Source: Dialister succinatiphilus YIT 11850
Lineage (GTDB): Bacteria; Bacillota; Negativicutes; Veillonellales; Dialisteraceae
Assembly (NCBI RefSeq): GCF_000242435.1
Contig: NZ_JH591187.1
Coordinates: 867,512 to 931,511 of the forward strand
Direction: 5' to 3'
Length of the DNA stretch: 64,000 nt
Translations under genes and position numbers: made by a program
Part shown: positions 1 to 64,000 of the stretch, piece by piece
Layout of the letters: the number at the start of each line of letters is the position of its first letter
Position numbering within the stretch: the stretch's first letter is position 1
The notes under the pieces: generated by a model
The model's database searches: none
Told to the model about the DNA's origin: nothing
The model's input: only the letters and a program-made list of their open reading frames with translations

Positions 1-23
1 CTCTGGCCTGCGGATCATGCTCC

Positions 24-491
24 TCACAGATTCTGATTCTTTTTAGCGCAGTCCCTGCAGTAGCCATAGAATTTCAGCTGGTAATCTACAATGTCAAAGC
101 CGTTTTCCTTTTTGATTTTTTCCTTTACCTCATTAAGGAAGTCGTAGGAGAATTCTGTCACCTTCCCACAGCCAAGGCAGATGAGATGATGATGAGAGTG
201 GGACAGGTTATGGTCATTTAATTCATAACGGCTCCTGCCGTCGCCGAAGTCCAGTTTTTTTAGAAGCTCCAGATGGGTGAAGAGCTCCAGGGAACGATAC
301 ACAGTGGCCAGACCGATGTCGGGATTTTCGTCCCGTACCATTTCATATACATCTTCAGCGCTCATATGGTTTTCTTTGCTGTCCAGGAAAGCCTGCAGAA
401 TGATCTGGCGCTGAGTGGTGAATTTATACTTATGCTCCCTGATTTTCTTTTTCAGGGTATTCATAATGGTCGATTTTTTCATATTTCGCAT
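24..491 (-). CDS. fur: Fur family metal-responsive repressor
   Basis: A 155-residue Fur-family regulator, a cytoplasmic DNA-binding repressor that normally senses Fe(II) or a related metal. The N-terminal half carries the winged helix, with the family's typical LATVYRSLELF recognition segment at about residues 61-71. The C-terminal half has the metal/dimerisation region: a His cluster (HSHHH, about 98-102) followed by two CxxC pairs (CLGC and CRDC) that usually bind structural zinc. GGAGG sits 5 nt before the ATG. It is the last gene of the recJ-relA-dtd-MBL-AI-2E operon, 10 bp after the AI-2E gene. PerR or Zur specificity cannot be excluded from sequence. Confidence 0.93.
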   Translation of the reverse strand: MRNMKKSTIMNTLKKKIREHKYKFTTQRQIILQAFLDSKENHMSAEDVYEMVRDENPDIGLATVYRSLELFTHLELLKKLDFGDGRSRYELNDHNLSHSHHHLICLGCGKVTEFSYDFLNEVKEKIKKENGFDIVDYQLKFYGYCRDCAKKNQNL

Positions 492-501
492 AATCCCTCC
501 G

Positions 502-1554
502 CTATCTTACTTTTTTATATCTGTCGTAGAACCACATGTGTTTTAAAAGGATCTGCAGCACCGCCACCAGGGGCACTGCAATCATCATGCCCAGGACACC
601 GAAGATTTTGCCTCCGATAAGGACACCAGCAATAATGGCTACCGGGTGCACGTTAATAATGCTGCCCATAAGTTTGGGCATAACGAAATGTCCATCCACC
701 TGCTGCACGATAATATAGAAAAAGATGACCTGAAGCATGACAGTGGTTCCCTGGAGGAGACCAAGAAGCACCGGCGGAATGGCGCCGATGATAGGGCCGA
801 TGAGAGGAACCATTTCCACAATGCCCGCCAGTAGGCCGATGACCAGAGGATAGGGAATATTCAGGGTCCACATGCCTATAAAAACCACCACTGCCATCAA
901 GGTGGAAAGAAGGAGCTGACCACGAATATAGGCATTCAGCACAAAATGGATTTCCTTAAAAAGCTCTTCCAGATGATGATGGAAACGATCTGGAAAAATG
1001 TGGATGAACGCATTGACGAAGTACCCTCCTCTTTTCATCATATAGAAAGTAATGAAGGGCACCACAATGAGTTCCACTACTGTACTGGCAAAGGAAAAAA
1101 TAGCAGACAGGCTGAAGGAAGCAATTTTCAGCGTATATTCACCAATATCCTGGAGGATGCGGGCAAACAGAGATTTGGCTTCCGGCGGCATCAGAGAAAG
1201 CTGATACTGCTTTTCCAGTTCCGGAACAGCCTGCTGCACCGCTGCCAGCATCCCTGGTACGCTTTTAATGAACTCCTGGAATTCGGAAATAAAAGGTACG
1301 AAGATATGGACGCCGATGAGGTAAATCACTGCAATGAAAAGAGCAAAGGAAAAGAGGATGGCAAAATCATAGGGAAATCGTGTCCATCCCATTTTCTGGG
1401 TCTGCCCGTATACCGCATGGGCCACAGGATTCAGGAGGGTGGTGATGATAAGAGACACTACGAAGGGAAAGAGCACCGATGGCGCTGCTATGATGATGGC
1501 TGCAAAGCCGGCAGCAATGGCCACCCTCAGCCAGAATTCAACACCCCATTTCAT
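502..1554 (-). CDS. AI-2E family permease (UPF0118)
   Basis: A 350-residue polytopic membrane protein of the AI-2E/UPF0118 family (PF01594). Hydrophobic segments are visible at about residues 10-40, 55-90, 145-180 and repeatedly between 205 and 345. The family-type GLLAGIVEMVPLIGPIIGAIP stretch lies in the last third (about 240-260). Members have been linked to AI-2 export or Na+/H+ antiport; the substrate here is unknown. Its ATG overlaps the stop of the metallo-beta-lactamase gene by 4 bp (ATGA), so the two are translationally coupled. Confidence 0.88.
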   Translation of the reverse strand: MKWGVEFWLRVAIAAGFAAIIIAAPSVLFPFVVSLIITTLLNPVAHAVYGQTQKMGWTRFPYDFAILFSFALFIAVIYLIGVHIFVPFISEFQEFIKSVPGMLAAVQQAVPELEKQYQLSLMPPEAKSLFARILQDIGEYTLKIASFSLSAIFSFASTVVELIVVPFITFYMMKRGGYFVNAFIHIFPDRFHHHLEELFKEIHFVLNAYIRGQLLLSTLMAVVVFIGMWTLNIPYPLVIGLLAGIVEMVPLIGPIIGAIPPVLLGLLQGTTVMLQVIFFYIIVQQVDGHFVMPKLMGSIINVHPVAIIAGVLIGGKIFGVLGMMIAVPLVAVLQILLKHMWFYDRYKKVR

Positions 1555-2195
1555 AGAATGCCTCCGGTAAGGAAAGGATTTGTCTTCTTTTCCTGTCCAA
1601 TGGTGGTCTGCTCTCCGTGTCCGGAAAGAACCACCGTACTGTCAGGCAGAGAAAAGAGGTTCTTCTTAATGGTGCCGGTCAGCTCTTTAAGGCTTCCGCC
1701 GGGAAAATCGGTACGGCCGATGGAACCCTGAAAAAGGGAGTCTCCTGTAAATACAAGGCCTTCCCTCTTCATGTAGAAGGAAATACCGCCGGGCGTATGG
1801 CCGGCCGTGTCGATGACCTGAAATGTATAGCCGCAGGTTTCAATTTCATCGCCGTTCTTCACCCATACATCTGCATCGTCCACTAAAGTGGGCACAGGAA
1901 ACATATAGGACAGGTTCTTCTCCGGGTCCCGCAAAAAAGGCTGATCCCTTTTATCCATGTACATTTTGGCCGCCGGAAACGCTTTTCGCAGCTCATTCAT
2001 GCCGGCCATATGGTCTACATGCCCGTGAGTGAGGAAAATGGACCTGAGATGGATTTTCTTTTCACTGATGGCTTTTATATAATGCTCCGGCGAGAAGGAA
2101 GGATCTACCACCAGCCCTTCCATGGTTTCCTCATTGTACAGAATATATGTGTTTGTCATGAAAGGTCCAAGGACCATGTACATAATCTTCATCAT
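1551..2195 (-). CDS. MBL-fold metallohydrolase (glyoxalase II-like)
   Basis: A 214-residue metallo-beta-lactamase fold hydrolase. It has the metal-binding motif THGHVDH at about residues 56-62, a downstream GHTPGG, an acidic FTGDSLF strand and a late SGHGEQT histidine, which matches the dinuclear Zn site of the hydroxyacylglutathione-hydrolase-like branch. It is probably a cytoplasmic thioester or related hydrolase, but the substrate cannot be told. It lies between dtd (12 bp upstream) and the AI-2E permease (4-bp overlap) in the recJ-to-fur operon. Confidence 0.88.
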   Translation of the reverse strand: MMKIMYMVLGPFMTNTYILYNEETMEGLVVDPSFSPEHYIKAISEKKIHLRSIFLTHGHVDHMAGMNELRKAFPAAKMYMDKRDQPFLRDPEKNLSYMFPVPTLVDDADVWVKNGDEIETCGYTFQVIDTAGHTPGGISFYMKREGLVFTGDSLFQGSIGRTDFPGGSLKELTGTIKKNLFSLPDSTVVLSGHGEQTTIGQEKKTNPFLTGGIL

Positions 2196-2207
2196 ATAGC
2201 TCCGGTT

Positions 2208-2657
2208 TTAAAAATTCTTTTCACTGTCAAGAAGAATGGTCACAGGGCCATCATTTTCCAAGGCCACCTTCATGTAGGTGCGGAAGACGCCGGTTCCCAC
2301 TGTAAGGCTCTCTCTTTCACATTTTTCCACCACCAGGCGGTAAAGTTCATCGGCTCGGTCCGGCGCCTCGGCTTCCGTAAAACTGGGCCGTCTTCCATGG
2401 CGGGCATCGCCATAGAGAGTGAATTGGGAAACGATGGAAAGCTCCCCTTTGATGTCAAGAAGAGACAGGTTCAGTTTCCCTGCTTCATCTTCAAAAATAC
2501 GGAGGTGGAGAATTTTGTCAACTATGTAGTCGGCATCCTTTTCTGAATCTCCCTTTTTCACGCCGAGAAGGACGGAAAGTCCCTTCCCGATGGAGGAAAC
2601 TTCTTTTCCCTCCGAATCTACTCTGCACCAGTTACAACGCTGTACCACTGCTCTCAT
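2208..2657 (-). CDS. dtd: D-aminoacyl-tRNA deacylase
   Basis: A 149-residue DTD, which removes D-amino acids mischarged onto tRNA. It has the two family motifs: SQFTLYGD (about 78-85) and NDGPVT near the C-terminus, the cross-subunit motif that gives chiral selectivity. I chose the ATG at 2657 (protein begins MRAVVQR, the usual family start) because AGGGAG lies about 7 nt upstream. The alternative ATG at 2663 would sit directly on the ribosome-binding site and overlap the relA stop. Confidence 0.93.
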   Translation of the reverse strand: MRAVVQRCNWCRVDSEGKEVSSIGKGLSVLLGVKKGDSEKDADYIVDKILHLRIFEDEAGKLNLSLLDIKGELSIVSQFTLYGDARHGRRPSFTEAEAPDRADELYRLVVEKCERESLTVGTGVFRTYMKVALENDGPVTILLDSEKNF

Positions 2658-2659
2658 AA

Positions 2660-5068
2660 TCATTCTCCCTGCATGGAATGCATGCGTCTTACAGAATGGA
2701 CGCCCTTGATTCTTCTGATTTTTGTCATAATATAATCCAGCTGCTGCAGGTCCTTGATCTGGATACCCAGATGCATGACTGCCATGCCGTTGTTTTCAAC
2801 TTTCACGTTGGCTTTGGAAACGGAAAGTTTCATCTCCGTCAATGCCGCCAGAATATCCGCCATCAAACCGGTCCGATCGTAGCTGATGACTTCGATGGTT
2901 ACCAGGAACATACTGCTTGTCTGTTCTTCCCAGGACACGTCGATCATGCGGTCCTTATCGGGGAAATTGATGGCATTGGGACAGTCTGCCCGATGCACCG
3001 ACACGCCGCGGCCTCTGGTAACAAACCCTACGATATCATCACCAGGCACCGGGTTGCAGCACTTGGACAGGTGCACCACCAGTCCTTCTTCCCCTTTCAC
3101 CAGCACTCCGCTGTTGGAACGGGTCTTCACGCTCCGCATTTTCAGATTTTCCAGAGCTTTGGCCGTCTTCTGGGCCGCAGGTTTCTGGGCATTCAGTTCC
3201 CGCTTGTAAAGTTCCGTCAGTTTCAGTATGACGCTCTTCACTGCCACACCGCCAAATCCCACGGAAGCCAGCATATCTTCGGTGTTCATATTGTTGAACG
3301 TCCTAGCCACCTGGGCAAGCCGGTCCCTGGCAATCAGCTTCTTCCATTCATACCCCAGCCGGTCCGCTTCCTGGATAAGGGCTTCCTGACCTCTGGAAAT
3401 ATTTTCGCTGCGGTTTTCCTTCTTGAACCAGCTCCTGATTTTCGCCTTGGAGTCCGCCGCTCCTACCATATTGATCCAGTCGTAGCTGGGTTTCCCGGTT
3501 TTGGACGTAATAATGGAAACAATATCGCCGTTCTTCAGCTTCGTATCCAGAGGCACGATTTTGTTATTGACCTTGGCTCCCACGCAGCGGTTTCCCACTT
3601 CCGTATGGATACGATAGGCAAAATCGATAGGAATAGACCCTTTAGGAAGGTTAATGACATCCCCTTTCGGTGTGAACACGAAAACTTCATCGGAGAATAC
3701 ATCCAGCTTCAGGGCATTCATGAATTCCTTGGGATTGCTGGTATCCTGCCATTCCAGAATGCGGCGGAGCCAGCTGATTTTAGCATCAAAGTCTTTGGAA
3801 CCGGCCTGTTTCCCTTCCTTGTACCGCCAGTGGGCAGCCACGCCATATTCGGAAATATGGTGCATTTCCCAGGTACGGATCTGTATTTCCACAGGCTGCC
3901 CCCTGGTGCCGATAACCGTGGTATGAAGGGACTGGTACATGTTGGGCTTCGGCACAGCAATATAATCCTTGAATCGGTTGGGCAGCGGTTTCCACAGGGA
4001 ATGGGCAATACCCAGCACCGCATAGCACTGGGGGATGGTATCCACAATGACTCTCACTGCATAGAGGTCGTAAATCTGGGACAAATCCTTATTATCCCTT
4101 TTCATTTTCTTATAAATGCTGTAGAAATGCTTGGGTCTACCGGTAATGGTAGCCTTAATGCCGGCTTCCTCGATATGGTCATGGAGCACCCTCATGGTAT
4201 CATTGACGATTTCTTCACGGGCTTTCCTCTTCTGTTTCATCTGCCGCACCAGATCGTAGTATTCTTCCGGATGCAGGTAATGGAAACAGAGATCTTCCAG
4301 TTCCCACTTAATGTTGTAAATACCAAGGCGATGAGCCAGGGGCGCATAGATTTCAATAGTTTCCTTGGCAATGCGCTGCTGTTTCTCCCGGCGGAATACT
4401 CCAAGGGTTCGCATATTGTGCAGACGGTCTGCCAGCTTGATGACCACCACTCGAATATCCTTGGCCATGGCCAGGAACATTTTACGGAAATTTTCCAGCT
4501 GCTGGTCTTCCTTATCTTTATAGTGGAACTGGGAAAGCTTGGTCACCCCGTCTACCAGAAAGGCTACTTCCTCGCCAAACATCATCTTGATATCTTCCAG
4601 CGTATATTCCGTATCCTCCACTACATCGTGAAGAAGAGCCGCCATAATGCCCTGGGGATCCATTTCCAGCTCTGCCAGAATGTAGGCTACAGCCAGAGGG
4701 TGGATGATATAAGGCTCTCCGGTGGCGCGGACCTGGGCTGCATGGGCCTTGCTGGCCAGCTCATAGGCCTCCTCTATGGCCTCCAGGCTCTTTGGATCCT
4801 TGATATAGGTTTTCACCTTATCCATGAGGCGCTTATATTCTTCTTCTTTTTCACCGCCCCAGTCCTTTTTCTGTTTCTGCCTTTCCACATACTCTTCCTG
4901 GTGAATTAGGAATTCAGCCAGCGTGGAAGCAGAGGCATCGGTATGAATGGTTTCCTCATTCAGATTCTGGTTAAAAACACCGGCCAGATTGGTGGTTTTT
5001 GGAAGAGCCGGCATTTCTTCTTCCTTTACATTTTCTTTTTTATCCATATTTTCATTCATCATGCCCAC
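2660..5068 (-). CDS. relA: Bifunctional (p)ppGpp synthetase/hydrolase (RelA/SpoT)
   Basis: An 802-residue long RSH protein that makes and degrades the alarmone (p)ppGpp. In order: a non-conserved ~75-residue N-terminal extension; the HD hydrolase domain with an intact LLHDVVEDT (about 145-153); the synthetase domain with the ratio-determining YDLYAVRVI and the EIQIRT block (about 330-440); a TGS domain starting VFVFTPKGD (about 465-525); a CC/zinc-finger region (SKCCNPVPGDD, about 675); and a C-terminal ACT domain. The intact HD motif predicts hydrolase activity. It overlaps the recJ end by 17 bp, which puts the two in one transcript. Confidence 0.95.
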   Translation of the reverse strand: MGMMNENMDKKENVKEEEMPALPKTTNLAGVFNQNLNEETIHTDASASTLAEFLIHQEEYVERQKQKKDWGGEKEEEYKRLMDKVKTYIKDPKSLEAIEEAYELASKAHAAQVRATGEPYIIHPLAVAYILAELEMDPQGIMAALLHDVVEDTEYTLEDIKMMFGEEVAFLVDGVTKLSQFHYKDKEDQQLENFRKMFLAMAKDIRVVVIKLADRLHNMRTLGVFRREKQQRIAKETIEIYAPLAHRLGIYNIKWELEDLCFHYLHPEEYYDLVRQMKQKRKAREEIVNDTMRVLHDHIEEAGIKATITGRPKHFYSIYKKMKRDNKDLSQIYDLYAVRVIVDTIPQCYAVLGIAHSLWKPLPNRFKDYIAVPKPNMYQSLHTTVIGTRGQPVEIQIRTWEMHHISEYGVAAHWRYKEGKQAGSKDFDAKISWLRRILEWQDTSNPKEFMNALKLDVFSDEVFVFTPKGDVINLPKGSIPIDFAYRIHTEVGNRCVGAKVNNKIVPLDTKLKNGDIVSIITSKTGKPSYDWINMVGAADSKAKIRSWFKKENRSENISRGQEALIQEADRLGYEWKKLIARDRLAQVARTFNNMNTEDMLASVGFGGVAVKSVILKLTELYKRELNAQKPAAQKTAKALENLKMRSVKTRSNSGVLVKGEEGLVVHLSKCCNPVPGDDIVGFVTRGRGVSVHRADCPNAINFPDKDRMIDVSWEEQTSSMFLVTIEVISYDRTGLMADILAALTEMKLSVSKANVKVENNGMAVMHLGIQIKDLQQLDYIMTKIRRIKGVHSVRRMHSMQGE

Positions 5069-7061
5069 CCTCCTGGGTTCTATGCTTTCTATAAATAGAA
5101 GAAGTCAAAAGATCAAGTTTACGGGCCACCAGCCGTTTCTGGTAGAAGTCTTCCCCATTTCTGGAAAATCTTGACAGGATTTCCAATTCCTCGAAAACCG
5201 CCAGGGCCATCCCCAGCTTCACCGGTTCAAAGCCGTATTTTTTTCTCATGAGGTAATGGACCTCCCGCACCGGTTTGGCCATGGTGCGAAGAATAAGAGA
5301 AAGCTTTCTGTACACATCTACCAGATAATCCCTATCCAGCAGGCAGGCCTCTTCCTGTCTTATATCCCTGCCGATGAGCTGCACATGCTCCCCGTACCAT
5401 TCATGCACCTCCGGCTCAAAGACCAGATCCACCACGTCTCCTGCCTGGCAGGGATTCTCTTCCCCTACGCCCCAGAAAATAGCGTCCACCAGACCGCTGT
5501 CTCCGGAAATCTGGCACTTGAAGTGCCGTCCGTCAGCCCCCATATGCCGGGCTGTTTCCACAAAGGCATGGTTCATGGCAAAGAGAGGTTTGGGATTATC
5601 TGCACCGCAGGGTTCCAAAAGGTCTAAAGAGTGGATAAAATCAAGACTCACATCCTTTAATGACAGTTCCTCCTCCACATCCAGCACCGGAATACAGTCT
5701 TCCTCTGTCAGCACCGATGCGGCATACCTGTTCATGCGCCGGCGCAGCTCCGGTATCTTCTCCTCTGCAATGGAAAAGCCTGCTGCCATCTTGTGACCGC
5801 CAAACTGAAGCAGAATGTCAGACTGGGCGGAAAGGGCTTTATAAATATTAAAAGCAGGAATACTCCGGCAGGATCCTTTCCCTATACCATCCCTCACTGT
5901 AATCACGAAAACGGGACGATGGCACGATTCCAGAATACGGGAAGCCACGATACCGATGACACCGGGATGCCAGTCCTTCCCGTCCACCACAACGGCCATG
6001 TCATTTTCTATGCCAAGCTCTGCCATGCGGCTTTTGGCCTGTTCAAAAATATCCCGTTCGATCTGCTGCCTCATAGTATTGATTTCACAAAGCTTTTGAG
6101 CCAGTCTTTCCGCTTCCTCTGCGGACTCTGTAGTCATGAGGCGAACCCCTTCCGATGCCCGGGCAATGCGGCCTGCCGCATTCAGCCTAGGCGCCAGGCC
6201 GAAGGATACCTGATCCGCCCGCCGGATTTCCGTAGTGTCATCATGAACAATGCCGGAAGCCTTAAGCAGCGCCGCCAGCCCCTTGATAGGAGTATGAATA
6301 AACCGCTTCATTCCCTCCTTTACAAGAATACGGTTCTCTCCGGTCAGAGACACCACGTCGGCAATGGTACCAAGAGCCGCCAGCTCCACGGTTCCATCAT
6401 AATCTCTTCCCAGCCGTTTCATATAAAGTCCCCGGCACAACGTGTAGGCCACACCGCAGCCGGCCAGCTCCTTATAGGGGTAGGGGCAGTCCTTCTGGTG
6501 AGGATTTAAAACCGCTACGCAGGAAGGCAAAAGCTCCGGCGGAGTATGGTGATCGGTGACAATGATATCAAGCCCCTTCGGCGCCTCGCTGATAAGAGCA
6601 GCAGAACTGATGCCACAGTCTACTGTTATCAGAAGATGATATCCTTCCTCTGCCAGATGGTTCACTGCCTCCCTGTTCAGACCATACCCTTCCTTTTCTC
6701 TCTGGGGAATGTAGTATCCCACATCCGCTCCAAGGGAAGAAAGGCAGCGCATCATGATGGAAGTAGATGTAATCCCATCGACATCGTAGTCCCCATACAC
6801 TACGATTTTTTCATGCTGATCTATGGCCTGCAGAATGCGGCTCACCGCTTTGTCCATACCCTTCATGAGGAAAGGATCTGACAGATGATCCAGATTGTCA
6901 TAAAGGAAATGAGACAGTTTCTCTTCGCTGTCAATGCCCCGATGCATCAGGATCCGGGCCAGCTCCTCCGGAATGCCATGGGAGGCGAAAAAAGAAGGGA
7001 TTTCCTCTCCTTCCCTATGGATTTTGATATGCCATTTATACTTCTGTTTGTCTCTATTCAT
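5052..7061 (-). CDS. recJ: Single-stranded-DNA exonuclease RecJ
   Basis: A 669-residue RecJ, the DHH-superfamily 5'-3' ssDNA exonuclease of recombination and repair. DHH-domain motifs include VVYGDYDVDG (about 85-94) and TDHHTPPE (about 172-179). The DHHA1 motif GGHKMAAGF lies at about 415-423, followed by the OB-fold and a ~100-residue C-terminal extension as seen in Firmicute RecJ. GAGG lies 7 nt before the ATG. It is the first gene of a six-gene minus-strand operon that ends in fur. Confidence 0.95.
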   Translation of the reverse strand: MNRDKQKYKWHIKIHREGEEIPSFFASHGIPEELARILMHRGIDSEEKLSHFLYDNLDHLSDPFLMKGMDKAVSRILQAIDQHEKIVVYGDYDVDGITSTSIMMRCLSSLGADVGYYIPQREKEGYGLNREAVNHLAEEGYHLLITVDCGISSAALISEAPKGLDIIVTDHHTPPELLPSCVAVLNPHQKDCPYPYKELAGCGVAYTLCRGLYMKRLGRDYDGTVELAALGTIADVVSLTGENRILVKEGMKRFIHTPIKGLAALLKASGIVHDDTTEIRRADQVSFGLAPRLNAAGRIARASEGVRLMTTESAEEAERLAQKLCEINTMRQQIERDIFEQAKSRMAELGIENDMAVVVDGKDWHPGVIGIVASRILESCHRPVFVITVRDGIGKGSCRSIPAFNIYKALSAQSDILLQFGGHKMAAGFSIAEEKIPELRRRMNRYAASVLTEEDCIPVLDVEEELSLKDVSLDFIHSLDLLEPCGADNPKPLFAMNHAFVETARHMGADGRHFKCQISGDSGLVDAIFWGVGEENPCQAGDVVDLVFEPEVHEWYGEHVQLIGRDIRQEEACLLDRDYLVDVYRKLSLILRTMAKPVREVHYLMRKKYGFEPVKLGMALAVFEELEILSRFSRNGEDFYQKRLVARKLDLLTSSIYRKHRTQEGGHDE

Positions 7062-7071
7062 AAAAAATCCT

Positions 7072-7147
7072 CAATTCTCATTCTTATTTTCCCTGTTATT
7101 TTATCACCTTTTATTCTCAATGACTACCGCATATTATCATTCTCAAT
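7072..7147 (-). promoter_or_regulatory. Candidate promoter/Fur-like operator of recJ operon
   Basis: Upstream of recJ the minus strand has a -10-like TAAAAT (7098-7103) without a good -35. Around it are three copies of the hexamer GAGAAT (7074-7079, 7113-7118, 7139-7144), one directly next to GATAAT (7133-7138). GATAAT-like hexamer repeats are the building block of classical Fur boxes, and the operon ends with fur. Autoregulation is inference; the third, inverted hexamer of a full Fur box is not seen. Confidence 0.35.
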
Positions 7148-7157
7148 AAAATCCAAT

Positions 7158-7186
7158 AAAAAAAACCCGGAGCGCCCTGCTCCGGG
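7158..7186 (-). terminator. Rho-independent terminator of YbjN-like gene
   Basis: A GC-rich stem CCCGGAGC/GCTCCGGG followed on the minus strand by eight T, 10 bp past the stop codon at 7197. Confidence 0.85.
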
Positions 7187-7196
7187 GAAGAAACCC

Positions 7197-7643
7197 TTAT
7201 TCCCAGGCTTCCTTCATAATATTTTTATATTCAGAATTCAGGTGATCCACCACCACATCAAGCACTACCCGAACAATTTCCGGATCAAAGCTGTCATTGG
7301 TGCTGGGCAGGCAGCAATCCAGGAAAATGGAGCCGTCATCTGCAGCCACATACTTGAAAACTTTGTAGCTTCTGTTCAGCGTGTTCAAATATTCCAGGAA
7401 CTTAGCCTTGTTGGAATCCTTCACCAGCTGGCTTCCTACCTGTACACGGATAATGGTATAAATGGTATTGTCTGTAATGATACCCATGGGAATGGTCTGC
7501 CCTTCCACCTTGATATTGGACTGGAAAACCACCGTATCCGCTTCATCATGGACTTCATTCTTATTGAAGAAATTCATATTATTCTTCTGAATATACGCTT
7601 CAAACTTCTTTGCTTTCAGATTCACTCTTTTTTCTTCTGCCAT
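7197..7643 (-). CDS. YbjN-domain protein (type III chaperone-like fold)
   Basis: A 148-residue soluble protein without signal peptide or membrane segments. It resembles YbjN-domain proteins, small proteins of unclear function with a secretion-chaperone-like fold: FNKNEVHDEADTVVF near the N-terminus, then a beta-rich middle and a helical end. I chose ATG 7643 (MAEEKRV) because GGAAGG lies 8 nt upstream; an in-frame GTG at 7652 would start 9 nt earlier with no better site. It is monocistronic, between its own terminator and the divergent tadA. The family assignment is moderate. Confidence 0.7.
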   Translation of the reverse strand: MAEEKRVNLKAKKFEAYIQKNNMNFFNKNEVHDEADTVVFQSNIKVEGQTIPMGIITDNTIYTIIRVQVGSQLVKDSNKAKFLEYLNTLNRSYKVFKYVAADDGSIFLDCCLPSTNDSFDPEIVRVVLDVVVDHLNSEYKNIMKEAWE

Positions 7644-7773
7644 CAAATTCACCTTCCAGTTAGAAATATAATTAACCTTTCTTTATTCTACCCTGCCTTG
7701 CCATTTATTTCCACATTGATTATGATAATTTCAGAAAAAAATAAAATCCATGAACCAAAGTAAAGGAAATCCC

Positions 7774-8223
7774 ATGACCGATACAGAATACATGATGCTG
7801 GCCCTGGAAGAAGCCAGAAAAGCAGAGGCAGAAGGCGAAATCCCCATTGGCGCCCTGGTGGTATACAGAGACCTCATCATCGCCGCTGCCCACAATGAAA
7901 AAGAAGGGACCCATGACCCCACCGCCCACGCAGAAATCACAGTCCTTCGCAAAGCCGCCCGATTTCTGGGCACATGGCGTTTGACGGGCGCTTCCCTTTA
8001 TGTTACCATAGAACCGTGTCCGATGTGTGCCGGCGCCCTTTTAAATGCAAGAGTCACAAGGCTGATTTACGGATCCCCAAATCCGCAGTACGGAGCGGTG
8101 GACTCCAGATTTCACCTCACCTCTTCTTTCGCCTTAAATCACACCGTGGAAGTTACCTCCGGTATCCTGCAGAAAGAATGTCAGGCGCTGGTAGATGAAT
8201 TCTTCCGCCGTCGGCGCTCATAA
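7774..8223 (+). CDS. tadA: tRNA-specific adenosine-34 deaminase
   Basis: A 149-residue cytidine-deaminase-fold enzyme that converts A34 to inosine in tRNA-Arg(ACG). Zinc and catalytic motifs are HAE (AHAEITVL) and PCPMC (EPCPMCAGAL), with a basic C-terminus. ATG 7774 (MTDTEYM) follows AAAGGA by 6 nt. An ATG eight codons upstream (7750) lacks a site and was not used. A tRNA-Ser gene follows 11 bp downstream on the same strand, so the two may be co-transcribed. Confidence 0.94.
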   Translation: MTDTEYMMLALEEARKAEAEGEIPIGALVVYRDLIIAAAHNEKEGTHDPTAHAEITVLRKAARFLGTWRLTGASLYVTIEPCPMCAGALLNARVTRLIYGSPNPQYGAVDSRFHLTSSFALNHTVEVTSGILQKECQALVDEFFRRRRS

Positions 8224-8234
8224 CTATATTACCT

Positions 8235-8323
8235 GGAGCAGTATCGAAGTGGTCATAACGAGGCGGACTCGAAATCCGTTAGCCCTTCGGGGCCCGTGGG
8301 TTCGAATCCCACCTGCTCCGCCA
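8235..8323 (+). tRNA. tRNA-Ser (anticodon CGA)
   Basis: A full class II tRNA. The 7-bp acceptor stem GGAGCAG/CTGCTCC is followed by G and an encoded CCA. The anticodon loop CTCGAAA gives CGA, reading UCG. There is a long variable arm (TTAGCCCTTCGGGGCC region) and the T loop TTCGAAT. The long variable arm and CGA anticodon identify serine. Confidence 0.97.
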
Positions 8324-8330
8324 AAAGCAA

Positions 8331-8353
8331 AGCACCTTGCGAGGTGCTTTTTT
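8331..8353 (+). terminator. Terminator after tRNA-Ser
   Basis: A perfect 7-bp stem AGCACCT/AGGTGCT with loop TGCG followed by five T, 8 nt after the tRNA CCA. Confidence 0.88.
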
Positions 8354-8654
8354 ATTTCTCAAGCGGATTTTTATTCCGTCATACAGGCAGATGGATTCAA
8401 CGATACGTTAGGAGTGTCACTGCTTAAAGAGAAACCACGAAAGCTGATCTCACAAATCCCAGCAGCAGGCAGAGCGTCTTCATCGGTTCATGGCTTCTGC
8501 CCTATCCACACGGACCTTTCACATCCGTGTTTTCGTGATGCCCTTTTCATAGATATGAATTTCATCTATCAGCCAATGGAAAATCATTTACCCATCATTT
8601 TTCTCCCATGATATAATAATACAAATTACTCAATATACAGGGGAGGTAAATCCA
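8354..8654. other. Noncoding stretch before DUF4127 gene
   Basis: About 300 bp with no convincing gene. It contains a TATAAT at 8612-8617 (plus strand), a probable -10 for the downstream gene without a clear -35, and a GGGAGG ribosome-binding site at 8641-8646. Nothing else recognised. Confidence 0.5.
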
Positions 8655-10397
8655 TTGATTTTCCATAAAAAAATCTGTCTTCTCGTTTTGGCTGCCAGTC
8701 TTTCTGCCTTTATCAGTACAGCCGAGGCAAAGACTATCCTGCTGGTGCCCCAGGATGACCGGCCGGTAAGCCTCGATTACACCGTTTCCACAGCAGAAAA
8801 GGCGGGGTACACTGTTCTCACTCCCCCCAGGGCTTATTTATCAGGAAAGAATTTCCGGGGCAGTCCGGATCAGCTCTGGCGCTGGGTTGAGCAGAATATG
8901 GTTCGTGCCGATGCCGCTGTGATTTCCACCGATTCTTTGATTTACGGCGGTCTGGTGGACTCCAGAAAGCATAATGAGTCTCTCAATACCCTCATGGCCA
9001 GGGAGAATAAAATCAAGTCCCTCCATTCTGCGTACCCGAAAACTCCTATTTACGCCTTTGGCACCATCATGCGCACCCCCTATGCTTCCGGCAGCGGCGT
9101 AGAACCCTATTACTACAGCAAGTATGGTAATGATTTGTACCGCCTGTCCGGGCTGCAGGATAAAATGGATGCAGGAAAACTTTCTACCGATGAAGCAGCA
9201 GAACTGCTTTCACTGAAGCTCTCCATTCCTAGTGAATATCTGCAGGACTGGTTCAAACGACGCACGAAGAATAATACCATCAACCGCATGCTGATAAAGG
9301 ATACGAAGAGCGGTATTTTTACCTATTTCTGCGAAGGCCACGATGATAACAGCAGGAATTCCCAGTCTGCGCTGGAAGCCAGATATCTGGCGGTAGATGC
9401 GAAAAGCCTTCCGCCCACCCGTTACGGCTCCTTCCCCGGCGCCGACCAGCTGGCTCTTCTCCTGATTGCCCGCTATCATAATGACAGCAATCACTTAAAA
9501 CCCAGTTTCACTGTAATTTACCCCCTGGGCCGGGCAGAAAATACCATCCCCAGCTATGAAAATCAGCCTATCGGCAAAACGATCAGCGAACACATCGAAG
9601 CGGTAGGCGGCACCATGGCAGGCAAAAACATTCCCGACATTGTGCTGGCAGTGAATACCCCCATTGCCACCACCGGCGAATCGGGACAGTTCAGCAATTT
9701 CGGCATGCTGAAGCAGAGCACCACCGATTTCATGAATGAGGTAAAAAACGTGGTGAACCGGGGTATCCCTGTTTCCATGGTGGACGTATACTTTGCCAAT
9801 GGATCTGATAATACCCTCATGAATCTCATGGTAAAAGATGACCTGCTCTATAAAGTAGCTGCTTACAACGGCTGGAACACGGCGTCCAATACCATCGGCT
9901 ACGCCATCGCCCAGGCGGTGCTGGCGCCGGATATGTCCGCAGAGGACCACAAGGATATGCTCATCGAGCAGTATATCGACAACTGGGCTTATCAGGCCAA
10001 CGTACGTAAAAATATCGCCCGCCTTACAGAGCAGGAAAGCCAAAACATGGTTCCCACGCCGGCCATTAAAGAAGAAATGATTGCAGAAATCCAGGAATTT
10101 GCAAAAAAGAAAATAGGCCTCAACCCTGCCACTGTATCAGCAGAATTCCCCTGGAACCGCCTTTTTGAAATCAACGCTCTTGTATCTTCCAAACCCAGAT
10201 ACAAGGTATACCTTACCCGGGCAGAGCAGCAGCGCATAGCAGAAGAAAAGGCAGCTGCCGAAGCCAAAGCCAAAGCGGAAGCAGAGGCTAAAGCAAAGGC
10301 TGCGGCAAAGGCAGAGGCCCCCTCCCCTGCTCCTGCCGCTCCTTCTTCCGATGAAGAAAAGGATGGGGATATTTCTACGATAGTCATTAATAAATGA
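8655..10397 (+). CDS. Secreted DUF4127 family protein
   Basis: A 580-residue protein with an N-terminal signal peptide (basic start, hydrophobic ~8-20, likely cleavage after AEA), so exported. The rest resembles DUF4127 proteins: TILLVPQDDRPVSLDY near the start, TDSLIYGGLV at about 95, and a conserved SMVDVYFANGSDN block at about 372. No catalytic function is established for the family. The last ~60 residues are an Ala/Glu/Lys-rich repeat followed by a Pro/Ala-rich tail, possibly a cell-envelope spacer. Start is TTG 8655, 8 nt after GGGAGG. Monocistronic. Confidence 0.8.
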   Translation: MIFHKKICLLVLAASLSAFISTAEAKTILLVPQDDRPVSLDYTVSTAEKAGYTVLTPPRAYLSGKNFRGSPDQLWRWVEQNMVRADAAVISTDSLIYGGLVDSRKHNESLNTLMARENKIKSLHSAYPKTPIYAFGTIMRTPYASGSGVEPYYYSKYGNDLYRLSGLQDKMDAGKLSTDEAAELLSLKLSIPSEYLQDWFKRRTKNNTINRMLIKDTKSGIFTYFCEGHDDNSRNSQSALEARYLAVDAKSLPPTRYGSFPGADQLALLLIARYHNDSNHLKPSFTVIYPLGRAENTIPSYENQPIGKTISEHIEAVGGTMAGKNIPDIVLAVNTPIATTGESGQFSNFGMLKQSTTDFMNEVKNVVNRGIPVSMVDVYFANGSDNTLMNLMVKDDLLYKVAAYNGWNTASNTIGYAIAQAVLAPDMSAEDHKDMLIEQYIDNWAYQANVRKNIARLTEQESQNMVPTPAIKEEMIAEIQEFAKKKIGLNPATVSAEFPWNRLFEINALVSSKPRYKVYLTRAEQQRIAEEKAAAEAKAKAEAEAKAKAAAKAEAPSPAPAAPSSDEEKDGDISTIVINK

Positions 10398-10453
10398 TAG
10401 ATTAACCCCAAAAGGGTTGTAAGGGATGCTCCTTTCCCCCTTCCTGTATCAAA

Positions 10454-10506
10454 CAAAAACGGGTCTGTGACAAAATGATTTACATTTTGTCACAGACTCG
10501 TTTTTT
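10454..10506. terminator. Bidirectional terminator between DUF4127 gene and recN
   Basis: A long hairpin at 10460-10500 (GGTCTGTGACAAAATG paired with its near-complement, loop ATTTA), T-run on the plus side and A-run on the minus side. It serves both convergent genes and touches the recN stop. Its core resembles the hairpins at 22591 and 29106. Confidence 0.9.
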
Positions 10507-12166
10507 ATTCCTTTACTTTTTTCTTCATTTCCTCTGCCGATTCCAAAGCGCTCTGAGAAGAATCGCTGCCGGAAATCATGAGAGCTATGTCCGCCAAATG
10601 TTCTTTTTCGTTCAGCAAAACAGCTCTGGTGGCGGTCCTGCCATGGGAGACGGTCTTTACGATTTTATAATGACGGTCTGCGGCACAGGCTGTCTGAGGC
10701 AGATGAGTAATACAGAGGACCTGAATGGCATGAGAGAGGAAGGCAATCTTTCTGGCCACCTGAAGGCCTACTCTGCCGCTAATGCCCACGTCGATTTCAT
10801 CAAAAATCAAGGTCTGCTGCTGGAGAAGGCGGGAGATAACCATTTCGATGGCCAGAGCAATACGGGAAATTTCACCGCCGGAAGCAGTGTCTTTCATGCT
10901 TCGAAGGGGTTCGCCCATATTGGCGGAGAAATAGAATTCCATTTCTTCCGCGCCGTTGGGAAGAGGCGTTTTGGCCGGTAGGAGGTGGAGTTTCATTCTT
11001 GCATTTTCCATACCCATGTCTTTCAGGGAAGAAACCACTTTTTTCAGAATGATTTCTGAGGATTTCATCCGTTCCCCGTTCAGCACTTCTGATTTTTTCA
11101 TGAGCAGTGCTGTGAGGTCTTCGTAGTTTTTCTGAAGAGCTGCATTATCATAGATGATTTCTTTCAGGGAATTATATTCTTCCCTGGCCTTCTTTTCATA
11201 GGCCAGGACGTCTGACAGTTCAGGACCGTATTTCCGCTTCAGTTCCATAATCACTTCATTCCGATCCTGCAGGGTTTCCAGTTCTTCTTCCGAAAAATCG
11301 GAATTTGCGATGTAATCTTCCATGGTGCCGATGGCATCTTCCAGGGAGAAAGAAGCGGACCGAAGGGATTCCAGAATGGACCCAAGAGATTCATCATACC
11401 GGGCAGCCTGGGAAATTTCCTTATCCGCTTCGGCAATGGAGTCCTGAGGGCCTCCGTCGGCGGTGATAGTTCCCAGGGCATTGTGAAGAGAGCGGAAAAT
11501 GCGCTCATGGTTCTGAAGAACCTGGAGTTTCTTTTCCACTTCTTCGTCTTCCCCTTCCTGGAGGGCAGCAGAGGAAATCTGCTTCAGTTCCCACTCCAGA
11601 ATATCCAGCCGTCTTTCTCTTTCCTGCTTTCTTTCCCTGTAATCATCAAGAGCGTCCTTCAGTTTCTTCCATTCCTTGTAAGAGCTGCGATAGGACTGAT
11701 AGGCTTCTGCAGCAGCAGGGGTACCGGAGTCCACCATCCTTTCACAAAAGGGAATGGACAGAAGTTCCATGTTATCATTCTGCTCATGGAGCCGCACCAG
11801 TTTCTTCCCCAGTTTCTGCAGCTGCCTGACAGTGCAGAAACTGCCGTTAATGGTACAGATGCCCCGGCCGGAACGATTCAACTTTCTGGAAATGATAATC
11901 TGTCCGTTATCGGAGTCAATGCCCTCTTCTTTTAGTTCTCCAATAATGGAGCTGTCGGCGTAGAAAACACCTTCTACCTTGAAAAAATCAGCACCGGTAC
12001 GGATAAGGTCCGTGCTGGCCCGGCGGCCGGTGAGCATGGCCAGAGCATCAATGAGGATAGATTTTCCCGCCCCTGTTTCCCCTGTAAAGACAGTGACGCC
12101 CTGGTCAAAATCAATGACCGTATCTTCAATAATAGCGAAATTGATAATATGAAGGCTCTGCAGCAT
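10505..12166 (-). CDS. recN: DNA repair protein RecN
   Basis: A 553-residue SMC-like ATPase acting at double-strand breaks. Walker A is GETGAGKS (about 29-36), followed by long coiled-coil arms (about 150-370). The ABC-type signature is ASGGEISRIALAIE (about 442-455), with Walker B TLIFDEIDVGISG. The length is normal for the family. It follows argR by 14 bp on the same strand; the argR-recN pairing is common in Firmicutes. Confidence 0.96.
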   Translation of the reverse strand: MLQSLHIINFAIIEDTVIDFDQGVTVFTGETGAGKSILIDALAMLTGRRASTDLIRTGADFFKVEGVFYADSSIIGELKEEGIDSDNGQIIISRKLNRSGRGICTINGSFCTVRQLQKLGKKLVRLHEQNDNMELLSIPFCERMVDSGTPAAAEAYQSYRSSYKEWKKLKDALDDYRERKQERERRLDILEWELKQISSAALQEGEDEEVEKKLQVLQNHERIFRSLHNALGTITADGGPQDSIAEADKEISQAARYDESLGSILESLRSASFSLEDAIGTMEDYIANSDFSEEELETLQDRNEVIMELKRKYGPELSDVLAYEKKAREEYNSLKEIIYDNAALQKNYEDLTALLMKKSEVLNGERMKSSEIILKKVVSSLKDMGMENARMKLHLLPAKTPLPNGAEEMEFYFSANMGEPLRSMKDTASGGEISRIALAIEMVISRLLQQQTLIFDEIDVGISGRVGLQVARKIAFLSHAIQVLCITHLPQTACAADRHYKIVKTVSHGRTATRAVLLNEKEHLADIALMISGSDSSQSALESAEEMKKKVKE

Positions 12167-12180
12167 ACCGGCTCACCGCC

Positions 12181-12636
12181 TCAGGACTTGAGCATGCCCT
12201 GGATATGGGACAGAAGTACCGGCACATCTTCCGGTGTTTTCAGGATAATGAGAACCGTGTCATCCCCTGCCAGAGTGCCAATGATGACATCATTCTTGGA
12301 ATGGTCAATGGCAAAGGCTACGGAAGAGGCAGAACCGGGAATGGTGTGAAGCACCACCATGTTCATGGCAGAATCAATTTTCACTACGGCTTCCTGAAAG
12401 AGAATGGCCGTGTGGCTCTTAGACATGACACTCTGCTTCTCATTGGAAAGGGCATAGCGATAGTGACCGTTCTTATAGGGGATCTTAATCAGCATAAGGT
12501 CTTTAATGTCTCTGGACACGGTGGCCTGGGTAACAGCAATGCCCTCTTTTTTCAGAGCTTCCGCCAGTTCTTCCTGTGTCTCAATGACCTGATTCTGGAT
12601 GATTTCTTTAATTTTCATGATTCTGTATCTTTTCAT
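12181..12636 (-). CDS. argR: Arginine repressor
   Basis: A 151-residue ArgR/AhrC, the arginine-responsive regulator of arginine metabolism. The N-terminal winged helix has ATVSRDIKDL (about 38-47). The C-terminal oligomerisation/arginine-binding domain has GTLAGDDTVLI (about 120-130). AGGAG lies 7 nt before the ATG. It probably forms an operon with recN. No arginine biosynthesis genes are in the window. Confidence 0.95.
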   Translation of the reverse strand: MKRYRIMKIKEIIQNQVIETQEELAEALKKEGIAVTQATVSRDIKDLMLIKIPYKNGHYRYALSNEKQSVMSKSHTAILFQEAVVKIDSAMNMVVLHTIPGSASSVAFAIDHSKNDVIIGTLAGDDTVLIILKTPEDVPVLLSHIQGMLKS

Positions 12637-12907
12637 AAATGCTCTCCTTATCTGAAAAGTTTATCTTTTCCTGCCGATTGGTATCATCTGTATCTTCAAA
12701 TGAATATACCTGTATTTTTATCAATTTTAAAGCATTTTAGCCTCAAGGTCAAATATTTTCTGCATAAAAATAAATTCTGTATAGATTTTAACGGCATTTT
12801 TTGCATTTCCTTGTTTATTTATTCACTCTGTCATGGAAATCATGCCTGTCATAAAGTGAATGCGAATGAATTGCACTAATTTTATCGCATAGTGAAAGAA
12901 ATTCTGC

Positions 12908-12913
12908 TATAAT
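12908..12913 (+). promoter_or_regulatory. -10 element of the SpeD-like gene
   Basis: A perfect TATAAT 40 bp before the chosen start; no clear -35 was found at normal spacing. Confidence 0.45.
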
Positions 12914-12953
12914 GAATCAAATGTGCAAATATTTTAAAAGAAGGAATATACAT

Positions 12954-13448
12954 ATGGATAATTACATTGGAAAACACCTGCTTATTGACTGCTACAGCTG
13001 CAGTCCCGACACCCTGGAAGATTCTAAAACCACTCTCCAGACCCTGAGTGATGCTGCCGGGAAAATCGGCATGGAAGTCAAGGACACCTTTTTCCATGAA
13101 AGCGAAGATGAAATCACCGCCGCTGCCTACGGCCCCAAATCCCACATCTGTATTCACTGGTATCCTCATCTTGCCTATGCGGCAGTGGATATTTACAGCT
13201 TCAACATAGACCTGAAACCCGCCCGCTCCATGGCAGTGCTCCGGGCTACCCTCCATCCGGAAAAAATCAGGGCTACTTCGGTAAAACGGGGAAATATCAA
13301 CCCCGACATGAAGCCCAATATCAAGTCCAAGTCCACCACCCTTCATAAGTTCAAAAACACAGGGCAGCAGATGAAGACTGCCGGCCAGAAAGTGGCCAAC
13401 TATATGCGCCACAAGAATGAAAAGAGAGATACCCTGGGACCCGAGTGA
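12954..13448 (+). CDS. SpeD-like (AdoMet decarboxylase fold) protein, altered active site
   Basis: A 164-residue protein whose first ~110 residues resemble bacterial class 1B S-adenosylmethionine decarboxylase: IGKHLLIDCYSC at 5-16, SHICIHWYP at 63-71, YAAVDIYSF at 75-83. The Ser that becomes the pyruvoyl group (Ser63) and His68 are present. The residue before the cleavage site is Lys62 rather than Glu, and position 83 is Phe rather than the catalytic Cys. A basic ~55-residue C-terminal tail is extra. ATG 12954 follows AAGGA; the upstream in-frame ATG at 12912 overlaps the -10. No spermidine synthase gene is near. It could be an inactive, differently processed or neofunctionalised SpeD. Confidence 0.72.
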   Translation: MDNYIGKHLLIDCYSCSPDTLEDSKTTLQTLSDAAGKIGMEVKDTFFHESEDEITAAAYGPKSHICIHWYPHLAYAAVDIYSFNIDLKPARSMAVLRATLHPEKIRATSVKRGNINPDMKPNIKSKSTTLHKFKNTGQQMKTAGQKVANYMRHKNEKRDTLGPE

Positions 13449-13627
13449 ATGCATACGCCCGGCAGCCTGAGGGTTCAGATGTTAAACCGGCCTTATGGCA
13501 GACAGGGCTTCATTCACAGCAGCCCTGGGACAGCAAACGGTATGTGACAGACTTGCTGCGTTTGCTCCCCTTATTTCAGAAAAGGCATGCCCGCACCATT
13601 CCTCGCCAGTATTTTTTACACCACATG

Positions 13628-13668
13628 AAAAGCCCCGGAAAATCATTTGGATTTTCCGGGGCTTTATC
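13628..13668. terminator. Hairpin between SpeD-like gene and pheT
   Basis: Long inverted repeat AAAGCCCCGGAAAATC/GATTTTCCGGGGCTTT between convergent genes, ending 13 bp before the pheT stop. Short T-runs on both sides suggest a bidirectional terminator. The ~180 bp before it (13449-13627) show no feature. Confidence 0.75.
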
Positions 13669-13680
13669 ATGCCCAGTTGA

Positions 13681-16152
13681 CTATGCGCGCAGGGTAATAC
13701 CTGCTTTTCCCAGTGCTTTTACGATCTTTTCAATCCACTGGTCCACTTCTTTATCGGTCAGAGTCCGATCTTCAGCGCGGAAGGTCAAGTTGTAGGCCAT
13801 GCTCTTACAGCCTTCCTTGACCTGCTCGCCCTGATAAAGATCGAAGAGGCGGAGGGTTTCCAGATGCTTTCCGCCGGCTTTACGGATAATTTCTTCCACT
13901 TCATCATTGGTGCAGTGTGCCGGCACCAGGAGGGAGAGATCCCGCTGGGAAGCCGGGAATTTCGGAATTCTGGAGTAGTCGATGGTCTCGTCCACCATGT
14001 TCATAAGGTGAGGAACAAAGATGACAAAGCCGTAAACTTCTTTCTTAATCCCCCATTTATCCAGTACCGCCGGATGAAGCTGGCCGAAGGACATGAGGGT
14101 CTTTCCGTCTTTCACAAAATCGGCAGAAATACCGGGGTGGAATACGGGATACGTGGAACGTCTGATTTCATAGTCTCTGATTCCCAGGGCTTTCAGCACA
14201 TTTTCCATAATGGCTTTGATGTCAAAGAAATCATATTTCCTGCCATTATTCGGATAGCCTGCTTCGTCGGGACTTCCGTAGAGGAGTCCGGAGAAAAGTT
14301 CGTATTCATAAGGCAGTTCCGTCAGCGGCAGTTCCTTCGGCTGGTACACATGACCGGACTCGAAGATTGCTGCTTCTTCGTTCTTCTGGGAAAGGTTATA
14401 GGTCAGAGTATGCATCAGGCCGGGGAGAAGGGTGGTCCTCATATCCGGATATTCTTCGGAAATAGGATTCATAATGGGAATGGCATTATATACCTTATGG
14501 CCCCAGGGGAAATTCAGTTTTTCCAGATCCTTCTTATCCATGAAGCTATAGTTTACGACTTCGGAAAGGCCGTCTGCCACCAAACTGTCGGTAATGCGGA
14601 AAATCACGTCCTGGTCTTTGGACATGGCTCCCTTGGCAATGGCGCTCCAGGGAGTGGTGATGGGGATGTTCTTATAACCGTATACCCGGGCCACTTCTTC
14701 TGCCAGATCCGGCATGCCGGAAAGGTCAAGACGGAATTCGGGAACCGTGACGGTAAGGTTGCCATCCTGTTCTTCTACTTTGAAATAGAGGGCTTCCAGG
14801 ATTTCAATCATCTGTTCCTTGGGCATGTTGATGCCGATGTAGTCATTGATTCTCTTTACCGTGGTTTTGATAATCTGTGGCTCAGCCTTTACGGGATATT
14901 CGTCCAGCATGCCTTTGGCTGTGGTGGCGGCTCCCTGTTCTTCCAAAAGCTGGCAGATGCGATTGATAGCCATTTCACTTCTGGCAGGATTAATCCCCTT
15001 TTCATAACGGCCGGACGCTTCGGAGCGAAGGCCCAAACGGCGGGAGGTTCTTCTGATGGAAGCGGAATCAAAAACCGCAGATTCCAGAAGGACGTTCTTT
15101 GTTTCCGCGGTGACTTCGGAATCAAATCCACCCATCACACCGGCAACGCAGGCCGCCTTATCATCGCCGTCGGCAATGACCAGATCTGAAGGATTAAGCT
15201 GTCTTTCCTGGCCGTCCAGGGTAACGATTTTTTCTCCTTCATGAGCATGACGGCAGGTAAGGGAATGACCGGCTACCTTGTCGTAATCATAGGTATGGAG
15301 AGGCTGTCCGATTTCCAGCATCACATAATTGGCAGCATCTACCACATTATTGATGGGGCGGATACCATTGCTGCGAAGTCTGTCTTCTATCCATTCGGGG
15401 GAACGTCCGATTTTTACGTTTTCCAAAAGGCGTCCACAGAAGCGTTTGCAGTAGGCCGGTTCGGAAATGTGAACGGAAGCACGGCCTTCGATAGGCGCCC
15501 CTTCTTCTTTTACGGAAATGGATGGCAGGGTAACTTTCTTCCTGAAAATGGCACCGGTTTCCAAAGCCATGCCGATCATGCTGAAGCAGTCGGCTCTGTT
15601 GGCGGTGAGTTCCATTTCATACACCACATCGTCCAGGTCGTACAGGCTATGAATATCCACGCCTACCGGTGTATCTTCCGGAAGGATAAGGATACCCTCA
15701 TGGTTGAGAGCCGGGAAAAGATTGGCATCCATGCCCAGTTCACCTAAGGAGCACATCATGCCGGCAGATTTCACACCGCGAAGTTTTCCCGCCTTGATTT
15801 TAATATCACCGTGGCGAAGTCCGCCGGGTGCTTTATTATCATGAGCAGCAGGTACATGGGCACCGGAGAGAGCACAGGGAACAATCTGTCCTGCCTTTAC
15901 ATTGGAAGCACTGGTAACAATCTGCACCGGTTCTTCCTCACCCACATCCAGCTGGCAGATAAGAAGGTGATCCGCATCAGGATGTTTTTCCACAGAAAGG
16001 ATTTTTCCTGTGATTACTCCTTTGATTCCTTCTCCAGGACGGATAACATGCTCTACAGGGATGCCGTCCACTGTCAGCGTTTCCGCCATATCATCAGGAT
16101 TCATTCCTTTTATATCTACTAAGGTTCCCAGCCATTTTAAAGAAACATTCAT
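13681..16152 (-). CDS. pheT: Phenylalanyl-tRNA synthetase beta subunit
   Basis: An 823-residue PheT, the beta subunit of the alpha2-beta2 enzyme that charges tRNA-Phe. It has the N-terminal EMAP/OB tRNA-binding domain (GKILSVEKHPDADHLLIC, about 51-68), the B3/B4 editing domain (MELTANRADC, GRYEKGIN), a B5 domain, the catalytic-like core and the C-terminal anticodon-binding FDX-ACB domain (FPASQRDLSLLVP, then YNLTFRAEDRTLTDKEVD). Standard length. It follows pheS by 19 bp in the T-box-regulated pheS-pheT operon. Confidence 0.97.
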   Translation of the reverse strand: MNVSLKWLGTLVDIKGMNPDDMAETLTVDGIPVEHVIRPGEGIKGVITGKILSVEKHPDADHLLICQLDVGEEEPVQIVTSASNVKAGQIVPCALSGAHVPAAHDNKAPGGLRHGDIKIKAGKLRGVKSAGMMCSLGELGMDANLFPALNHEGILILPEDTPVGVDIHSLYDLDDVVYEMELTANRADCFSMIGMALETGAIFRKKVTLPSISVKEEGAPIEGRASVHISEPAYCKRFCGRLLENVKIGRSPEWIEDRLRSNGIRPINNVVDAANYVMLEIGQPLHTYDYDKVAGHSLTCRHAHEGEKIVTLDGQERQLNPSDLVIADGDDKAACVAGVMGGFDSEVTAETKNVLLESAVFDSASIRRTSRRLGLRSEASGRYEKGINPARSEMAINRICQLLEEQGAATTAKGMLDEYPVKAEPQIIKTTVKRINDYIGINMPKEQMIEILEALYFKVEEQDGNLTVTVPEFRLDLSGMPDLAEEVARVYGYKNIPITTPWSAIAKGAMSKDQDVIFRITDSLVADGLSEVVNYSFMDKKDLEKLNFPWGHKVYNAIPIMNPISEEYPDMRTTLLPGLMHTLTYNLSQKNEEAAIFESGHVYQPKELPLTELPYEYELFSGLLYGSPDEAGYPNNGRKYDFFDIKAIMENVLKALGIRDYEIRRSTYPVFHPGISADFVKDGKTLMSFGQLHPAVLDKWGIKKEVYGFVIFVPHLMNMVDETIDYSRIPKFPASQRDLSLLVPAHCTNDEVEEIIRKAGGKHLETLRLFDLYQGEQVKEGCKSMAYNLTFRAEDRTLTDKEVDQWIEKIVKALGKAGITLRA

Positions 16153-16171
16153 CTATATAATCTCCCTTCCA

Positions 16172-17386
16172 TTAGAACTGCTTCAGGAATCTGACATCAT
16201 TTTCATAGAAATTACGGAGGTCGTCGATTCCGTAAAGCAGCATGGCGATACGTTCGATGCCCATGCCGAATGCAAAGCCGCTCACCTTTTCCGGATCATA
16301 GCCATTGAGTTTCAGTACCATGGGATGAACCATGCCGCAGCCCAGGATTTCCAGCCAGTCCGGATCTCCGTCTTCTTCACCGGTTCTGGCAGCAAAGGAA
16401 ATATCTACTTCTGCCGATGGTTCGGTGAAGGGGAAGTAGCTGGCCCGGAAACGAATCTTCGTATCAGAACCGAAGAGGTCCTTCAAGAAGATTTCCAAGG
16501 TACCCTTCAAATCTGCAAAACTGATATCCTTATCCACCACAAGTCCCTCTACCTGATGGAATACAGGAGAATGGGTAGCATCATTATCCCAGCGGAACAC
16601 TTTTCCCGGAGCAATCATACGGATAGGTGAATTGGGTGTATGTTTTCGGAGGGTTCTGGCCTGTACCGGAGAGGTATGGGTGCGAAGAAGGATTTCCGGT
16701 GTAATGTAGAAAGAATCCTGCATATCCCTGGCCGGATGATCCTTGGGGAGGTTCAGGCATTCGAAATTATAGTAGTCCTGTTCGATTTCCGGACCTTCTT
16801 CTACGGAATAGCCCATCCGGATAAAAGACTTCATGATTTCACGGAGTGCCTTGTCCAGCGGATGGAGATGACCGATTTTATGATGGCGGGCCGGAAGGGT
16901 AATATCTACTGTTTCATGCCGGATTTTTTCTTCCAGTCTCTTCTGTTTCAGTTCTTCCATTTTATCTGCAATGGCTGCTTCCACATCGCTTCTGACCTGA
17001 TTGGCCAGAGCGCCAATGACCGGACGCTGGGCTGCGGAAACATCTTTCATGCCTCTTAAAATGGCGGTGAGTTTACCCTTTTTACCAAGGAAGAAAACCT
17101 TTGTATCCTGCAGTGTCTTCTCATCTACAGCAGCACTGATTTTATCCTGAGCATCCTTTTTCAGGGAATCCAGATCTTTTTCCATAAAAGAAACAATCTG
17201 GGCCCGTACCTGGTCAGCCAGCTCCGACAGATTGTTGTCGCTGTCATTCAGCTTCTTCATATCTCCCAGAAAACCGGTGAGTTTTGCTTTCACCGCTTCA
17301 TAGGTTTCCTGTTTACGGTTTTCATCCCTGCAGGCCTTCAGCATTTCTTCTGCTTTTGCCTTCAGCTCATCTAACTTAGTATCCAT
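16172..17386 (-). CDS. pheS: Phenylalanyl-tRNA synthetase alpha subunit with duplicated N-terminal domain
   Basis: A 404-residue PheS, about 65 residues longer than typical. The catalytic class II core is normal: [30 protein letters not shown] and [17 protein letters not shown]. The excess is at the N-terminus. Residues ~6-72 align with residues ~73-143, the usual tRNA-binding coiled coil: [12 protein letters not shown] at 35-46 matches [12 protein letters not shown] at 105-116, and LADQVRAQI at 56-64 matches LANQVRSDV at 127-135. This indicates a tandem duplication. The long start is supported by AGGAGG 7 nt before the ATG; the internal Met68, which would give a standard length, has no ribosome-binding site. 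Confidence 0.96.
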
Positions 17387-17442
17387 CTATATACCTCCTG
17401 TAATTGATTCGGGCTGTCTTCCACCGGCAAAGAGGATGGGAA

Positions 17443-17662
17443 ATAAAAAAAGCCTCGCCCCACTAAGGGGCGAAGTCTTTATCCGCGGTACCACCCTGAT
17501 TTGTACTCGAAAGCTTTAACGCAGCCCTGCGTCCGGCCTACTCCGTTCAGCCGGCAGCTCCGAAGCGAACTAAGCCCAGCCGATTCTTTCCGGTGTCCCA
17601 CTAGTACCGGATCCCTTTGTAGAATTCCTGCCGGCTCCTTCTTCATCATAGCCTCGATATAT
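17443..17662 (-). promoter_or_regulatory. T-box leader of pheST
   Basis: The transcribed leader upstream of pheS contains the conserved T-box antiterminator sequence GGGTGGTACCGCG (17484-17496, minus strand). It is followed by a terminator hairpin GCCCC-TTAG-TGGGGC with seven T (17445-17477). Uncharged tRNA-Phe would stabilise the antiterminator and allow pheST transcription. I did not fix the specifier codon; UUC triplets lie in the 3' half of the candidate stem I. Confidence 0.93.
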
Positions 17663-17668
17663 AAAGCT

Positions 17669-17696
17669 ATTTTAACATGCCTGCGGTAAAAGTCAA
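17669..17696 (-). promoter_or_regulatory. pheST promoter
   Basis: TTGACT (17691-17696), 16 bp, TAAAAT (17669-17674) on the minus strand, placed correctly to start the T-box leader. The left end of the IS element lies only 18 bp upstream of the -35. Confidence 0.82.
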
Positions 17697-17705
17697 CCCC
17701 AGGGA

Positions 17706-17714
17706 TAGGACAGG
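17706..17714. repeat. Target-site duplication, left copy
   Basis: TAGGACAGG directly adjoins the left IS end; an identical copy at 19371-19379 adjoins the right end. Confidence 0.85.
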
Positions 17715-19370
17715 GTAAGTGTCAAGTTTTCCTCGGTAATTCATTTGACTGTCGATGATTACTATCTCCGTGGCTTCGGTTTTATCAGTATTTCTGTATA
17801 GCTCTGGCCAGTCTCCCCATTGGTGAAGAAGAAGCTCCATAAACGCCTATACGCCCCTCCAGGCATCCCGGCCTATAGTTTCTCATTTTACGCTTCTGCG
17901 CCTCACTCCGGACATTCTGGGCGATTTTACGCTCTGCCTGCACCGCAGCCTTGTGCATGGCTCTATCCATCTTTTTGTAGCTTTTCCCATTAGCATGGTA
18001 CAGGAGAGCTGCTGTAAGTGTTTTATTCTTCCGGGCGGTCAATACCCAAACCATACACTCCATTCCCTCGCTGGACCAGCTCCGCCCCTGCCGCTTCATG
18101 CGATAGCTGTAAAACCGGTGATTTGTTTCTGCAGTCCCCAGGTGAATCTCTGTATGGATGCCGCGCTGACTCAGGCTGGGGATATAGGGAGCATTTCTCT
18201 CCAGATAGCTCTGCAGCTTGTCTACCTCCTCCAAATCCGCCTCTGTCCGGGCGCAGCTCCGGGCAGTATCCATCCATACGGGAATCTGTTTCATAATATC
18301 GTCGGTCCGGTGAAGTTCTCGGATAATGTGGTCTACCAGTTCCTTGTTGCAGAAGCTGAGCCGGGTCCGGATCTTTTCATGCACATGATAGCAGTCGCGG
18401 AAGTGCTGGTGATCCAGGCAGCCTTCTACCATTCGCTCAAAGTCCTGAAACTGGTATCCGGACCCTCCATCCCCATTCGACAGCACTGTGGTCTTAGACA
18501 GGTCATAGTGCCCAAGCAGATAGCTTCTTACCATTGCAAAAAGTTCTTTTCTGCAGGTAGATGCAAAGCAGCGAAGTCCTACCAGTTCTGTCCTGTTGCC
18601 ATTTTCCCTGACCCCCTCATATACCTGGAGGCGGTGCACTTCCGAAACGCCGCCTTTCTCCTTGTTCTTGAGTACAATTCCATCTCCTTCAATCGCTATA
18701 ATTTCCGGCTGCGTCGGCTTTTCAACCTTTTCCTCTTCTGCCAATGCTTTTTCATAAGCCTTTGCCTTCTTACCGGCATAATTCTTGAGTGAGATAACGG
18801 ACTGATGGGAGATGGTAATTTCCGCCAGGCTTTGCAGGAGTTCACTGGCACTGCGAGATGTGGTAATTGCGACAGCCTCGACAATCCGCTCAATCATTCC
18901 CAGGCTGTAGTGCTTTCTGGGTTCAAAGCCCATTTTGCGGTCCAGAGGATAGAAGCTCTTCCCTTCTTTCTGCAGAAGTCTTCGGGTATAGGTCAGCTCT
19001 CCATAGCGGCAGCAAATCGTCCTAGAGTCCCGGCGCGCCACACGCCACCCCTGTACCTTGTAAATCTGATACAGCTCAGTGTCAATACGCGCCAGGGCCA
19101 TAGCTATAAGCTGACAGTTCATTTCAGTGAGCCAATGAGTTAGCTTCCTTTCAGCCTCGATAGAGTCATCAGATTCCTTAATGAGAGAAATGACTGCACC
19201 AATTGCATTTTCACTCCAAATTTCTCCAGTTTTTGTTATAATATCCATGAGGAAAGCCCTTTCTTTGTTTTATTTGTGCACGGAAATTATAACATTTCCA
19301 CTCAAGGGGAGGCTTTCCTCTTTTATTGTTTCTGGAAAAATTCCCCTACCGAGTAAAATTTTACACTAAG
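17715..19370 (-). mobile_element. ISLre2-family insertion sequence (1,656 bp)
   Basis: The element is bounded by imperfect inverted repeats of about 24 bp: outer bases on the left GTAAGTGTCAA, right end read inward CTTAGTGTAAA, both running into TTTT-CTCGGTA, 19 of 24 matching. The 9-bp direct repeat TAGGACAGG flanks it exactly. It carries one intact transposase gene and nothing else. Size and gene fit the ISLre2 family. Intact ends, open reading frame and perfect target duplication suggest a recent insertion. Confidence 0.88.
17785..19248 (-). CDS. ISLre2 family transposase
   Basis: A 487-residue transposase, full length and uninterrupted. It resembles ISLre2/UPF0236 transposases: TICCRYGELTYTRRLL near residue 80, SNGDGGSGYQ (about 262) and the C-terminal HLGTAETNHRFYSYRMKRQG block with WSSEGM (about 375-405). 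It probably catalyses cut-and-paste or copy-out of its own element. It reads in the same direction as pheS, so outward transcription from the IS could reach the pheS leader. Confidence 0.88.
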   Translation of the reverse strand: MDIITKTGEIWSENAIGAVISLIKESDDSIEAERKLTHWLTEMNCQLIAMALARIDTELYQIYKVQGWRVARRDSRTICCRYGELTYTRRLLQKEGKSFYPLDRKMGFEPRKHYSLGMIERIVEAVAITTSRSASELLQSLAEITISHQSVISLKNYAGKKAKAYEKALAEEEKVEKPTQPEIIAIEGDGIVLKNKEKGGVSEVHRLQVYEGVRENGNRTELVGLRCFASTCRKELFAMVRSYLLGHYDLSKTTVLSNGDGGSGYQFQDFERMVEGCLDHQHFRDCYHVHEKIRTRLSFCNKELVDHIIRELHRTDDIMKQIPVWMDTARSCARTEADLEEVDKLQSYLERNAPYIPSLSQRGIHTEIHLGTAETNHRFYSYRMKRQGRSWSSEGMECMVWVLTARKNKTLTAALLYHANGKSYKKMDRAMHKAAVQAERKIAQNVRSEAQKRKMRNYRPGCLEGRIGVYGASSSPMGRLARAIQKY

Positions 19371-19379
19371 TAGGACAGG
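19371..19379. repeat. Target-site duplication, right copy
   Basis: TAGGACAGG, identical to 17706-17714. The following ~195 bp (19380-19574) up to the sirtuin stop hold no recognised feature. Confidence 0.85.
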
Positions 19380-19574
19380 CATGCGGGTACAGAAAGTTTA
19401 GAATGTTTAGAAAGTGCTGACCCCAGCTGCCGGAAAGGAGTACTCTTCTTATACCCCAGGGCAGCCTGTCTGTTCTTCCTATCATCCCAAAGGGAGCTTT
19501 ACAGTTCTAAACGATTTATCTCCTTTCACTTGTATCAGTACTTGCCTTTACCAGCTCTCGCCGCTCCGCCGGTG

Positions 19575-20312
19575 CTATACTCCCACCACTTCTCCCAGTA
19601 TTTTTCCCACGCTGTCATGGAAAACCAGATCGCAGGTACTATCCCTTCCCGTTTCATCCTGGTTAATCATCACAAGAGAATCGCCGGCAAAATAGTCAAT
19701 AAAGCCGGCGGCCGGATAGACCACCAGACTGGTGCCTCCAATGATGAGCATATCTGCCGTCTGTATGGCATCCATGGCATCTTCCATGGTATCCATATCA
19801 AGAGGCTCCTCATAGAGCACCACATCCGGTTTCACAATACCCCCGCAGTAAGGGCAGTGAGGCACCGGGCTGCAGAGGGAAAGGAAACTGTCCACGTCGT
19901 AGGAGCGGCCGCACTGAGTGCAGTAATTTCGCAGAATAGACCCATGAAGCTCCATCACATTTTGACTGCCTGCCTTTTGGTGAAGGCCATCAATATTCTG
20001 GGTAACAATACCATGGAGTTTTCCTTCTTCCTCCAGCCTGGCCAGAGCATAATGAGCCCTGTTCGGCTCAGCTGCTACCATGGCTTCTGCAAAGTTCTTG
20101 TAGTTGGTAAAAAACTCCACCGGATGTTCCTCATAAAAATGATGAGACAGCATTTCCTCCGGCGTCCAGGGAAGATTTGTCTTTTGCCGATAAATCCCAT
20201 TGGCCCCGCGGAAATCGGGAATATGGGATTCTGTAGAAACGCCGGCGCCGCCAAAGAAAGCAATCTTATGATGACTCTCAATCATTTCCCTCAGTCTTTC
20301 CAAATCAGTCAT
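19575..20312 (-). CDS. NAD-dependent protein deacylase, SIR2 family
   Basis: A 245-residue sirtuin that removes acyl groups from lysine using NAD+. It shows the NAD-binding GAGVSTESHIPDFRG (about 23-37), TQNIDGLH (about 106-113), the catalytic His in ELHGS, a four-Cys zinc site (CTQC...CPYC) and GTSLVVYPA. ATG 20312 (MTDLERL) follows AAAGGAG by 6 nt; the longer frame starting nine codons upstream has no site. Single gene, divergent from the HD-domain gene. Confidence 0.93.
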   Translation of the reverse strand: MTDLERLREMIESHHKIAFFGGAGVSTESHIPDFRGANGIYRQKTNLPWTPEEMLSHHFYEEHPVEFFTNYKNFAEAMVAAEPNRAHYALARLEEEGKLHGIVTQNIDGLHQKAGSQNVMELHGSILRNYCTQCGRSYDVDSFLSLCSPVPHCPYCGGIVKPDVVLYEEPLDMDTMEDAMDAIQTADMLIIGGTSLVVYPAAGFIDYFAGDSLVMINQDETGRDSTCDLVFHDSVGKILGEVVGV

Positions 20313-20415
20313 GATGGTCTCCTTTCTGATGGAATGCAAAAGCCTGTTTTTTTTATTTTACCATTTTTACAGAAGAAAAAGTCAATGGAGAACTTCGCGA
20401 TTTCCTCACCATTCA

Positions 20416-20444
20416 TTGACAACCTTTCTACTATCCCCTATGCT
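20416..20444 (+). promoter_or_regulatory. Promoter of HD-domain gene
   Basis: TTGACA (20416-20421), 17 bp, TATGCT (20439-20444), followed by AAGGAGG and the ATG at 20476. Confidence 0.85.
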
Positions 20445-20475
20445 AGATGTAGAATTTATGAAGGAGGAATTTATT

Positions 20476-21039
20476 ATGAGTCAGCTTACACTGGCGAAAG
20501 CCAAAGAAATTTTACCGAAGTATACCACCGAAGACCATCTTTTCACCCATGCCATGGCAGTGAGTGCAGCTATGGGCGCTATGGCGGATTATTTCCATGC
20601 CGATAAGGACCACTGGGAAGCTATCGGCTATCTTCATGATGTGGATTATGAAAAATATCCCAATGAACACTGTCACCATGTCCGGGAATTTCTGGAACCG
20701 GAAGGCGTAGATGAGGAAGATATCAATACCATCATTTCCCATGGCTGGGGCATCTGCGACAACGACGTGGAACCCACCACGGACATCGAGAAGAGCCTTT
20801 TCACAGTCGATGAACTCACCGGCGTAGTCATGGCCTATGCCCTTATGCGGCCCGAGGGCATTACAGGTATGGAAGTGAAGGGATTGAAAAAGAAATTCAA
20901 GGATAAACGGTTCGCTGCCGGCTGCAATCGGGACGTCATCAAAAAGGGATTTGCCATGCTGGGTCTTGATGCCGGTACTGTTATGCAGGCCTGCATTGAC
21001 GGCATGACCGCCCATAAGGAAGAACTGGGATTGAAATAA
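20476..21039 (+). CDS. HD-domain hydrolase
   Basis: A 187-residue HD-superfamily protein. Metal-binding residues are visible as HAMAVSAAMGAM (His about 25), GYLHDVDYEKYP (HD about 54-55) and a later SHGWGICDND. Such small HD proteins are putative phosphohydrolases; the substrate is unknown. ATG 20476 follows AAGGAGG at good spacing, and a strong promoter lies just upstream, so the longer frame beginning at 20311 is not used. lemA follows 32 bp downstream and may be co-transcribed. Confidence 0.85.
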   Translation: MSQLTLAKAKEILPKYTTEDHLFTHAMAVSAAMGAMADYFHADKDHWEAIGYLHDVDYEKYPNEHCHHVREFLEPEGVDEEDINTIISHGWGICDNDVEPTTDIEKSLFTVDELTGVVMAYALMRPEGITGMEVKGLKKKFKDKRFAAGCNRDVIKKGFAMLGLDAGTVMQACIDGMTAHKEELGLK

Positions 21040-21071
21040 TAGATTTGTTCTCCATTTCTAAGGAGGTTCCT

Positions 21072-21623
21072 ATGAAGAAACTGATTATTATCATTGCTGC
21101 AATCCTTGTCATTGCCGGCGGCCTGGTCAGCTCCTACAACGGCCTCGTCTCCATGCATGAACAGGTGAATTCATCCTGGGCCCAGGTAGATACCCAGCTT
21201 CAGCGCCGGGCTGACCTGATCCCCAATCTGGTAAACACGGTTAAAGGCTATGCGTCCCATGAACAGGAAGCGGTGAAGGCAGTGGCTGATGCCCGTTCCA
21301 AACTCTTGAATGCTTCCACGCCGACCGATAAAATCAGCGCTAATGGTGAATTGTCCAACGCCCTGGGCCGTCTGCTGATGGTAGCTGAAAATTATCCTGA
21401 TTTGAAAGCCAGCCAGAATTTCCTGGCACTTCAGGACGAACTGGCAGGAACGGAAAACCGGATTTCCGTAGCCCGTCGGGACTATAACAATCAGGTGCAG
21501 AAATACAATGCTAAAATTCATTCTTTTCCGGTAAGCCTCTACGCCGGTGCCTTCGGTTTCACCGACGCCCCCTATTTCAAAGCAGACGAAGGAGCCAAAG
21601 CAGCTCCCAAAGTACAGTTTTAG
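21072..21623 (+). CDS. lemA: LemA family protein
   Basis: A 183-residue membrane-anchored protein with one N-terminal hydrophobic segment (residues 3-20). The LemA coiled coil follows: SWAQVDTQLQRRADLIPNLV (about 35-54), then VAENYPDLKAS and ENRISVARRDYN. The helical bundle is probably extracytoplasmic. AGGAGG precedes the ATG at 21072. It pairs with the TPM-domain gene 51 bp downstream, a frequent association whose function is unclear. Confidence 0.92.
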   Translation: MKKLIIIIAAILVIAGGLVSSYNGLVSMHEQVNSSWAQVDTQLQRRADLIPNLVNTVKGYASHEQEAVKAVADARSKLLNASTPTDKISANGELSNALGRLLMVAENYPDLKASQNFLALQDELAGTENRISVARRDYNNQVQKYNAKIHSFPVSLYAGAFGFTDAPYFKADEGAKAAPKVQF

Positions 21624-21674
21624 TCAATTGGTCAGCCGGTGAGACAGTGAGCTGCTGATGAAAGGAGAGATACC

Positions 21675-22436
21675 ATGAAATCCGTAGGGAAAGTGTTGAT
21701 CGCTCTTTTGACCCTGGTTTTTGCATGGTTTTCCATAAATACCGTCCTGGCAGCAGAAACCTATCCCCCGCCGCCTTCTGATTCTTTCTACGCGGAAGAC
21801 TACACCGGTACCTTAAGCGTAGAAACAAAGAAACATATCAATGCCATAGGCTATGCACTGGATCAAAAGACCCATGCCCAGGTAGTGGTAGTCATGGTTG
21901 CCACCGTTCCCGATGGTGATCTGGAATCCTATGCCAACGGCCTTTTTCGAAGCCGGGGCCTTGGTGATAAAGAGAAAAACAACGGTCTCCTGCTTCTGGT
22001 TTCCATGAAAGATAGAAAAGCCCGGATTGAGGTGGGCTACGGCCTGGAAGGCGCCATGAATGATGCCAAAGCAGGGCGCCTGCTGGATACCTTCCTCATT
22101 CCGGCTTTCAAGAAAGGCGACTATAGCCGGGGTGTCCAGGATACCTATGACAACATGGTGCGGCAGGTCATGAAAGAATATGGCCTCGCCTCGCTGGACG
22201 GACTCTCAAGTCCTGCTGTCAAAGAAGACAGCGGATTTACTATGGAGGATTTTCTGACGCCCCTGGTGCTCCTCATCCTTCTGGTCATTGACTGGATCTT
22301 CCTGGGCGGCCGTCTCACCCGCCTCATCCTTTTCCTCCTCTTCACGGGCCGCGGAGGCGGCCGCGGCGGTGGAGGCTTCGGCGGAAGCGGCCGTGGCGGT
22401 TCCTCTGGAGGCGGCGGTGCCAGCCGGGGATGGTGA
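21675..22436 (+). CDS. TPM-domain (YgcG-like) membrane protein
   Basis: A 253-residue protein with a signal peptide ending near AAET (about residue 26) and a TPM domain (about 35-160) with YAEDYTGTLS, QVVVVMVATVPDG and RIEVGYGLEGAMND. One transmembrane helix (about 195-225) and a Gly/Arg/Ser-rich tail ending GGASRGW follow. Some TPM domains have phosphatase activity; most are uncharacterised. The domain is predicted outside the membrane. It sits in an operon with lemA. Confidence 0.9.
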   Translation: MKSVGKVLIALLTLVFAWFSINTVLAAETYPPPPSDSFYAEDYTGTLSVETKKHINAIGYALDQKTHAQVVVVMVATVPDGDLESYANGLFRSRGLGDKEKNNGLLLLVSMKDRKARIEVGYGLEGAMNDAKAGRLLDTFLIPAFKKGDYSRGVQDTYDNMVRQVMKEYGLASLDGLSSPAVKEDSGFTMEDFLTPLVLLILLVIDWIFLGGRLTRLILFLLFTGRGGGRGGGGFGGSGRGGSSGGGGASRGW

Positions 22437-22590
22437 AATGCCAGATTTGTCCGATCTTCTGTTTCTAACTGCCATCTGCTTTTCACCTTCTTCTTTCCTG
22501 CTCGAGCAAAATAAATCATTCCGGTAAAACAGTCATGGATAGACCGTCAATAAATACCAGCCTCTGGAAAGCCCTGCAAAAGAAACGATA

Positions 22591-22640
22591 AAAAGGAGCT
22601 GCGAAGAAATGATTGACATTTCTCCGCAGCTCCTTTTCAT
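22591..22640. terminator. Bidirectional terminator between TPM gene and citC
   Basis: Stem AAGGAGCTGCG/CGCAGCTCCTT around AAATGATTGACATTT, with T-runs both ways. It closes the lemA-TPM unit and the convergent citC. The rest of 22437-22667 is featureless. Confidence 0.87.
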
Positions 22641-22667
22641 TTCTATATTTATTTCTATAAAATACGT

Positions 22668-23765
22668 TTATTCCTTTTTAGCCTCTTTTACAGCAGCTTC
22701 TTCTTTTGCCTTTTCTTCGGCTTCCATCTTCTTGAAAGCTTCGGTCATTTTGATTCTGCGAATCACTTCCTGACCAGCGGGGCTCTTCAAATAGATAAGG
22801 GTCGTTTTCGGGACCATGCGATACACCGTTTCCCAGTCGTCATCAGCCAGCGCTTTGCGGACAGAGGAGGCCGATACAATTTGGTTGCCCTTCTGTTCTC
22901 TGGGGATTTCTTTCAGTTCAATGCCGTTCTGGGCAAATACTTCCCGCATGGCATTGTTATAGGCCAGAGTGGTCTTATCCGTCGGTTCTTCTCCCACAAA
23001 ACGCACAGTAATATTCAATGCCGGTGCAATGCGGGTAGCGAAAACGGTGGCGTCCAGTTTGGTCTGCGCTGCGAGTTCATCGGTACCCTTGATGAAATAG
23101 GTGGGGAAAGTGGCATTGGAAATAATGAAATCACCGCCGCTGATTACCTCCACGCCTTTCATATCCCGAACACCCTGTTTAATAAGGGAAAAACGGTCAG
23201 AGAACGGGAATATGGACCGGTCTTCCTGCACAGCAAAAATAATCACTTCATCGCAGTTGTTGTGGGCATATTCCACCAGGCTCCTGTGGCCAAGAGTAAA
23301 GGGATTGCAGTTCATTACGATGGCACCGCGGTTCTTTCCTTCACCAGTCCCCAGAATAGCCCGAACCCGGCCCAGGTAATCTTCCAGGGTATCCGTGCCC
23401 TTTTCCAAAAGGGCCGCATAAGGCTCCGCTACTGCCACGCATTTGAAGCCCATATGCTCAAAAATAGGCACATTCTTCGGTTTTGTGAAAATCTGGTTTC
23501 CTGTAACACCCCGGCGGTAGGATTCACCCTGCAGGTTGCGGATAATACGGCGGGTCAGCCCCTTCTTCTGATATTTCTCACTGATGGCAATATCCCGCAT
23601 GACACGGCCCCCCAGGGAACCGGTGCCGATGAGCTGTCCATCGTCATAAAGGCCCATGGTATAATCAATATTTCCTGTAAAAGTCAGGTCAAAGCCCTTC
23701 AAAAACTCTATTACTTTTGCTTTTTCCGAGGGATCGGTCAAAAAGATTTCATGTTCAGTAATCAT
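22668..23765 (-). CDS. citC: [Citrate (pro-3S)-lyase] ligase
   Basis: A 365-residue CitC, which acetylates the phosphoribosyl-dephospho-CoA prosthetic group of citrate lyase acyl-carrier protein using ATP and acetate. The N-terminal third is GNAT-like (DIAISEKYQKKGLTRRII). The remainder is a nucleotidyltransferase fold with NCNPFTLGHRSLVEYA (about 152-167) and SASSVRKAL near the end, then a charged Lys/Glu-rich tail. AAGGAG precedes the ATG. No citrate lyase (citDEF) or citX/citG genes are in the window. Confidence 0.9.
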   Translation of the reverse strand: MITEHEIFLTDPSEKAKVIEFLKGFDLTFTGNIDYTMGLYDDGQLIGTGSLGGRVMRDIAISEKYQKKGLTRRIIRNLQGESYRRGVTGNQIFTKPKNVPIFEHMGFKCVAVAEPYAALLEKGTDTLEDYLGRVRAILGTGEGKNRGAIVMNCNPFTLGHRSLVEYAHNNCDEVIIFAVQEDRSIFPFSDRFSLIKQGVRDMKGVEVISGGDFIISNATFPTYFIKGTDELAAQTKLDATVFATRIAPALNITVRFVGEEPTDKTTLAYNNAMREVFAQNGIELKEIPREQKGNQIVSASSVRKALADDDWETVYRMVPKTTLIYLKSPAGQEVIRRIKMTEAFKKMEAEEKAKEEAAVKEAKKE

Positions 23766-23867
23766 AGTCCGGACTCCTTTTTAAAAGAACAAAGATGAAA
23801 TTGTATATTCAAATCTTTGAAGTACTTAATTCTATTTAAATAAATACTTCTATCTGAAGACATTTCC

Positions 23868-23897
23868 ATTATAACATATCATTCTTACATCCTTCAA
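23868..23897 (-). promoter_or_regulatory. citC promoter
   Basis: TTGAAG (23892-23897), 18 bp, TATAAT (23868-23873) with an upstream TG. The leader of ~95 nt contains an imperfect inverted repeat GAAGTATTT...AAGTACTTC (23819-23850) that could be an operator. The remaining ~220 bp up to the folC terminator (23898-24114) show no feature. Confidence 0.7.
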
Positions 23898-24114
23898 TAT
23901 TTTTATAACATAAAATCATTATACTATGAAACGTATGTATAAGTTATGTCCTTTAAGGTTTTTCCAGAATTCCTGGATTAAACTGCGTCTGTGACCGCTC
24001 AGGTAGAAATGACTCCCTACGATATATCCGCCGCGTACCGGGGCTATGAATCTGCCCGACCTTCAGCCATATCGTCCATATTCCTGCTTTCTGCCCAATC
24101 CCGATCCCATCACC

Positions 24115-24146
24115 TTAAAAAACCCCGGGGCGCCCCCGGGGTTTTT
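24115..24146 (-). terminator. folC terminator
   Basis: Very strong stem AACCCCGGGG/CCCCGGGGTT with T-run on the minus strand, just after the folC stop. Confidence 0.92.
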
Positions 24147-24156
24147 CTTAAGCCTA

Positions 24157-25494
24157 TTATTTCTTTTCTTTGGCTGCTTCCATTTCTTTTTCTTCAATGA
24201 AACGGATGGCATCTCCCAGAATGTAAAGGGATCCGCAGATAAGGACAATGTCCCCTGCCCCTGCCTCTTTCGTAGCATCTTCCAGAGCAGCCTTGACAGA
24301 AGGTTCTGCCATGAAGGCAGCATCAATCTTCTGGGCTTTGATCATGGCACCGATTTCTTCAGGCTTCCTTGTCCTGGGTGTAGGTGCCTCGCAGGCGAAA
24401 ACCTTGTCTCCCTTGCGGATAAGAAGCTGAATCACCGTTTCTGTATCCTTGTCAGCCAGAGATGTGAATACAAAGAGGCGGCGTTTATCGGGATACTGTT
24501 CCTCCAGCGCTTCCATAAGGGCTTCAGCTCCTGCCGGATTATGAGCACCATCCATGATATAGGTGACGCCTTTTACATCGTGGATTTCAAAGCGTCCCTG
24601 CCAGCGGGTCCGGGCCAGACCTTCGCGAAGATCATTTTCATTCACCCGGTCATCCTGCTTCATGATGATAGACAGGGCCATGGTAGCTACTGCTGCATTC
24701 ACAGCCTGATGAGCTCCTACGAAAGGAACAAAGAGAAGGCTCTTTTCCAGTTCCTTAGGCATATCTTTCCGTTTCACCGTAACTACCTGTCCATGTTTCC
24801 AGGGATTTCTGGAATCAATTTCAAAATCCCTGCCGTAGAAATAGATGCGGGATTTTTTTTCATGGGCTTCCTTCTTCAGCTGTTTCAAAGCCACATGCTG
24901 GGCTGCAGTAACCACCGGAATGCCTTCTTTGATGATGCCAGCCTTCTGGTGAGCGATTTCCTGAAGGGTATTGCCCAGGTACTTCATGTGGTCCATAGCT
25001 ACATTGGTAATGACAGAAACCACCGGAAGAATGACATTGGTCGAATCATAAAGTCCGCCCATGCCCACTTCCATAACTGCGTAATCCACTTTCTGTTCTT
25101 TGAAATACCAGAAAGCCATGGCCGTCAGAAGTTCAAATTCCGTCGGTGCTTCTACGCCGTCTGCAATGATTTCTTCCGCCGCCTTCCGCACCACGGTAGC
25201 TGCTTTGGCAAAGTCTTCTCTGGAAATATCATGGCCGCAGATATAAATCCGTTCGGTGTAGTCCAGCAGATGAGGGGAAATGTAACGCCCCACCCGGAGC
25301 TGGGCATTTTCCAGCACGCTGGTAATCATGGCCACCACGCTTCCTTTGCCGTTGGTGCCGGTGACATGAATCACCTTGTAAGCGGTTTCCGGATTTCCCA
25401 GTTTCTTCAGCATGGCTTCTATCCGTTCCAGTCCCGGCTTAATGCCAAAGGACGCTGCCTGTTCCAGATAGGCCACTGATTCTTCGTAATTCAT
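24157..25494 (-). CDS. folC: Folylpolyglutamate synthase/dihydrofolate synthase
   Basis: A 445-residue Mur-ligase-fold enzyme that adds glutamate to dihydropteroate or folates. It has the P-loop VTGTNGKGSVVAMI (about 45-58), YISPHLLDYTERI (about 71-83), VMEVGMGGLYDSTNV and DGAHNPAGAEAL (about 312-323). AAGGAG lies 5 nt before the ATG. It is monocistronic here, separate from the folP-folB-folK cluster at 48-49.6 kb. Confidence 0.95.
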   Translation of the reverse strand: MNYEESVAYLEQAASFGIKPGLERIEAMLKKLGNPETAYKVIHVTGTNGKGSVVAMITSVLENAQLRVGRYISPHLLDYTERIYICGHDISREDFAKAATVVRKAAEEIIADGVEAPTEFELLTAMAFWYFKEQKVDYAVMEVGMGGLYDSTNVILPVVSVITNVAMDHMKYLGNTLQEIAHQKAGIIKEGIPVVTAAQHVALKQLKKEAHEKKSRIYFYGRDFEIDSRNPWKHGQVVTVKRKDMPKELEKSLLFVPFVGAHQAVNAAVATMALSIIMKQDDRVNENDLREGLARTRWQGRFEIHDVKGVTYIMDGAHNPAGAEALMEALEEQYPDKRRLFVFTSLADKDTETVIQLLIRKGDKVFACEAPTPRTRKPEEIGAMIKAQKIDAAFMAEPSVKAALEDATKEAGAGDIVLICGSLYILGDAIRFIEEKEMEAAKEKK

Positions 25495-25519
25495 AATTTC
25501 TCCTTTACATAAGAAGTAC

Positions 25520-25711
25520 TCCCTGATGAAAGGGAGTCTTCGATTGGTTTTGATGATTGCGGCTGAGCCGTGGGTTCTTCACCCTTCAGGCGCATAAGAT
25601 TCTAAGGCTTAATGAATCCTTTGTGAAGGAAAGAGGATGGCGGCTTCGCCGCAGGCTGTGCCAGCTGACGTTCCGTCACCGCCGGCGGTGCCTGTAAACT
25701 TTCCTCCCCGC
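25520..25711. repeat. Short-hairpin-rich intergenic DNA
   Basis: Between folC and the 165-bp element lie several small GC-rich inverted repeats, e.g. GCGGCTTCGCCGC, TGACGTTCCGTCA and CGCCGGCGG. The style matches the hairpin loci at 41.7 and 51.7 kb. No gene found. Confidence 0.5.
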
Positions 25712-25876
25712 TAGGGAAGCGCTGATTAAATCGTTGTCTGCTTTTATTCTTGAATTTTTATGCAATGCAAGGAATGGGACGACGCGAATAGCGAGCTATT
25801 TAAGGAGTCCCATGACGAAGCAGTGCATAAAAATTCTTATGAAAGCAGACTCTATGAATTAATCAGTGCTTCCCTA
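25712..25876 (+). mobile_element. 165-bp palindromic MITE-like element, copy 1
   Basis: Flanked by TA, with terminal inverted repeats GGGAAGCGCTGATTAA / TTAATCAGTGCTTCCC. Almost the whole element folds back on itself around AATAGC-GA-GCTATT. This is the most diverged copy, but its differences are paired: GGGCT/AGCCC in other copies is GGGAC/GTCCC here. It lies 31 bp after the valS stop. No transposase inside; TA flanks suggest mobilisation by an IS630/Tc1-mariner-type enzyme (inference). Confidence 0.85.
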
Positions 25877-25907
25877 AAGTCCCGTCCTGCTTAAGAACCT
25901 TTTGCAA

Positions 25908-28559
25908 TCAGAGCTGATCCAGGAACTTCAGACGTTCTTCCAGAGATTTCATCTTTTCTTCGAACTGGGCCAGTTTTTCTTTTTCCTTCTCAACCACTGC
26001 TTCAGGTGCTTTAGCCAGGAATCCTTTATTGGCCAGTTTGCCGCTGGTGCGGGCAATATCTTTCTCCAGGGCCGCCTTGTTCTTTGCAATCTTTTCTTTT
26101 TCTTTAGCCGTATCAATGAGGCCCTTCAGTTCCAGATAAACTTCCAGACCGGTAACTACGGAAGTCAGTGCGTTTTCCGGTTTCGGTGCATCAGCGGAAA
26201 GCAGTTTGATGTCTTCTACATGGCCCAGTTTTTCATAGTATTCCTTATGGTTTTCAATGCAGCCTTTCAGGTCATCCCGGAGAACAGCAATCTGGATGTG
26301 GCACATCTTATTGGGTGTTACGTTGGCTTCAGCGCGCATGTTGCGGATAGCCTTGATGGAGTCCATAATCCTTTCAAACTGTTCTGCTTCGTCCTTGAAG
26401 CGGAGGTTTTCATCAGCCTTCGGCCAGGGAGCCCTTGCCAGGATTTCGCCTTCATGGGGCAGATGCTGCCAGAGGTGTTCCGTAATGAACGGCATAAATG
26501 GATGAAGCAGGGCCAGCATGCGGGTCAGGGTATACACCAGCACGTACTGGGTGACCTTGCGGTCCGTATTATGTTCACCATAGAGACGGGTCTTGGCTGT
26601 TTCAATGTACCAGTCGCAGAAATAGTTCCATGCGAAGTTATAAATAGAGTCTGCTGCTTCACCCAGTTCGTATTTATCCAGGTTGGCACTGACATAATCT
26701 TCCGTGGCTGCCAGACGGTCAAGAATCCATTTATCTGCCAGAGTGAACTGCGTTTTGTCCGGAACGAAATCTTTATCATAATCGTCCAGGTTCATCAGGG
26801 TAAACTTGGTCGCATTCCAGATCTTATTGGCGAAATTCCGATTTCCTTCTACCTTTTCATAGTAGAAACGCATATCGTTGCCGGGCGTATTGCCGGTAAC
26901 CAGGGTGAAACGAAGGGCATCGGCACCGTATTTGTCGATGACTTCCAGAGGATCAATGCCGTTTCCAAGGGACTTGCTCATCTTGCGGCCCTGGGAATCG
27001 CGGACAAGGCCATGAATGAATACATACTTGAATGGAATTTCATGCATGAATTCCATGGACATGAACATCATGCGGGCTACCCAGAAGAAAATGATATCGT
27101 AGCCTGTAACCATGGTGGATGTGGGATACCACTGTTTCAAAACCGGTGTCTGGTCAGGCCAGCCCATGGTGGAGAATGGCCACAGGGCAGAGGAGAACCA
27201 GGTATCCAGCACGTCCGGATCCTGATGGATATGTTTGCTGCCGCACTTCGGGCATTCGGTCAGATCCGTGCGGGATGCACTGACAGCGCCACAGTCATCG
27301 CAGTACCATACCGGAATGCGGTGGCCCCACCAGAGCTGACGGGAAATACACCAGTCATGAATGTTTTCCAGCCACTGAATATAAGTCTTGGAAAAACGTT
27401 CAGGAACAAATTTCGTCTTTCCGGAAGTCACTGCTTCCATGGCCGGTCCGGCCAGAGGTTTCATCTTTACAAACCACTGTTTCGTAGTCATTGGTTCCAC
27501 CACCGTCTTGCAGCGGGAGCAGTGACCTACAGCATGCTTCGTTTCTTCAATTTTTACCAGCAGACCGGCCTTCTTGAAATCTTCAATAATGGCTTTTCTG
27601 GCTTCATAGCGGTCCATGCCGCTGTATCTGCCGGCCTTTTCATTCATTGTGCCGTCCTTGTTCATGATGACAATGGTGGGCAGGTCATGGCGCTGGCCTA
27701 CTTCAAAGTCGTTGGGGTCATGGGCCGGTGTAATCTTCACGCAGCCGGTACCATAGTCCATATCTACATAATCATCAGCAATAATGGGGATTTCGCGATC
27801 CGTAGTAGGAAGCTTTACCTTCTTACCTACCAGATGGGCATACCGTTTATCTTCGGGATTCACAGCTACAGCCGTATCGCCTGGAATCGTTTCCGGACGG
27901 GTCGTAGCAATTTCTATATATCCGTCTTCTCCTACGATAGGATAATTGAAATACCAGAGATGACCCACTTCGTCCTCATGTTCTACTTCAATATCAGAGA
28001 GTGCCGTCTGGCAGCGGGGGCACCAGTTAGTAATGCGGAATCCCTGATAGATAAGACCTTTTTCGTAGAGAGAAACAAAAACTTCACGGACAGCCCGGGC
28101 GCATACATCGTCCATGGTAAACCGTTCCCGTTTCCAGTCGCAGGAAGAGCCGAGACGGCGAATCTGCAGTCCAATGCGGTTTCCGAATTTTTCCTTCCAC
28201 TGCCATACTCTTTCCAAGAATTTTTCACGGCCCAGATCGTACTTATTGAGACCTTCCTCGGCAATCTGCTTTTCCACCTTCACCTGGGTAGCAATACCTG
28301 CATGGTCCTTGCCCGGCAGCCAGAGTACGTTGTAGCCCTGCATTCTTTTATAACGAATAAGGATATCCTGCAGTGTATTATCCAGGGCATGACCCATATG
28401 CAGCTGGCCTGTTACGTTTGGCGGCGGCAGCACAATGCTGTATGGTTCCTTGGAAGGATCCGGTTCATCATGAAATACATCATGATCCTCCCAGAACTTA
28501 TACCACTTCTGCTCAATCGCAGCGGGGTCATATTTGCCAAGATCTTCAAAATCTGCCAT
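25908..28559 (-). CDS. valS: Valyl-tRNA synthetase
   Basis: An 883-residue class Ia synthetase. The HIGH-type motif is PNVTGQLHMGHAL (about 47-59), the CP1 editing domain occupies the middle (TTRPETIPGDTAVAVNP, about 220), and KMSKS follows at about 525. An anticodon-binding domain and C-terminal coiled coil (last ~70 residues) complete it. I chose ATG 28559 (MADFEDL) after AGGAG; the longer frame would translate the T-box antiterminator. Regulated by its own T-box leader. Confidence 0.97.
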   Translation of the reverse strand: MADFEDLGKYDPAAIEQKWYKFWEDHDVFHDEPDPSKEPYSIVLPPPNVTGQLHMGHALDNTLQDILIRYKRMQGYNVLWLPGKDHAGIATQVKVEKQIAEEGLNKYDLGREKFLERVWQWKEKFGNRIGLQIRRLGSSCDWKRERFTMDDVCARAVREVFVSLYEKGLIYQGFRITNWCPRCQTALSDIEVEHEDEVGHLWYFNYPIVGEDGYIEIATTRPETIPGDTAVAVNPEDKRYAHLVGKKVKLPTTDREIPIIADDYVDMDYGTGCVKITPAHDPNDFEVGQRHDLPTIVIMNKDGTMNEKAGRYSGMDRYEARKAIIEDFKKAGLLVKIEETKHAVGHCSRCKTVVEPMTTKQWFVKMKPLAGPAMEAVTSGKTKFVPERFSKTYIQWLENIHDWCISRQLWWGHRIPVWYCDDCGAVSASRTDLTECPKCGSKHIHQDPDVLDTWFSSALWPFSTMGWPDQTPVLKQWYPTSTMVTGYDIIFFWVARMMFMSMEFMHEIPFKYVFIHGLVRDSQGRKMSKSLGNGIDPLEVIDKYGADALRFTLVTGNTPGNDMRFYYEKVEGNRNFANKIWNATKFTLMNLDDYDKDFVPDKTQFTLADKWILDRLAATEDYVSANLDKYELGEAADSIYNFAWNYFCDWYIETAKTRLYGEHNTDRKVTQYVLVYTLTRMLALLHPFMPFITEHLWQHLPHEGEILARAPWPKADENLRFKDEAEQFERIMDSIKAIRNMRAEANVTPNKMCHIQIAVLRDDLKGCIENHKEYYEKLGHVEDIKLLSADAPKPENALTSVVTGLEVYLELKGLIDTAKEKEKIAKNKAALEKDIARTSGKLANKGFLAKAPEAVVEKEKEKLAQFEEKMKSLEERLKFLDQL

Positions 28560-28572
28560 ATTTTTCACTCCT

Positions 28573-28790
28573 AAAAATAAAAAATCTCCTCCATCCCATA
28601 GGACGAAAGAGTGCTTCCGCGGTACCACCTAAATAATCATACATGATCGCTCATTTGCGTATAACGTGCGCCACGGGCATAAGCCGGCTCCGGGGTGACC
28701 CGCTGCTTCATCCTTACCGCCTTTCCACCATCGGCAGCTCTCTAAAAATTCATCCGCAGCTTCTTCCCATCTCTGCTTTTACATATGATA
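28573..28790 (-). promoter_or_regulatory. T-box leader of valS
   Basis: The leader contains the T-box sequence AGGTGGTACCGCG (28618-28630, minus strand) and a downstream terminator stem CTCTTTCGTCC-TATG-GGATGGAGGAG followed by ATTTTTT (28573-28611). The GATGGTGGAAAGGCGG segment resembles the stem I apical region. A GUC triplet in a 3' position of stem I is a candidate valine specifier. Uncharged tRNA-Val should prevent termination. Confidence 0.92.
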
Positions 28791-28796
28791 TGAAAT

Positions 28797-28825
28797 ATCA
28801 TAGCAGGATTCAAAATGAAATGCAA
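28797..28825 (-). promoter_or_regulatory. valS promoter
   Basis: TTGCAT (28820-28825), 17 bp, TATGAT (28797-28802), correctly placed to start the T-box leader. Just upstream a hairpin AAAAGTAAGGGC/GCCCTCACTTTT (28838-28870) could stop incoming transcripts. Confidence 0.85.
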
Positions 28826-28938
28826 GGGGTGGAAATGAAAAGTAAGGGCCGCAAAGCAGCCCTCACTTTTCAGAAGGTTCACAGGATTGACAAGCGCTTT
28901 GCGTCTGCGAGCTGTGGTGTCACCCTCGGAGTGCCACC

Positions 28939-29103
28939 TAAGGAAGCACTGATTAATTCATAGAGTTTTCTTTTATAAGAATTTTTATGCACTGTTTCGT
29001 CATGGGCTTCCTTAAATAGCTCGCTATTCGCGTCAGCCCATTCCTCGCATTGCATAAAAATTCAAGAATAAAAGCAAACAATGATTTAATCAGCGCTTCC
29101 CTA
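28939..29103 (-). mobile_element. 165-bp palindromic MITE-like element, copy 2
   Basis: Same length and TA ends as the other copies, inverted relative to copy 1 and nearly identical to copies 3-5. It abuts the T-run of the ligA terminator and lies ~114 bp upstream of the valS -35. Confidence 0.85.
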
Positions 29104-29146
29104 AAAGAGACTGTGAAGAAATGATTTACATTTTTTCACAGCCTCT
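29103..29146 (-). terminator. ligA terminator
   Basis: Hairpin CTGTGAA-GAAATG/CATTTT-TTCACAG with AGAG/CTCT base and a TTTT on the minus strand, directly against MITE copy 2. The loop ATTTA and core match the hairpins at 10460 and 22600. The 128 bp up to the ligA stop (29147-29274) are featureless. Confidence 0.8.
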
Positions 29147-29274
29147 GATTACGTGATCACCTTCCCGCCTGATATGGTCATTCTAAGCCGCCGGTGAGAA
29201 ATCCTGATACAACAGTGAATCAACTGATGGTACATGCCAGCCTAAGATAAATCTCAAAGTCTGATGTCTATCAT

Positions 29275-33496
<4,222 letters not shown>

Positions 33497-33561
33497 TCTT
33501 ACTCCTTTGTTTGTTAGTAACAGTGGGTTAGTGGGCTGGCGGGCCTATGCAAAGCCCCGAT

Positions 33562-33601
33562 AAAAAGAAAAACTCATATATGACAGAGTCATGTATGAGT
33601 T
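33562..33601 (-). terminator. ppaC terminator
   Basis: Stem AACTCATACATGAC/GTCATATATGAGTT with loop TCT, followed by TTTCTTTTTA on the minus strand. Confidence 0.88.
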
Positions 33602-33648
33602 CTTCCTCCGCAAATCACCGGCAGCATACCGGGGATTCCAGGATTTTA

Positions 33649-34593
33649 TTATTCTCCATATACCTTCAGGAGGAACGGAGCCACCTGTTTTTTACGGGAC
33701 ATGACTTTCGGCAGGTAAATCATACCATTTTCTGCCTTCTTGCCAAATGCCTTTTCAGCAGCATCTTTGGCACCTTCTGTAAACCAGAGATAGGTATCTT
33801 CTGTCAGAATATTGGTTACCATAAGATAGGAAGCTTCGTATTTCTTTTCTGCCTTGGTATCTTCCAGGGCTTTCATAATATCTGCTTTCTTTGCGTTAAT
33901 CGGTTCTACATCCATAACGGAAATCTGTCCGCAGGAGAAGGTCTTTCCGCCTGCTTCAAACTCCTTGGTGTCGTTGTGAGCCAGTTTTTCAGCCGGATAG
34001 TCAGAAATATCAGCGCCGGCCTTCAGCATGTCCATGCCGTACTTTTCATAGTCTACGCCGGCAATTTCAGCCAGTTCCTTCACTGCTTTCTTATCTTCTT
34101 CCGTGCAGGTAGGAGAACGGAAGAGAACCGTATCAGAAATAATGGCAGAGAGCATCATACCTGCCACTTCTTTGGACGGTTTTACGCCGTTCTGTTTATA
34201 GAGTCCGTAAATAACAGTATTCACACAGCCTACCGGACGAATAAGGATAAAGATAGGGCTCTCCGTTTCAAAATCACCCAGGCGGTGATGATCGATGAGT
34301 TCCAGTACATCTGCATCTTTAATGCCGTCTACGCACTGTTTGGATTCATTGTGGTCTACCAGAATGATTTTTGTCTTTTCGTCGGATTCGCTCTTTCTTG
34401 CCACGCTGGTCAGAAGAACCGGTGCTTCTACCTTGAAATAGTCAAGGGCGAATTTCGTTTCCTTATTCGGTTCCCCTGCTCTGGCTGCTACTGCATCCAT
34501 TCCCAGCTGTCTTTTCAGATAGGAATAGGAAATAGCAGCGGCAATGCTGTCAGTATCCGGGGATTTATGTCCTGTTACATATACTTTGCTCAT
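33649..34593 (-). CDS. ppaC: Manganese-dependent inorganic pyrophosphatase (family II)
   Basis: A 314-residue DHH-family pyrophosphatase that hydrolyses PPi to phosphate. Metal-binding motifs are TGHKSPDTDSI (7-17), LVDHNE (about 77-82), LIDHHRLGDF (the DHH motif, about 97-106) and SAIISDTVLF. The DHHA2 domain ends with SRKKQVAPFL. There are no CBS inserts, so the basic unregulated form. AAAGGAG before the ATG. Single gene. Confidence 0.95.
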   Translation of the reverse strand: MSKVYVTGHKSPDTDSIAAAISYSYLKRQLGMDAVAARAGEPNKETKFALDYFKVEAPVLLTSVARKSESDEKTKIILVDHNESKQCVDGIKDADVLELIDHHRLGDFETESPIFILIRPVGCVNTVIYGLYKQNGVKPSKEVAGMMLSAIISDTVLFRSPTCTEEDKKAVKELAEIAGVDYEKYGMDMLKAGADISDYPAEKLAHNDTKEFEAGGKTFSCGQISVMDVEPINAKKADIMKALEDTKAEKKYEASYLMVTNILTEDTYLWFTEGAKDAAEKAFGKKAENGMIYLPKVMSRKKQVAPFLLKVYGE

Positions 34594-34735
34594 TCTATCG
34601 CTCCTTTAAACCAATGATGAATGGGTTCATAATCACTTTCCCCATTATACCATGAAGAGACAAAGGGGGCAAAGATTCTCCCGTTCGAAGTAAGCTCTGC
34701 GTTGAAGGTTCTGAAAATGCAGCGAAGAAAAGTTT

Positions 34736-34900
34736 TAAGGAAGCGCTGATTAAATCATTGTTTGCTTTTATTCTTGAATTTTTATGCAATGCGAGGAATG
34801 GGCTGACGCGAATAGCGAGCTATTTAAGGAAGCCCATGACGAAACAGTGCATAAAAATTCTTATAAAAGAAAACTCTATGAATTAATCAGTGCTTCCTTA
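34736..34900 (+). mobile_element. 165-bp palindromic MITE-like element, copy 3
   Basis: Same orientation as copy 1, TA-flanked, in the 420-bp gap between ppaC and eno. Arms pair over nearly the full length. A reading frame beginning MQCEEWADANSELF crosses it, as in other copies, but has no ribosome-binding site. Confidence 0.85.
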
Positions 34901-34966
34901 AAGCTTCCCACCGGCTTTCAGGCAATAAGTCCTATAGGCTTGAGCCGCCTTCTTTTACTCACGCAG

Positions 34967-35002
34967 CGCAGAAATCCCCGGCACCAGGCCGGGGATTCTG
35001 CG
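34967..35002 (-). terminator. Hairpin after eno
   Basis: Strong hairpin AATCCCCGGC/GCCGGGGATT with paired CGCAGA/TCTGCG flanks, 13 bp past the eno stop. The U-rich tract is on the plus-strand side, so its efficiency as an eno terminator is uncertain; it may act mainly as a 3' stabiliser. Confidence 0.6.
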
Positions 35003-35014
35003 TTTATTTTCAGC

Positions 35015-36313
<1,299 letters not shown>

Positions 36314-36357
36314 TTATTCCTCCTGTAATTTTTTCAGTATGGTTATCAGGCTTGTTA

Positions 36358-37104
36358 TCAGGCTTTATTATAAATATCAATCATTGTGTCCGGCTTCAGG
36401 CTGGCGCCGCCAATCAAGGCACCGTCAATATTTTTCTGCTTCAGGAAATGGGAAATATTATCTCCATTCACAGAACCGCCATAAAGGATACGGACCTCAT
36501 CAGCTGCTTTCTTTCCTGCCGCCTCTTTCACGGTTTTACGAATAAAGGATGCGATTTCTTCCGCATCTTTGGGAGTAGCAGCCTGACCGGAGCCGATGGC
36601 CCAGATAGGTTCATAGGCAATGACCATTTTAGCTGTTTCCTCTTTGGAAAGTGCAAAAAGAGCTGTCCTGATTTCGCTTCCAATTCGTTCCTCCGTCTGG
36701 CCTTCCTTTCTTTCTTCTTCCGTTTCCCCTACGCAGAGAATAGGAATCATGTCATTTTCCAGCACCGCTTTCACTTTACGGGCCACAAATTCATCACTTT
36801 CTCCCAGAATCTGGCGCCGTTCGGAATGGCCGCAGATGACATAGCTGCAGCCTAGGTCCTTCAGCATAGGCGCCGAGATTTCTCCTGTAAATGCTCCCTT
36901 TTCTTCGGGATACACATTCTGGGCCCCCCAACGAATGGAGGAGCGGTCCAAAAAGAAACGGGCTATGGGAATATCAGTAAAGGGAGGACAGAAAAGAAGC
37001 TCGGTCCCTTCCTTTTTCTGTATTTTGAAGGCTTTGAAAAATTTCTCAGCTTCTGTTACTGTGAGATTCATTTTCCAGTTGCCTGCAATCAGGGTTTTAC
37101 GCAA
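36358..37104 (-). CDS. tpiA: Triosephosphate isomerase
   Basis: A 248-residue TIM barrel interconverting DHAP and glyceraldehyde 3-phosphate. It has NWKMN (8-12), the catalytic His in [11 protein letters not shown] (about 90-100), the catalytic Glu in [11 protein letters not shown] (about 161-171), and the phosphate-binding YGGSVNGDN. It lies 6 bp after pgk in the glycolytic operon. Confidence 0.98.
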
Positions 37105-37110
37105 ACAGAA

Positions 37111-38298
37111 TCACTCCTTATCCGCCAGTACTGCCACGCCGGGAAGGACCATGCCTTCCAGCATTTCCAGGGAGGCGCCGCCGCCGGTGGATACATGGGA
37201 GAACTTGTCTTCAATGCCCAGCTGGTCCACAACGGATGCGGACTCGCCTCCGCCGATGACGGTGGTGGCATCAAGGTCTGCCATAGCTTCTGCAATGGCA
37301 AAGGTGCCTTTAGCAAAGGGTTTCATTTCAAATACACCCATGGGACCGTTCCATACCACGGTTTTCATTTTCTTCAGTGTTTCCACATAAAGTTCAATCG
37401 TCTTAGGACCGATATCCAGTGCCATCCAGGGGCTCTTGAATTCCGATGCCGAAAGGACTTTTGTCTTCGCTTTTTCAGAGAAGGAATCTCCAGCCATAAA
37501 GTCCACTGGGAGCATAATTTCGGAACCCATTTCATGAGCCTTTTTCATCAGGTTTCTGGCCAAATCGAAACGGTCCCTGTCCTGAAGGGACTGGCCCATG
37601 TCATATCCCTGGGCAGCCACAAATGTATTAGCCATGCCGCCGCCGATGAGGATGACATCAGCCTTTTCCATGAGGTTGGCAATAACCTGGATTTTATCAC
37701 TGATTTTAGCCCCGCCGATAATGGCTGCAAAAGGTCTTTCCGGATGTTCGATGACGCCATCGAGAAAATCAATTTCCTTCTTTAATAAAAGGCCGGACAC
37801 CATGGGCATCAGCCTGCCCACCCCTACCACAGAGGCATGGGTACGGTGAGATACGCCGAAAGCATCGTTAACTGCCAGGCTGCAGCCGTCAGCAAGGGCT
37901 TTGGCAAATTCGGGATCATTCTTCTCTTCTTCCTTATGGAAACGAAGATTTTCAAGAAGAAGCACCTGTCCCGGTTTAAGGCTTTTCTTCATGGCAGAGG
38001 CCTTGTCCCCTATGCAGTCATCAGCAAAGAGTACTTCCTGGTGAAGAAGTTCGGACAGCCGCTTGGCACAGGGAGAAAGAGACAGCTCTTTGACCACTGC
38101 TCCCTTGGGACGCCCCATATGACTTGCCAGTACCACAGCAGCCCCCTGGTCCAGGAGGTAGCGGATGGTAGGAATGGTAGCCCGTATCCGGCGGTCATCA
38201 AGGATATGACCTTCCTTATCATGGGGCACATTATAGTCCACACGGACATACACTGTTTTTCCTTCCGGTTTCAAATCATATACGGTCTGCTTGTTCAT
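37111..38298 (-). CDS. pgk: Phosphoglycerate kinase
   Basis: A 395-residue PGK producing ATP from 1,3-bisphosphoglycerate. It has [10 protein letters not shown] (about 16-25), SHMGRPKG (about 58-65), [11 protein letters not shown], and the C-terminal nucleotide-binding GGGMANTF and GGGESASVV with [12 protein letters not shown] chose ATG 38298 (MNKQTVY) with AGGA about 8 nt upstream; a TTG two codons earlier overlaps the gap stop. Confidence 0.97.
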
Positions 38299-38300
38299 AA

Positions 38301-39308
38301 TCAAAGTCCTTTCGATGCTACATACTTAACAAGGTCAATGATTCTCATGGAGTATCCCCATTCATTGTCATACCAGGCAATTACTTTCACCAGATTGCCT
38401 TCCATAACCATGGTGAGGAGGCTGTCTACGGTGGAGCTGACATCGGTGGTAAGGAAATCACTGGAAACCAGCGGTTCATCGGTGTAGGCCAGAATGCCCT
38501 TCAGTTCTCCTTCCGATGCTTCTTTCAAAGCTGCATTCACTTCTTCTTTCGTTACATTCTTTGAAAGTTCTACCACCAGGTCTACCAGGGATACATCGGG
38601 TGTTGGTACGCGGATAGCCAGACCGTTCAGCTTGCCTTTCAGTTCAGGAATAACAATGCCGATGGCTTTGGCTGCGCCGGTGGAGGTAGGAATGATGTTT
38701 TCTGCTGCCGCCCTGCCTCTTCTGGGATCTTTCTTATGGGCCTTTTCCAGAATAGCCTGGTCATTGGTGTAGGAATGAACAGTAGTCATAAGTCCCCGTT
38801 TGATATGGAACTTTTCATGAAGCACCTTCACCACCGGTGCCAGGCAGTTGGTCGTGCAGGATGCATTGGAAATGATATTGTCTTTTTCCGGATCATAGGT
38901 ATTTTCATTAACGCCCATGACGATGGTGGCATCGTCATCTTTGCCGGGAGCCGTAATGATAACTTTCTTGACTGTTCCTCTGATATGCTTGCCAGCACTG
39001 ACCTTGTCCTTCAGCTTGCCCGTGGATTCAACTACGATTTCAACGCCATAAGCGCTCCAGTCCAGGTGTTCCGGATCTCTGTCATGGAATACATGAACCC
39101 GTTTTCCTTCAATGATCAGGTCATCACCATCAATTTCCACCTTCTTGCCCAGGCGTCCATGGACGGAATCATACTTCAGAAGGTAAGCCGCAGTTTCTAC
39201 ACCGCTGGGGTTATTGATGGCCACCACGTCCAGGTCATCCCTGTCCAGCATGCCGCGGAATACCAGTCTGCCGATTCTGCCAAATCCGTTAATACCAATC
39301 TTTGTCAT
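38301..39308 (-). CDS. gap: Glyceraldehyde-3-phosphate dehydrogenase (type I)
   Basis: A 335-residue NAD-dependent GAPDH. The Rossmann motif is INGFGRIGRLVFR (about 4-16), the catalytic Cys lies in SNASCTTNCLAP (about 150-161), and WYDNEWGYS ends the protein. Start ATG 39308 (MTKIGING) is the usual family start; AGGAGG lies 11 nt upstream. The longer frame to 39401 overlaps cggR and is rejected. It follows cggR and leads the glycolytic block. Confidence 0.97.
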   Translation of the reverse strand: MTKIGINGFGRIGRLVFRGMLDRDDLDVVAINNPSGVETAAYLLKYDSVHGRLGKKVEIDGDDLIIEGKRVHVFHDRDPEHLDWSAYGVEIVVESTGKLKDKVSAGKHIRGTVKKVIITAPGKDDDATIVMGVNENTYDPEKDNIISNASCTTNCLAPVVKVLHEKFHIKRGLMTTVHSYTNDQAILEKAHKKDPRRGRAAAENIIPTSTGAAKAIGIVIPELKGKLNGLAIRVPTPDVSLVDLVVELSKNVTKEEVNAALKEASEGELKGILAYTDEPLVSSDFLTTDVSSTVDSLLTMVMEGNLVKVIAWYDNEWGYSMRIIDLVKYVASKGL

Positions 39309-39348
39309 AATGTTAGTACCCTCCTGTGATTGACTTGGAACGCCGTTT

Positions 39349-40395
39349 CTATAAAGAGAAGCCGGCGCTGCCTTGTATGATTGTTTTACCTGCACCTTCA
39401 TCAGTAATCAAGGTTCCCCGTATACCGGCTCTGGCCATGGCAAGAATTGCGGGGCCCTTGTGACTGCCCCCGGCTGCAACTAAGACATGGGGAATAGAGG
39501 AAATATCTTCCCTGGAAATCCCGGCATTGTAGAGCCGATAGAGAATCTTCCCGTGAATATCCGCATAGAGGCCAAGAGCTTCGCCCACTGCTTTTTCCTT
39601 GATCAGCCGACGCCTTACATCTTCCGGAATCTCCAGCCACTTGGACTGATCCTCCGGCTCATCCACCCCTGTCACCAGGATATCCGTTCTGGAAAGGAGC
39701 CTGTCGATTTCTCTGAACTGGGGCAGTTCCTTCTTTACCCGAAGGAAAAGCTCGGGACTTAACCCGTCCGGTATATGGATGATATGATACTCACCGCCCA
39801 GTTTTTCCGCCATACGGGCTGCCACAAAATTGGGCAAATATTCCACCCGGTTGCCAAAACCACCGCGGGCAGGAACCACATCCACCTTCATGTGAAGGGA
39901 CGGCAGGGCTTCCGCCATACCTGCCATAATCGGACCTCCGCCTACGGCGATAACAAAATTATCCCGGAGAAGACGAAGCAGTACAAAGGCCGCTTCCTGG
40001 CTGATTTCATTTTTCACAGCCGGTGTATCATCCAAATCCCCTCTCACCACAATCACCTTCTCCATTGAAAGAATCTTCTGCAGTTTATTTTCCATGTCCG
40101 AAAGAGATGGACTTTTCTGGAAATAAGGAGCCAGCGGCTCAATCAGTGATTCTCCCTTGGTGGTGAGACTCATGCCCGAAGGACGAGAAAAAAGAAGACC
40201 TGACTCTTCCATTTTTTCAATGTGCTTACGGACCGTGTTTTCAGAAAGCTTCGTCTGCATGGCGAGAAGATGCCTTCCCACCGGCCCGTTGTCGTGAATC
40301 TGCCGAAGAATCTCGTACCGCTCCTGAGCCTCTGCCATCATTTCCGGCAGAAAGAGCATCATCAAAGAATCTTCTTTCAACCATATCACTTCCAT
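39349..40395 (-). CDS. cggR: Central glycolytic genes regulator (CggR/SorC family)
   Basis: A 348-residue regulator: N-terminal helix-turn-helix (KLSENTVRKHIEKMEESGLL, about 49-68) and a SorC-type sugar-phosphate-binding domain (VIVVRGD, FVIAVGGGPIMAGMAEAL, VLVAAGGSHKGPAI). In Bacillus, CggR represses gapA-pgk-tpi-pgm-eno and is released by fructose-1,6-bisphosphate; the same gene order here supports that role. A TTG at 40380 preceded by GGAAG may be the true start, which would shorten the protein by five residues. Confidence 0.92.
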   Translation of the reverse strand: MEVIWLKEDSLMMLFLPEMMAEAQERYEILRQIHDNGPVGRHLLAMQTKLSENTVRKHIEKMEESGLLFSRPSGMSLTTKGESLIEPLAPYFQKSPSLSDMENKLQKILSMEKVIVVRGDLDDTPAVKNEISQEAAFVLLRLLRDNFVIAVGGGPIMAGMAEALPSLHMKVDVVPARGGFGNRVEYLPNFVAARMAEKLGGEYHIIHIPDGLSPELFLRVKKELPQFREIDRLLSRTDILVTGVDEPEDQSKWLEIPEDVRRRLIKEKAVGEALGLYADIHGKILYRLYNAGISREDISSIPHVLVAAGGSHKGPAILAMARAGIRGTLITDEGAGKTIIQGSAGFSL

Positions 40396-40436
40396 CCATT
40401 AAAAAGTGCGGAATCATGCCAAGTCTTACCTTTTAC

Positions 40437-40465
40437 AGTATATCACGCCGTCATTAATACTACAA
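40437..40465 (-). promoter_or_regulatory. cggR-gap operon promoter
   Basis: TTGTAG (40460-40465), 17 bp, TATACT (40437-40442) on the minus strand. The ~40-nt leader between it and cggR is where CggR binds in Bacillus, but no tandem CGGGAC-type operator is recognisable here. Confidence 0.8.
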
Positions 40466-40778
40466 CATCTATGTAAAAATATAGTAATACGTATACCCTA
40501 TATTTCAAAAGTATACCAATTAATTTGCTGCCTTCTAATTTGCTTTTTCCTGAAACCATGAAAATTCCTTAAATTACGGGCTGAAAAAAACAGGAAAATA
40601 CTCTTTCCATAAATTCATACCATGAAGTCATAATATTCTTAAGTTCAATAACTTTTCAGTATGAATTTTTTCCCGAAAAAGATAAAAATTTTTTCTCATA
40701 AAAGCCATGGCCTCCACAGAAAAAATGGATATAATAAGGGCAGAACCATAACTATTTCAAAGTAAGGGAGGAATCATT
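40466..40778. other. AT-rich divergent intergenic region, fabK side
   Basis: AT-rich DNA with a TATAAT at 40730-40735 (plus strand), the probable fabK -10 without a clear -35, and a GGGAGGA ribosome-binding site before the ATG. No operator recognised. Confidence 0.5.
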
Positions 40779-41729
40779 ATGCCGTGGAAAACAAAACTGA
40801 CAAAACTCTTATCCATTGATTATCCGATTATCCAGGGAGGCATGGCCTATATTTCCGATGGCCTCCTGGCTGCTGCCATGGCCCATGCAGGCTGCGCGGG
40901 AGTCATCGGTTCCGGCGGGTTCACCACCGACGAAGTGCGGGACAATATCCGCCGGGCTAAAGATATTCTGGGACCCAGAGGAATCTTCGGCGTGAACCTT
41001 ATGCTCCAGGCTCCCAATAAAGACGACGTGGCTCAGATTATTTGTGATGAAAAGGTACCCTTCGTCACATTAGGTGCCGGAAACCCTCTGCCCTGGTTTG
41101 ACGATCTTCACCATGCCGGCGTGAAATGCATTCCTGTAGTGCCTAATGTGAAACTGGCCAAAAGAGTACAGGATGCCGGTGCCGACGCCCTGGTGGTGGA
41201 AGGTATGGAAGCCGGCGGTCACGACGGCAAGCTCACCCTCATGGCCCTCCTGGAAAACGTACTTCCAGACATTGAAATTCCCGTCATCGCTGCCGGCGGC
41301 ATTGTAGACGGAAGAGGCATTGCTGCCGCCCTCGTTATGGGTGCCTCCGGCGTACAGATGGGCACCCGTTTCCTTCTGGCAGAAGAATGCCGTCTGCATC
41401 CTAAGGCAAAAGAAGCGATTATCAAAGCTCAGGACACGGACTCCACAGTCACCGGATTCACCACCGGTGACAGCGTACGAGGACTCAAAAACGCTTTCTC
41501 TGAAAAATACCTGAAAGCAGAATACAGCGGCTCTCCACTGGAAGAACTCATTTCCCTGGCCGTCGGCACCACCAGAAAAGGAGCCGTGGAAGGGGATACG
41601 GAAAACGGCTACGTCCTGGCCGGCATGTCCCTTACCCACCTCACCAGAATTCAGCCGGTAGAAGAAATTGTAGAAGAACTGGTTTCCGAGACAGAAAGAA
41701 CACTGGCCGGAGCCAAGGGGCTGATTTGA
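40779..41729 (+). CDS. fabK: Enoyl-ACP reductase II, FabK-like
   Basis: A 316-residue FMN-dependent TIM barrel of the FabK/nitronate monooxygenase family, which would reduce enoyl-ACP in type II fatty acid synthesis. It shows YPIIQGGMAYISDG (about 15-28), GVIGSGGF, GFTTDEV-type N-terminal helices, VVEGMEAGGHDG (about 138-149), VIAAGGIVDGRG and GVQMGTRFLLAEEC. The EAGGH motif and length favour FabK over nitronate monooxygenase. No other fab gene is adjacent. GGGAGGA before the ATG. Confidence 0.88.
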   Translation: MPWKTKLTKLLSIDYPIIQGGMAYISDGLLAAAMAHAGCAGVIGSGGFTTDEVRDNIRRAKDILGPRGIFGVNLMLQAPNKDDVAQIICDEKVPFVTLGAGNPLPWFDDLHHAGVKCIPVVPNVKLAKRVQDAGADALVVEGMEAGGHDGKLTLMALLENVLPDIEIPVIAAGGIVDGRGIAAALVMGASGVQMGTRFLLAEECRLHPKAKEAIIKAQDTDSTVTGFTTGDSVRGLKNAFSEKYLKAEYSGSPLEELISLAVGTTRKGAVEGDTENGYVLAGMSLTHLTRIQPVEEIVEELVSETERTLAGAKGLI

Positions 41730-41844
41730 ATTTTATGCCCTCTGGGGCAGAAGGGGCGCGGCTGCGCCGCAGGTTGCGTAGAAAGGTTGTGTCCCCAGAG
41801 GGGAAACGACTCACTACGTTTTGTGCGTCGCTTTGCTCCTTCAC
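41730..41844. repeat. GC-rich hairpins and degenerate repeat unit
   Basis: Short inverted repeats (GCCCCTTCTGCCCC-like, GCGGCTGCGCCGC, CCCCAGAGGGG), followed by a degenerate piece of the 73-bp repeat (GTCGCTTTGCTCC). Confidence 0.5.
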
Positions 41845-42064
41845 CCACTGCTGTCACTGACTCACTGGATTTTCAGGTCGCTGATGCTCCCTTACAAATC
41901 CAGTTCGCATAGTGCATCCACTGCTGTCACTGACTCACTGGATTTTCAGGTCGCTGATGCTCCCTTACAAATCCAGTTCGCATAGTGCATCCTCTGCTGT
42001 CACTGACTCACTGGATTCTCAGGTCGCTTTGCTCCCCTACGAATCCAGTTCGCATAGTGCAAAA
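41845..42064. repeat. 73-bp tandem direct repeat, three units
   Basis: Three units with a period of exactly 73 bp (start points near 41845, 41918, 41991). Units 1 and 2 are nearly identical; unit 3 differs at several positions. Each holds an inverted repeat, ACTGGATTT...AAATCCAGT in units 1-2 and ACTGGATTC...GAATCCAGT in unit 3, i.e. a compensated base pair. No coding potential. Confidence 0.88.
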
Positions 42065-42104
42065 TGTGTTCGCTGTGCATCGCTGCCGCTCAAGGGGCAA
42101 GGCC

Positions 42105-42147
42105 AAAGGGTTCAAAGGGTTCAAAAGGTTCAGAGGGTTCAGAGGGG
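42105..42147. repeat. 9-bp repeat (AAAGGGTTC)n plus hairpins
   Basis: Four units AAAGGGTTC / AAAGGGTTC / AAAAGGTTC / AGAGGGTTC, then AGAGGGG. Two hairpins follow, ATTGCCGCCGAAGGCGGCAAT and GCCGCCTTACGGCGGC. The same 9-mer recurs at 51676. Confidence 0.85.
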
Positions 42148-42291
42148 AAGGATTGCCGCCGAAGGCGGCAATGATTTTATATGCCGCCTTACGGCGGCCA
42201 GCGGTAAACGGATAGCAGATAGCCGTCCCACTGTCTCACTAGTACACCAGCTCACTAGTTCACTAGCTCACCAGCCCACTTTTCCCCACAT

Positions 42292-42345
42292 AAAAAAGCC
42301 ATGAAATGATATCTCCTTTGAGATTCCATTTCATGGCTTTTCATA
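42292..42345. terminator. Bidirectional terminator, fabK side/flippase gene
   Basis: Long hairpin AAAAGCCATGAAATG...CATTTCATGGCTTTT between convergent fabK and the flippase gene, A/T-runs at both ends. Confidence 0.88.
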
Positions 42346-42371
42346 TTTCCTATGATGTATGAGATGTATGA

Positions 42372-43973
42372 TTAGATTTTAAAGCTCAGTTTTTCTACAG
42401 TTGCTGCCAGTTTCGGTCCAATTTTCGGCACGCCCTGTACGTCTTCCGGCTTCACAGCCCGGATGACCACAATAGCTGTCAGGTAAACCACTCCGCCTAC
42501 ACAGATAGCCGCTAATGTGGCAAGGGTATTGCTGTGGATGAAACTGAAAGCTCCGTGGTAGGCCCCCAGAACAGCAGCACCCATGATGCCGGCGGCGACG
42601 AACAGTTTCACCGTGTGAAGCATATCCATGGTATATCTTCTGTATTTATAGAGGAAAATCAGATTCAGCACGGCTGCCACGCCAAAGTCAGCGTTAGTGG
42701 CCCAGGCTGCCCCAAGCACACCCCAGGCGGGAAGGGCGGTAAGATTCCAGGAAAGAAGTACCTTTACCGATGCGGAAATGACCATGTTAATGAAAGGAAT
42801 GGCCGTTTTGCCCATGCCCTGCAGAACACCGGTAGTAACCTGCTGCACTCCCAGAAGGAATACGCCAAAACTCATGACTGCAATGCAGGGGCCCGCATCA
42901 GGGGTCGCATAAAGCATGGCAGAAATCGGGGTGGCAATGACGCACATGCCCACGAAAGCAGGAATCGTAATGAGATTGGCCAGCCGCATGGCGGTGTCGG
43001 TCCTCTTCATCACTACATCTCCCCTTTTCTGAGCAATCGCTTCAGAAATGACAGGCACCAGGCTGGCCGCCAGGGAAGCGGTCACAATGGTGGGCATATT
43101 CACGAGGGCCGTAGCCATGCCGGTGAGATAGCCGAAGAGAGTCGTCGCTTCTTCCACCGCAAACCCTGCCACTTCCAAACGCCGGGGCACAATGAAAAGG
43201 TCGATGTTGGATACGATGGGCAGCATAATATTAGCCAGTGAAACGGGGATGGCCAGCACAAGAAGCCTTTTGATAATGTGGAGGGCACTTTGCGGTTTAA
43301 TGGAAGGATCCTGCTCAGAAGCCAGTTCTTTTCGCCAGCCTCGGGTCATGTAATAGAAACCGATAAGGACCACAATGCCCATGAAAGCACCGGGAGCCGC
43401 ACCCAGCGTAGCACCGGCAGCACCGAATTCAAGGCCGTAAGGCAGAAGGATGACAGCAAAGGCAATCATGGTCACCACCCGCACCACCTGCTCCAGAATC
43501 TGGGATACTGCCGTAGGCGTCATAAGCTGGAGACCCTGGAAATAGCCGCGCAGCGTTGCCAGAAGGGTGGCGCAGAAAACAGCCGGAGAAAGAGCAAGAA
43601 GAGACCAATAGGCACGGGGATCGCGAACGATGCCCGTATCCACCAGCCACTGAGCGCCAAAGAAAAGAAGGACACTGAAAAAGAGCCCTGTCAGCACCAA
43701 AGCTGCCATGGAAATACGAAATACTTTCTGTCCGCCGTGATAATCGTTTAACGCATTTCTCTCTGCCACCATGATGGAAATAGCTACCGGAAGACCGGCA
43801 GAGGATACGGAAAGACAGAGGAGATAAATTGGATAGGCCATTTGGTATAGGCCGATGCCCTCCCCGCCCAGAAGACGGGACAGATAGATACGACTGAACG
43901 CACCAATAAATTTAACAATAATACCGGCTACTGTCAGAATCAGGGCACCCTGGATAAATGAATTTTTACGCAT
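42372..43973 (-). CDS. Polysaccharide/lipid flippase, SpoVB-MurJ-like
   Basis: A 533-residue membrane protein of the MOP exporter superfamily (polysaccharide biosynthesis/SpoVB branch) with about 14 hydrophobic segments. Family-like stretches are GGEGIGLYQMAYPIYLLCLS (about 36-55) and LRGYFQGLQLMTPTAVSQI (about 145-163). It probably flips an undecaprenyl-linked intermediate such as lipid II or an exopolysaccharide precursor. The protein lacks any soluble domain. CAGGTG lies 4 nt before the ATG. Monocistronic, so no pathway context. Confidence 0.87.
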   Translation of the reverse strand: MRKNSFIQGALILTVAGIIVKFIGAFSRIYLSRLLGGEGIGLYQMAYPIYLLCLSVSSAGLPVAISIMVAERNALNDYHGGQKVFRISMAALVLTGLFFSVLLFFGAQWLVDTGIVRDPRAYWSLLALSPAVFCATLLATLRGYFQGLQLMTPTAVSQILEQVVRVVTMIAFAVILLPYGLEFGAAGATLGAAPGAFMGIVVLIGFYYMTRGWRKELASEQDPSIKPQSALHIIKRLLVLAIPVSLANIMLPIVSNIDLFIVPRRLEVAGFAVEEATTLFGYLTGMATALVNMPTIVTASLAASLVPVISEAIAQKRGDVVMKRTDTAMRLANLITIPAFVGMCVIATPISAMLYATPDAGPCIAVMSFGVFLLGVQQVTTGVLQGMGKTAIPFINMVISASVKVLLSWNLTALPAWGVLGAAWATNADFGVAAVLNLIFLYKYRRYTMDMLHTVKLFVAAGIMGAAVLGAYHGAFSFIHSNTLATLAAICVGGVVYLTAIVVIRAVKPEDVQGVPKIGPKLAATVEKLSFKI

Positions 43974-44258
43974 TTTTCACCTGTTTCAATAGGAAATAGA
44001 TTCACAACTCATATAGTCATATCAGATTTCAGAAAAATTGTAAAGCATTATGGCCGATTTTTATCTGAACCAGTCCAGAAGGATGGGAAAATGAGAAGCG
44101 TTGAAAGGGCCGTGACCGCCGCTTTGAAGGTAATGTTTTATAGTCACCGCTGCCTTCCTTTCCTCTCCAACCAGAATACAAAAACAGGAAGAGGATTTCG
44201 GCCCCGTCATCTTTGAGATGACCGATAATAAATATCAGCCGATGGAAAGGAACCGACT
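43974..44258. other. Intergenic region upstream of flippase gene
   Basis: About 285 bp, presumably containing the flippase promoter; no clear promoter, gene or repeat recognised before MITE copy 4. Confidence 0.4.
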
Positions 44259-44423
44259 TAGGGAAGCACTGATTAATTCATAGAGTTTTCTTTTATAAGA
44301 ATTTTTATGCACTGTTTCGTCATGGGCTTCCTTAAATAGCTCGCTATTCGCGTCAGCCCATTCCTCGCATTGCATAAAAATTCAAGAATAAAAGCAAACA
44401 ATGATTTAATCAGCGCTTCCCTA
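44259..44423 (-). mobile_element. 165-bp palindromic MITE-like element, copy 4
   Basis: Inverted relative to copy 1, TA at both ends, nearly identical to copies 2, 3 and 5. It lies 44 bp past the mfd stop. No separate terminator is visible for mfd, so this element may supply the 3' hairpin (inference). Confidence 0.85.
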
Positions 44424-44467
44424 GGCGGTCAGCAGCAGAAAGAAAATATATTCCCACCGTCAAAACT

Positions 44468-47400
44468 CTACTCGCCCTTTACTTCTTTATACATTTCATC
44501 CATGAATTGGGCCATCCATTTCATTTCGTCTCCGGTAATGGCTTTTTTATTAATATTCATTTTGGCCATATGGCCGGGAAGGAGGCGGATGTAGGGAAGC
44601 ATAGTCCTTGGGAGTTTCATGGGGTTCCAGCCCCGCATGGGTTCTTCGTCAGCCCAGGTAATGACGAAGGAAGCACCGCTGTCCATAATGCTTCCGATTC
44701 CAAGCTGCCTTGCCTTGACGCGGATACGGGAAATATGGAACAGTTTTTCCACTGGCCTGGTAGGAGTACCGAAGCGGTCCACCACTTCATCAATCAAGTC
44801 AGAAAGGGCCTTGTCATTTTCTACAGCAGCCAGGCGGCGATAAATTTCCATTTTCTGCTCTTCATTGGAAATATAGCTTTCATCCAGATAGGCATCCTGG
44901 CGAAATTCGATAGTGGTATTAGGCAGTTTTTTAGGCAGGGGCCTGTTTTCCCTTTTGGCCCTGAGCCTTTCCACTGCCTCTTCCAGCATGGTGCAGTAGG
45001 TGGCAAAACCGACGCTGGCAATGTTTCCATGCTGAGCCGCGCCTAGAAGATTTCCGGCGCCCCGGATTTCCAAATCCCGCATGGCCACTTTGAAGCCGCT
45101 GCCCAATTCCGTAAATTCACGGATGGTATCCAGCCTTTTTTCCGCTACTTCCGAAAGGACTTTGCCTTTCCGATAGAAAAACCAGGCCCGGGCGATTTTT
45201 TCAGAGCGGCCTACTCTTCCCCTCATCTGATAAATCTGGGAAAGTCCCATGCGGTCTGCATCATATACCAGCATGGTATTGGCATTAGGCTGGTCAAGTC
45301 CGTTTTCAATGAGGGTGGTACAGAGAAGCACATCGTATTTTTCATCATAGAAATCAAGCATCACCTTTTCCAGCTGTCTGCCCTCCATGCGGCCATAGGC
45401 AACGCCGATAGTCACATTTTCAGGAAGGATACTGCGAAGATGGTCCAGCATGGCGGGCATGGATTCTATGCGGTTATACACAAAATAGGTCTGGCCGCCC
45501 CTTTCCTTTTCACGAAGGATGGCATCTCTTACAATGGTATCATCATACTCCGTCACATAGGTCTGGATCGCATGGCGGTTGGAAGGAGGTGTAGTAATAG
45601 TGACCATGTCCCTCACGCCGGTAAGACTCATATGGAGAGTGCGGGGAATAGGCGTAGCCGACAGGGTGAGCACATCGATTCCGCTGGACCAGGATTTCCA
45701 TTTTTCCTTCTGTACCACGCCGAAGCGCTGCTCTTCATCCACCACCAGAAGCCCCAGTTTCCTGCACTCTACCTTCTTGTTGAGTACCGCATGGGTGCCG
45801 ATAACCACATCTATATCGCCGTCCTTTAAACGGCGCAGAATTTCTTTTTTCTCTTTCAGCGTGGTAAATCGGTTCAGGAGAGCCACATTCACGCCAAAGT
45901 TATCCATACGGTCTTTGAAATTTTTGTAATGCTGCTGGGATAGTACCGTGGTGGGACAGAGCACCATGGCTTGATAGCCGCTCATGACACATTTAAAAAC
46001 CGCCCGCATGGCCACTTCCGTTTTGCCGAAACCCACGTCGCCGCAAAGGAGCATATCCATGGGCACCGGCCTTTCCATGGCCTGTTTGATACCGTCAATA
46101 GCGGTGAGCTGGTCCTCCGTTTCCACGAAGGGAAAGGTATCCTCAAATTCCCGCTGCTCCGGGCCGTCTTTGGCAAAGGCAATGCCTTTGGTGATTTCCC
46201 GTTTAGCATAAATATCAAGAAGCCTTTCCGCCAGTTCCTCAATGGATTTTCTGGCCTTGGATCGAATTTTCTCCCAATGAGCTTCTCCCATCTTGTTCAA
46301 TACCGGAGTACCGCCCTCAGGGCCTATGTATTTTTCCAGAGTTGAAATCTTTTCCACCGGCAGGTAAAGCTTATCATTTCCTGCATACTGGATGGCAATA
46401 TAGTCTCGATGCACGCCGGAAAGCTCGATGGTCTTAAGCCCCAGATATTTGCCGATACCGTGCACGTCCTGTACCACATAGTCTCCAGGGTTTAAGTCGG
46501 AGAAGTATCGAATCTGTCGTCCTTTGCCAGCGCCTCTCACCCGGCGGATTTTCTGTTTTCCCAGTATGTCGCCGGCAGTCAGAAGAGCCAGTTTTTCCGG
46601 GGCCATTTCATAACCTTCGGAAAGAACGCCATGCACCAGGCAGACGCTGGAAGAGGTCATATCCGAAGAAAGAGGGATTTCATATTCTTTAAGGATTTCC
46701 TTTAACTCCTCTTCTTCCGAAGCCCGGGGAACCACGAGAAGAACCTTCCATTCTTTCTTCAGGAGAGATTTTAAATCTTCAATAAAAATGGGAATCTGCC
46801 GCTGATAGTTGGTCATGGACTGGCCCTGCCAGCCGAAGATAACCGGCTGGAAAGCAGTGAGAGAACGGTTCAGCAGGGAGAAAATAATTTCCCTGTTTCC
46901 CTTCCGCCCCCTTCGCACCATGTCATTCCAGGGAAAGGCCTTTCCTCTGTTTTCCTTTTCTTCCTTGAAATAACGATTCAGATTTTCCTCGGACCGCTGG
47001 GGTTCGTCGTAAAGGATAAGTCCCCCATCCAAATAATCAAAAAGGATGCTCTTTTTTTCTTCTTTAAGAGACAGAGGCAGCACCATAGCCTTTTCAAAGC
47101 GTTCCATGGATCGCTGGCTGTCCTCATCAAAGGAACGGATGCTGTCGATTTCATCACCAAAAAATTCAATACGCAGGGGATGGGCTTCGCTGATGGGGAA
47201 AATATCCACAATATCACCGCGTACCGCAAAATGGCCGCATCTTTCGACCTGCCCCACTCGTTCATAACCGGCGGAAACCAGTTTTTCCAGAAGATCCTCT
47301 CTTCCCCATTCCTCGCCCAGGGTAAAGGTAAGGGCATGGTCTTTCAGCAGCTGAGGAGAAACGATTTTCTGGGCAGCCTCTATGGAAGTTGCCAGAATCA

Positions 47401-47827
47401 CAGTCTTCTTCTTCTCCATGAGAAGGGAAAGAGACTGCATACGGTCCCTGAGCCGCTCGGTTCCCGTAAAAGTGACATGAAAACCAGCCTCCTCCACGAG
47501 AGGAAAAGGATGTGCATCGTAATCGGGAGCAAAGAAAGCCAGATCCTCTTCCCAGCGGAAAATGTCTTTCTGGTCAGGTACGATAATCACAGCCCTGTCA
47601 CAGTTCTTCAGAAGAGCCGCTGCGGCCAGTGCTTTCTGGGACCCGGAAATCCCTGTCATCATGAGGGGTTTTCCTTTTTCGGCCAAAGGACATAGCCTCA
47701 TCAGCCTTTCCCTCGTACCTTCTGCCAGCAGTGGGCCGGTGGTACGGTCTAAGGGAAAAGGATTCCTGCCATCCCTTAATGCCGCCTTCACACCGGACAA
47801 GGAAGATGCTTTTTCTTGTTCATTCAT
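44468..47827 (-). CDS. mfd: Transcription-repair coupling factor
   Basis: A 1119-residue Mfd that removes stalled RNA polymerase and recruits UvrA. It has a UvrB-like N-terminal module, a CarD-like RNA-polymerase-interacting domain (GDYVVQDVHGIGKYLGL, about 455-471), and translocase motifs LLCGDVGFGKTEVA (about 600), VVDEEQRFGV and ATPIPRTLHMSL. The C-terminal TRCF domain (RMPEE-type, here PLPKKLPNTTIEF) follows. Slightly shorter than typical. Its ATG overlaps the folK stop by 4 bp, placing it in the folP-folB-folK-mfd operon. Confidence 0.96.
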   Translation of the reverse strand: MNEQEKASSLSGVKAALRDGRNPFPLDRTTGPLLAEGTRERLMRLCPLAEKGKPLMMTGISGSQKALAAAALLKNCDRAVIIVPDQKDIFRWEEDLAFFAPDYDAHPFPLVEEAGFHVTFTGTERLRDRMQSLSLLMEKKKTVILATSIEAAQKIVSPQLLKDHALTFTLGEEWGREDLLEKLVSAGYERVGQVERCGHFAVRGDIVDIFPISEAHPLRIEFFGDEIDSIRSFDEDSQRSMERFEKAMVLPLSLKEEKKSILFDYLDGGLILYDEPQRSEENLNRYFKEEKENRGKAFPWNDMVRRGRKGNREIIFSLLNRSLTAFQPVIFGWQGQSMTNYQRQIPIFIEDLKSLLKKEWKVLLVVPRASEEEELKEILKEYEIPLSSDMTSSSVCLVHGVLSEGYEMAPEKLALLTAGDILGKQKIRRVRGAGKGRQIRYFSDLNPGDYVVQDVHGIGKYLGLKTIELSGVHRDYIAIQYAGNDKLYLPVEKISTLEKYIGPEGGTPVLNKMGEAHWEKIRSKARKSIEELAERLLDIYAKREITKGIAFAKDGPEQREFEDTFPFVETEDQLTAIDGIKQAMERPVPMDMLLCGDVGFGKTEVAMRAVFKCVMSGYQAMVLCPTTVLSQQHYKNFKDRMDNFGVNVALLNRFTTLKEKKEILRRLKDGDIDVVIGTHAVLNKKVECRKLGLLVVDEEQRFGVVQKEKWKSWSSGIDVLTLSATPIPRTLHMSLTGVRDMVTITTPPSNRHAIQTYVTEYDDTIVRDAILREKERGGQTYFVYNRIESMPAMLDHLRSILPENVTIGVAYGRMEGRQLEKVMLDFYDEKYDVLLCTTLIENGLDQPNANTMLVYDADRMGLSQIYQMRGRVGRSEKIARAWFFYRKGKVLSEVAEKRLDTIREFTELGSGFKVAMRDLEIRGAGNLLGAAQHGNIASVGFATYCTMLEEAVERLRAKRENRPLPKKLPNTTIEFRQDAYLDESYISNEEQKMEIYRRLAAVENDKALSDLIDEVVDRFGTPTRPVEKLFHISRIRVKARQLGIGSIMDSGASFVITWADEEPMRGWNPMKLPRTMLPYIRLLPGHMAKMNINKKAITGDEMKWMAQFMDEMYKEVKGE

Positions 47828-48324
47828 TTGCTCATCTCCTTTCCTTCTTTGTCGAGCTTCACCAGATCTTTATATCCATCAAGAGATTCAATGCGGTGAT
47901 GAATGGTTTCATGGTCATAAACGAAATCCGGCAGGATTTCCTCGAGCGGAACCAGCACAAAAGGCCGCTCCCAGAAATAGGGATGCGGCAGGCGGAGAAA
48001 ATCGGTCTCGCTTCTTACACAGTCACTGTATATAAGATCCAGATCCAGGCTGCGGGGGCCCCAGTGAATATCCCGTTTCCGTCCGAATTCTTTTTCTATT
48101 TTAAGGAAAAGTGTCATGAGCTCTTCCGCTGTTCCCTCCCATGCCACCAGTGCTGCTGCATTAATGAAATCAGGCTGGTCCGTCTTTCCCCAGGGTTTGG
48201 TTCTGTAAAAGGAAGAAGCCTTCAGAATGTAGACATTTTCCTCTCCCAGCCTTTTGAATGCGCTTTGTAATATACCCAGGGAATCTCCCATATTGGAGCC
48301 CAGGGCCATAATATATGTATTCAT
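47824..48324 (-). CDS. folK: 6-hydroxymethyl-dihydropterin pyrophosphokinase
   Basis: A 166-residue HPPK that pyrophosphorylates hydroxymethyl-dihydropterin in folate synthesis. Motifs: ALGSNMGD (about 6-13), SSFYRTKPWG, FINAAALV, and the catalytic WGPRSLDLDLIYSD (about 93-106) with LPHPYFWERPFVLVPL. ATG 48324 (MNTYIMALGSN) is the family start, although its ribosome-binding site is weak (GAGA). A 16-bp perfect palindrome lies between folB and this start. Confidence 0.93.
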   Translation of the reverse strand: MNTYIMALGSNMGDSLGILQSAFKRLGEENVYILKASSFYRTKPWGKTDQPDFINAAALVAWEGTAEELMTLFLKIEKEFGRKRDIHWGPRSLDLDLIYSDCVRSETDFLRLPHPYFWERPFVLVPLEEILPDFVYDHETIHHRIESLDGYKDLVKLDKEGKEMSK

Positions 48325-48336
48325 GTGTCTCAATGA

Positions 48337-48352
48337 TGCAGGATATCCTGCA
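48337..48352. repeat. 16-bp perfect palindrome between folB and folK
   Basis: TGCAGGATATCCTGCA, wholly inside the 34-bp gap between folB stop and folK start; could fold as a 6-bp hairpin in mRNA ahead of a weak start. Confidence 0.7.
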
Positions 48353-48358
48353 GACTCA

Positions 48359-48721
48359 TCATTTCCTTTCTTTGCAAAGAGTGACAGAAACATCATCCAG
48401 GATGCCGGGAATAGGAGAGCCCGGCTTGTGGACAGTCGTTATCACTTTTGTCACCGGCGGGAAATTTTCCATAATATCAGTATTGATAACGCCTGCCAGT
48501 CTTTCCAGCAGTTTATAGGGGCCTCCTTCAGCCCTCTTTTTCACTATTTCATATACGGCCACATAATTGACAGAATCTTCCAGGGCATCTGTTTCTCCTA
48601 CCCTGGACAAATCCAGATCCATTTCCACATCAATGTAAAAACGCTGGCCCAGCTTTGTTTCTTCCGGTTCATCGCCATGATACCCGAAAAAAGCCATACC
48701 TTTAAGGTCAATATGATCCAT
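48359..48721 (-). CDS. folB: Dihydroneopterin aldolase
   Basis: A 120-residue DHNA converting dihydroneopterin to hydroxymethyl-dihydropterin. It has KGMAFFGYHGDEPEE with the substrate-binding Tyr/Glu, GQRFYIDVEMDLD, VNYVAVYEIV, LLERLAGVI and the conserved lysine near VHKPGSPIPG. Start ATG 48721 (MDHIDLKG) follows AAGGAG by 6 nt; a longer frame would intrude further into folP. It overlaps the folP end by 14 bp. Confidence 0.94.
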   Translation of the reverse strand: MDHIDLKGMAFFGYHGDEPEETKLGQRFYIDVEMDLDLSRVGETDALEDSVNYVAVYEIVKKRAEGGPYKLLERLAGVINTDIMENFPPVTKVITTVHKPGSPIPGILDDVSVTLCKERK

Positions 48722-49577
48722 AGGACTCTCCTTTTCCCTGAAAAAGACGGAGCGCATCCCATACCGCAAGTTCCCGGGCTGTGGTTTTTACATCGTGGAC
48801 TCTGTAAATGGAGCAGCCTTTTTCAGCGCCCCAGAGATTCACTGCCGCCGTGCCTTCATCCCGTTCATCGGCATCGGTACCAAGGATGGTGCCAATAAAT
48901 CGTTTACGGCTTACACCAAGAAGCCAGGGGCAGGGGAAAGCCAGAGTAAGCTCATCAAGCCTCTTGAGGATTTCCATATTCTGCTCCGCATTCTTTCCAA
49001 AGCCAATGCCCGGATCCAGGATAATGTTCTCTGCCCTGACGCCGGCGGAAAGGGCAATTTCAATGGATTTATCGAAGAAGTGCTTCAAATCATCCATCAT
49101 ATCCTTTCCGTAGACTTTCGTTTCCTGGTTATGCATGAGAATCACAGGAACATCAAAAGCGGCGGCGGTTTTAGCCATACTGCCGTCATCATACTGAAAT
49201 CCCCAGATATCATTGACTATATGAGCTCCTGCCTTGAGAGCAGTTTCCATGGTTTCATAATGATAGGAATCAACGGATACAGGAACCATACTCACCTTCA
49301 GCACATCAGGAAGAAATTGCATGAGACGCTTTGTCTCCTCTTCCGGTGTAAGCGCCACATGGCCCGGTCTGGTAGATTCTGCCCCCACATCAATCAGATG
49401 AGCTCCGTCTTTAATCATATCGGTGGCATGGGAAACGGCCAGGGTGTTGGAATTCCATTTTCCCCCATCGGAAAAAGAATCAGGCGTTACATTGAGGATT
49501 CCCATAACCAGGGACCTTTCACCTAATTCCAGCTTCTTTCCATCTTTCCATTCATATAGACGATGCTGTCTTTTCAT
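48708..49577 (-). CDS. folP: Dihydropteroate synthase
   Basis: A 289-residue DHPS joining pABA to hydroxymethyl-dihydropterin pyrophosphate, the sulfonamide target. Motifs: MGILNVTPDSFSDGG (about 25-39), IDVGAESTRPG (about 62-72), VNDIWGF, LMHNQ, DPGIGFGKN and GVSRKRFIG. ATG 49577 (MKRQHRL) follows GGGGG by 6 nt; the ATG at 49583 is too close to that site. First gene of folP-folB-folK-mfd; the chorismate and GTP branches are not in the window. Confidence 0.95.
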   Translation of the reverse strand: MKRQHRLYEWKDGKKLELGERSLVMGILNVTPDSFSDGGKWNSNTLAVSHATDMIKDGAHLIDVGAESTRPGHVALTPEEETKRLMQFLPDVLKVSMVPVSVDSYHYETMETALKAGAHIVNDIWGFQYDDGSMAKTAAAFDVPVILMHNQETKVYGKDMMDDLKHFFDKSIEIALSAGVRAENIILDPGIGFGKNAEQNMEILKRLDELTLAFPCPWLLGVSRKRFIGTILGTDADERDEGTAAVNLWGAEKGCSIYRVHDVKTTARELAVWDALRLFQGKGESYGSY

Positions 49578-49611
49578 GTCCATCCCCCTTAAGGAAAAAT
49601 CATTTCATACC

Positions 49612-49617
49612 ATTATA
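49612..49617 (-). promoter_or_regulatory. -10 element of folP operon
   Basis: TATAAT on the minus strand, ~35 bp before the folP start; -35 is weak. Confidence 0.5.
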
Positions 49618-49648
49618 GCACGGACAGGAAGCTCCTGAAAATTTCAAC

Positions 49649-49789
49649 AAAAAAAGCGGTATCCACCGCCTTCTTTGTGCAAGACCGCCATTGAGGAGTA
49701 TGACGAATCCGCAGTCAGATTGATAATCAGGGAAATAATCATCAATGAGACCGGACAGATAAACCCGTCCCATGGCATTTCCTCCATGT
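49649..49789 (-). ncRNA. Candidate ~140-nt transcript or leader upstream of folP
   Basis: A compact transcription unit: promoter TTGGAT-17 bp-TATAAT (49796-49824), GGAGG (49781-49785), ATG at 49773, then a terminator GCGGT-GGAT-ACCGC with seven T (49649-49669). The frame opened by the ATG (MGRVYLSGLIDDYFPDYQSD..., stop at 49600) runs through the terminator without a stop, so a terminated RNA would lack one. It could be a small RNA, an attenuated folP leader, or a small-protein gene with readthrough. No family recognised. Confidence 0.4.
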
Positions 49790-49795
49790 AACCCT

Positions 49796-49824
49796 ATTAT
49801 ACAAAATTTTTCACAAAAATCCAA
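49796..49824 (-). promoter_or_regulatory. Promoter of the small transcript upstream of folP
   Basis: TTGGAT (49819-49824), 17 bp, TATAAT (49796-49801). Confidence 0.75.
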
Positions 49825-49870
49825 TAGGTTTAAAATTTTTTAATACCGGGCATGGAGCCCCTGACCGCCT

Positions 49871-49915
49871 CATTTCCGCTTTCATGCTTGAATTTGTGCA
49901 ATGCAAAGAACGGAA
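49871..49915 (+). repeat. Relic of one arm of the 165-bp element
   Basis: About 45 bp resembling the left arm of the MITE (GCTTT-AT-CTTGAATTT...GCAATGC-A-GAA-GG, roughly three quarters of positions matching), 19 bp from complete copy 5. Confidence 0.55.
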
Positions 49916-49933
49916 CAGAAAACGGGCGGCCAT

Positions 49934-50098
49934 TACGGAAGCACTGATTAATTCATAGAGTTTTCTTTTATAAGAATTTTTATGCACTGTTTCGTCATGG
50001 GCTTCCTTAAATAGCTCGCTATTCGCGTCAGCCCATTCCTTGCATTGCATAAAAATTCAAGAATAAAAGCAAACAATGATTTAATCAGCGCTTCCTTA
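49934..50098 (-). mobile_element. 165-bp palindromic MITE-like element, copy 5
   Basis: TA-flanked, inverted relative to copy 1, ~160 bp past the DUF47 gene stop. The ~155 bp between it and that gene (50099-50255) show no convincing feature beyond a G-run near 50211-50225. Confidence 0.85.
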
Positions 50099-50255
50099 GG
50101 AAAATCCCATGGCCGGCAGCATATAAAGAATCTGATAAAAGCAGACTCCATAAATGAAACCATGCCCTTCACTGATTCTTCACTGCCCTTCCGTCTGACA
50201 GGGAAAAACAGGGGGGTTCTGCCCCGCCGCTGATTCCAGTAATGATAAAAAATCT

Positions 50256-50867
50256 TCAGTAACGGGTAATGATTTTCTGCAGCAGCGGTACCGTTCCGGC
50301 AGAGGCATCAAGCACTTCCTCCAGGTGATCAAAGATTTCTTTCCAGTACACCAGCTCTGCTGCTTTAGTTTCAGATCCATACAGCTTTTTCATCATCCTG
50401 CGAAAGCAGTCATCCCCTCTTTCTTCGAAAGTATAAATCCGACGGCAGCGGGCTTCCATTTTCATGAAGTTTTCCGAGACATCAGTGGTGTAATCCATGA
50501 TTTTCTTCAGCTCTGAAAGGGATGCTGCCGACAGGCGGGCCATAAGGGTGAGTTCCTCCGGTGTTTCTCCCACCATGGCCATATCCAGCTGGCCCAGAAT
50601 GCTTTTGGAAATATCTACTATATGATACATCCGTTCAATAAGCCCCCTCGCGTTATCCAGCTGGGAAGGATCCTTGTAGGCCTTATACATCCGCTCCATC
50701 AGAAGGCCGTAGGATTCTCTGCATTTCATCTTGATATCGGAGCACTCTTTATAGCTTTCGGAAACTGCCATGCGTCCTTCTGCCGTTTCTTCCAAAAGAA
50801 ATCCGACTCTGCCGGTAAAGCCGGCAAAATCACGAAGTCTTTCAAAAAACTTATCTTCTTTACTCAT
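50256..50867 (-). CDS. DUF47 (PhoU-like) family protein
   Basis: A 203-residue all-helical protein resembling the DUF47/PhoU-like family: FFERLRDFAGFT near the start, DIKMKCRESYGLLMERMYKAY, a FEERGDDCFRRMMKKLY segment (about 147-163) and DHLEEVLD near the end. These match the Asp/Glu/Lys metal-binding pattern of PhoU-like bundles. Such proteins usually sit next to PitA-type phosphate transporters; none is here. Start ATG 50867 (MSKEDKF) follows GGAG by 6 nt, preferred over the ATG four codons upstream. Confidence 0.82.
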   Translation of the reverse strand: MSKEDKFFERLRDFAGFTGRVGFLLEETAEGRMAVSESYKECSDIKMKCRESYGLLMERMYKAYKDPSQLDNARGLIERMYHIVDISKSILGQLDMAMVGETPEELTLMARLSAASLSELKKIMDYTTDVSENFMKMEARCRRIYTFEERGDDCFRRMMKKLYGSETKAAELVYWKEIFDHLEEVLDASAGTVPLLQKIITRY

Positions 50868-50899
50868 CTGCGTCTCCATGTATGAAAATAGAAAAAGGC

Positions 50900-50929
50900 A
50901 AAACCATGAACCAGAGGATTCATGGTTTT
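50900..50929 (-). terminator. Terminator after UPF0173 gene
   Basis: Stem AAAACCATGAA/TTCATGGTTTT with a T-rich run on the minus strand, 17 bp past the stop. Confidence 0.8.
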
Positions 50930-50945
50930 ACTTCTATGCCTTTGA

Positions 50946-51611
50946 TTATAAATCTATCGTTTCTCCGGGGTGGACAATCATAACATCAAGCCCTTCCTCT
51001 GCCGCCTTTGTCTTGAAAGCGTCCACGTTCTGTGAAATCACAGGCCATGTATTGTAATGGAGGGGTATCACATGTTTTGCCTTCAGGAATTTTCCCGCCA
51101 GAATGGCATCGTCCGGTCCCATGGTGTAGTTATCGCCAATAGGCAGAATAGCATAGTCAATATCATAGAGCTCACCAAAGAGTTTCATGTCGCCGAAAAG
51201 GGCGGTATCTCCGGAATAGTAAACCACAGGGCCTTCTTTGAAGGAAATAATAAAGCCACAGGGTGTGCCGCCAGCTGCTCCGCAGCTGTGGAAAGCCTGC
51301 ACCATTTTCACATCACCGAAGTCAGCATGGAAAGTACCGCCCAGATTCATGGGCTGGAAATTGGACAGGGACTTGGAGAAAAGGGCAATAACCTCGGGAA
51401 TAGCTACTACCTTAGCCCCCGTGCGGAGTGCAATTTCATTGGCGTCGCCAAAATGATCGCTGTGAGCATGGGAAAGGAGGATGTAATCGCATCTTACCTT
51501 ATCCGCCTTCATCGCAGCCTGCCCGTTTCCTGTAAGAAACGGATCAAAAAGGAGCCTTTCTTTTCCTGTATCAATCTTAAAGCATGCATGTCCTAAAAAT
51601 GTGTACTTCAT
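50946..51611 (-). CDS. UPF0173 metal-dependent hydrolase
   Basis: A 221-residue metallo-beta-lactamase-fold protein of the UPF0173 group. It starts MKYTFLGHACF (family-typical), followed by LFDPFLTGN, the metal motif LLSHAHSDHFGD (about 46-57), YYSGDTALF, and PLHYNTWP near the end. Substrate unknown. ATG 51611 follows AAGGAGG by 8 nt; the 28 extra residues of the longest frame are rejected. Confidence 0.92.
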   Translation of the reverse strand: MKYTFLGHACFKIDTGKERLLFDPFLTGNGQAAMKADKVRCDYILLSHAHSDHFGDANEIALRTGAKVVAIPEVIALFSKSLSNFQPMNLGGTFHADFGDVKMVQAFHSCGAAGGTPCGFIISFKEGPVVYYSGDTALFGDMKLFGELYDIDYAILPIGDNYTMGPDDAILAGKFLKAKHVIPLHYNTWPVISQNVDAFKTKAAEEGLDVMIVHPGETIDL

Positions 51612-51675
51612 GATGAAAACCTCCTTGATTGATAGATATGAGATAATTTTGAGAAGAGATAAGCATTTTCCAGTG

Positions 51676-51709
51676 AAAGGGTTCAAAGGGTTCAAAGGGT
51701 TCAGAGGGG
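51676..51709. repeat. 9-bp repeat (AAAGGGTTC)n, second locus
   Basis: Three perfect AAAGGGTTC units then AGAGGGG, the same pattern as 42105-42147, leading directly into the hairpin array. Confidence 0.85.
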
Positions 51710-51712
51710 AAG

Positions 51713-51980
51713 GTTGACGGGGCTTCGCCCCGAGGGTTGTGGCCGCCTGACGGCGGCGGGTTGTGTCGAAGGGTTGTGAAGAGAAAGGTTCTTAAGATGG
51801 ATGGGCCTTCGGCCCAAGGGTTCTTAAGTTTGACGGCCCTTCAGGCCGAGGGTTGTGGTATCGCCCTTGGACACACCTTCGGTGTGAGGGTTCTTAAGAT
51901 GGACCGGCCTGCGGCCGGAAGGTTCTTAAGTTTGACGGCCTTTCAGGCCGAGGGTTGCGGATTGCCCGTTGGGCAATGCT
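51713..51980 (+). repeat. Hairpin-linker array, left arm (eight hairpins)
   Basis: Eight different short perfect inverted repeats with 3-5-nt loops, e.g. GGGGCTTCGCCCC (51719), GCCGCCTGACGGCGGC (51742), TGGGCCTTCGGCCCA (51802), CACACCTTCGGTGTG (51872), CCGGCCTGCGGCCGG (51904), TTGCCCGTTGGGCAA (51962). They are separated by recurring linkers GAGGGTTGTGG and GGGTTCTTAAGTTTGAC. Linkers are constant, stems vary but stay complementary. No gene. Confidence 0.85.
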
Positions 51981-52264
51981 TATGAAGTCAGCGTTACGGA
52001 TTAGCTTTATGAGTCATAGGGCATGAAAAACATTCTGCTGACTGGCTCGCTGCGCTCGCCTCCCCCTATCCGGCTTCGCCGGACTTCCCCCGCAAGCGGG
52101 GCAGAATAAAGCTAACGCATAGCGAAGAATAAAGTCCCCCCGCCGGGGGGAAGGTGGTGGCGCCAGCCACCAAAAGGGGTGCATTTCCGACGCCCGCAGG
52201 GCGGTTGTAAAGGTTTTACACAAACTGGCGCCTTCCATAATTTAGAGGCGCCCTCCACAACCCT
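51981..52264. repeat. Hairpin-rich DNA between array arms
   Basis: More inverted repeats (TCCGGCTTCGCCGGA, CCCCGCAAGCGGGG, TCCCCCCGCCGGGGGGA, GGTGGTGGCGCCAGCCACC, CGCCCGCAGGGCG) without the regular linker. No gene. Confidence 0.7.
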
Positions 52265-52415
52265 CAGCGGCATAGCCGCTGTCAAACTTAAGAACCCTCG
52301 GGGCGATAGCCCCGTCAAACTTTAGAACCCTCAAGCCCCAAAGGGGCTTGTCCATAAGGCGGTTGTATGGTTTTCGCCGCCAAAGGCGGCATAAGAAATG
52401 GCGCCGAAGGCGCCG
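52265..52415 (-). repeat. Hairpin-linker array, right arm part 1 (inverted)
   Basis: Hairpins CAGCGGCATAGCCGCTG, CGGGGCGATAGCCCCG, CAAGCCCCAAAGGGGCTTG, GCCGCCAAAGGCGGC and GGCGCCGAAGGCGCC. The first are joined by GTCAAACTTAAGAACCCTC, the exact reverse complement of the left-arm linker. Confidence 0.85.
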
Positions 52416-52429
52416 TACCTCGCCAGCGG

Positions 52430-52633
52430 GCACGGTCAGCCAACCAACAGGTAAGCCCTTTAATGGGCAGGCTAAGGGCCTACTTTGGCTGACTTGGAGG
52501 TCCTATGCAGGACCTCCACAATACTATATACCTCCCGAGGGCGAGAGCCCGGAGCCCGCCTGTAAGGCGAAGCCGATCACAGGCAGAACCCTGGCAGCCC
52601 AGGGCCGAAAGGCCCGGCGGCTGGCTCAACCCT
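52430..52633. other. Structured block of unknown identity
   Basis: About 200 bp lacking the linker but rich in nested complementarity: GTCAGCCAA (52436-52444) pairs with TTGGCTGAC, enclosing GCCCTTTAATGGGC. Then GGAGGTCC/GGACCTCC, GGGCGAGAGCCC, GCCTGT...ACAGGC enclosing GGCGAAGCC, CCCTGG/CCAGGG, and GGGCC-GAAA-GGCCC with a GNRA loop. It may be a structured RNA or further palindromic repeats; no known RNA family recognised. Confidence 0.45.
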
Positions 52634-52804
52634 CACGCCCGTAAGGGCGTGTCAACCTTCGGGAATACTGGAAAGCATCGCGCCGGTCCCGGTCCCGATC
52701 TCGACCGCGCCACAGGCGCTTCAAACTTTAGAACCTTCGCACCGTAAGGTGCGTCAAACTTCAGCCGCGAAGCGGCTGTCAAACATGAGCCCGCAAAAGC
52801 GGGC
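52634..52804 (-). repeat. Hairpin-linker array, right arm part 2 (inverted)
   Basis: Hairpins CACGCCCGTAAGGGCGTG (52634), GCGCCACAGGCGC (52707), CGCACCGTAAGGTGCG (52738), CAGCCGCGAAGCGGCTG (52762) and GCCCGCAAAAGCGGGC (52789), with linkers of the TTCAAACTTTAGAACC / GTCAAACTTC type. The last ends 5 bp from the ANTAR gene stop. Confidence 0.85.
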
Positions 52805-52809
52805 AGCTC

Positions 52810-53400
52810 TTACCTGTTCTTTCTTGCCATGATTTCCTTTACTACCTTCTGCGCCACATCGGCGATGGTGATGCCCCGCTTCATACTGGTCTGCTGCATA
52901 CGGCGATAGGCATCTTCTTCAGTAATATGGTAGTAATCCATAAGAAGGCCCTTGGCACGATCCACGATCTTCCGGGCAGCCAGTTCTCTTTCCATGTTTT
53001 TCACCCGGTCCACCATGTCTTTCTTCTGTCTGTACTGACTCACGGCAATCTGAATGGCAGGGAAGAGTGTCTTCTCTTCCACCGGTTTCATGACATATCC
53101 AAAGACCATGGATTTCTTGGCCTTTTCAATCATATCTTCATCACCGAAAGCAGTGAGAAGAACTACAGGAGCCAGATTATCATGAGCAATCATGCGGGCA
53201 GCCTGTATCCCGTCAAGCCTCGGCATTTTTACATCCAGAATAGCCAGATCCGGCTTCTTCTCTTTTACCAGATTCAGTGCTTCCACGCCATCGGAGCCAA
53301 TGCCCACCACTTCGTGGCCTGCTTCTTCCAGCATTTCCCTAAGGTCCATGCAGATGAGAGCTTCATCATCTGCGATAACGATTCGATATTTTTCTGACAT
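52810..53400 (-). CDS. ANTAR-domain response regulator
   Basis: A 196-residue two-component regulator that acts on RNA by antitermination. The receiver domain (1-120) has the acidic pocket ADDEA, the phospho-acceptor Asp in AILDVKMP (about 55), and the VMKPVEE lysine. The C-terminal ANTAR domain (about 135-190) has KIVDRAKGLLMDYYHITEEDAY and the following helical RMQQTSMKRGITIADVA. Closest known logic is EutV or PdtaR. It is directly downstream of its kinase (1 nt between stop and start), ribosome-binding site GGAGGG inside the kinase end. Confidence 0.94.
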   Translation of the reverse strand: MSEKYRIVIADDEALICMDLREMLEEAGHEVVGIGSDGVEALNLVKEKKPDLAILDVKMPRLDGIQAARMIAHDNLAPVVLLTAFGDEDMIEKAKKSMVFGYVMKPVEEKTLFPAIQIAVSQYRQKKDMVDRVKNMERELAARKIVDRAKGLLMDYYHITEEDAYRRMQQTSMKRGITIADVAQKVVKEIMARKNR

Positions 53401-53401
53401 G

Positions 53402-54820
53402 CTATCCCTCCATCACTGACAGGGGACAATCAATATCGGCTGTCACCATATGATTTTCATTTTTCAGGGAAAATTTCCCTTTCAGTTCAATTTCCGAAAG
53501 ATTCCTAACAATCTGGAGTCCCAGGTCAAAGGTTTTGGTACTGAAATCATCAGCCAGAGGATGTCCATCATTTCTGATATAAACATGAAGATCACTGCCT
53601 CGAATTTCGGTGCCCACCACCAGTGTTCCCTTTTCCATATCCTTAAATCCATGGTCGATGGCATTATGAATGAGCTCATTGGCTGCAATGGCCAGCGGTA
53701 CTGCCTTTTCAGAGTCTACAATGAGACTCCGTCTTGATTTTTCCCTTACCACATTGACAGGTATAAGGGCCAGGCTGTCCACGGATAGCTTGGTAATTTT
53801 GTCCAAAAGAATATCCATATCGATCTTATCGCCGCTCTGGCTGGCCAGAATATCATGAATCTGAGAAATACCGAGAATACGGCTTACCGCCCGACGGAGC
53901 GCTTCCTTTGTGTCATCATCTTTGGCCCGCCTTGCCTGCATGCGAAGCATACCGGCAATGGTATTCAAACTGTTTTTTACCCGGTGATGGATTTCCTTAA
54001 TAACGGAGTCCTTCACCAGAATTTGTCTTTCTTTTTCCCTGATGGCAGTCACATCAGTAAGTACCAGCACCGTACGTACCACCCTGCCTCCGGAAATAAT
54101 AGGAAGACCCCAGGCGGAAAGAGTCATGTTTTCAGACACCTCATCGCCATAAGCAGGCTTTCCGGTCTTCATGACCTTGTCCACCAGCGGGAGCCGGACA
54201 ATGGTGTGACCGATGAGCTCCCGGCTTTCCACCGCTTCCTTGTCCAGCACAAAATACAGGTCATCAGCCATGTCATTGGCATAAATAATACGTCCTCCGG
54301 CATCCAGGATAATCACACCGTCCTGGGGGCGAATGCTGTAGTAGTCAGCAGTAGAAAAAGGTACCTGCAGTGCCAGATTAGCCGTATCCGTAAGCACCTG
54401 CTGCTGTTTTACGGAATTTGCCATAAAGCACACCGCAGCAAAAGGGATACCTGCATTATCCACAATGGGATAAGCCGTCACTGCCACCGTCAGCCCCTGG
54501 TCAAGCTCCATGCGCCCCACCACTTTTCTTCCAGTGGTGAAAACATTTTCAATGACTGCCAGATCTTCTCCTAAACGGGTATCTCCGGATTTAAAGAAGG
54601 TAGATCCATGAGTATAAGATGGCTTAACCGCCATGAGTATGACGGAAATGTCATCATTCTTTCCTCTGGCGCAAAGGTATACCTGATTTCTGGAAATATC
54701 AGAAGCCAGCTGCAGTGCCACCTGCATATGGTCCAGAATCTTAGCCTGCACATCGGTGAGTTTCGTGGTGTCCCGCACCAGCGTATAGAGCTGGCTCATT
54801 TCAATTCCACGGGTCTGCAT
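53402..54820 (-). CDS. Sensor histidine kinase, HisKA_2 type (PdtaS/EutW-like)
   Basis: A 472-residue soluble kinase with no membrane segments, so it senses a cytoplasmic signal. The N-terminal ~145 residues resemble the GAF-like H_kinase_N domain, then a PAS domain (about 160-270; GVIILDAGGRIIYAND). The HisKA_2 phospho-acceptor is EIHHRVKNSLNTIAGML (about 283-299). The HATPase has NELIHNAIDHGF. It should phosphorylate the adjacent ANTAR regulator. Start ATG 54820 (MQTRGIEM) after GGGGGA; a GTG five codons upstream lies on that site. Confidence 0.92.
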   Translation of the reverse strand: MQTRGIEMSQLYTLVRDTTKLTDVQAKILDHMQVALQLASDISRNQVYLCARGKNDDISVILMAVKPSYTHGSTFFKSGDTRLGEDLAVIENVFTTGRKVVGRMELDQGLTVAVTAYPIVDNAGIPFAAVCFMANSVKQQQVLTDTANLALQVPFSTADYYSIRPQDGVIILDAGGRIIYANDMADDLYFVLDKEAVESRELIGHTIVRLPLVDKVMKTGKPAYGDEVSENMTLSAWGLPIISGGRVVRTVLVLTDVTAIREKERQILVKDSVIKEIHHRVKNSLNTIAGMLRMQARRAKDDDTKEALRRAVSRILGISQIHDILASQSGDKIDMDILLDKITKLSVDSLALIPVNVVREKSRRSLIVDSEKAVPLAIAANELIHNAIDHGFKDMEKGTLVVGTEIRGSDLHVYIRNDGHPLADDFSTKTFDLGLQIVRNLSEIELKGKFSLKNENHMVTADIDCPLSVMEG

Positions 54821-54934
54821 AATTTTTTCCCCCACAATAATGCAATCAGCAGTTCCTGAGGAATCGCTGATGAAATTCCTGTTCCATCATTGAATTCATA
54901 TGAAATGAAACTCTTAGCGTAAATCAGCAGCTTT

Positions 54935-55957
54935 TCAAAGTTTGAGCTGATCGGCTAGAAATGGCAGCCGGGGATCCGCATTGAGATTCATAGGTGCAAA
55001 GTCTCCGGCCTTTGCCATGTAATAAGCCCTGCATCCAATCATGGCGCCATTATCAGTACAGAGTACCGGGTCCGGGCGGCACATACGAATGCCCCGTTTA
55101 TCGCATTCTTCCTTCAATGCTTTGCGAAGACCGCTGTTGGCTGCCACACCGCCGGCCAGAGCAATGGTCTTATACCCCGTTGCCTCTGCCGCTTTCATGG
55201 CCTTTTCCACCAGCACATCTACCACTGCTTTCTGGAAGGATGCAGCCACATCCTTTGGATTAATTTCTTCCTTCTTCATTTTGGCGGTATTCAGGTAGTT
55301 AATGACTGCTGATTTCAGGCCGCTGAAGGAAAAATCAAAAGTATGTTCTCTCCCAAGCCCCATGGGGAACGAAATGGCATCAGGATTTCCTTCCTGGGCC
55401 AGCCTGTCGATATGGGGGCCGCCAGGATAAGGATAACCCATGACCCTGGCAATCTTATCGAAGGCTTCCCCTGCTGCATCATCTCTTGTCTGACCAAGAA
55501 GCTGGAAGGTATTGTAATCCTTCACCACCACAATCATAGTATGGCCGCCGGAAACCACCAGAGACAGGAAAGGCGGCTCCAAATCCGGATACTGCAGAAG
55601 ATTGGCGAAGATATGGCCTTCCATATGATTGACCGCCACCAGGGGCTTATCCAGCGCCCAGGCCGCCGCTTTGGCAGCTGCTACCCCCACCAGGAGAGCC
55701 CCCACCAGGCCCGGCCCCTGGGTCACTGCAATGGCATCTATATCTTCCCAGGAACATCCGGCCTGCTCCAATGCCTCAATGGCTACAGGAAGCACATCTT
55801 CTATATGGTGGCGGGAGGCAATTTCAGGCACTACTCCGCCGAATTTCTTGTGAATAGGCACCTGTGTGGAAATAACGTCAGACAAGATATGGCGCCCGTC
55901 TTCAATCACCGCACAGGATGTTTCATCACAGCTTGATTCAAACGATAAAATCTTCAT
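54935..55957 (-). CDS. tsaD: tRNA N6-adenosine threonylcarbamoyltransferase TsaD
   Basis: A 340-residue Kae1/YgjD ASKHA protein that transfers threonylcarbamoyl to A37 of ANN-decoding tRNAs. Motifs: [10 protein letters not shown] (about 5-14), the metal-binding HMEGH (about 110-114), VSGGHT (about 134-139), and [10 protein letters not shown] (about 269-278). It overlaps rimI by 4 bp in tsaE-tsaB-rimI-tsaD. Confidence 0.97.
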
Positions 55958-56421
55958 AATTCTCCTTCTACTTTTCTGGACATAATATATCCATCCTCTT
56001 TAGGAAGGTCATAAACTCCTTTTCTGAGCCCCAGCACTTCAAATCCATGATTTTTGTAAAGGCGCTGTGCCTCCTCATTGCTCACCCGCACCTCCAGGAA
56101 AAGGGTGTTCATATGTCTCCGAGCCGCTTCCATAAGTCCTGCCTCCAGAAGAAGGGCGCCAATGCCTTTCTTTCGAAAAGAGGGACGAACACCGATGTTA
56201 AGCAGCTGTCCTTCATCGGCAATGAACCAGAAGCAGCCATAGCCTGCAATTTCTCCATTCATTCTGGCTATAAAATATTCACTGTGGCTTCCTTCCATAT
56301 CATGGATCACCGTTTCTTTACGCCAGGCATCGGAAAAGCAGAGCTTCCCTATTTCATAAATGGCAGATGCGTCGGCTCTATCAGCCTTTTCAATCAGGAT
56401 TTCCTGTGCTGTTTCTCCCAA
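55954..56421 (-). CDS. rimI: Ribosomal-protein-S18-alanine N-acetyltransferase-like protein
   Basis: A 155-residue GNAT acetyltransferase in the usual rimI place between tsaB and tsaD. It has the acetyl-CoA-binding [17 protein letters not shown] (about 76-92), [20 protein letters not shown] (about 107-126) and a final EDGYIMSRK. Start is TTG 56421, close after GAGG; this overlaps tsaB by 28 bp. No better start is seen. Exact substrate is inferred from context. Confidence 0.9.
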
Positions 56422-57086
56422 AGTACCTCAGCCTCGCTTCTGCGGATATAATTAGGAAGAATGGACAGGGGACTGTCAGTCTTTCCTTCCCTGATCTTTT
56501 TTAAGCCGGCCATAGCTACGCTTCCTGCCCGGGCCAGGCGGCTATGCGGCGGTGCCAGTTTAATGCCTGCAGAAACAAGCTTGTCCTTGTATTTATCAGC
56601 GCATTCTCCTACTGCAATCACGGGACCGCCATGGGTCAGAGCTGCTTCAATGACCTGATCTATAGGTGCCGCTTCTTCCTTTTCTTCCTGCCACATTTCA
56701 TCAAAAGCGCCGTATAAAGCAGCATACACATTGCCCCGCTGGGCATCCAGAAGAGGCAGGATAAAGGCCTGGGCCCCCGCCATATTCCAGGCCAGCGCTT
56801 CCAGCGTGTCCACTCCAGCCAGAGGGACCTTCCATATATAGGACAGCATTTTGGCAGTGGCAAGGCCGATGCGAAGGCCTGTAAATGAGCCGGGACCGAT
56901 AGAAACGGCCACAGCCGTTATATCCTTCTTGGAAACCCCTGCCTCCTTTATCATTTCATCCATATGGGGGATAAGCTGTTCCGAATGGGTAAGCCTTTTC
57001 TGTACTGTCCATTCAGCAATCAGCCTGTCCTCTTCTGCCAATGCACAGCTTAGTACCAGTGATGATGTATCAATGGCCAGCAGCAT
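56394..57086 (-). CDS. tsaB: t6A biosynthesis protein TsaB
   Basis: A 230-residue ASKHA-fold partner of TsaD. It has LAIDTSSLVLSCAL (3-16), the VAVSIGPGSFTGLRIGLATAK signature (residues ~59-79), and VDTLEALAWN. Together with TsaE and TsaD it forms the threonylcarbamoyl transfer complex. It overlaps tsaE by 17 bp and rimI by 28 bp. Confidence 0.95.
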   Translation of the reverse strand: MLLAIDTSSLVLSCALAEEDRLIAEWTVQKRLTHSEQLIPHMDEMIKEAGVSKKDITAVAVSIGPGSFTGLRIGLATAKMLSYIWKVPLAGVDTLEALAWNMAGAQAFILPLLDAQRGNVYAALYGAFDEMWQEEKEEAAPIDQVIEAALTHGGPVIAVGECADKYKDKLVSAGIKLAPPHSRLARAGSVAMAGLKKIREGKTDSPLSILPNYIRRSEAEVLWEKQHRKS

Positions 57087-57549
57087 AATTTTCTATCTCC
57101 TTTGTTATTTCAACCGGAGCCTTTCCGCTCCAGGATACAGTAATCTTTCTTTCCTCTTCACCGGAAAGGACGATATGAATATGAATACTTTCTTCAGGAA
57201 TGAGAGAAGGGAACATATCTGCCCATTCCACCACCACTACGCCGCCTTCTCCATATTCTTCCCAGCCGATGTTCCATAAATCATCTTCGCTGTGAAGACG
57301 ATAGAAATCAAAATGCTTCAAAGGAAGACGGCCATCTTCATATATATTCATAATGGTAAAGGTAGGACTTCCTACCACTCCCTCTATACCCATTCCCTTA
57401 GCCAGTCCCTGGACGAAATGAGTCTTGCCTGCGCCCAAATCGCCGGTTAATGCAATGAAAAGACCATCTTGGGCTCTTTCCCCCAGGAAACGACCGAAAT
57501 CCATGGTTTCCTTTTCACTGTTCGTCGTGAATGTTACTTCATTTTTCAT
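57070..57549 (-). CDS. tsaE: t6A biosynthesis ATPase TsaE
   Basis: A 159-residue P-loop ATPase that drives the TsaB-TsaD complex. Walker A is ALTGDLGAGKTHFVQGLA (about 33-50); then GSPTFTIMNIYEDG, HFDFYRL and VVVVEWAD. Length is usual for the family. It overlaps the patatin gene by 11 bp upstream and tsaB by 17 bp downstream. Confidence 0.95.
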   Translation of the reverse strand: MKNEVTFTTNSEKETMDFGRFLGERAQDGLFIALTGDLGAGKTHFVQGLAKGMGIEGVVGSPTFTIMNIYEDGRLPLKHFDFYRLHSEDDLWNIGWEEYGEGGVVVVEWADMFPSLIPEESIHIHIVLSGEEERKITVSWSGKAPVEITKEIENYAAGH

Positions 57550-58426
57550 GAAGCCACCTCATCATTTCATCAAAACGGTCCATAGCCAGACGATACCCTT
57601 CACCATGGAGCTTTCTCAATTTGCCAGCATCTCTTTCCGTCCGAGACACCGTTACCGGGTTTTCAGGACGGATAACGAAAACGGCGCCTTCCTTTTCCAG
57701 CTCTATGACTCTTTCCATTTTCCTGTTATACCGCTCCGGAATAGAGCACATGCCGTCCACCACTGCCGGATAGGTTCGCCCATAGACAGCCTTCAGCATC
57801 CCATGCATCCAGAAGGGCACCGGTTTCTTCCGATAATTCACATCCCGAGTAAGGATATATACGATTTTCCCATGGGGAAAAGGGATTTCCTCAGGCAGCG
57901 GCACCAGAGGCATGCCCACGCCGCCATCCACATAGGCCTTTCCACGCCAGTCCACCGGTTTGGATACCAACGGAATAGAGCAGCTGGCCTCACAGACCTT
58001 CATAAACTCGGAAGACGAAAGGTCATGGCTGGAAATGAAATGGGGCTTTCCCTCAAGGCAGTCTGTAATCACTGCATAGAGCTCTTCTTCGGCCTTTTCA
58101 AAGGTTTCAAAATCAAAAGGGTCCTCTTCATGGGCCAGGGGGCCAAACATGAAATCAAAATTAAAGAAAGAGCCCCCTTTCAACATATGCCGAAACCCCA
58201 TGTACCGGGGATCAGCGGCATAGGCGGAATTGACCCGAACGCTTCTTCCGCACTGCTTTGACAGGTAGCCCAGTCCCTGCAGAGTGCCTGCAGAGATACC
58301 TGCTGCCTTTTTGAAATAAAACCGATGGTCCATGAAAGCATCCAGCACACCGGCCGTAAAGAGGCCCCGCATGGCACCACCTTCCAGAATCAGCACCGGT
58401 GCTTCATCCATTTCTTTTTCTATCAT
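57539..58426 (-). CDS. Patatin-like phospholipase family protein
   Basis: A 295-residue serine hydrolase of the patatin (RssA/YjjU-like) type. The oxyanion motif is LEGGAMRGLF (about 13-22), the nucleophile elbow AGISAGT (GxSxG, about 41-47) and the catalytic Asp DGG in YVDGGVG (about 160-166), so the dyad is intact. No signal peptide, so cytoplasmic lipid or ester substrate. Start ATG 58426 (MIEKEMD) follows AGGG by about 9 nt; the GTG ten codons upstream is rejected. It is 34 bp after gpmA. Confidence 0.9.
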   Translation of the reverse strand: MIEKEMDEAPVLILEGGAMRGLFTAGVLDAFMDHRFYFKKAAGISAGTLQGLGYLSKQCGRSVRVNSAYAADPRYMGFRHMLKGGSFFNFDFMFGPLAHEEDPFDFETFEKAEEELYAVITDCLEGKPHFISSHDLSSSEFMKVCEASCSIPLVSKPVDWRGKAYVDGGVGMPLVPLPEEIPFPHGKIVYILTRDVNYRKKPVPFWMHGMLKAVYGRTYPAVVDGMCSIPERYNRKMERVIELEKEGAVFVIRPENPVTVSRTERDAGKLRKLHGEGYRLAMDRFDEMMRWLHEK

Positions 58427-58460
58427 ATTGTTTCGCCCTGGGGAAATACCCGGCACCTCC

Positions 58461-59219
58461 TTATTTCTTAACTGAGCAGGCAGACTGGTTCTTTACAGCG
58501 TTGATTTTCGCCTGGATCGCTTCCTGATCTCCCAGATAAGATACATCATGCACTGTGAAATCGGAGTTCAGATGGTAAACCAGTGGAATGCCGGTAGGAA
58601 TATTCATACCGGCGATTTCCTTATCAGAAATCCCTTCCAAATGCTTCCGAAGAGCTCTGATAGAATTTCCGTGCGCCGCAATGAGCACCCGATCTCCCGC
58701 TTCCATGCGAGGGCGAATGACTTCATCAAAATAAGGCGCAACTCTTCCCACCGTATCTTTCAGACATTCCGACAATGGAAGTGCTACCTTCCCCTTCATT
58801 TTCTGATAAGGCGCCTGATTCACCGGATTTCTTGGATCATCTTCCGACAGAGCCGGCGGACGTACATCGTAAGAACGCCTCCAGAGGAGCACCTGCTTTT
58901 CTCCATACTTATCGGCAGTTTCCGTCTTGTTCAATCCCTGCAGGGCTCCGTAGTGCCGTTCATTCAGGTGATAATCCTTAATCACGGGAATCCACACCAG
59001 ATCCATTTCATCCAAAATGCGGTAAGCAGTGTGGATAGCCCGCTTCAGCACGGAAGTAAAACAACAGTCAAAGGAGAGCCCTTCCTTCTTTAATAAACGG
59101 CCTGCTTCGCTGGCCTCTTTCATACCTTTATCAGAAAGCTCCACATCTGTCCATCCGCAGAACAGATTTTTCTTATTCCATTCACTTTCCCCATGACGAA
59201 TGACCACCAGTGTATACAT
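58461..59219 (-). CDS. gpmA: 2,3-bisphosphoglycerate-dependent phosphoglycerate mutase
   Basis: A 252-residue dPGM interconverting 3- and 2-phosphoglycerate. It has the phospho-histidine motif VIRHGESEWN (6-15), TSVLKRAIHTA, the ERHYG acid (about 87-91) and AAHGNSIRAL (about 182-191). It supplies the glycolytic step missing from the gap-pgk-tpiA-eno operon at 35-39 kb. GGGAGG before the ATG; 11 bp after thiL. Confidence 0.97.
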   Translation of the reverse strand: MYTLVVIRHGESEWNKKNLFCGWTDVELSDKGMKEASEAGRLLKKEGLSFDCCFTSVLKRAIHTAYRILDEMDLVWIPVIKDYHLNERHYGALQGLNKTETADKYGEKQVLLWRRSYDVRPPALSEDDPRNPVNQAPYQKMKGKVALPLSECLKDTVGRVAPYFDEVIRPRMEAGDRVLIAAHGNSIRALRKHLEGISDKEIAGMNIPTGIPLVYHLNSDFTVHDVSYLGDQEAIQAKINAVKNQSACSVKK

Positions 59220-59230
59220 AGGATCCTCCC

Positions 59231-60220
59231 TTACTTTTCAAAATGATCAAAACCTTTCGCTTGAAGAAGCCGTCTTTGACCATGCCGCCACACATAAACG
59301 CCCGTTCCCGGTTTCTTTACAACCCTTCCCACCGGAGTTATGGGCATCTCTTTTTTTATTGTATCAAAATCAGAAGGGGAAATGGTACCAGTAAGCTGGT
59401 AATCTTCTCCTCCATTCAGGGCCCAGGTCAGTGGGTCCCGATGAACCCTTTCCGCCAAAGCCCTCACCGCTTCCGATAGAGGCACCTTTTCCAGTTCTAT
59501 TTCCAGTTCTACTCCCGATGCCTTTGCAATTTCATTCCATTCCCGGGACAGGCCGTCAGAAATATCATTCAGCGCATGGGCTCCTGCCTTTCTAAGGAGT
59601 ATTCCCAGCGGAATCTGGGGTTCCGGCCGCTGATGTCTCACTGTCAGGGAAGGCCATTCCTCTCCCATGTCATGAAGGAGCGCATAAAGCCCTGCCGCCG
59701 AATCACCTGCAGTACCGGTGACAAAGATGATATCCCCCTGCCGGGCACCGCTTCTTGTCACCGCTTTCCCTTCAGGCACCATGCCTGTCACCGTACCGGT
59801 AAGGATTAATCCCTTTGTAGATCCTGTCACATCGCCGCCAAGAAGATTCACCCTGTACTTTCTGCAGCAGGCCCTGAGCCCGTCATAAAAACGGTCCACC
59901 CAGGAAAGAGGAAGATCTCCGGGAAGAGCAATGGAAAGGACAAATCCCACGGCCTCGGCCCCCATGGCGGCCATATCGCTGAAATTGGAAGCCGCCAGAT
60001 GGTACCCCACGTCGAAGGGACTCATAGTCTTCCTGGTAAAATGGATGCCCTCCACCATGGTATCTGTGGAAATCACCTGGTCGTAACCGCCAGGCGTTCG
60101 ATACACCGCACCATCATCACCGGGACCTACAACCAAAAGCTCCGGACGAAAGATAAAATCGTGCATAATGCGGCGAATCAGGCCAAACTCTCCCACATCA
60201 TCTACCAAAAGTTGTTTCAT
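59231..60220 (-). CDS. thiL: Thiamine-monophosphate kinase
   Basis: A 329-residue ThiL (PurM-like fold) phosphorylating thiamine monophosphate to the active pyrophosphate. It has VGPGDDGAVY (about 31-40), STDTMVEGIHF (about 51-61), ASNFSDMAAMGAE (about 77-89), the Mg-binding LLGGDVTGS and DISDGLSREW. Its ATG overlaps the pncA stop by 1 bp. No other thi genes in the window. Confidence 0.95.
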   Translation of the reverse strand: MKQLLVDDVGEFGLIRRIMHDFIFRPELLVVGPGDDGAVYRTPGGYDQVISTDTMVEGIHFTRKTMSPFDVGYHLAASNFSDMAAMGAEAVGFVLSIALPGDLPLSWVDRFYDGLRACCRKYRVNLLGGDVTGSTKGLILTGTVTGMVPEGKAVTRSGARQGDIIFVTGTAGDSAAGLYALLHDMGEEWPSLTVRHQRPEPQIPLGILLRKAGAHALNDISDGLSREWNEIAKASGVELEIELEKVPLSEAVRALAERVHRDPLTWALNGGEDYQLTGTISPSDFDTIKKEMPITPVGRVVKKPGTGVYVWRHGQRRLLQAKGFDHFEK

Positions 60221-60777
60221 TATTCCTCCAGCAGAGTCACACCTTTTTCTTTCAATTCCTTCAAGGTCTTTGCATGATCCTTTTCCGACACATAACCCAG
60301 CCCTTTTACCAGAAGTGTTACCTTCCTGCCGGAAGCAAGGAGGGAAAGCACCGTTTCTTTCACACAGTACTCCGACGCAATACCACCTACATACACATGG
60401 GAAGAAGCCTCGTCTCCCAGCCGCTTTCCCTCTTGATTCACTCCGTTAAAAGCAGAGTACTCCTCTACTTTATCATCTTGGCCCTTCAAGAAGCGATTTT
60501 CAGAAGAAGGACGATTCTCTTTCTTCTTCACCTGCTCTGTAAAAGCAGGATCAAGTTCTGCCCCTTTCGTGCCGGCCACACAGTGAACAGGCCAGATGCC
60601 GCCATTCACCTTGAAAGAACCATTGGATGGGCTGTGCCAGTCCGATGTATAAAGGCAGCGCACAGGATGGCTGTTTATAAAACGTACCAGTTCTGCCACC
60701 GCCTCATGGCTGTGCCCGCAGGCCAGCGTACCATCTATGAAATCATACTGACAGTCCACAATAACAAGATCATCCAT
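60220..60777 (-). CDS. pncA: Nicotinamidase
   Basis: A 185-residue isochorismatase-fold amidase converting nicotinamide to nicotinate in NAD salvage. Catalytic triad visible: Asp in IVDCQYDF (about 8), Lys in RFLKG (about 98), Cys in GIASEYCVKET (about 134). Metal ligands are in TSDWH and WPVHCVAGTKGAEL. These motifs favour nicotinamidase over other cysteine hydrolases. First gene of the run pncA-thiL-gpmA-patatin-tsaE-tsaB-rimI-tsaD. Confidence 0.9.
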   Translation of the reverse strand: MDDLVIVDCQYDFIDGTLACGHSHEAVAELVRFINSHPVRCLYTSDWHSPSNGSFKVNGGIWPVHCVAGTKGAELDPAFTEQVKKKENRPSSENRFLKGQDDKVEEYSAFNGVNQEGKRLGDEASSHVYVGGIASEYCVKETVLSLLASGRKVTLLVKGLGYVSEKDHAKTLKELKEKGVTLLEE

Positions 60778-60951
60778 GATAAACCCCTCCCATTCCTGTT
60801 TCCCTCTATTTTATCAGCTTTATCGGATGAGGAAAAGGGGGCAGTCCCACCTGATCCGTGCCGAATAGAGAACTTTTTGTAAACAGCTGCCTGCCAGGAA
60901 AAGGCCGTTGTATCCCCATGACTGACAGGTAATTTTAGCAGGCCCAAACTA

Positions 60952-60980
60952 TTGCGTCCTTTCTTTATAACAGGTATACT
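60952..60980 (+). promoter_or_regulatory. Promoter of membrane-protein gene
   Basis: TTGCGT (60952-60957), 17 bp, TATACT (60975-60980), followed by AAAGGAG. Confidence 0.82.
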
Positions 60981-61013
60981 AGAAAGGAATTGTTTATAAA
61001 GGAGATGGATGTT

Positions 61014-61979
61014 TTGAATTTTGGTGACGCAATAGTGGCCTTTCTGAATATTGGCCTCTTCAGTTCCCTGGTCAGCCGTTTTACTGGAGCTAATACGGCC
61101 ATACTTGTTTTCTGCTCCCTGCTTTATCTGGGCTGTGAGCCGGTAGAAACCGTGGGCATCATGCTGACTTACCTTGTATTTATGAGACTGACCATTTACA
61201 CACAGAAGAAGAAATTAAATTTCAAGCACCTGCAGGTGTTTAAGGGATATAAAGTCTTTATTCCCGTTTTCTTTATCCTTGTTTCCCTTTTTGTCTATCC
61301 TTTCGCCGCTCTGGCCATTTTCCTTCTTCTTTTCATGACGGAAATTCTGGCACAGATGTGGGCTGATGTGCCGGAAGAAAAAAGAGCCTCCCGGAGTCAG
61401 ATTACCGGCTGGGTAGTCACGGGCTCCATCCTTACTACCATTGCCATGATTGCCGTAAAATTTATTCCTGAAGATTTCTACTACATCATCGGCGGTATTG
61501 CAGGCTTCCTCATTTGTGTATTTTTCTACTGGCTGGGTCAGGACAGAGACCGGCTCTCCGGCATATGGGACAAAATCGTCCTCCTGTCCTTCATTCCCCT
61601 GGGCCTCTTCGGTTTCGACCTGGCTGACTGGCTGGATGATATGCGCCGTCATGTGAACTCCACCCTCATTGCCTATAATCTGCCCTTCATTTTCCTGCCC
61701 GTATTCTTCATTGGCTTCCTGATGGCCAATATTCTCTTCGGCATTTTCTCCCTGTCGGGACTGGTCATTACCTTTTTCGGCGCTCTGGGCCTCCGCCTTT
61801 TCGGCTATTATGAGATGTCCCGCAAAGGCAAGGCAAACCTGGTATCCCTGGGTTTCACCGTACTGGCTATCCTGCTGCTCCTCATTACGGCACCTGAACC
61901 TACCGGTGTTTCAAAAGCAGTCGATGCTTTCCTTCCTTCTAACCACTATGGATTTACAGGAATCCTTAATATGTTCTGA
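61014..61979 (+). CDS. Polytopic membrane protein of unknown function
   Basis: A 321-residue integral membrane protein with about nine hydrophobic segments (first at ~8-50, then ~80-115, 135-175, 185-200, 220-260, 280-300). A short charged cytoplasmic loop has ADVPEEKRASRSQ. I do not recognise a family or catalytic motif. Start TTG 61014 is chosen because AAAGGAG lies 9 nt upstream; an in-frame TTG at 60990 and ATG at 61005 lie before or on that site. Own promoter and terminator, so monocistronic. Confidence 0.75.
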   Translation: MNFGDAIVAFLNIGLFSSLVSRFTGANTAILVFCSLLYLGCEPVETVGIMLTYLVFMRLTIYTQKKKLNFKHLQVFKGYKVFIPVFFILVSLFVYPFAALAIFLLLFMTEILAQMWADVPEEKRASRSQITGWVVTGSILTTIAMIAVKFIPEDFYYIIGGIAGFLICVFFYWLGQDRDRLSGIWDKIVLLSFIPLGLFGFDLADWLDDMRRHVNSTLIAYNLPFIFLPVFFIGFLMANILFGIFSLSGLVITFFGALGLRLFGYYEMSRKGKANLVSLGFTVLAILLLLITAPEPTGVSKAVDAFLPSNHYGFTGILNMF

Positions 61980-61980
61980 T

Positions 61981-62029
61981 CAAGGAAATCAAAAAGCTCT
62001 CCTCTCCGGAGAGCTTTTTGATTGCCTTG
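61981..62029. terminator. Bidirectional terminator
   Basis: Stem AATCAAAAAGCTCTCC/GGAGAGCTTTTTGATT extended by CAAGG/CCTTG, starting 1 bp after the membrane-protein stop. The following ~250 bp (62030-62278) up to the nth stop hold no recognised feature. Confidence 0.88.
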
Positions 62030-62278
62030 AATGGGAAAAAGGTTACTACGTTTATCCAGCCTCAAAATTCTAAGGCTTGACAACAGCGCCTCGCAGGCCA
62101 TGAATCTTGAACTCGTGCCCCTCCTGTACGGGACAATATGCAAAGCCTTTGCCGGACCTGTACATCAGGATGCGTTCCTTTGTATCTGCCTCACCGATTT
62201 TTAGTAGAATAAAAACCGCTTAACCGGTTCTCGCCGCCGTAAAATACCTGCAGCAGGCCGAAAAGAGACTTCATTTCC

Positions 62279-62938
62279 TTACTCTTCCGGTTTCCAGGGG
62301 GTTACCTTCACCGTACAGGAAGGACAGACATTCTGAAGGAAGCAGGTTTCACAGTCCGGTTTTCTGGCATGACATACTCTTCTTCCATGCCAGATAAGCC
62401 AGTGATGGGCCGCAGACCAGTCTTTTTTCGGAATAGCCTTCTGGAGACCTTTTTCCACTTCCAGCGGCGTAGTCCCTGCTGCCAGCTTTAAGCGGTTGGA
62501 TACGCGGAAAACATGGGTATCCACCGCAATAGCCGGATAACCGAAAGCCACACTTCGCACCACATTGGCTGTTTTCCGGCCCACCCCGGGGAGCTTGACC
62601 AGTTCATCGAAATCTTCCGGTACTTCTCCATGGTAGTCAGAAAGGAGCATGCGGCACATGCCCAGTAGATTCTTCGCCTTAGCTTTGTACAAACCGCAGT
62701 CATGGATTTCCGTTTCCAGCTGGCTCTGGGTAAGAGAAACCATTTTGGCCGGCGTATCCAGTCTTGGAAAAATACGGTTCGTAATCACATTGACTCTTTT
62801 ATCGGTACATTGGGCAGAAAGGATCACCGCCACCAGCAGGGTAAAGGGACTGGTGAAATGAAGCATGGTACCATCATTTTTATACACCTCTGAAAGCCGG
62901 CGAAGCTGCTCAGCCTTAACCTTCTTTGTCACTCTCAT
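62279..62938 (-). CDS. nth: Endonuclease III
   Basis: A 219-residue DNA glycosylase/AP lyase for oxidised pyrimidines. The helix-hairpin-helix is LPGVGRKTANVV with the catalytic Lys (about 115-126), the catalytic Asp lies in AVDTHVFRVSNRL (about 138-150), and the C-terminal 4Fe-4S loop is C-X6-C-X2-C-X5-C (CHARKPDCETCFLQNVC). The ATG overlaps the trxB stop by 4 bp. Confidence 0.97.
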   Translation of the reverse strand: MRVTKKVKAEQLRRLSEVYKNDGTMLHFTSPFTLLVAVILSAQCTDKRVNVITNRIFPRLDTPAKMVSLTQSQLETEIHDCGLYKAKAKNLLGMCRMLLSDYHGEVPEDFDELVKLPGVGRKTANVVRSVAFGYPAIAVDTHVFRVSNRLKLAAGTTPLEVEKGLQKAIPKKDWSAAHHWLIWHGRRVCHARKPDCETCFLQNVCPSCTVKVTPWKPEE

Positions 62939-63855
62939 AATCCGCTGCGAAGCAGGTATTCATGAGCTGCCAAGGCAGCTGCCGCCCCCTCTCCTGCTGC
63001 AATGATGACCTGCTTATTTCTGCAGTCAGTCACATCCCCCGCTGCAAAAAGGCCATCCACATTGGTTTCTCCTTCCTTATTAGTCATGATTTCTCCCAGA
63101 GAATTGACTTTGACATCGGAAGGAAGATAGGAATTGTTCGGAATACCGCCAGCTTCTACAAAAACACCATCCACAGAAAGTTCTTCCGTCTTTCCATCAG
63201 CCTTATTTTTAATCACAAGACCCTGTACCTTCTTGTCCCCTTTAACTTCCTCCGGCGTATATCCCATATATACCTTCACATTCTCCAGCTCTTTCATGCG
63301 TTTGACCAGAATCTCCTGAGCCCGGATACGGCTCCGCACCAGAAGGTATACCGTGGGGCAGAGTTTTGCCAGCTCAATGGCAGCCTGTACCGCACTGTCT
63401 CCGCCGCCCACAATAGCCACTGTTTTCTTGCGGTAGAATGGCCCATCACAGGTAGCACAGTAGCTGACGCCTCGACCGGTATATTCCTTTTCTCCCGGGA
63501 TATCCAATGTCCGGCTGTGCTTTCCGGCAGTCACAATGCAGGCTTTTCCCCGCAGCTCCCCGCCGTCATCCAGATGAGCCGTAAAAGTTCCGTCCCCCTC
63601 TTTGACCAGAGACTTCACCCCTGCATATACGAATTCTACAGGGTACTGCTTCACATGGGCTTCCATTTTATCTGCCAGTTCAAAGCCGGAAATAGACGGG
63701 AATCCCAGATAATTTTCGATTTCATTTGTTAAGAGCATCTGGCCTCCGATATCGGTGGTCACCACCTTGACCGTCAGCTCCTTCCGGGCCGCATAGAGCG
63801 CCGCATTCAGCCCCGCAGGGCCCGCACCAATAACCAGTACATCAACCATATCCAT
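62935..63855 (-). CDS. trxB: Thioredoxin-disulfide reductase
   Basis: A 306-residue FAD/NADPH enzyme that reduces thioredoxin. FAD motif: VIGAGPAGLNAALYAAR (about 8-24); redox CATC (about 133-136); NADPH-binding IVGGGDSAVQAA; and GLFAAGDVTD near the end. GAGGAGG precedes the ATG. Transcribed with nth from the promoter at 63900. Confidence 0.96.
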   Translation of the reverse strand: MDMVDVLVIGAGPAGLNAALYAARKELTVKVVTTDIGGQMLLTNEIENYLGFPSISGFELADKMEAHVKQYPVEFVYAGVKSLVKEGDGTFTAHLDDGGELRGKACIVTAGKHSRTLDIPGEKEYTGRGVSYCATCDGPFYRKKTVAIVGGGDSAVQAAIELAKLCPTVYLLVRSRIRAQEILVKRMKELENVKVYMGYTPEEVKGDKKVQGLVIKNKADGKTEELSVDGVFVEAGGIPNNSYLPSDVKVNSLGEIMTNKEGETNVDGLFAAGDVTDCRNKQVIIAAGEGAAAALAAHEYLLRSGL

Positions 63856-63899
63856 ATTTCTTCCTCCTCTTATATCGAATTTTATCGTTTAATAATTCT

Positions 63900-63928
63900 A
63901 TTATATCTGAAACTGCTGGTTTATGCAA
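63900..63928 (-). promoter_or_regulatory. trxB-nth promoter
   Basis: TTGCAT (63923-63928), 17 bp, TATAAT (63900-63905) on the minus strand. Confidence 0.85.
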
Positions 63929-64000
63929 ATCATGGATTACGGAGTGCCGAGTCAAGTCTGAGCAGCTGTTTAGGGCAGCTTCTTTATAACGGAGGAGTAG

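Follow-up and report, generated by a model that had tools for sequence, protein, structure and literature searches.

The hairpin array at positions 51676–52804 of the window (the whole 64-kb stretch of DNA that was analysed) is one copy of a dispersed, high-copy, intergenic, non-coding mosaic element, which is restricted to Dialister among the genomes searched. RAYT transposases are the usual explanation for REP/BIME-like repeats, whose definition rests on conserved stems; this element has neither, yet it is present in hundreds of units and is 95% replication-aligned. A family with such polarity suggests an unrecognised kind of mobile DNA. As to the mobilisation route, we infer that the element is REP/BIME-like non-autonomous mobile DNA that spreads through a folded single strand at the replication fork and is reshaped by recombination, an explanation to which we give slightly less than an even chance. 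It is a natural system for testing whether short hairpin repeats spread via single-stranded DNA at forks, and how stems change while pairing is kept. Dialister is a common human gut genus, and in it the element provides ready-made landing sites and recombination points.

Anatomy of the window copy

The element is flanked by two minus-strand genes, one for a metallo-hydrolase and one for an ANTAR response regulator. When a perfect hairpin is defined as a stem of at least 6 bp with a loop of 3–4 nt, the whole window contains 141, and 22 of these fall within 51718–52804, where about two would be expected from the rest of the window (a density roughly 10 times that of the remainder). An earlier sequence-only reading had reported at least 16 short perfect hairpins; the count bears this out, and the array is far above chance.

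The left edge consists of three 9-bp tandem copies of GGGTTCAAA(G) (51676–51708, plus strand, family D6), and similar edges are present in many other copies. It is followed by the left arm (51709–51977, plus strand), which has homologous arms at many loci and was used to build structure model R1. Its hairpins (at 51718, 51742, 51802, 51835, 51872, 51904, 51936, and 51961, plus strand) are connected by linkers with the pattern AGGGTTCTTAAG(T/A)(T/G)(T/G)GA, and it includes an 87-nt tandem duplication (51787–51975, plus strand, family D2) whose two units, 51787–51873 and 51889–51975, are 84% identical. Between the arms lies a hairpin-rich central region (51978–52246, no strand assigned), which aligns with other copies, especially over 52062–52217.

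The right arm (52247–52353, minus strand) is inverted relative to the left and is predicted to pair with it; its hairpins occupy 52265–52281, 52299–52314, and 52332–52350, with linkers at 52281–52297 and 52314–52330 (all minus strand). Each arm runs linker, hairpin, linker, hairpin, GAGGGTTGTGG, hairpin, the right arm being an inverted, diverged copy of the left. The facing arms are homologous (86% complementary over 35 nt), and the element thus has terminal inverted repeats of the kind that define MITEs. That the two arms face each other had been recognised from the letters alone, and we agree.

The linker requires more care. The exact sequence GGGTTCTTAAGTTTGAC occurs once in the left arm (51818–51834) and once, reverse-complemented, in the right (52281–52297), with variants carrying 1–4 mismatches at 51786, 51888, 51920, 52314, and 52720. 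The sequence-only reading had described a constant linker recurring between the hairpins of the left arm, with its exact reverse complement in the right. Its presence in both arms and its inversion on the right stand, but there is only one exact copy per arm, the constancy is approximate (the others differ by 1–4 bases), and some hairpins have no linker between them.

Beyond the right arm, the stretch 52361–52720 lacks the linker and forms a structured module of its own. The part at 52361–52698, here called the core, is shared with the sister species Dialister sp. UBA1703 (G005) and with the single-contig genome G004. Its first part (52361–52429, plus strand) contains GGCGCC and GCCGCC hairpins, and its second part (52521–52698, plus strand), common to the two sister species, forms a covarying multi-stem structure ending in CGGGAATAC. 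Between them is an optional module with GTCAGCC...GGCTGAC ends (52430–52520, plus strand), which is missing from the core of most copies and recurs elsewhere in element centres in reversed orientation. The outermost hairpins (52720–52804, minus strand) sit beside the stop codon of the ANTAR regulator and are kept at the same locus in G005, where the match is 95% over 52706–52849. The 87-nt duplication, the core module, and the genome-wide family had all escaped the earlier reading.

Variable stems, conserved linkers, and a covarying core

The repeated unit can be written as TTTGA-[self-complementary stem-loop]-AGGGTT. Genome-wide, T[TG]GA and A[AG]GGTT enclose 818 intervals, of which 583 are perfect stem-loops; shuffling within each interval leaves a mean of 8. 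There are 44 stem sequences in all, 17 of them common; stems are mostly 6–8 bp, loops are mostly 3 nt, and 550 of the 605 stems with six or seven pairs begin with C-G. The proposal that linkers are conserved while stems vary and remain self-complementary is therefore upheld. Its companion, the label "inverse CRISPR", serves as an analogy only. A CRISPR array consists of constant repeats and unique non-palindromic spacers, whereas the variable parts of the Dialister element are self-complementary and recur at many loci, in a dispersed repeat family without spacer-like acquired sequence.

Folded as single-stranded DNA, a simple composite and the window copy give predicted z values of −12.9 and −11.4, respectively. 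In these predicted folds the linkers of opposite arms are paired with each other, and the hairpins project from the resulting ladder of four-way junctions. If the modelled ladder forms, linker-linker pairing would explain why linkers are constant and why stems are free to vary as long as they remain paired.

The core module evolves with its pairing intact. Across 29 copies, 12 of 30 pairs have changed on both sides and are still paired, with 74 double-change cells compared with 26 in shuffles and far fewer in slid controls. Two core stem variants are found in all four combinations, and in some copies (e.g., L076 and the G004 copies) non-matching core halves are joined; together, these sequence patterns show that copies of the element recombine.

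Copy number, distribution, and replication polarity

The host genome (G000) has 150 exact copies of the linker. When up to one mismatch is allowed the host count rises to 323; G005 has 76 copies of the linker and the sister genome G003 has one; the remaining relatives searched had zero matches, as did the reversed linker used as a control pattern. A linker confined to this single locus, which the sequence-only reading had named as evidence against itself, is excluded by these hundreds of copies in two species. When the window copy was used as a BLAST query against sampled stretches of the genome, composites of ~0.5–1.3 kb were recovered with the module order kept (left arm, centre, right arm, core). 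The 1.26 Mb sampled, half of the genome, contains 126 composites of at least 250 bp, and matches total 65.6 kb (~5%); since the sample is enriched for element-rich regions, the genome-wide share is probably below 5%. Long, nearly element-free stretches (C1 640–740k and 840–1080k, C2 300–480k) lie between dense regions of the host genome.

Model R1, which combines the structure and sequence of the left arm, was used for genome searches and matches G000, G005, and one copy in G004. The 58 remaining genomes listed for the order gave no match, and neither did a further 298 sampled from the phylum. The element is missing from most other Dialister and from every other family searched. G004 contains three element copies; its few elements cluster beside a ribosomal RNA region and transposase genes (C1:1991065–2014661), possibly as a transferred segment. 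A viral origin was considered and rejected: two exact linker matches in viral contigs, one inside a phage coding frame (L141) and one in an unrelated A+T-rich contig (L142), sit in unrelated sequence and are thus attributed to chance, and the core-module pattern has no match in viral contigs. Literature searches on Dialister repeats returned nothing relevant, and Dialister is not named in the RepRanger REP survey.

The insertion site differs between genomes. The gap between the flanking genes measures ~54 bp in G003 and ~20 bp in G004, compared with ~1.2 kb in the host. In G005 this gap is occupied by a rearranged version, which has the outermost hairpins in common with the window copy and then differs. 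Empty sites in two genomes and a differing version in a third indicate that the element arrived after the lineages split and has been rebuilt since. At other loci the position is likewise shared and the content remodelled; most comparable G005 elements occupy the same gaps as in G000, so that recent transposition is conjectural. No target-site duplication or excision product was resolved at these sites, where the intergenic DNA has diverged and element ends are variable.

The strongest regularity is orientation, with 120 of the 126 composites oriented against the leading strand (Fisher p = 1e-21). On C1, the minus strand carries the elements as far as ~616 kb and the plus strand those from ~753 to 1198 kb; from 1217 kb onwards, most are again on the minus strand. 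Matches to the left-arm model flip strand between C1:1198441 and C1:1217474, with dnaA at C1:1213204, and the GC skew changes sign at this flip and near C1:660k. In G005, left-arm matches are fully co-oriented on 8 of the 10 contigs that have several. A control MITE of 165 bp in the same sequence splits 14:11 by replication strand, and control ORFs of at least 200 aa split 502:240, a bias much weaker than that of the element. Because the element's own GC skew opposes that of the leading strand, compositional fit does not explain the polarity. A rule based on gene orientation was also rejected, as element strand does not track neighbouring genes, and elements are found alike in convergent, divergent, and tandem gaps. 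Skew and polarity on C1 together imply very unequal replichores (~0.55 and 1.9 Mb) if C1 is correctly assembled, though the second flip near C1:660k may instead mark a large inversion.

Routes of spread and known relatives

Under the preferred explanation, one strand of the element, when exposed at the replication fork, would fold so that left- and right-arm linkers pair and hairpins protrude. A trans-acting enzyme other than Y1/RAYT would then move or copy the element through this folded strand, and such movement would fix the orientation of each insertion. After insertion, arrays would grow by tandem duplication and copies would swap whole hairpins by recombination. Linkers would be kept constant by the need to pair across arms and, probably, by recognition; stems would need only to pair with themselves. 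The polarity could also come from selection or orientation-dependent loss instead of polar insertion. The stronger proposition, that this is a new class of bacterial mobile DNA defined by a fork-folded four-way-junction ladder, a single replication polarity, and an enzyme outside Y1/RAYT, is one that we regard as possible and rather doubtful.

The search for machinery counts against this explanation in that it gave no candidate enzyme. Y1 transposases (IS200/IS605, RAYT; PF01797) have no match in G000, G004, or G005, and reverse transcriptases (RVT_1) are group II intron maturases found in G000 only. A group II intron or other retroelement as the mover was rejected, since reverse transcriptase is missing from element-rich G005. 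The intron reverse transcriptase itself has three copies of equal match score in the host (C1:476279, C1:548218, and C4:47749) and none in five other Dialister genomes searched. IS256, IS110, IS3-like, and UPF0236 transposases are present, none of them linked to the element's origin. Another candidate, an ORF of 407 aa found in several copies near elements, was rejected, as it has no Pfam match and appears to be a chance reading frame within repeats.

A conventional REP/BIME family, mobilised by a RAYT that is now lost or low-copy, would account for palindromic units in inverted pairs with linkers, intergenic and in more than 100 copies, and Y1 transposase genes do exist in the sister genome G003. 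That genome, however, is almost element-free, the three element-bearing genomes have no Y1 gene, and the units carry no GTAG tag and have variable rather than conserved stems; we consider this origin improbable. The absence of Y1 transposases from three genomes that clearly carry the element also leaves the association with a TnpA-REP-like enzyme, raised by the sequence-only reading, unsupported. The two G003 genes lie at C107:37004–37360 and C44:36595–36939, and one has an internal TGA.

The elements might instead help to organise the chromosome or mark its polarity, as KOPS/FtsK-orienting or nucleoid-binding sites do; insertion could then occur in any orientation, with selection retaining only replication-aligned copies. 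The polarity and its flip at dnaA fit such a role, as do the MITE and gene controls, which are not comparably polar. Chromosome polarity signals are usually densest at the terminus, however, and elements are absent from long stretches that include the putative terminus (C1:640–740k); they are also missing from most other Dialister and all other families searched, and their motif units occur in both orientations within each element. We judge this role unlikely, if worth keeping in mind. A function in RNA, as structured transcripts, UTR elements, or attenuators whose stems are kept by selection on the RNA fold, would suit the strong compensatory changes in the core, the very stable predicted folds, and the terminator-like sites (7 compared with 1.9 expected). 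Selection in RNA, however, predicts more G-U pairs than A-C mispairs on the transcribed strand, and neither strand has such an excess (G.T counts are 34 on the leading and 24 on the lagging strand; p = 0.24). Rfam gave no match at the gathering threshold and two sub-threshold matches (best E = 0.08). These two results favour a DNA-level element, and orientation that follows replication rather than flanking genes, in all types of gap, also speaks against RNA, so that we give this function a low probability; the core module may have an RNA role alongside the DNA-level element. A terminator array was rejected, as T runs follow only a few hairpins. An assembly or repeat artefact is scarcely credible: contigs of G005, a fragmented MAG, often end in element repeats, but copies are also embedded, with ordinary genes to either side, in a 1.26-Mb contig from a genome that is 99.95% complete, and others are in single-contig G004.

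Among known systems, BIMEs and the RAYT-mobilised GTAG REPs and REPINs are high-copy intergenic palindromes in inverted pairs with linkers, mosaic, growing in tandem, and lineage-restricted (PMC3733652, PMC8266576). The Dialister element, with its more than 100 intergenic palindromes, shares all of these properties with them, and the layout of the array is therefore partly precedented. It differs from them in its conserved linkers and variable stems, its TTTGA and AGGGTT flanks in place of a GTAG tag, the lack of a Y1 transposase, its longer units, nested with other modules, and the strong replication polarity of its composites. CGTC REPs have stems of 8–9 bp that almost always start with A-T pairs and loops of 4–5 nt (PMC3733652). 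Like these repeats (including Neisseria dRS3 in mosaic intergenic regions), the element has no dedicated transposase known, forms mosaic clusters, and has many hairpins followed by GTC(AAAC) on one strand, but its stems are mostly 6–8 bp and usually start with C-G, and its loops are mostly 3 nt. The element is thus BIME-like in layout, while it lacks the REP tag, conserved stems, and a RAYT and falls outside the CGTC stem and loop definition. The earlier statement that no named repeat class has this layout holds for the layout as a whole, BIMEs being the closest.

Integron attC sites are structured single-stranded DNA, recognised by shape and linked to the lagging strand. IS200/IS605 elements similarly rely on structured single-stranded DNA, have a lagging-strand link, and are recognised by shape more than by sequence (PMC6006769). 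The Dialister element resembles both in its predicted single-stranded structure and is unlike IS200/IS605 in that the host genome has no Y1 enzyme and the element no coding cargo. The double-hairpin and repetitive hairpin-forming elements of fungal and sponge mitochondria are mobile, GC-rich, and non-coding, with an abundance that differs between close relatives, as in Dialister (cited in PMC2800124); they are organellar, and in sponges the stems are conserved and the loops variable, the reverse of the Dialister arrangement.

Elements also serve as targets for other mobile DNA. Two copies of an IS256-type (Mutator family) transposase lie inside element centres (L045 12925–14169 and L078 10777–12024), apparently inserted at the same motif, GGACGTGACCGCCGAAAGG, with apparent target duplications of 8–9 bp. 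In the host genome (L083 14119–14600; C2, ~464.2 kb), the 165-bp MITE, with TAGGGAAGC...GCTTCCCTA ends, sits in the loop of an element hairpin, and the G005 counterpart (L117) is uninterrupted, revealing a clean TA target. This MITE has ~25 copies of at least 90 bp in the sample and no replication polarity. Finally, short tandem repeats of the CACTAGCCCACTAG type are found at one end of several elements (L043, L115, and L083 14120), just upstream of genes.
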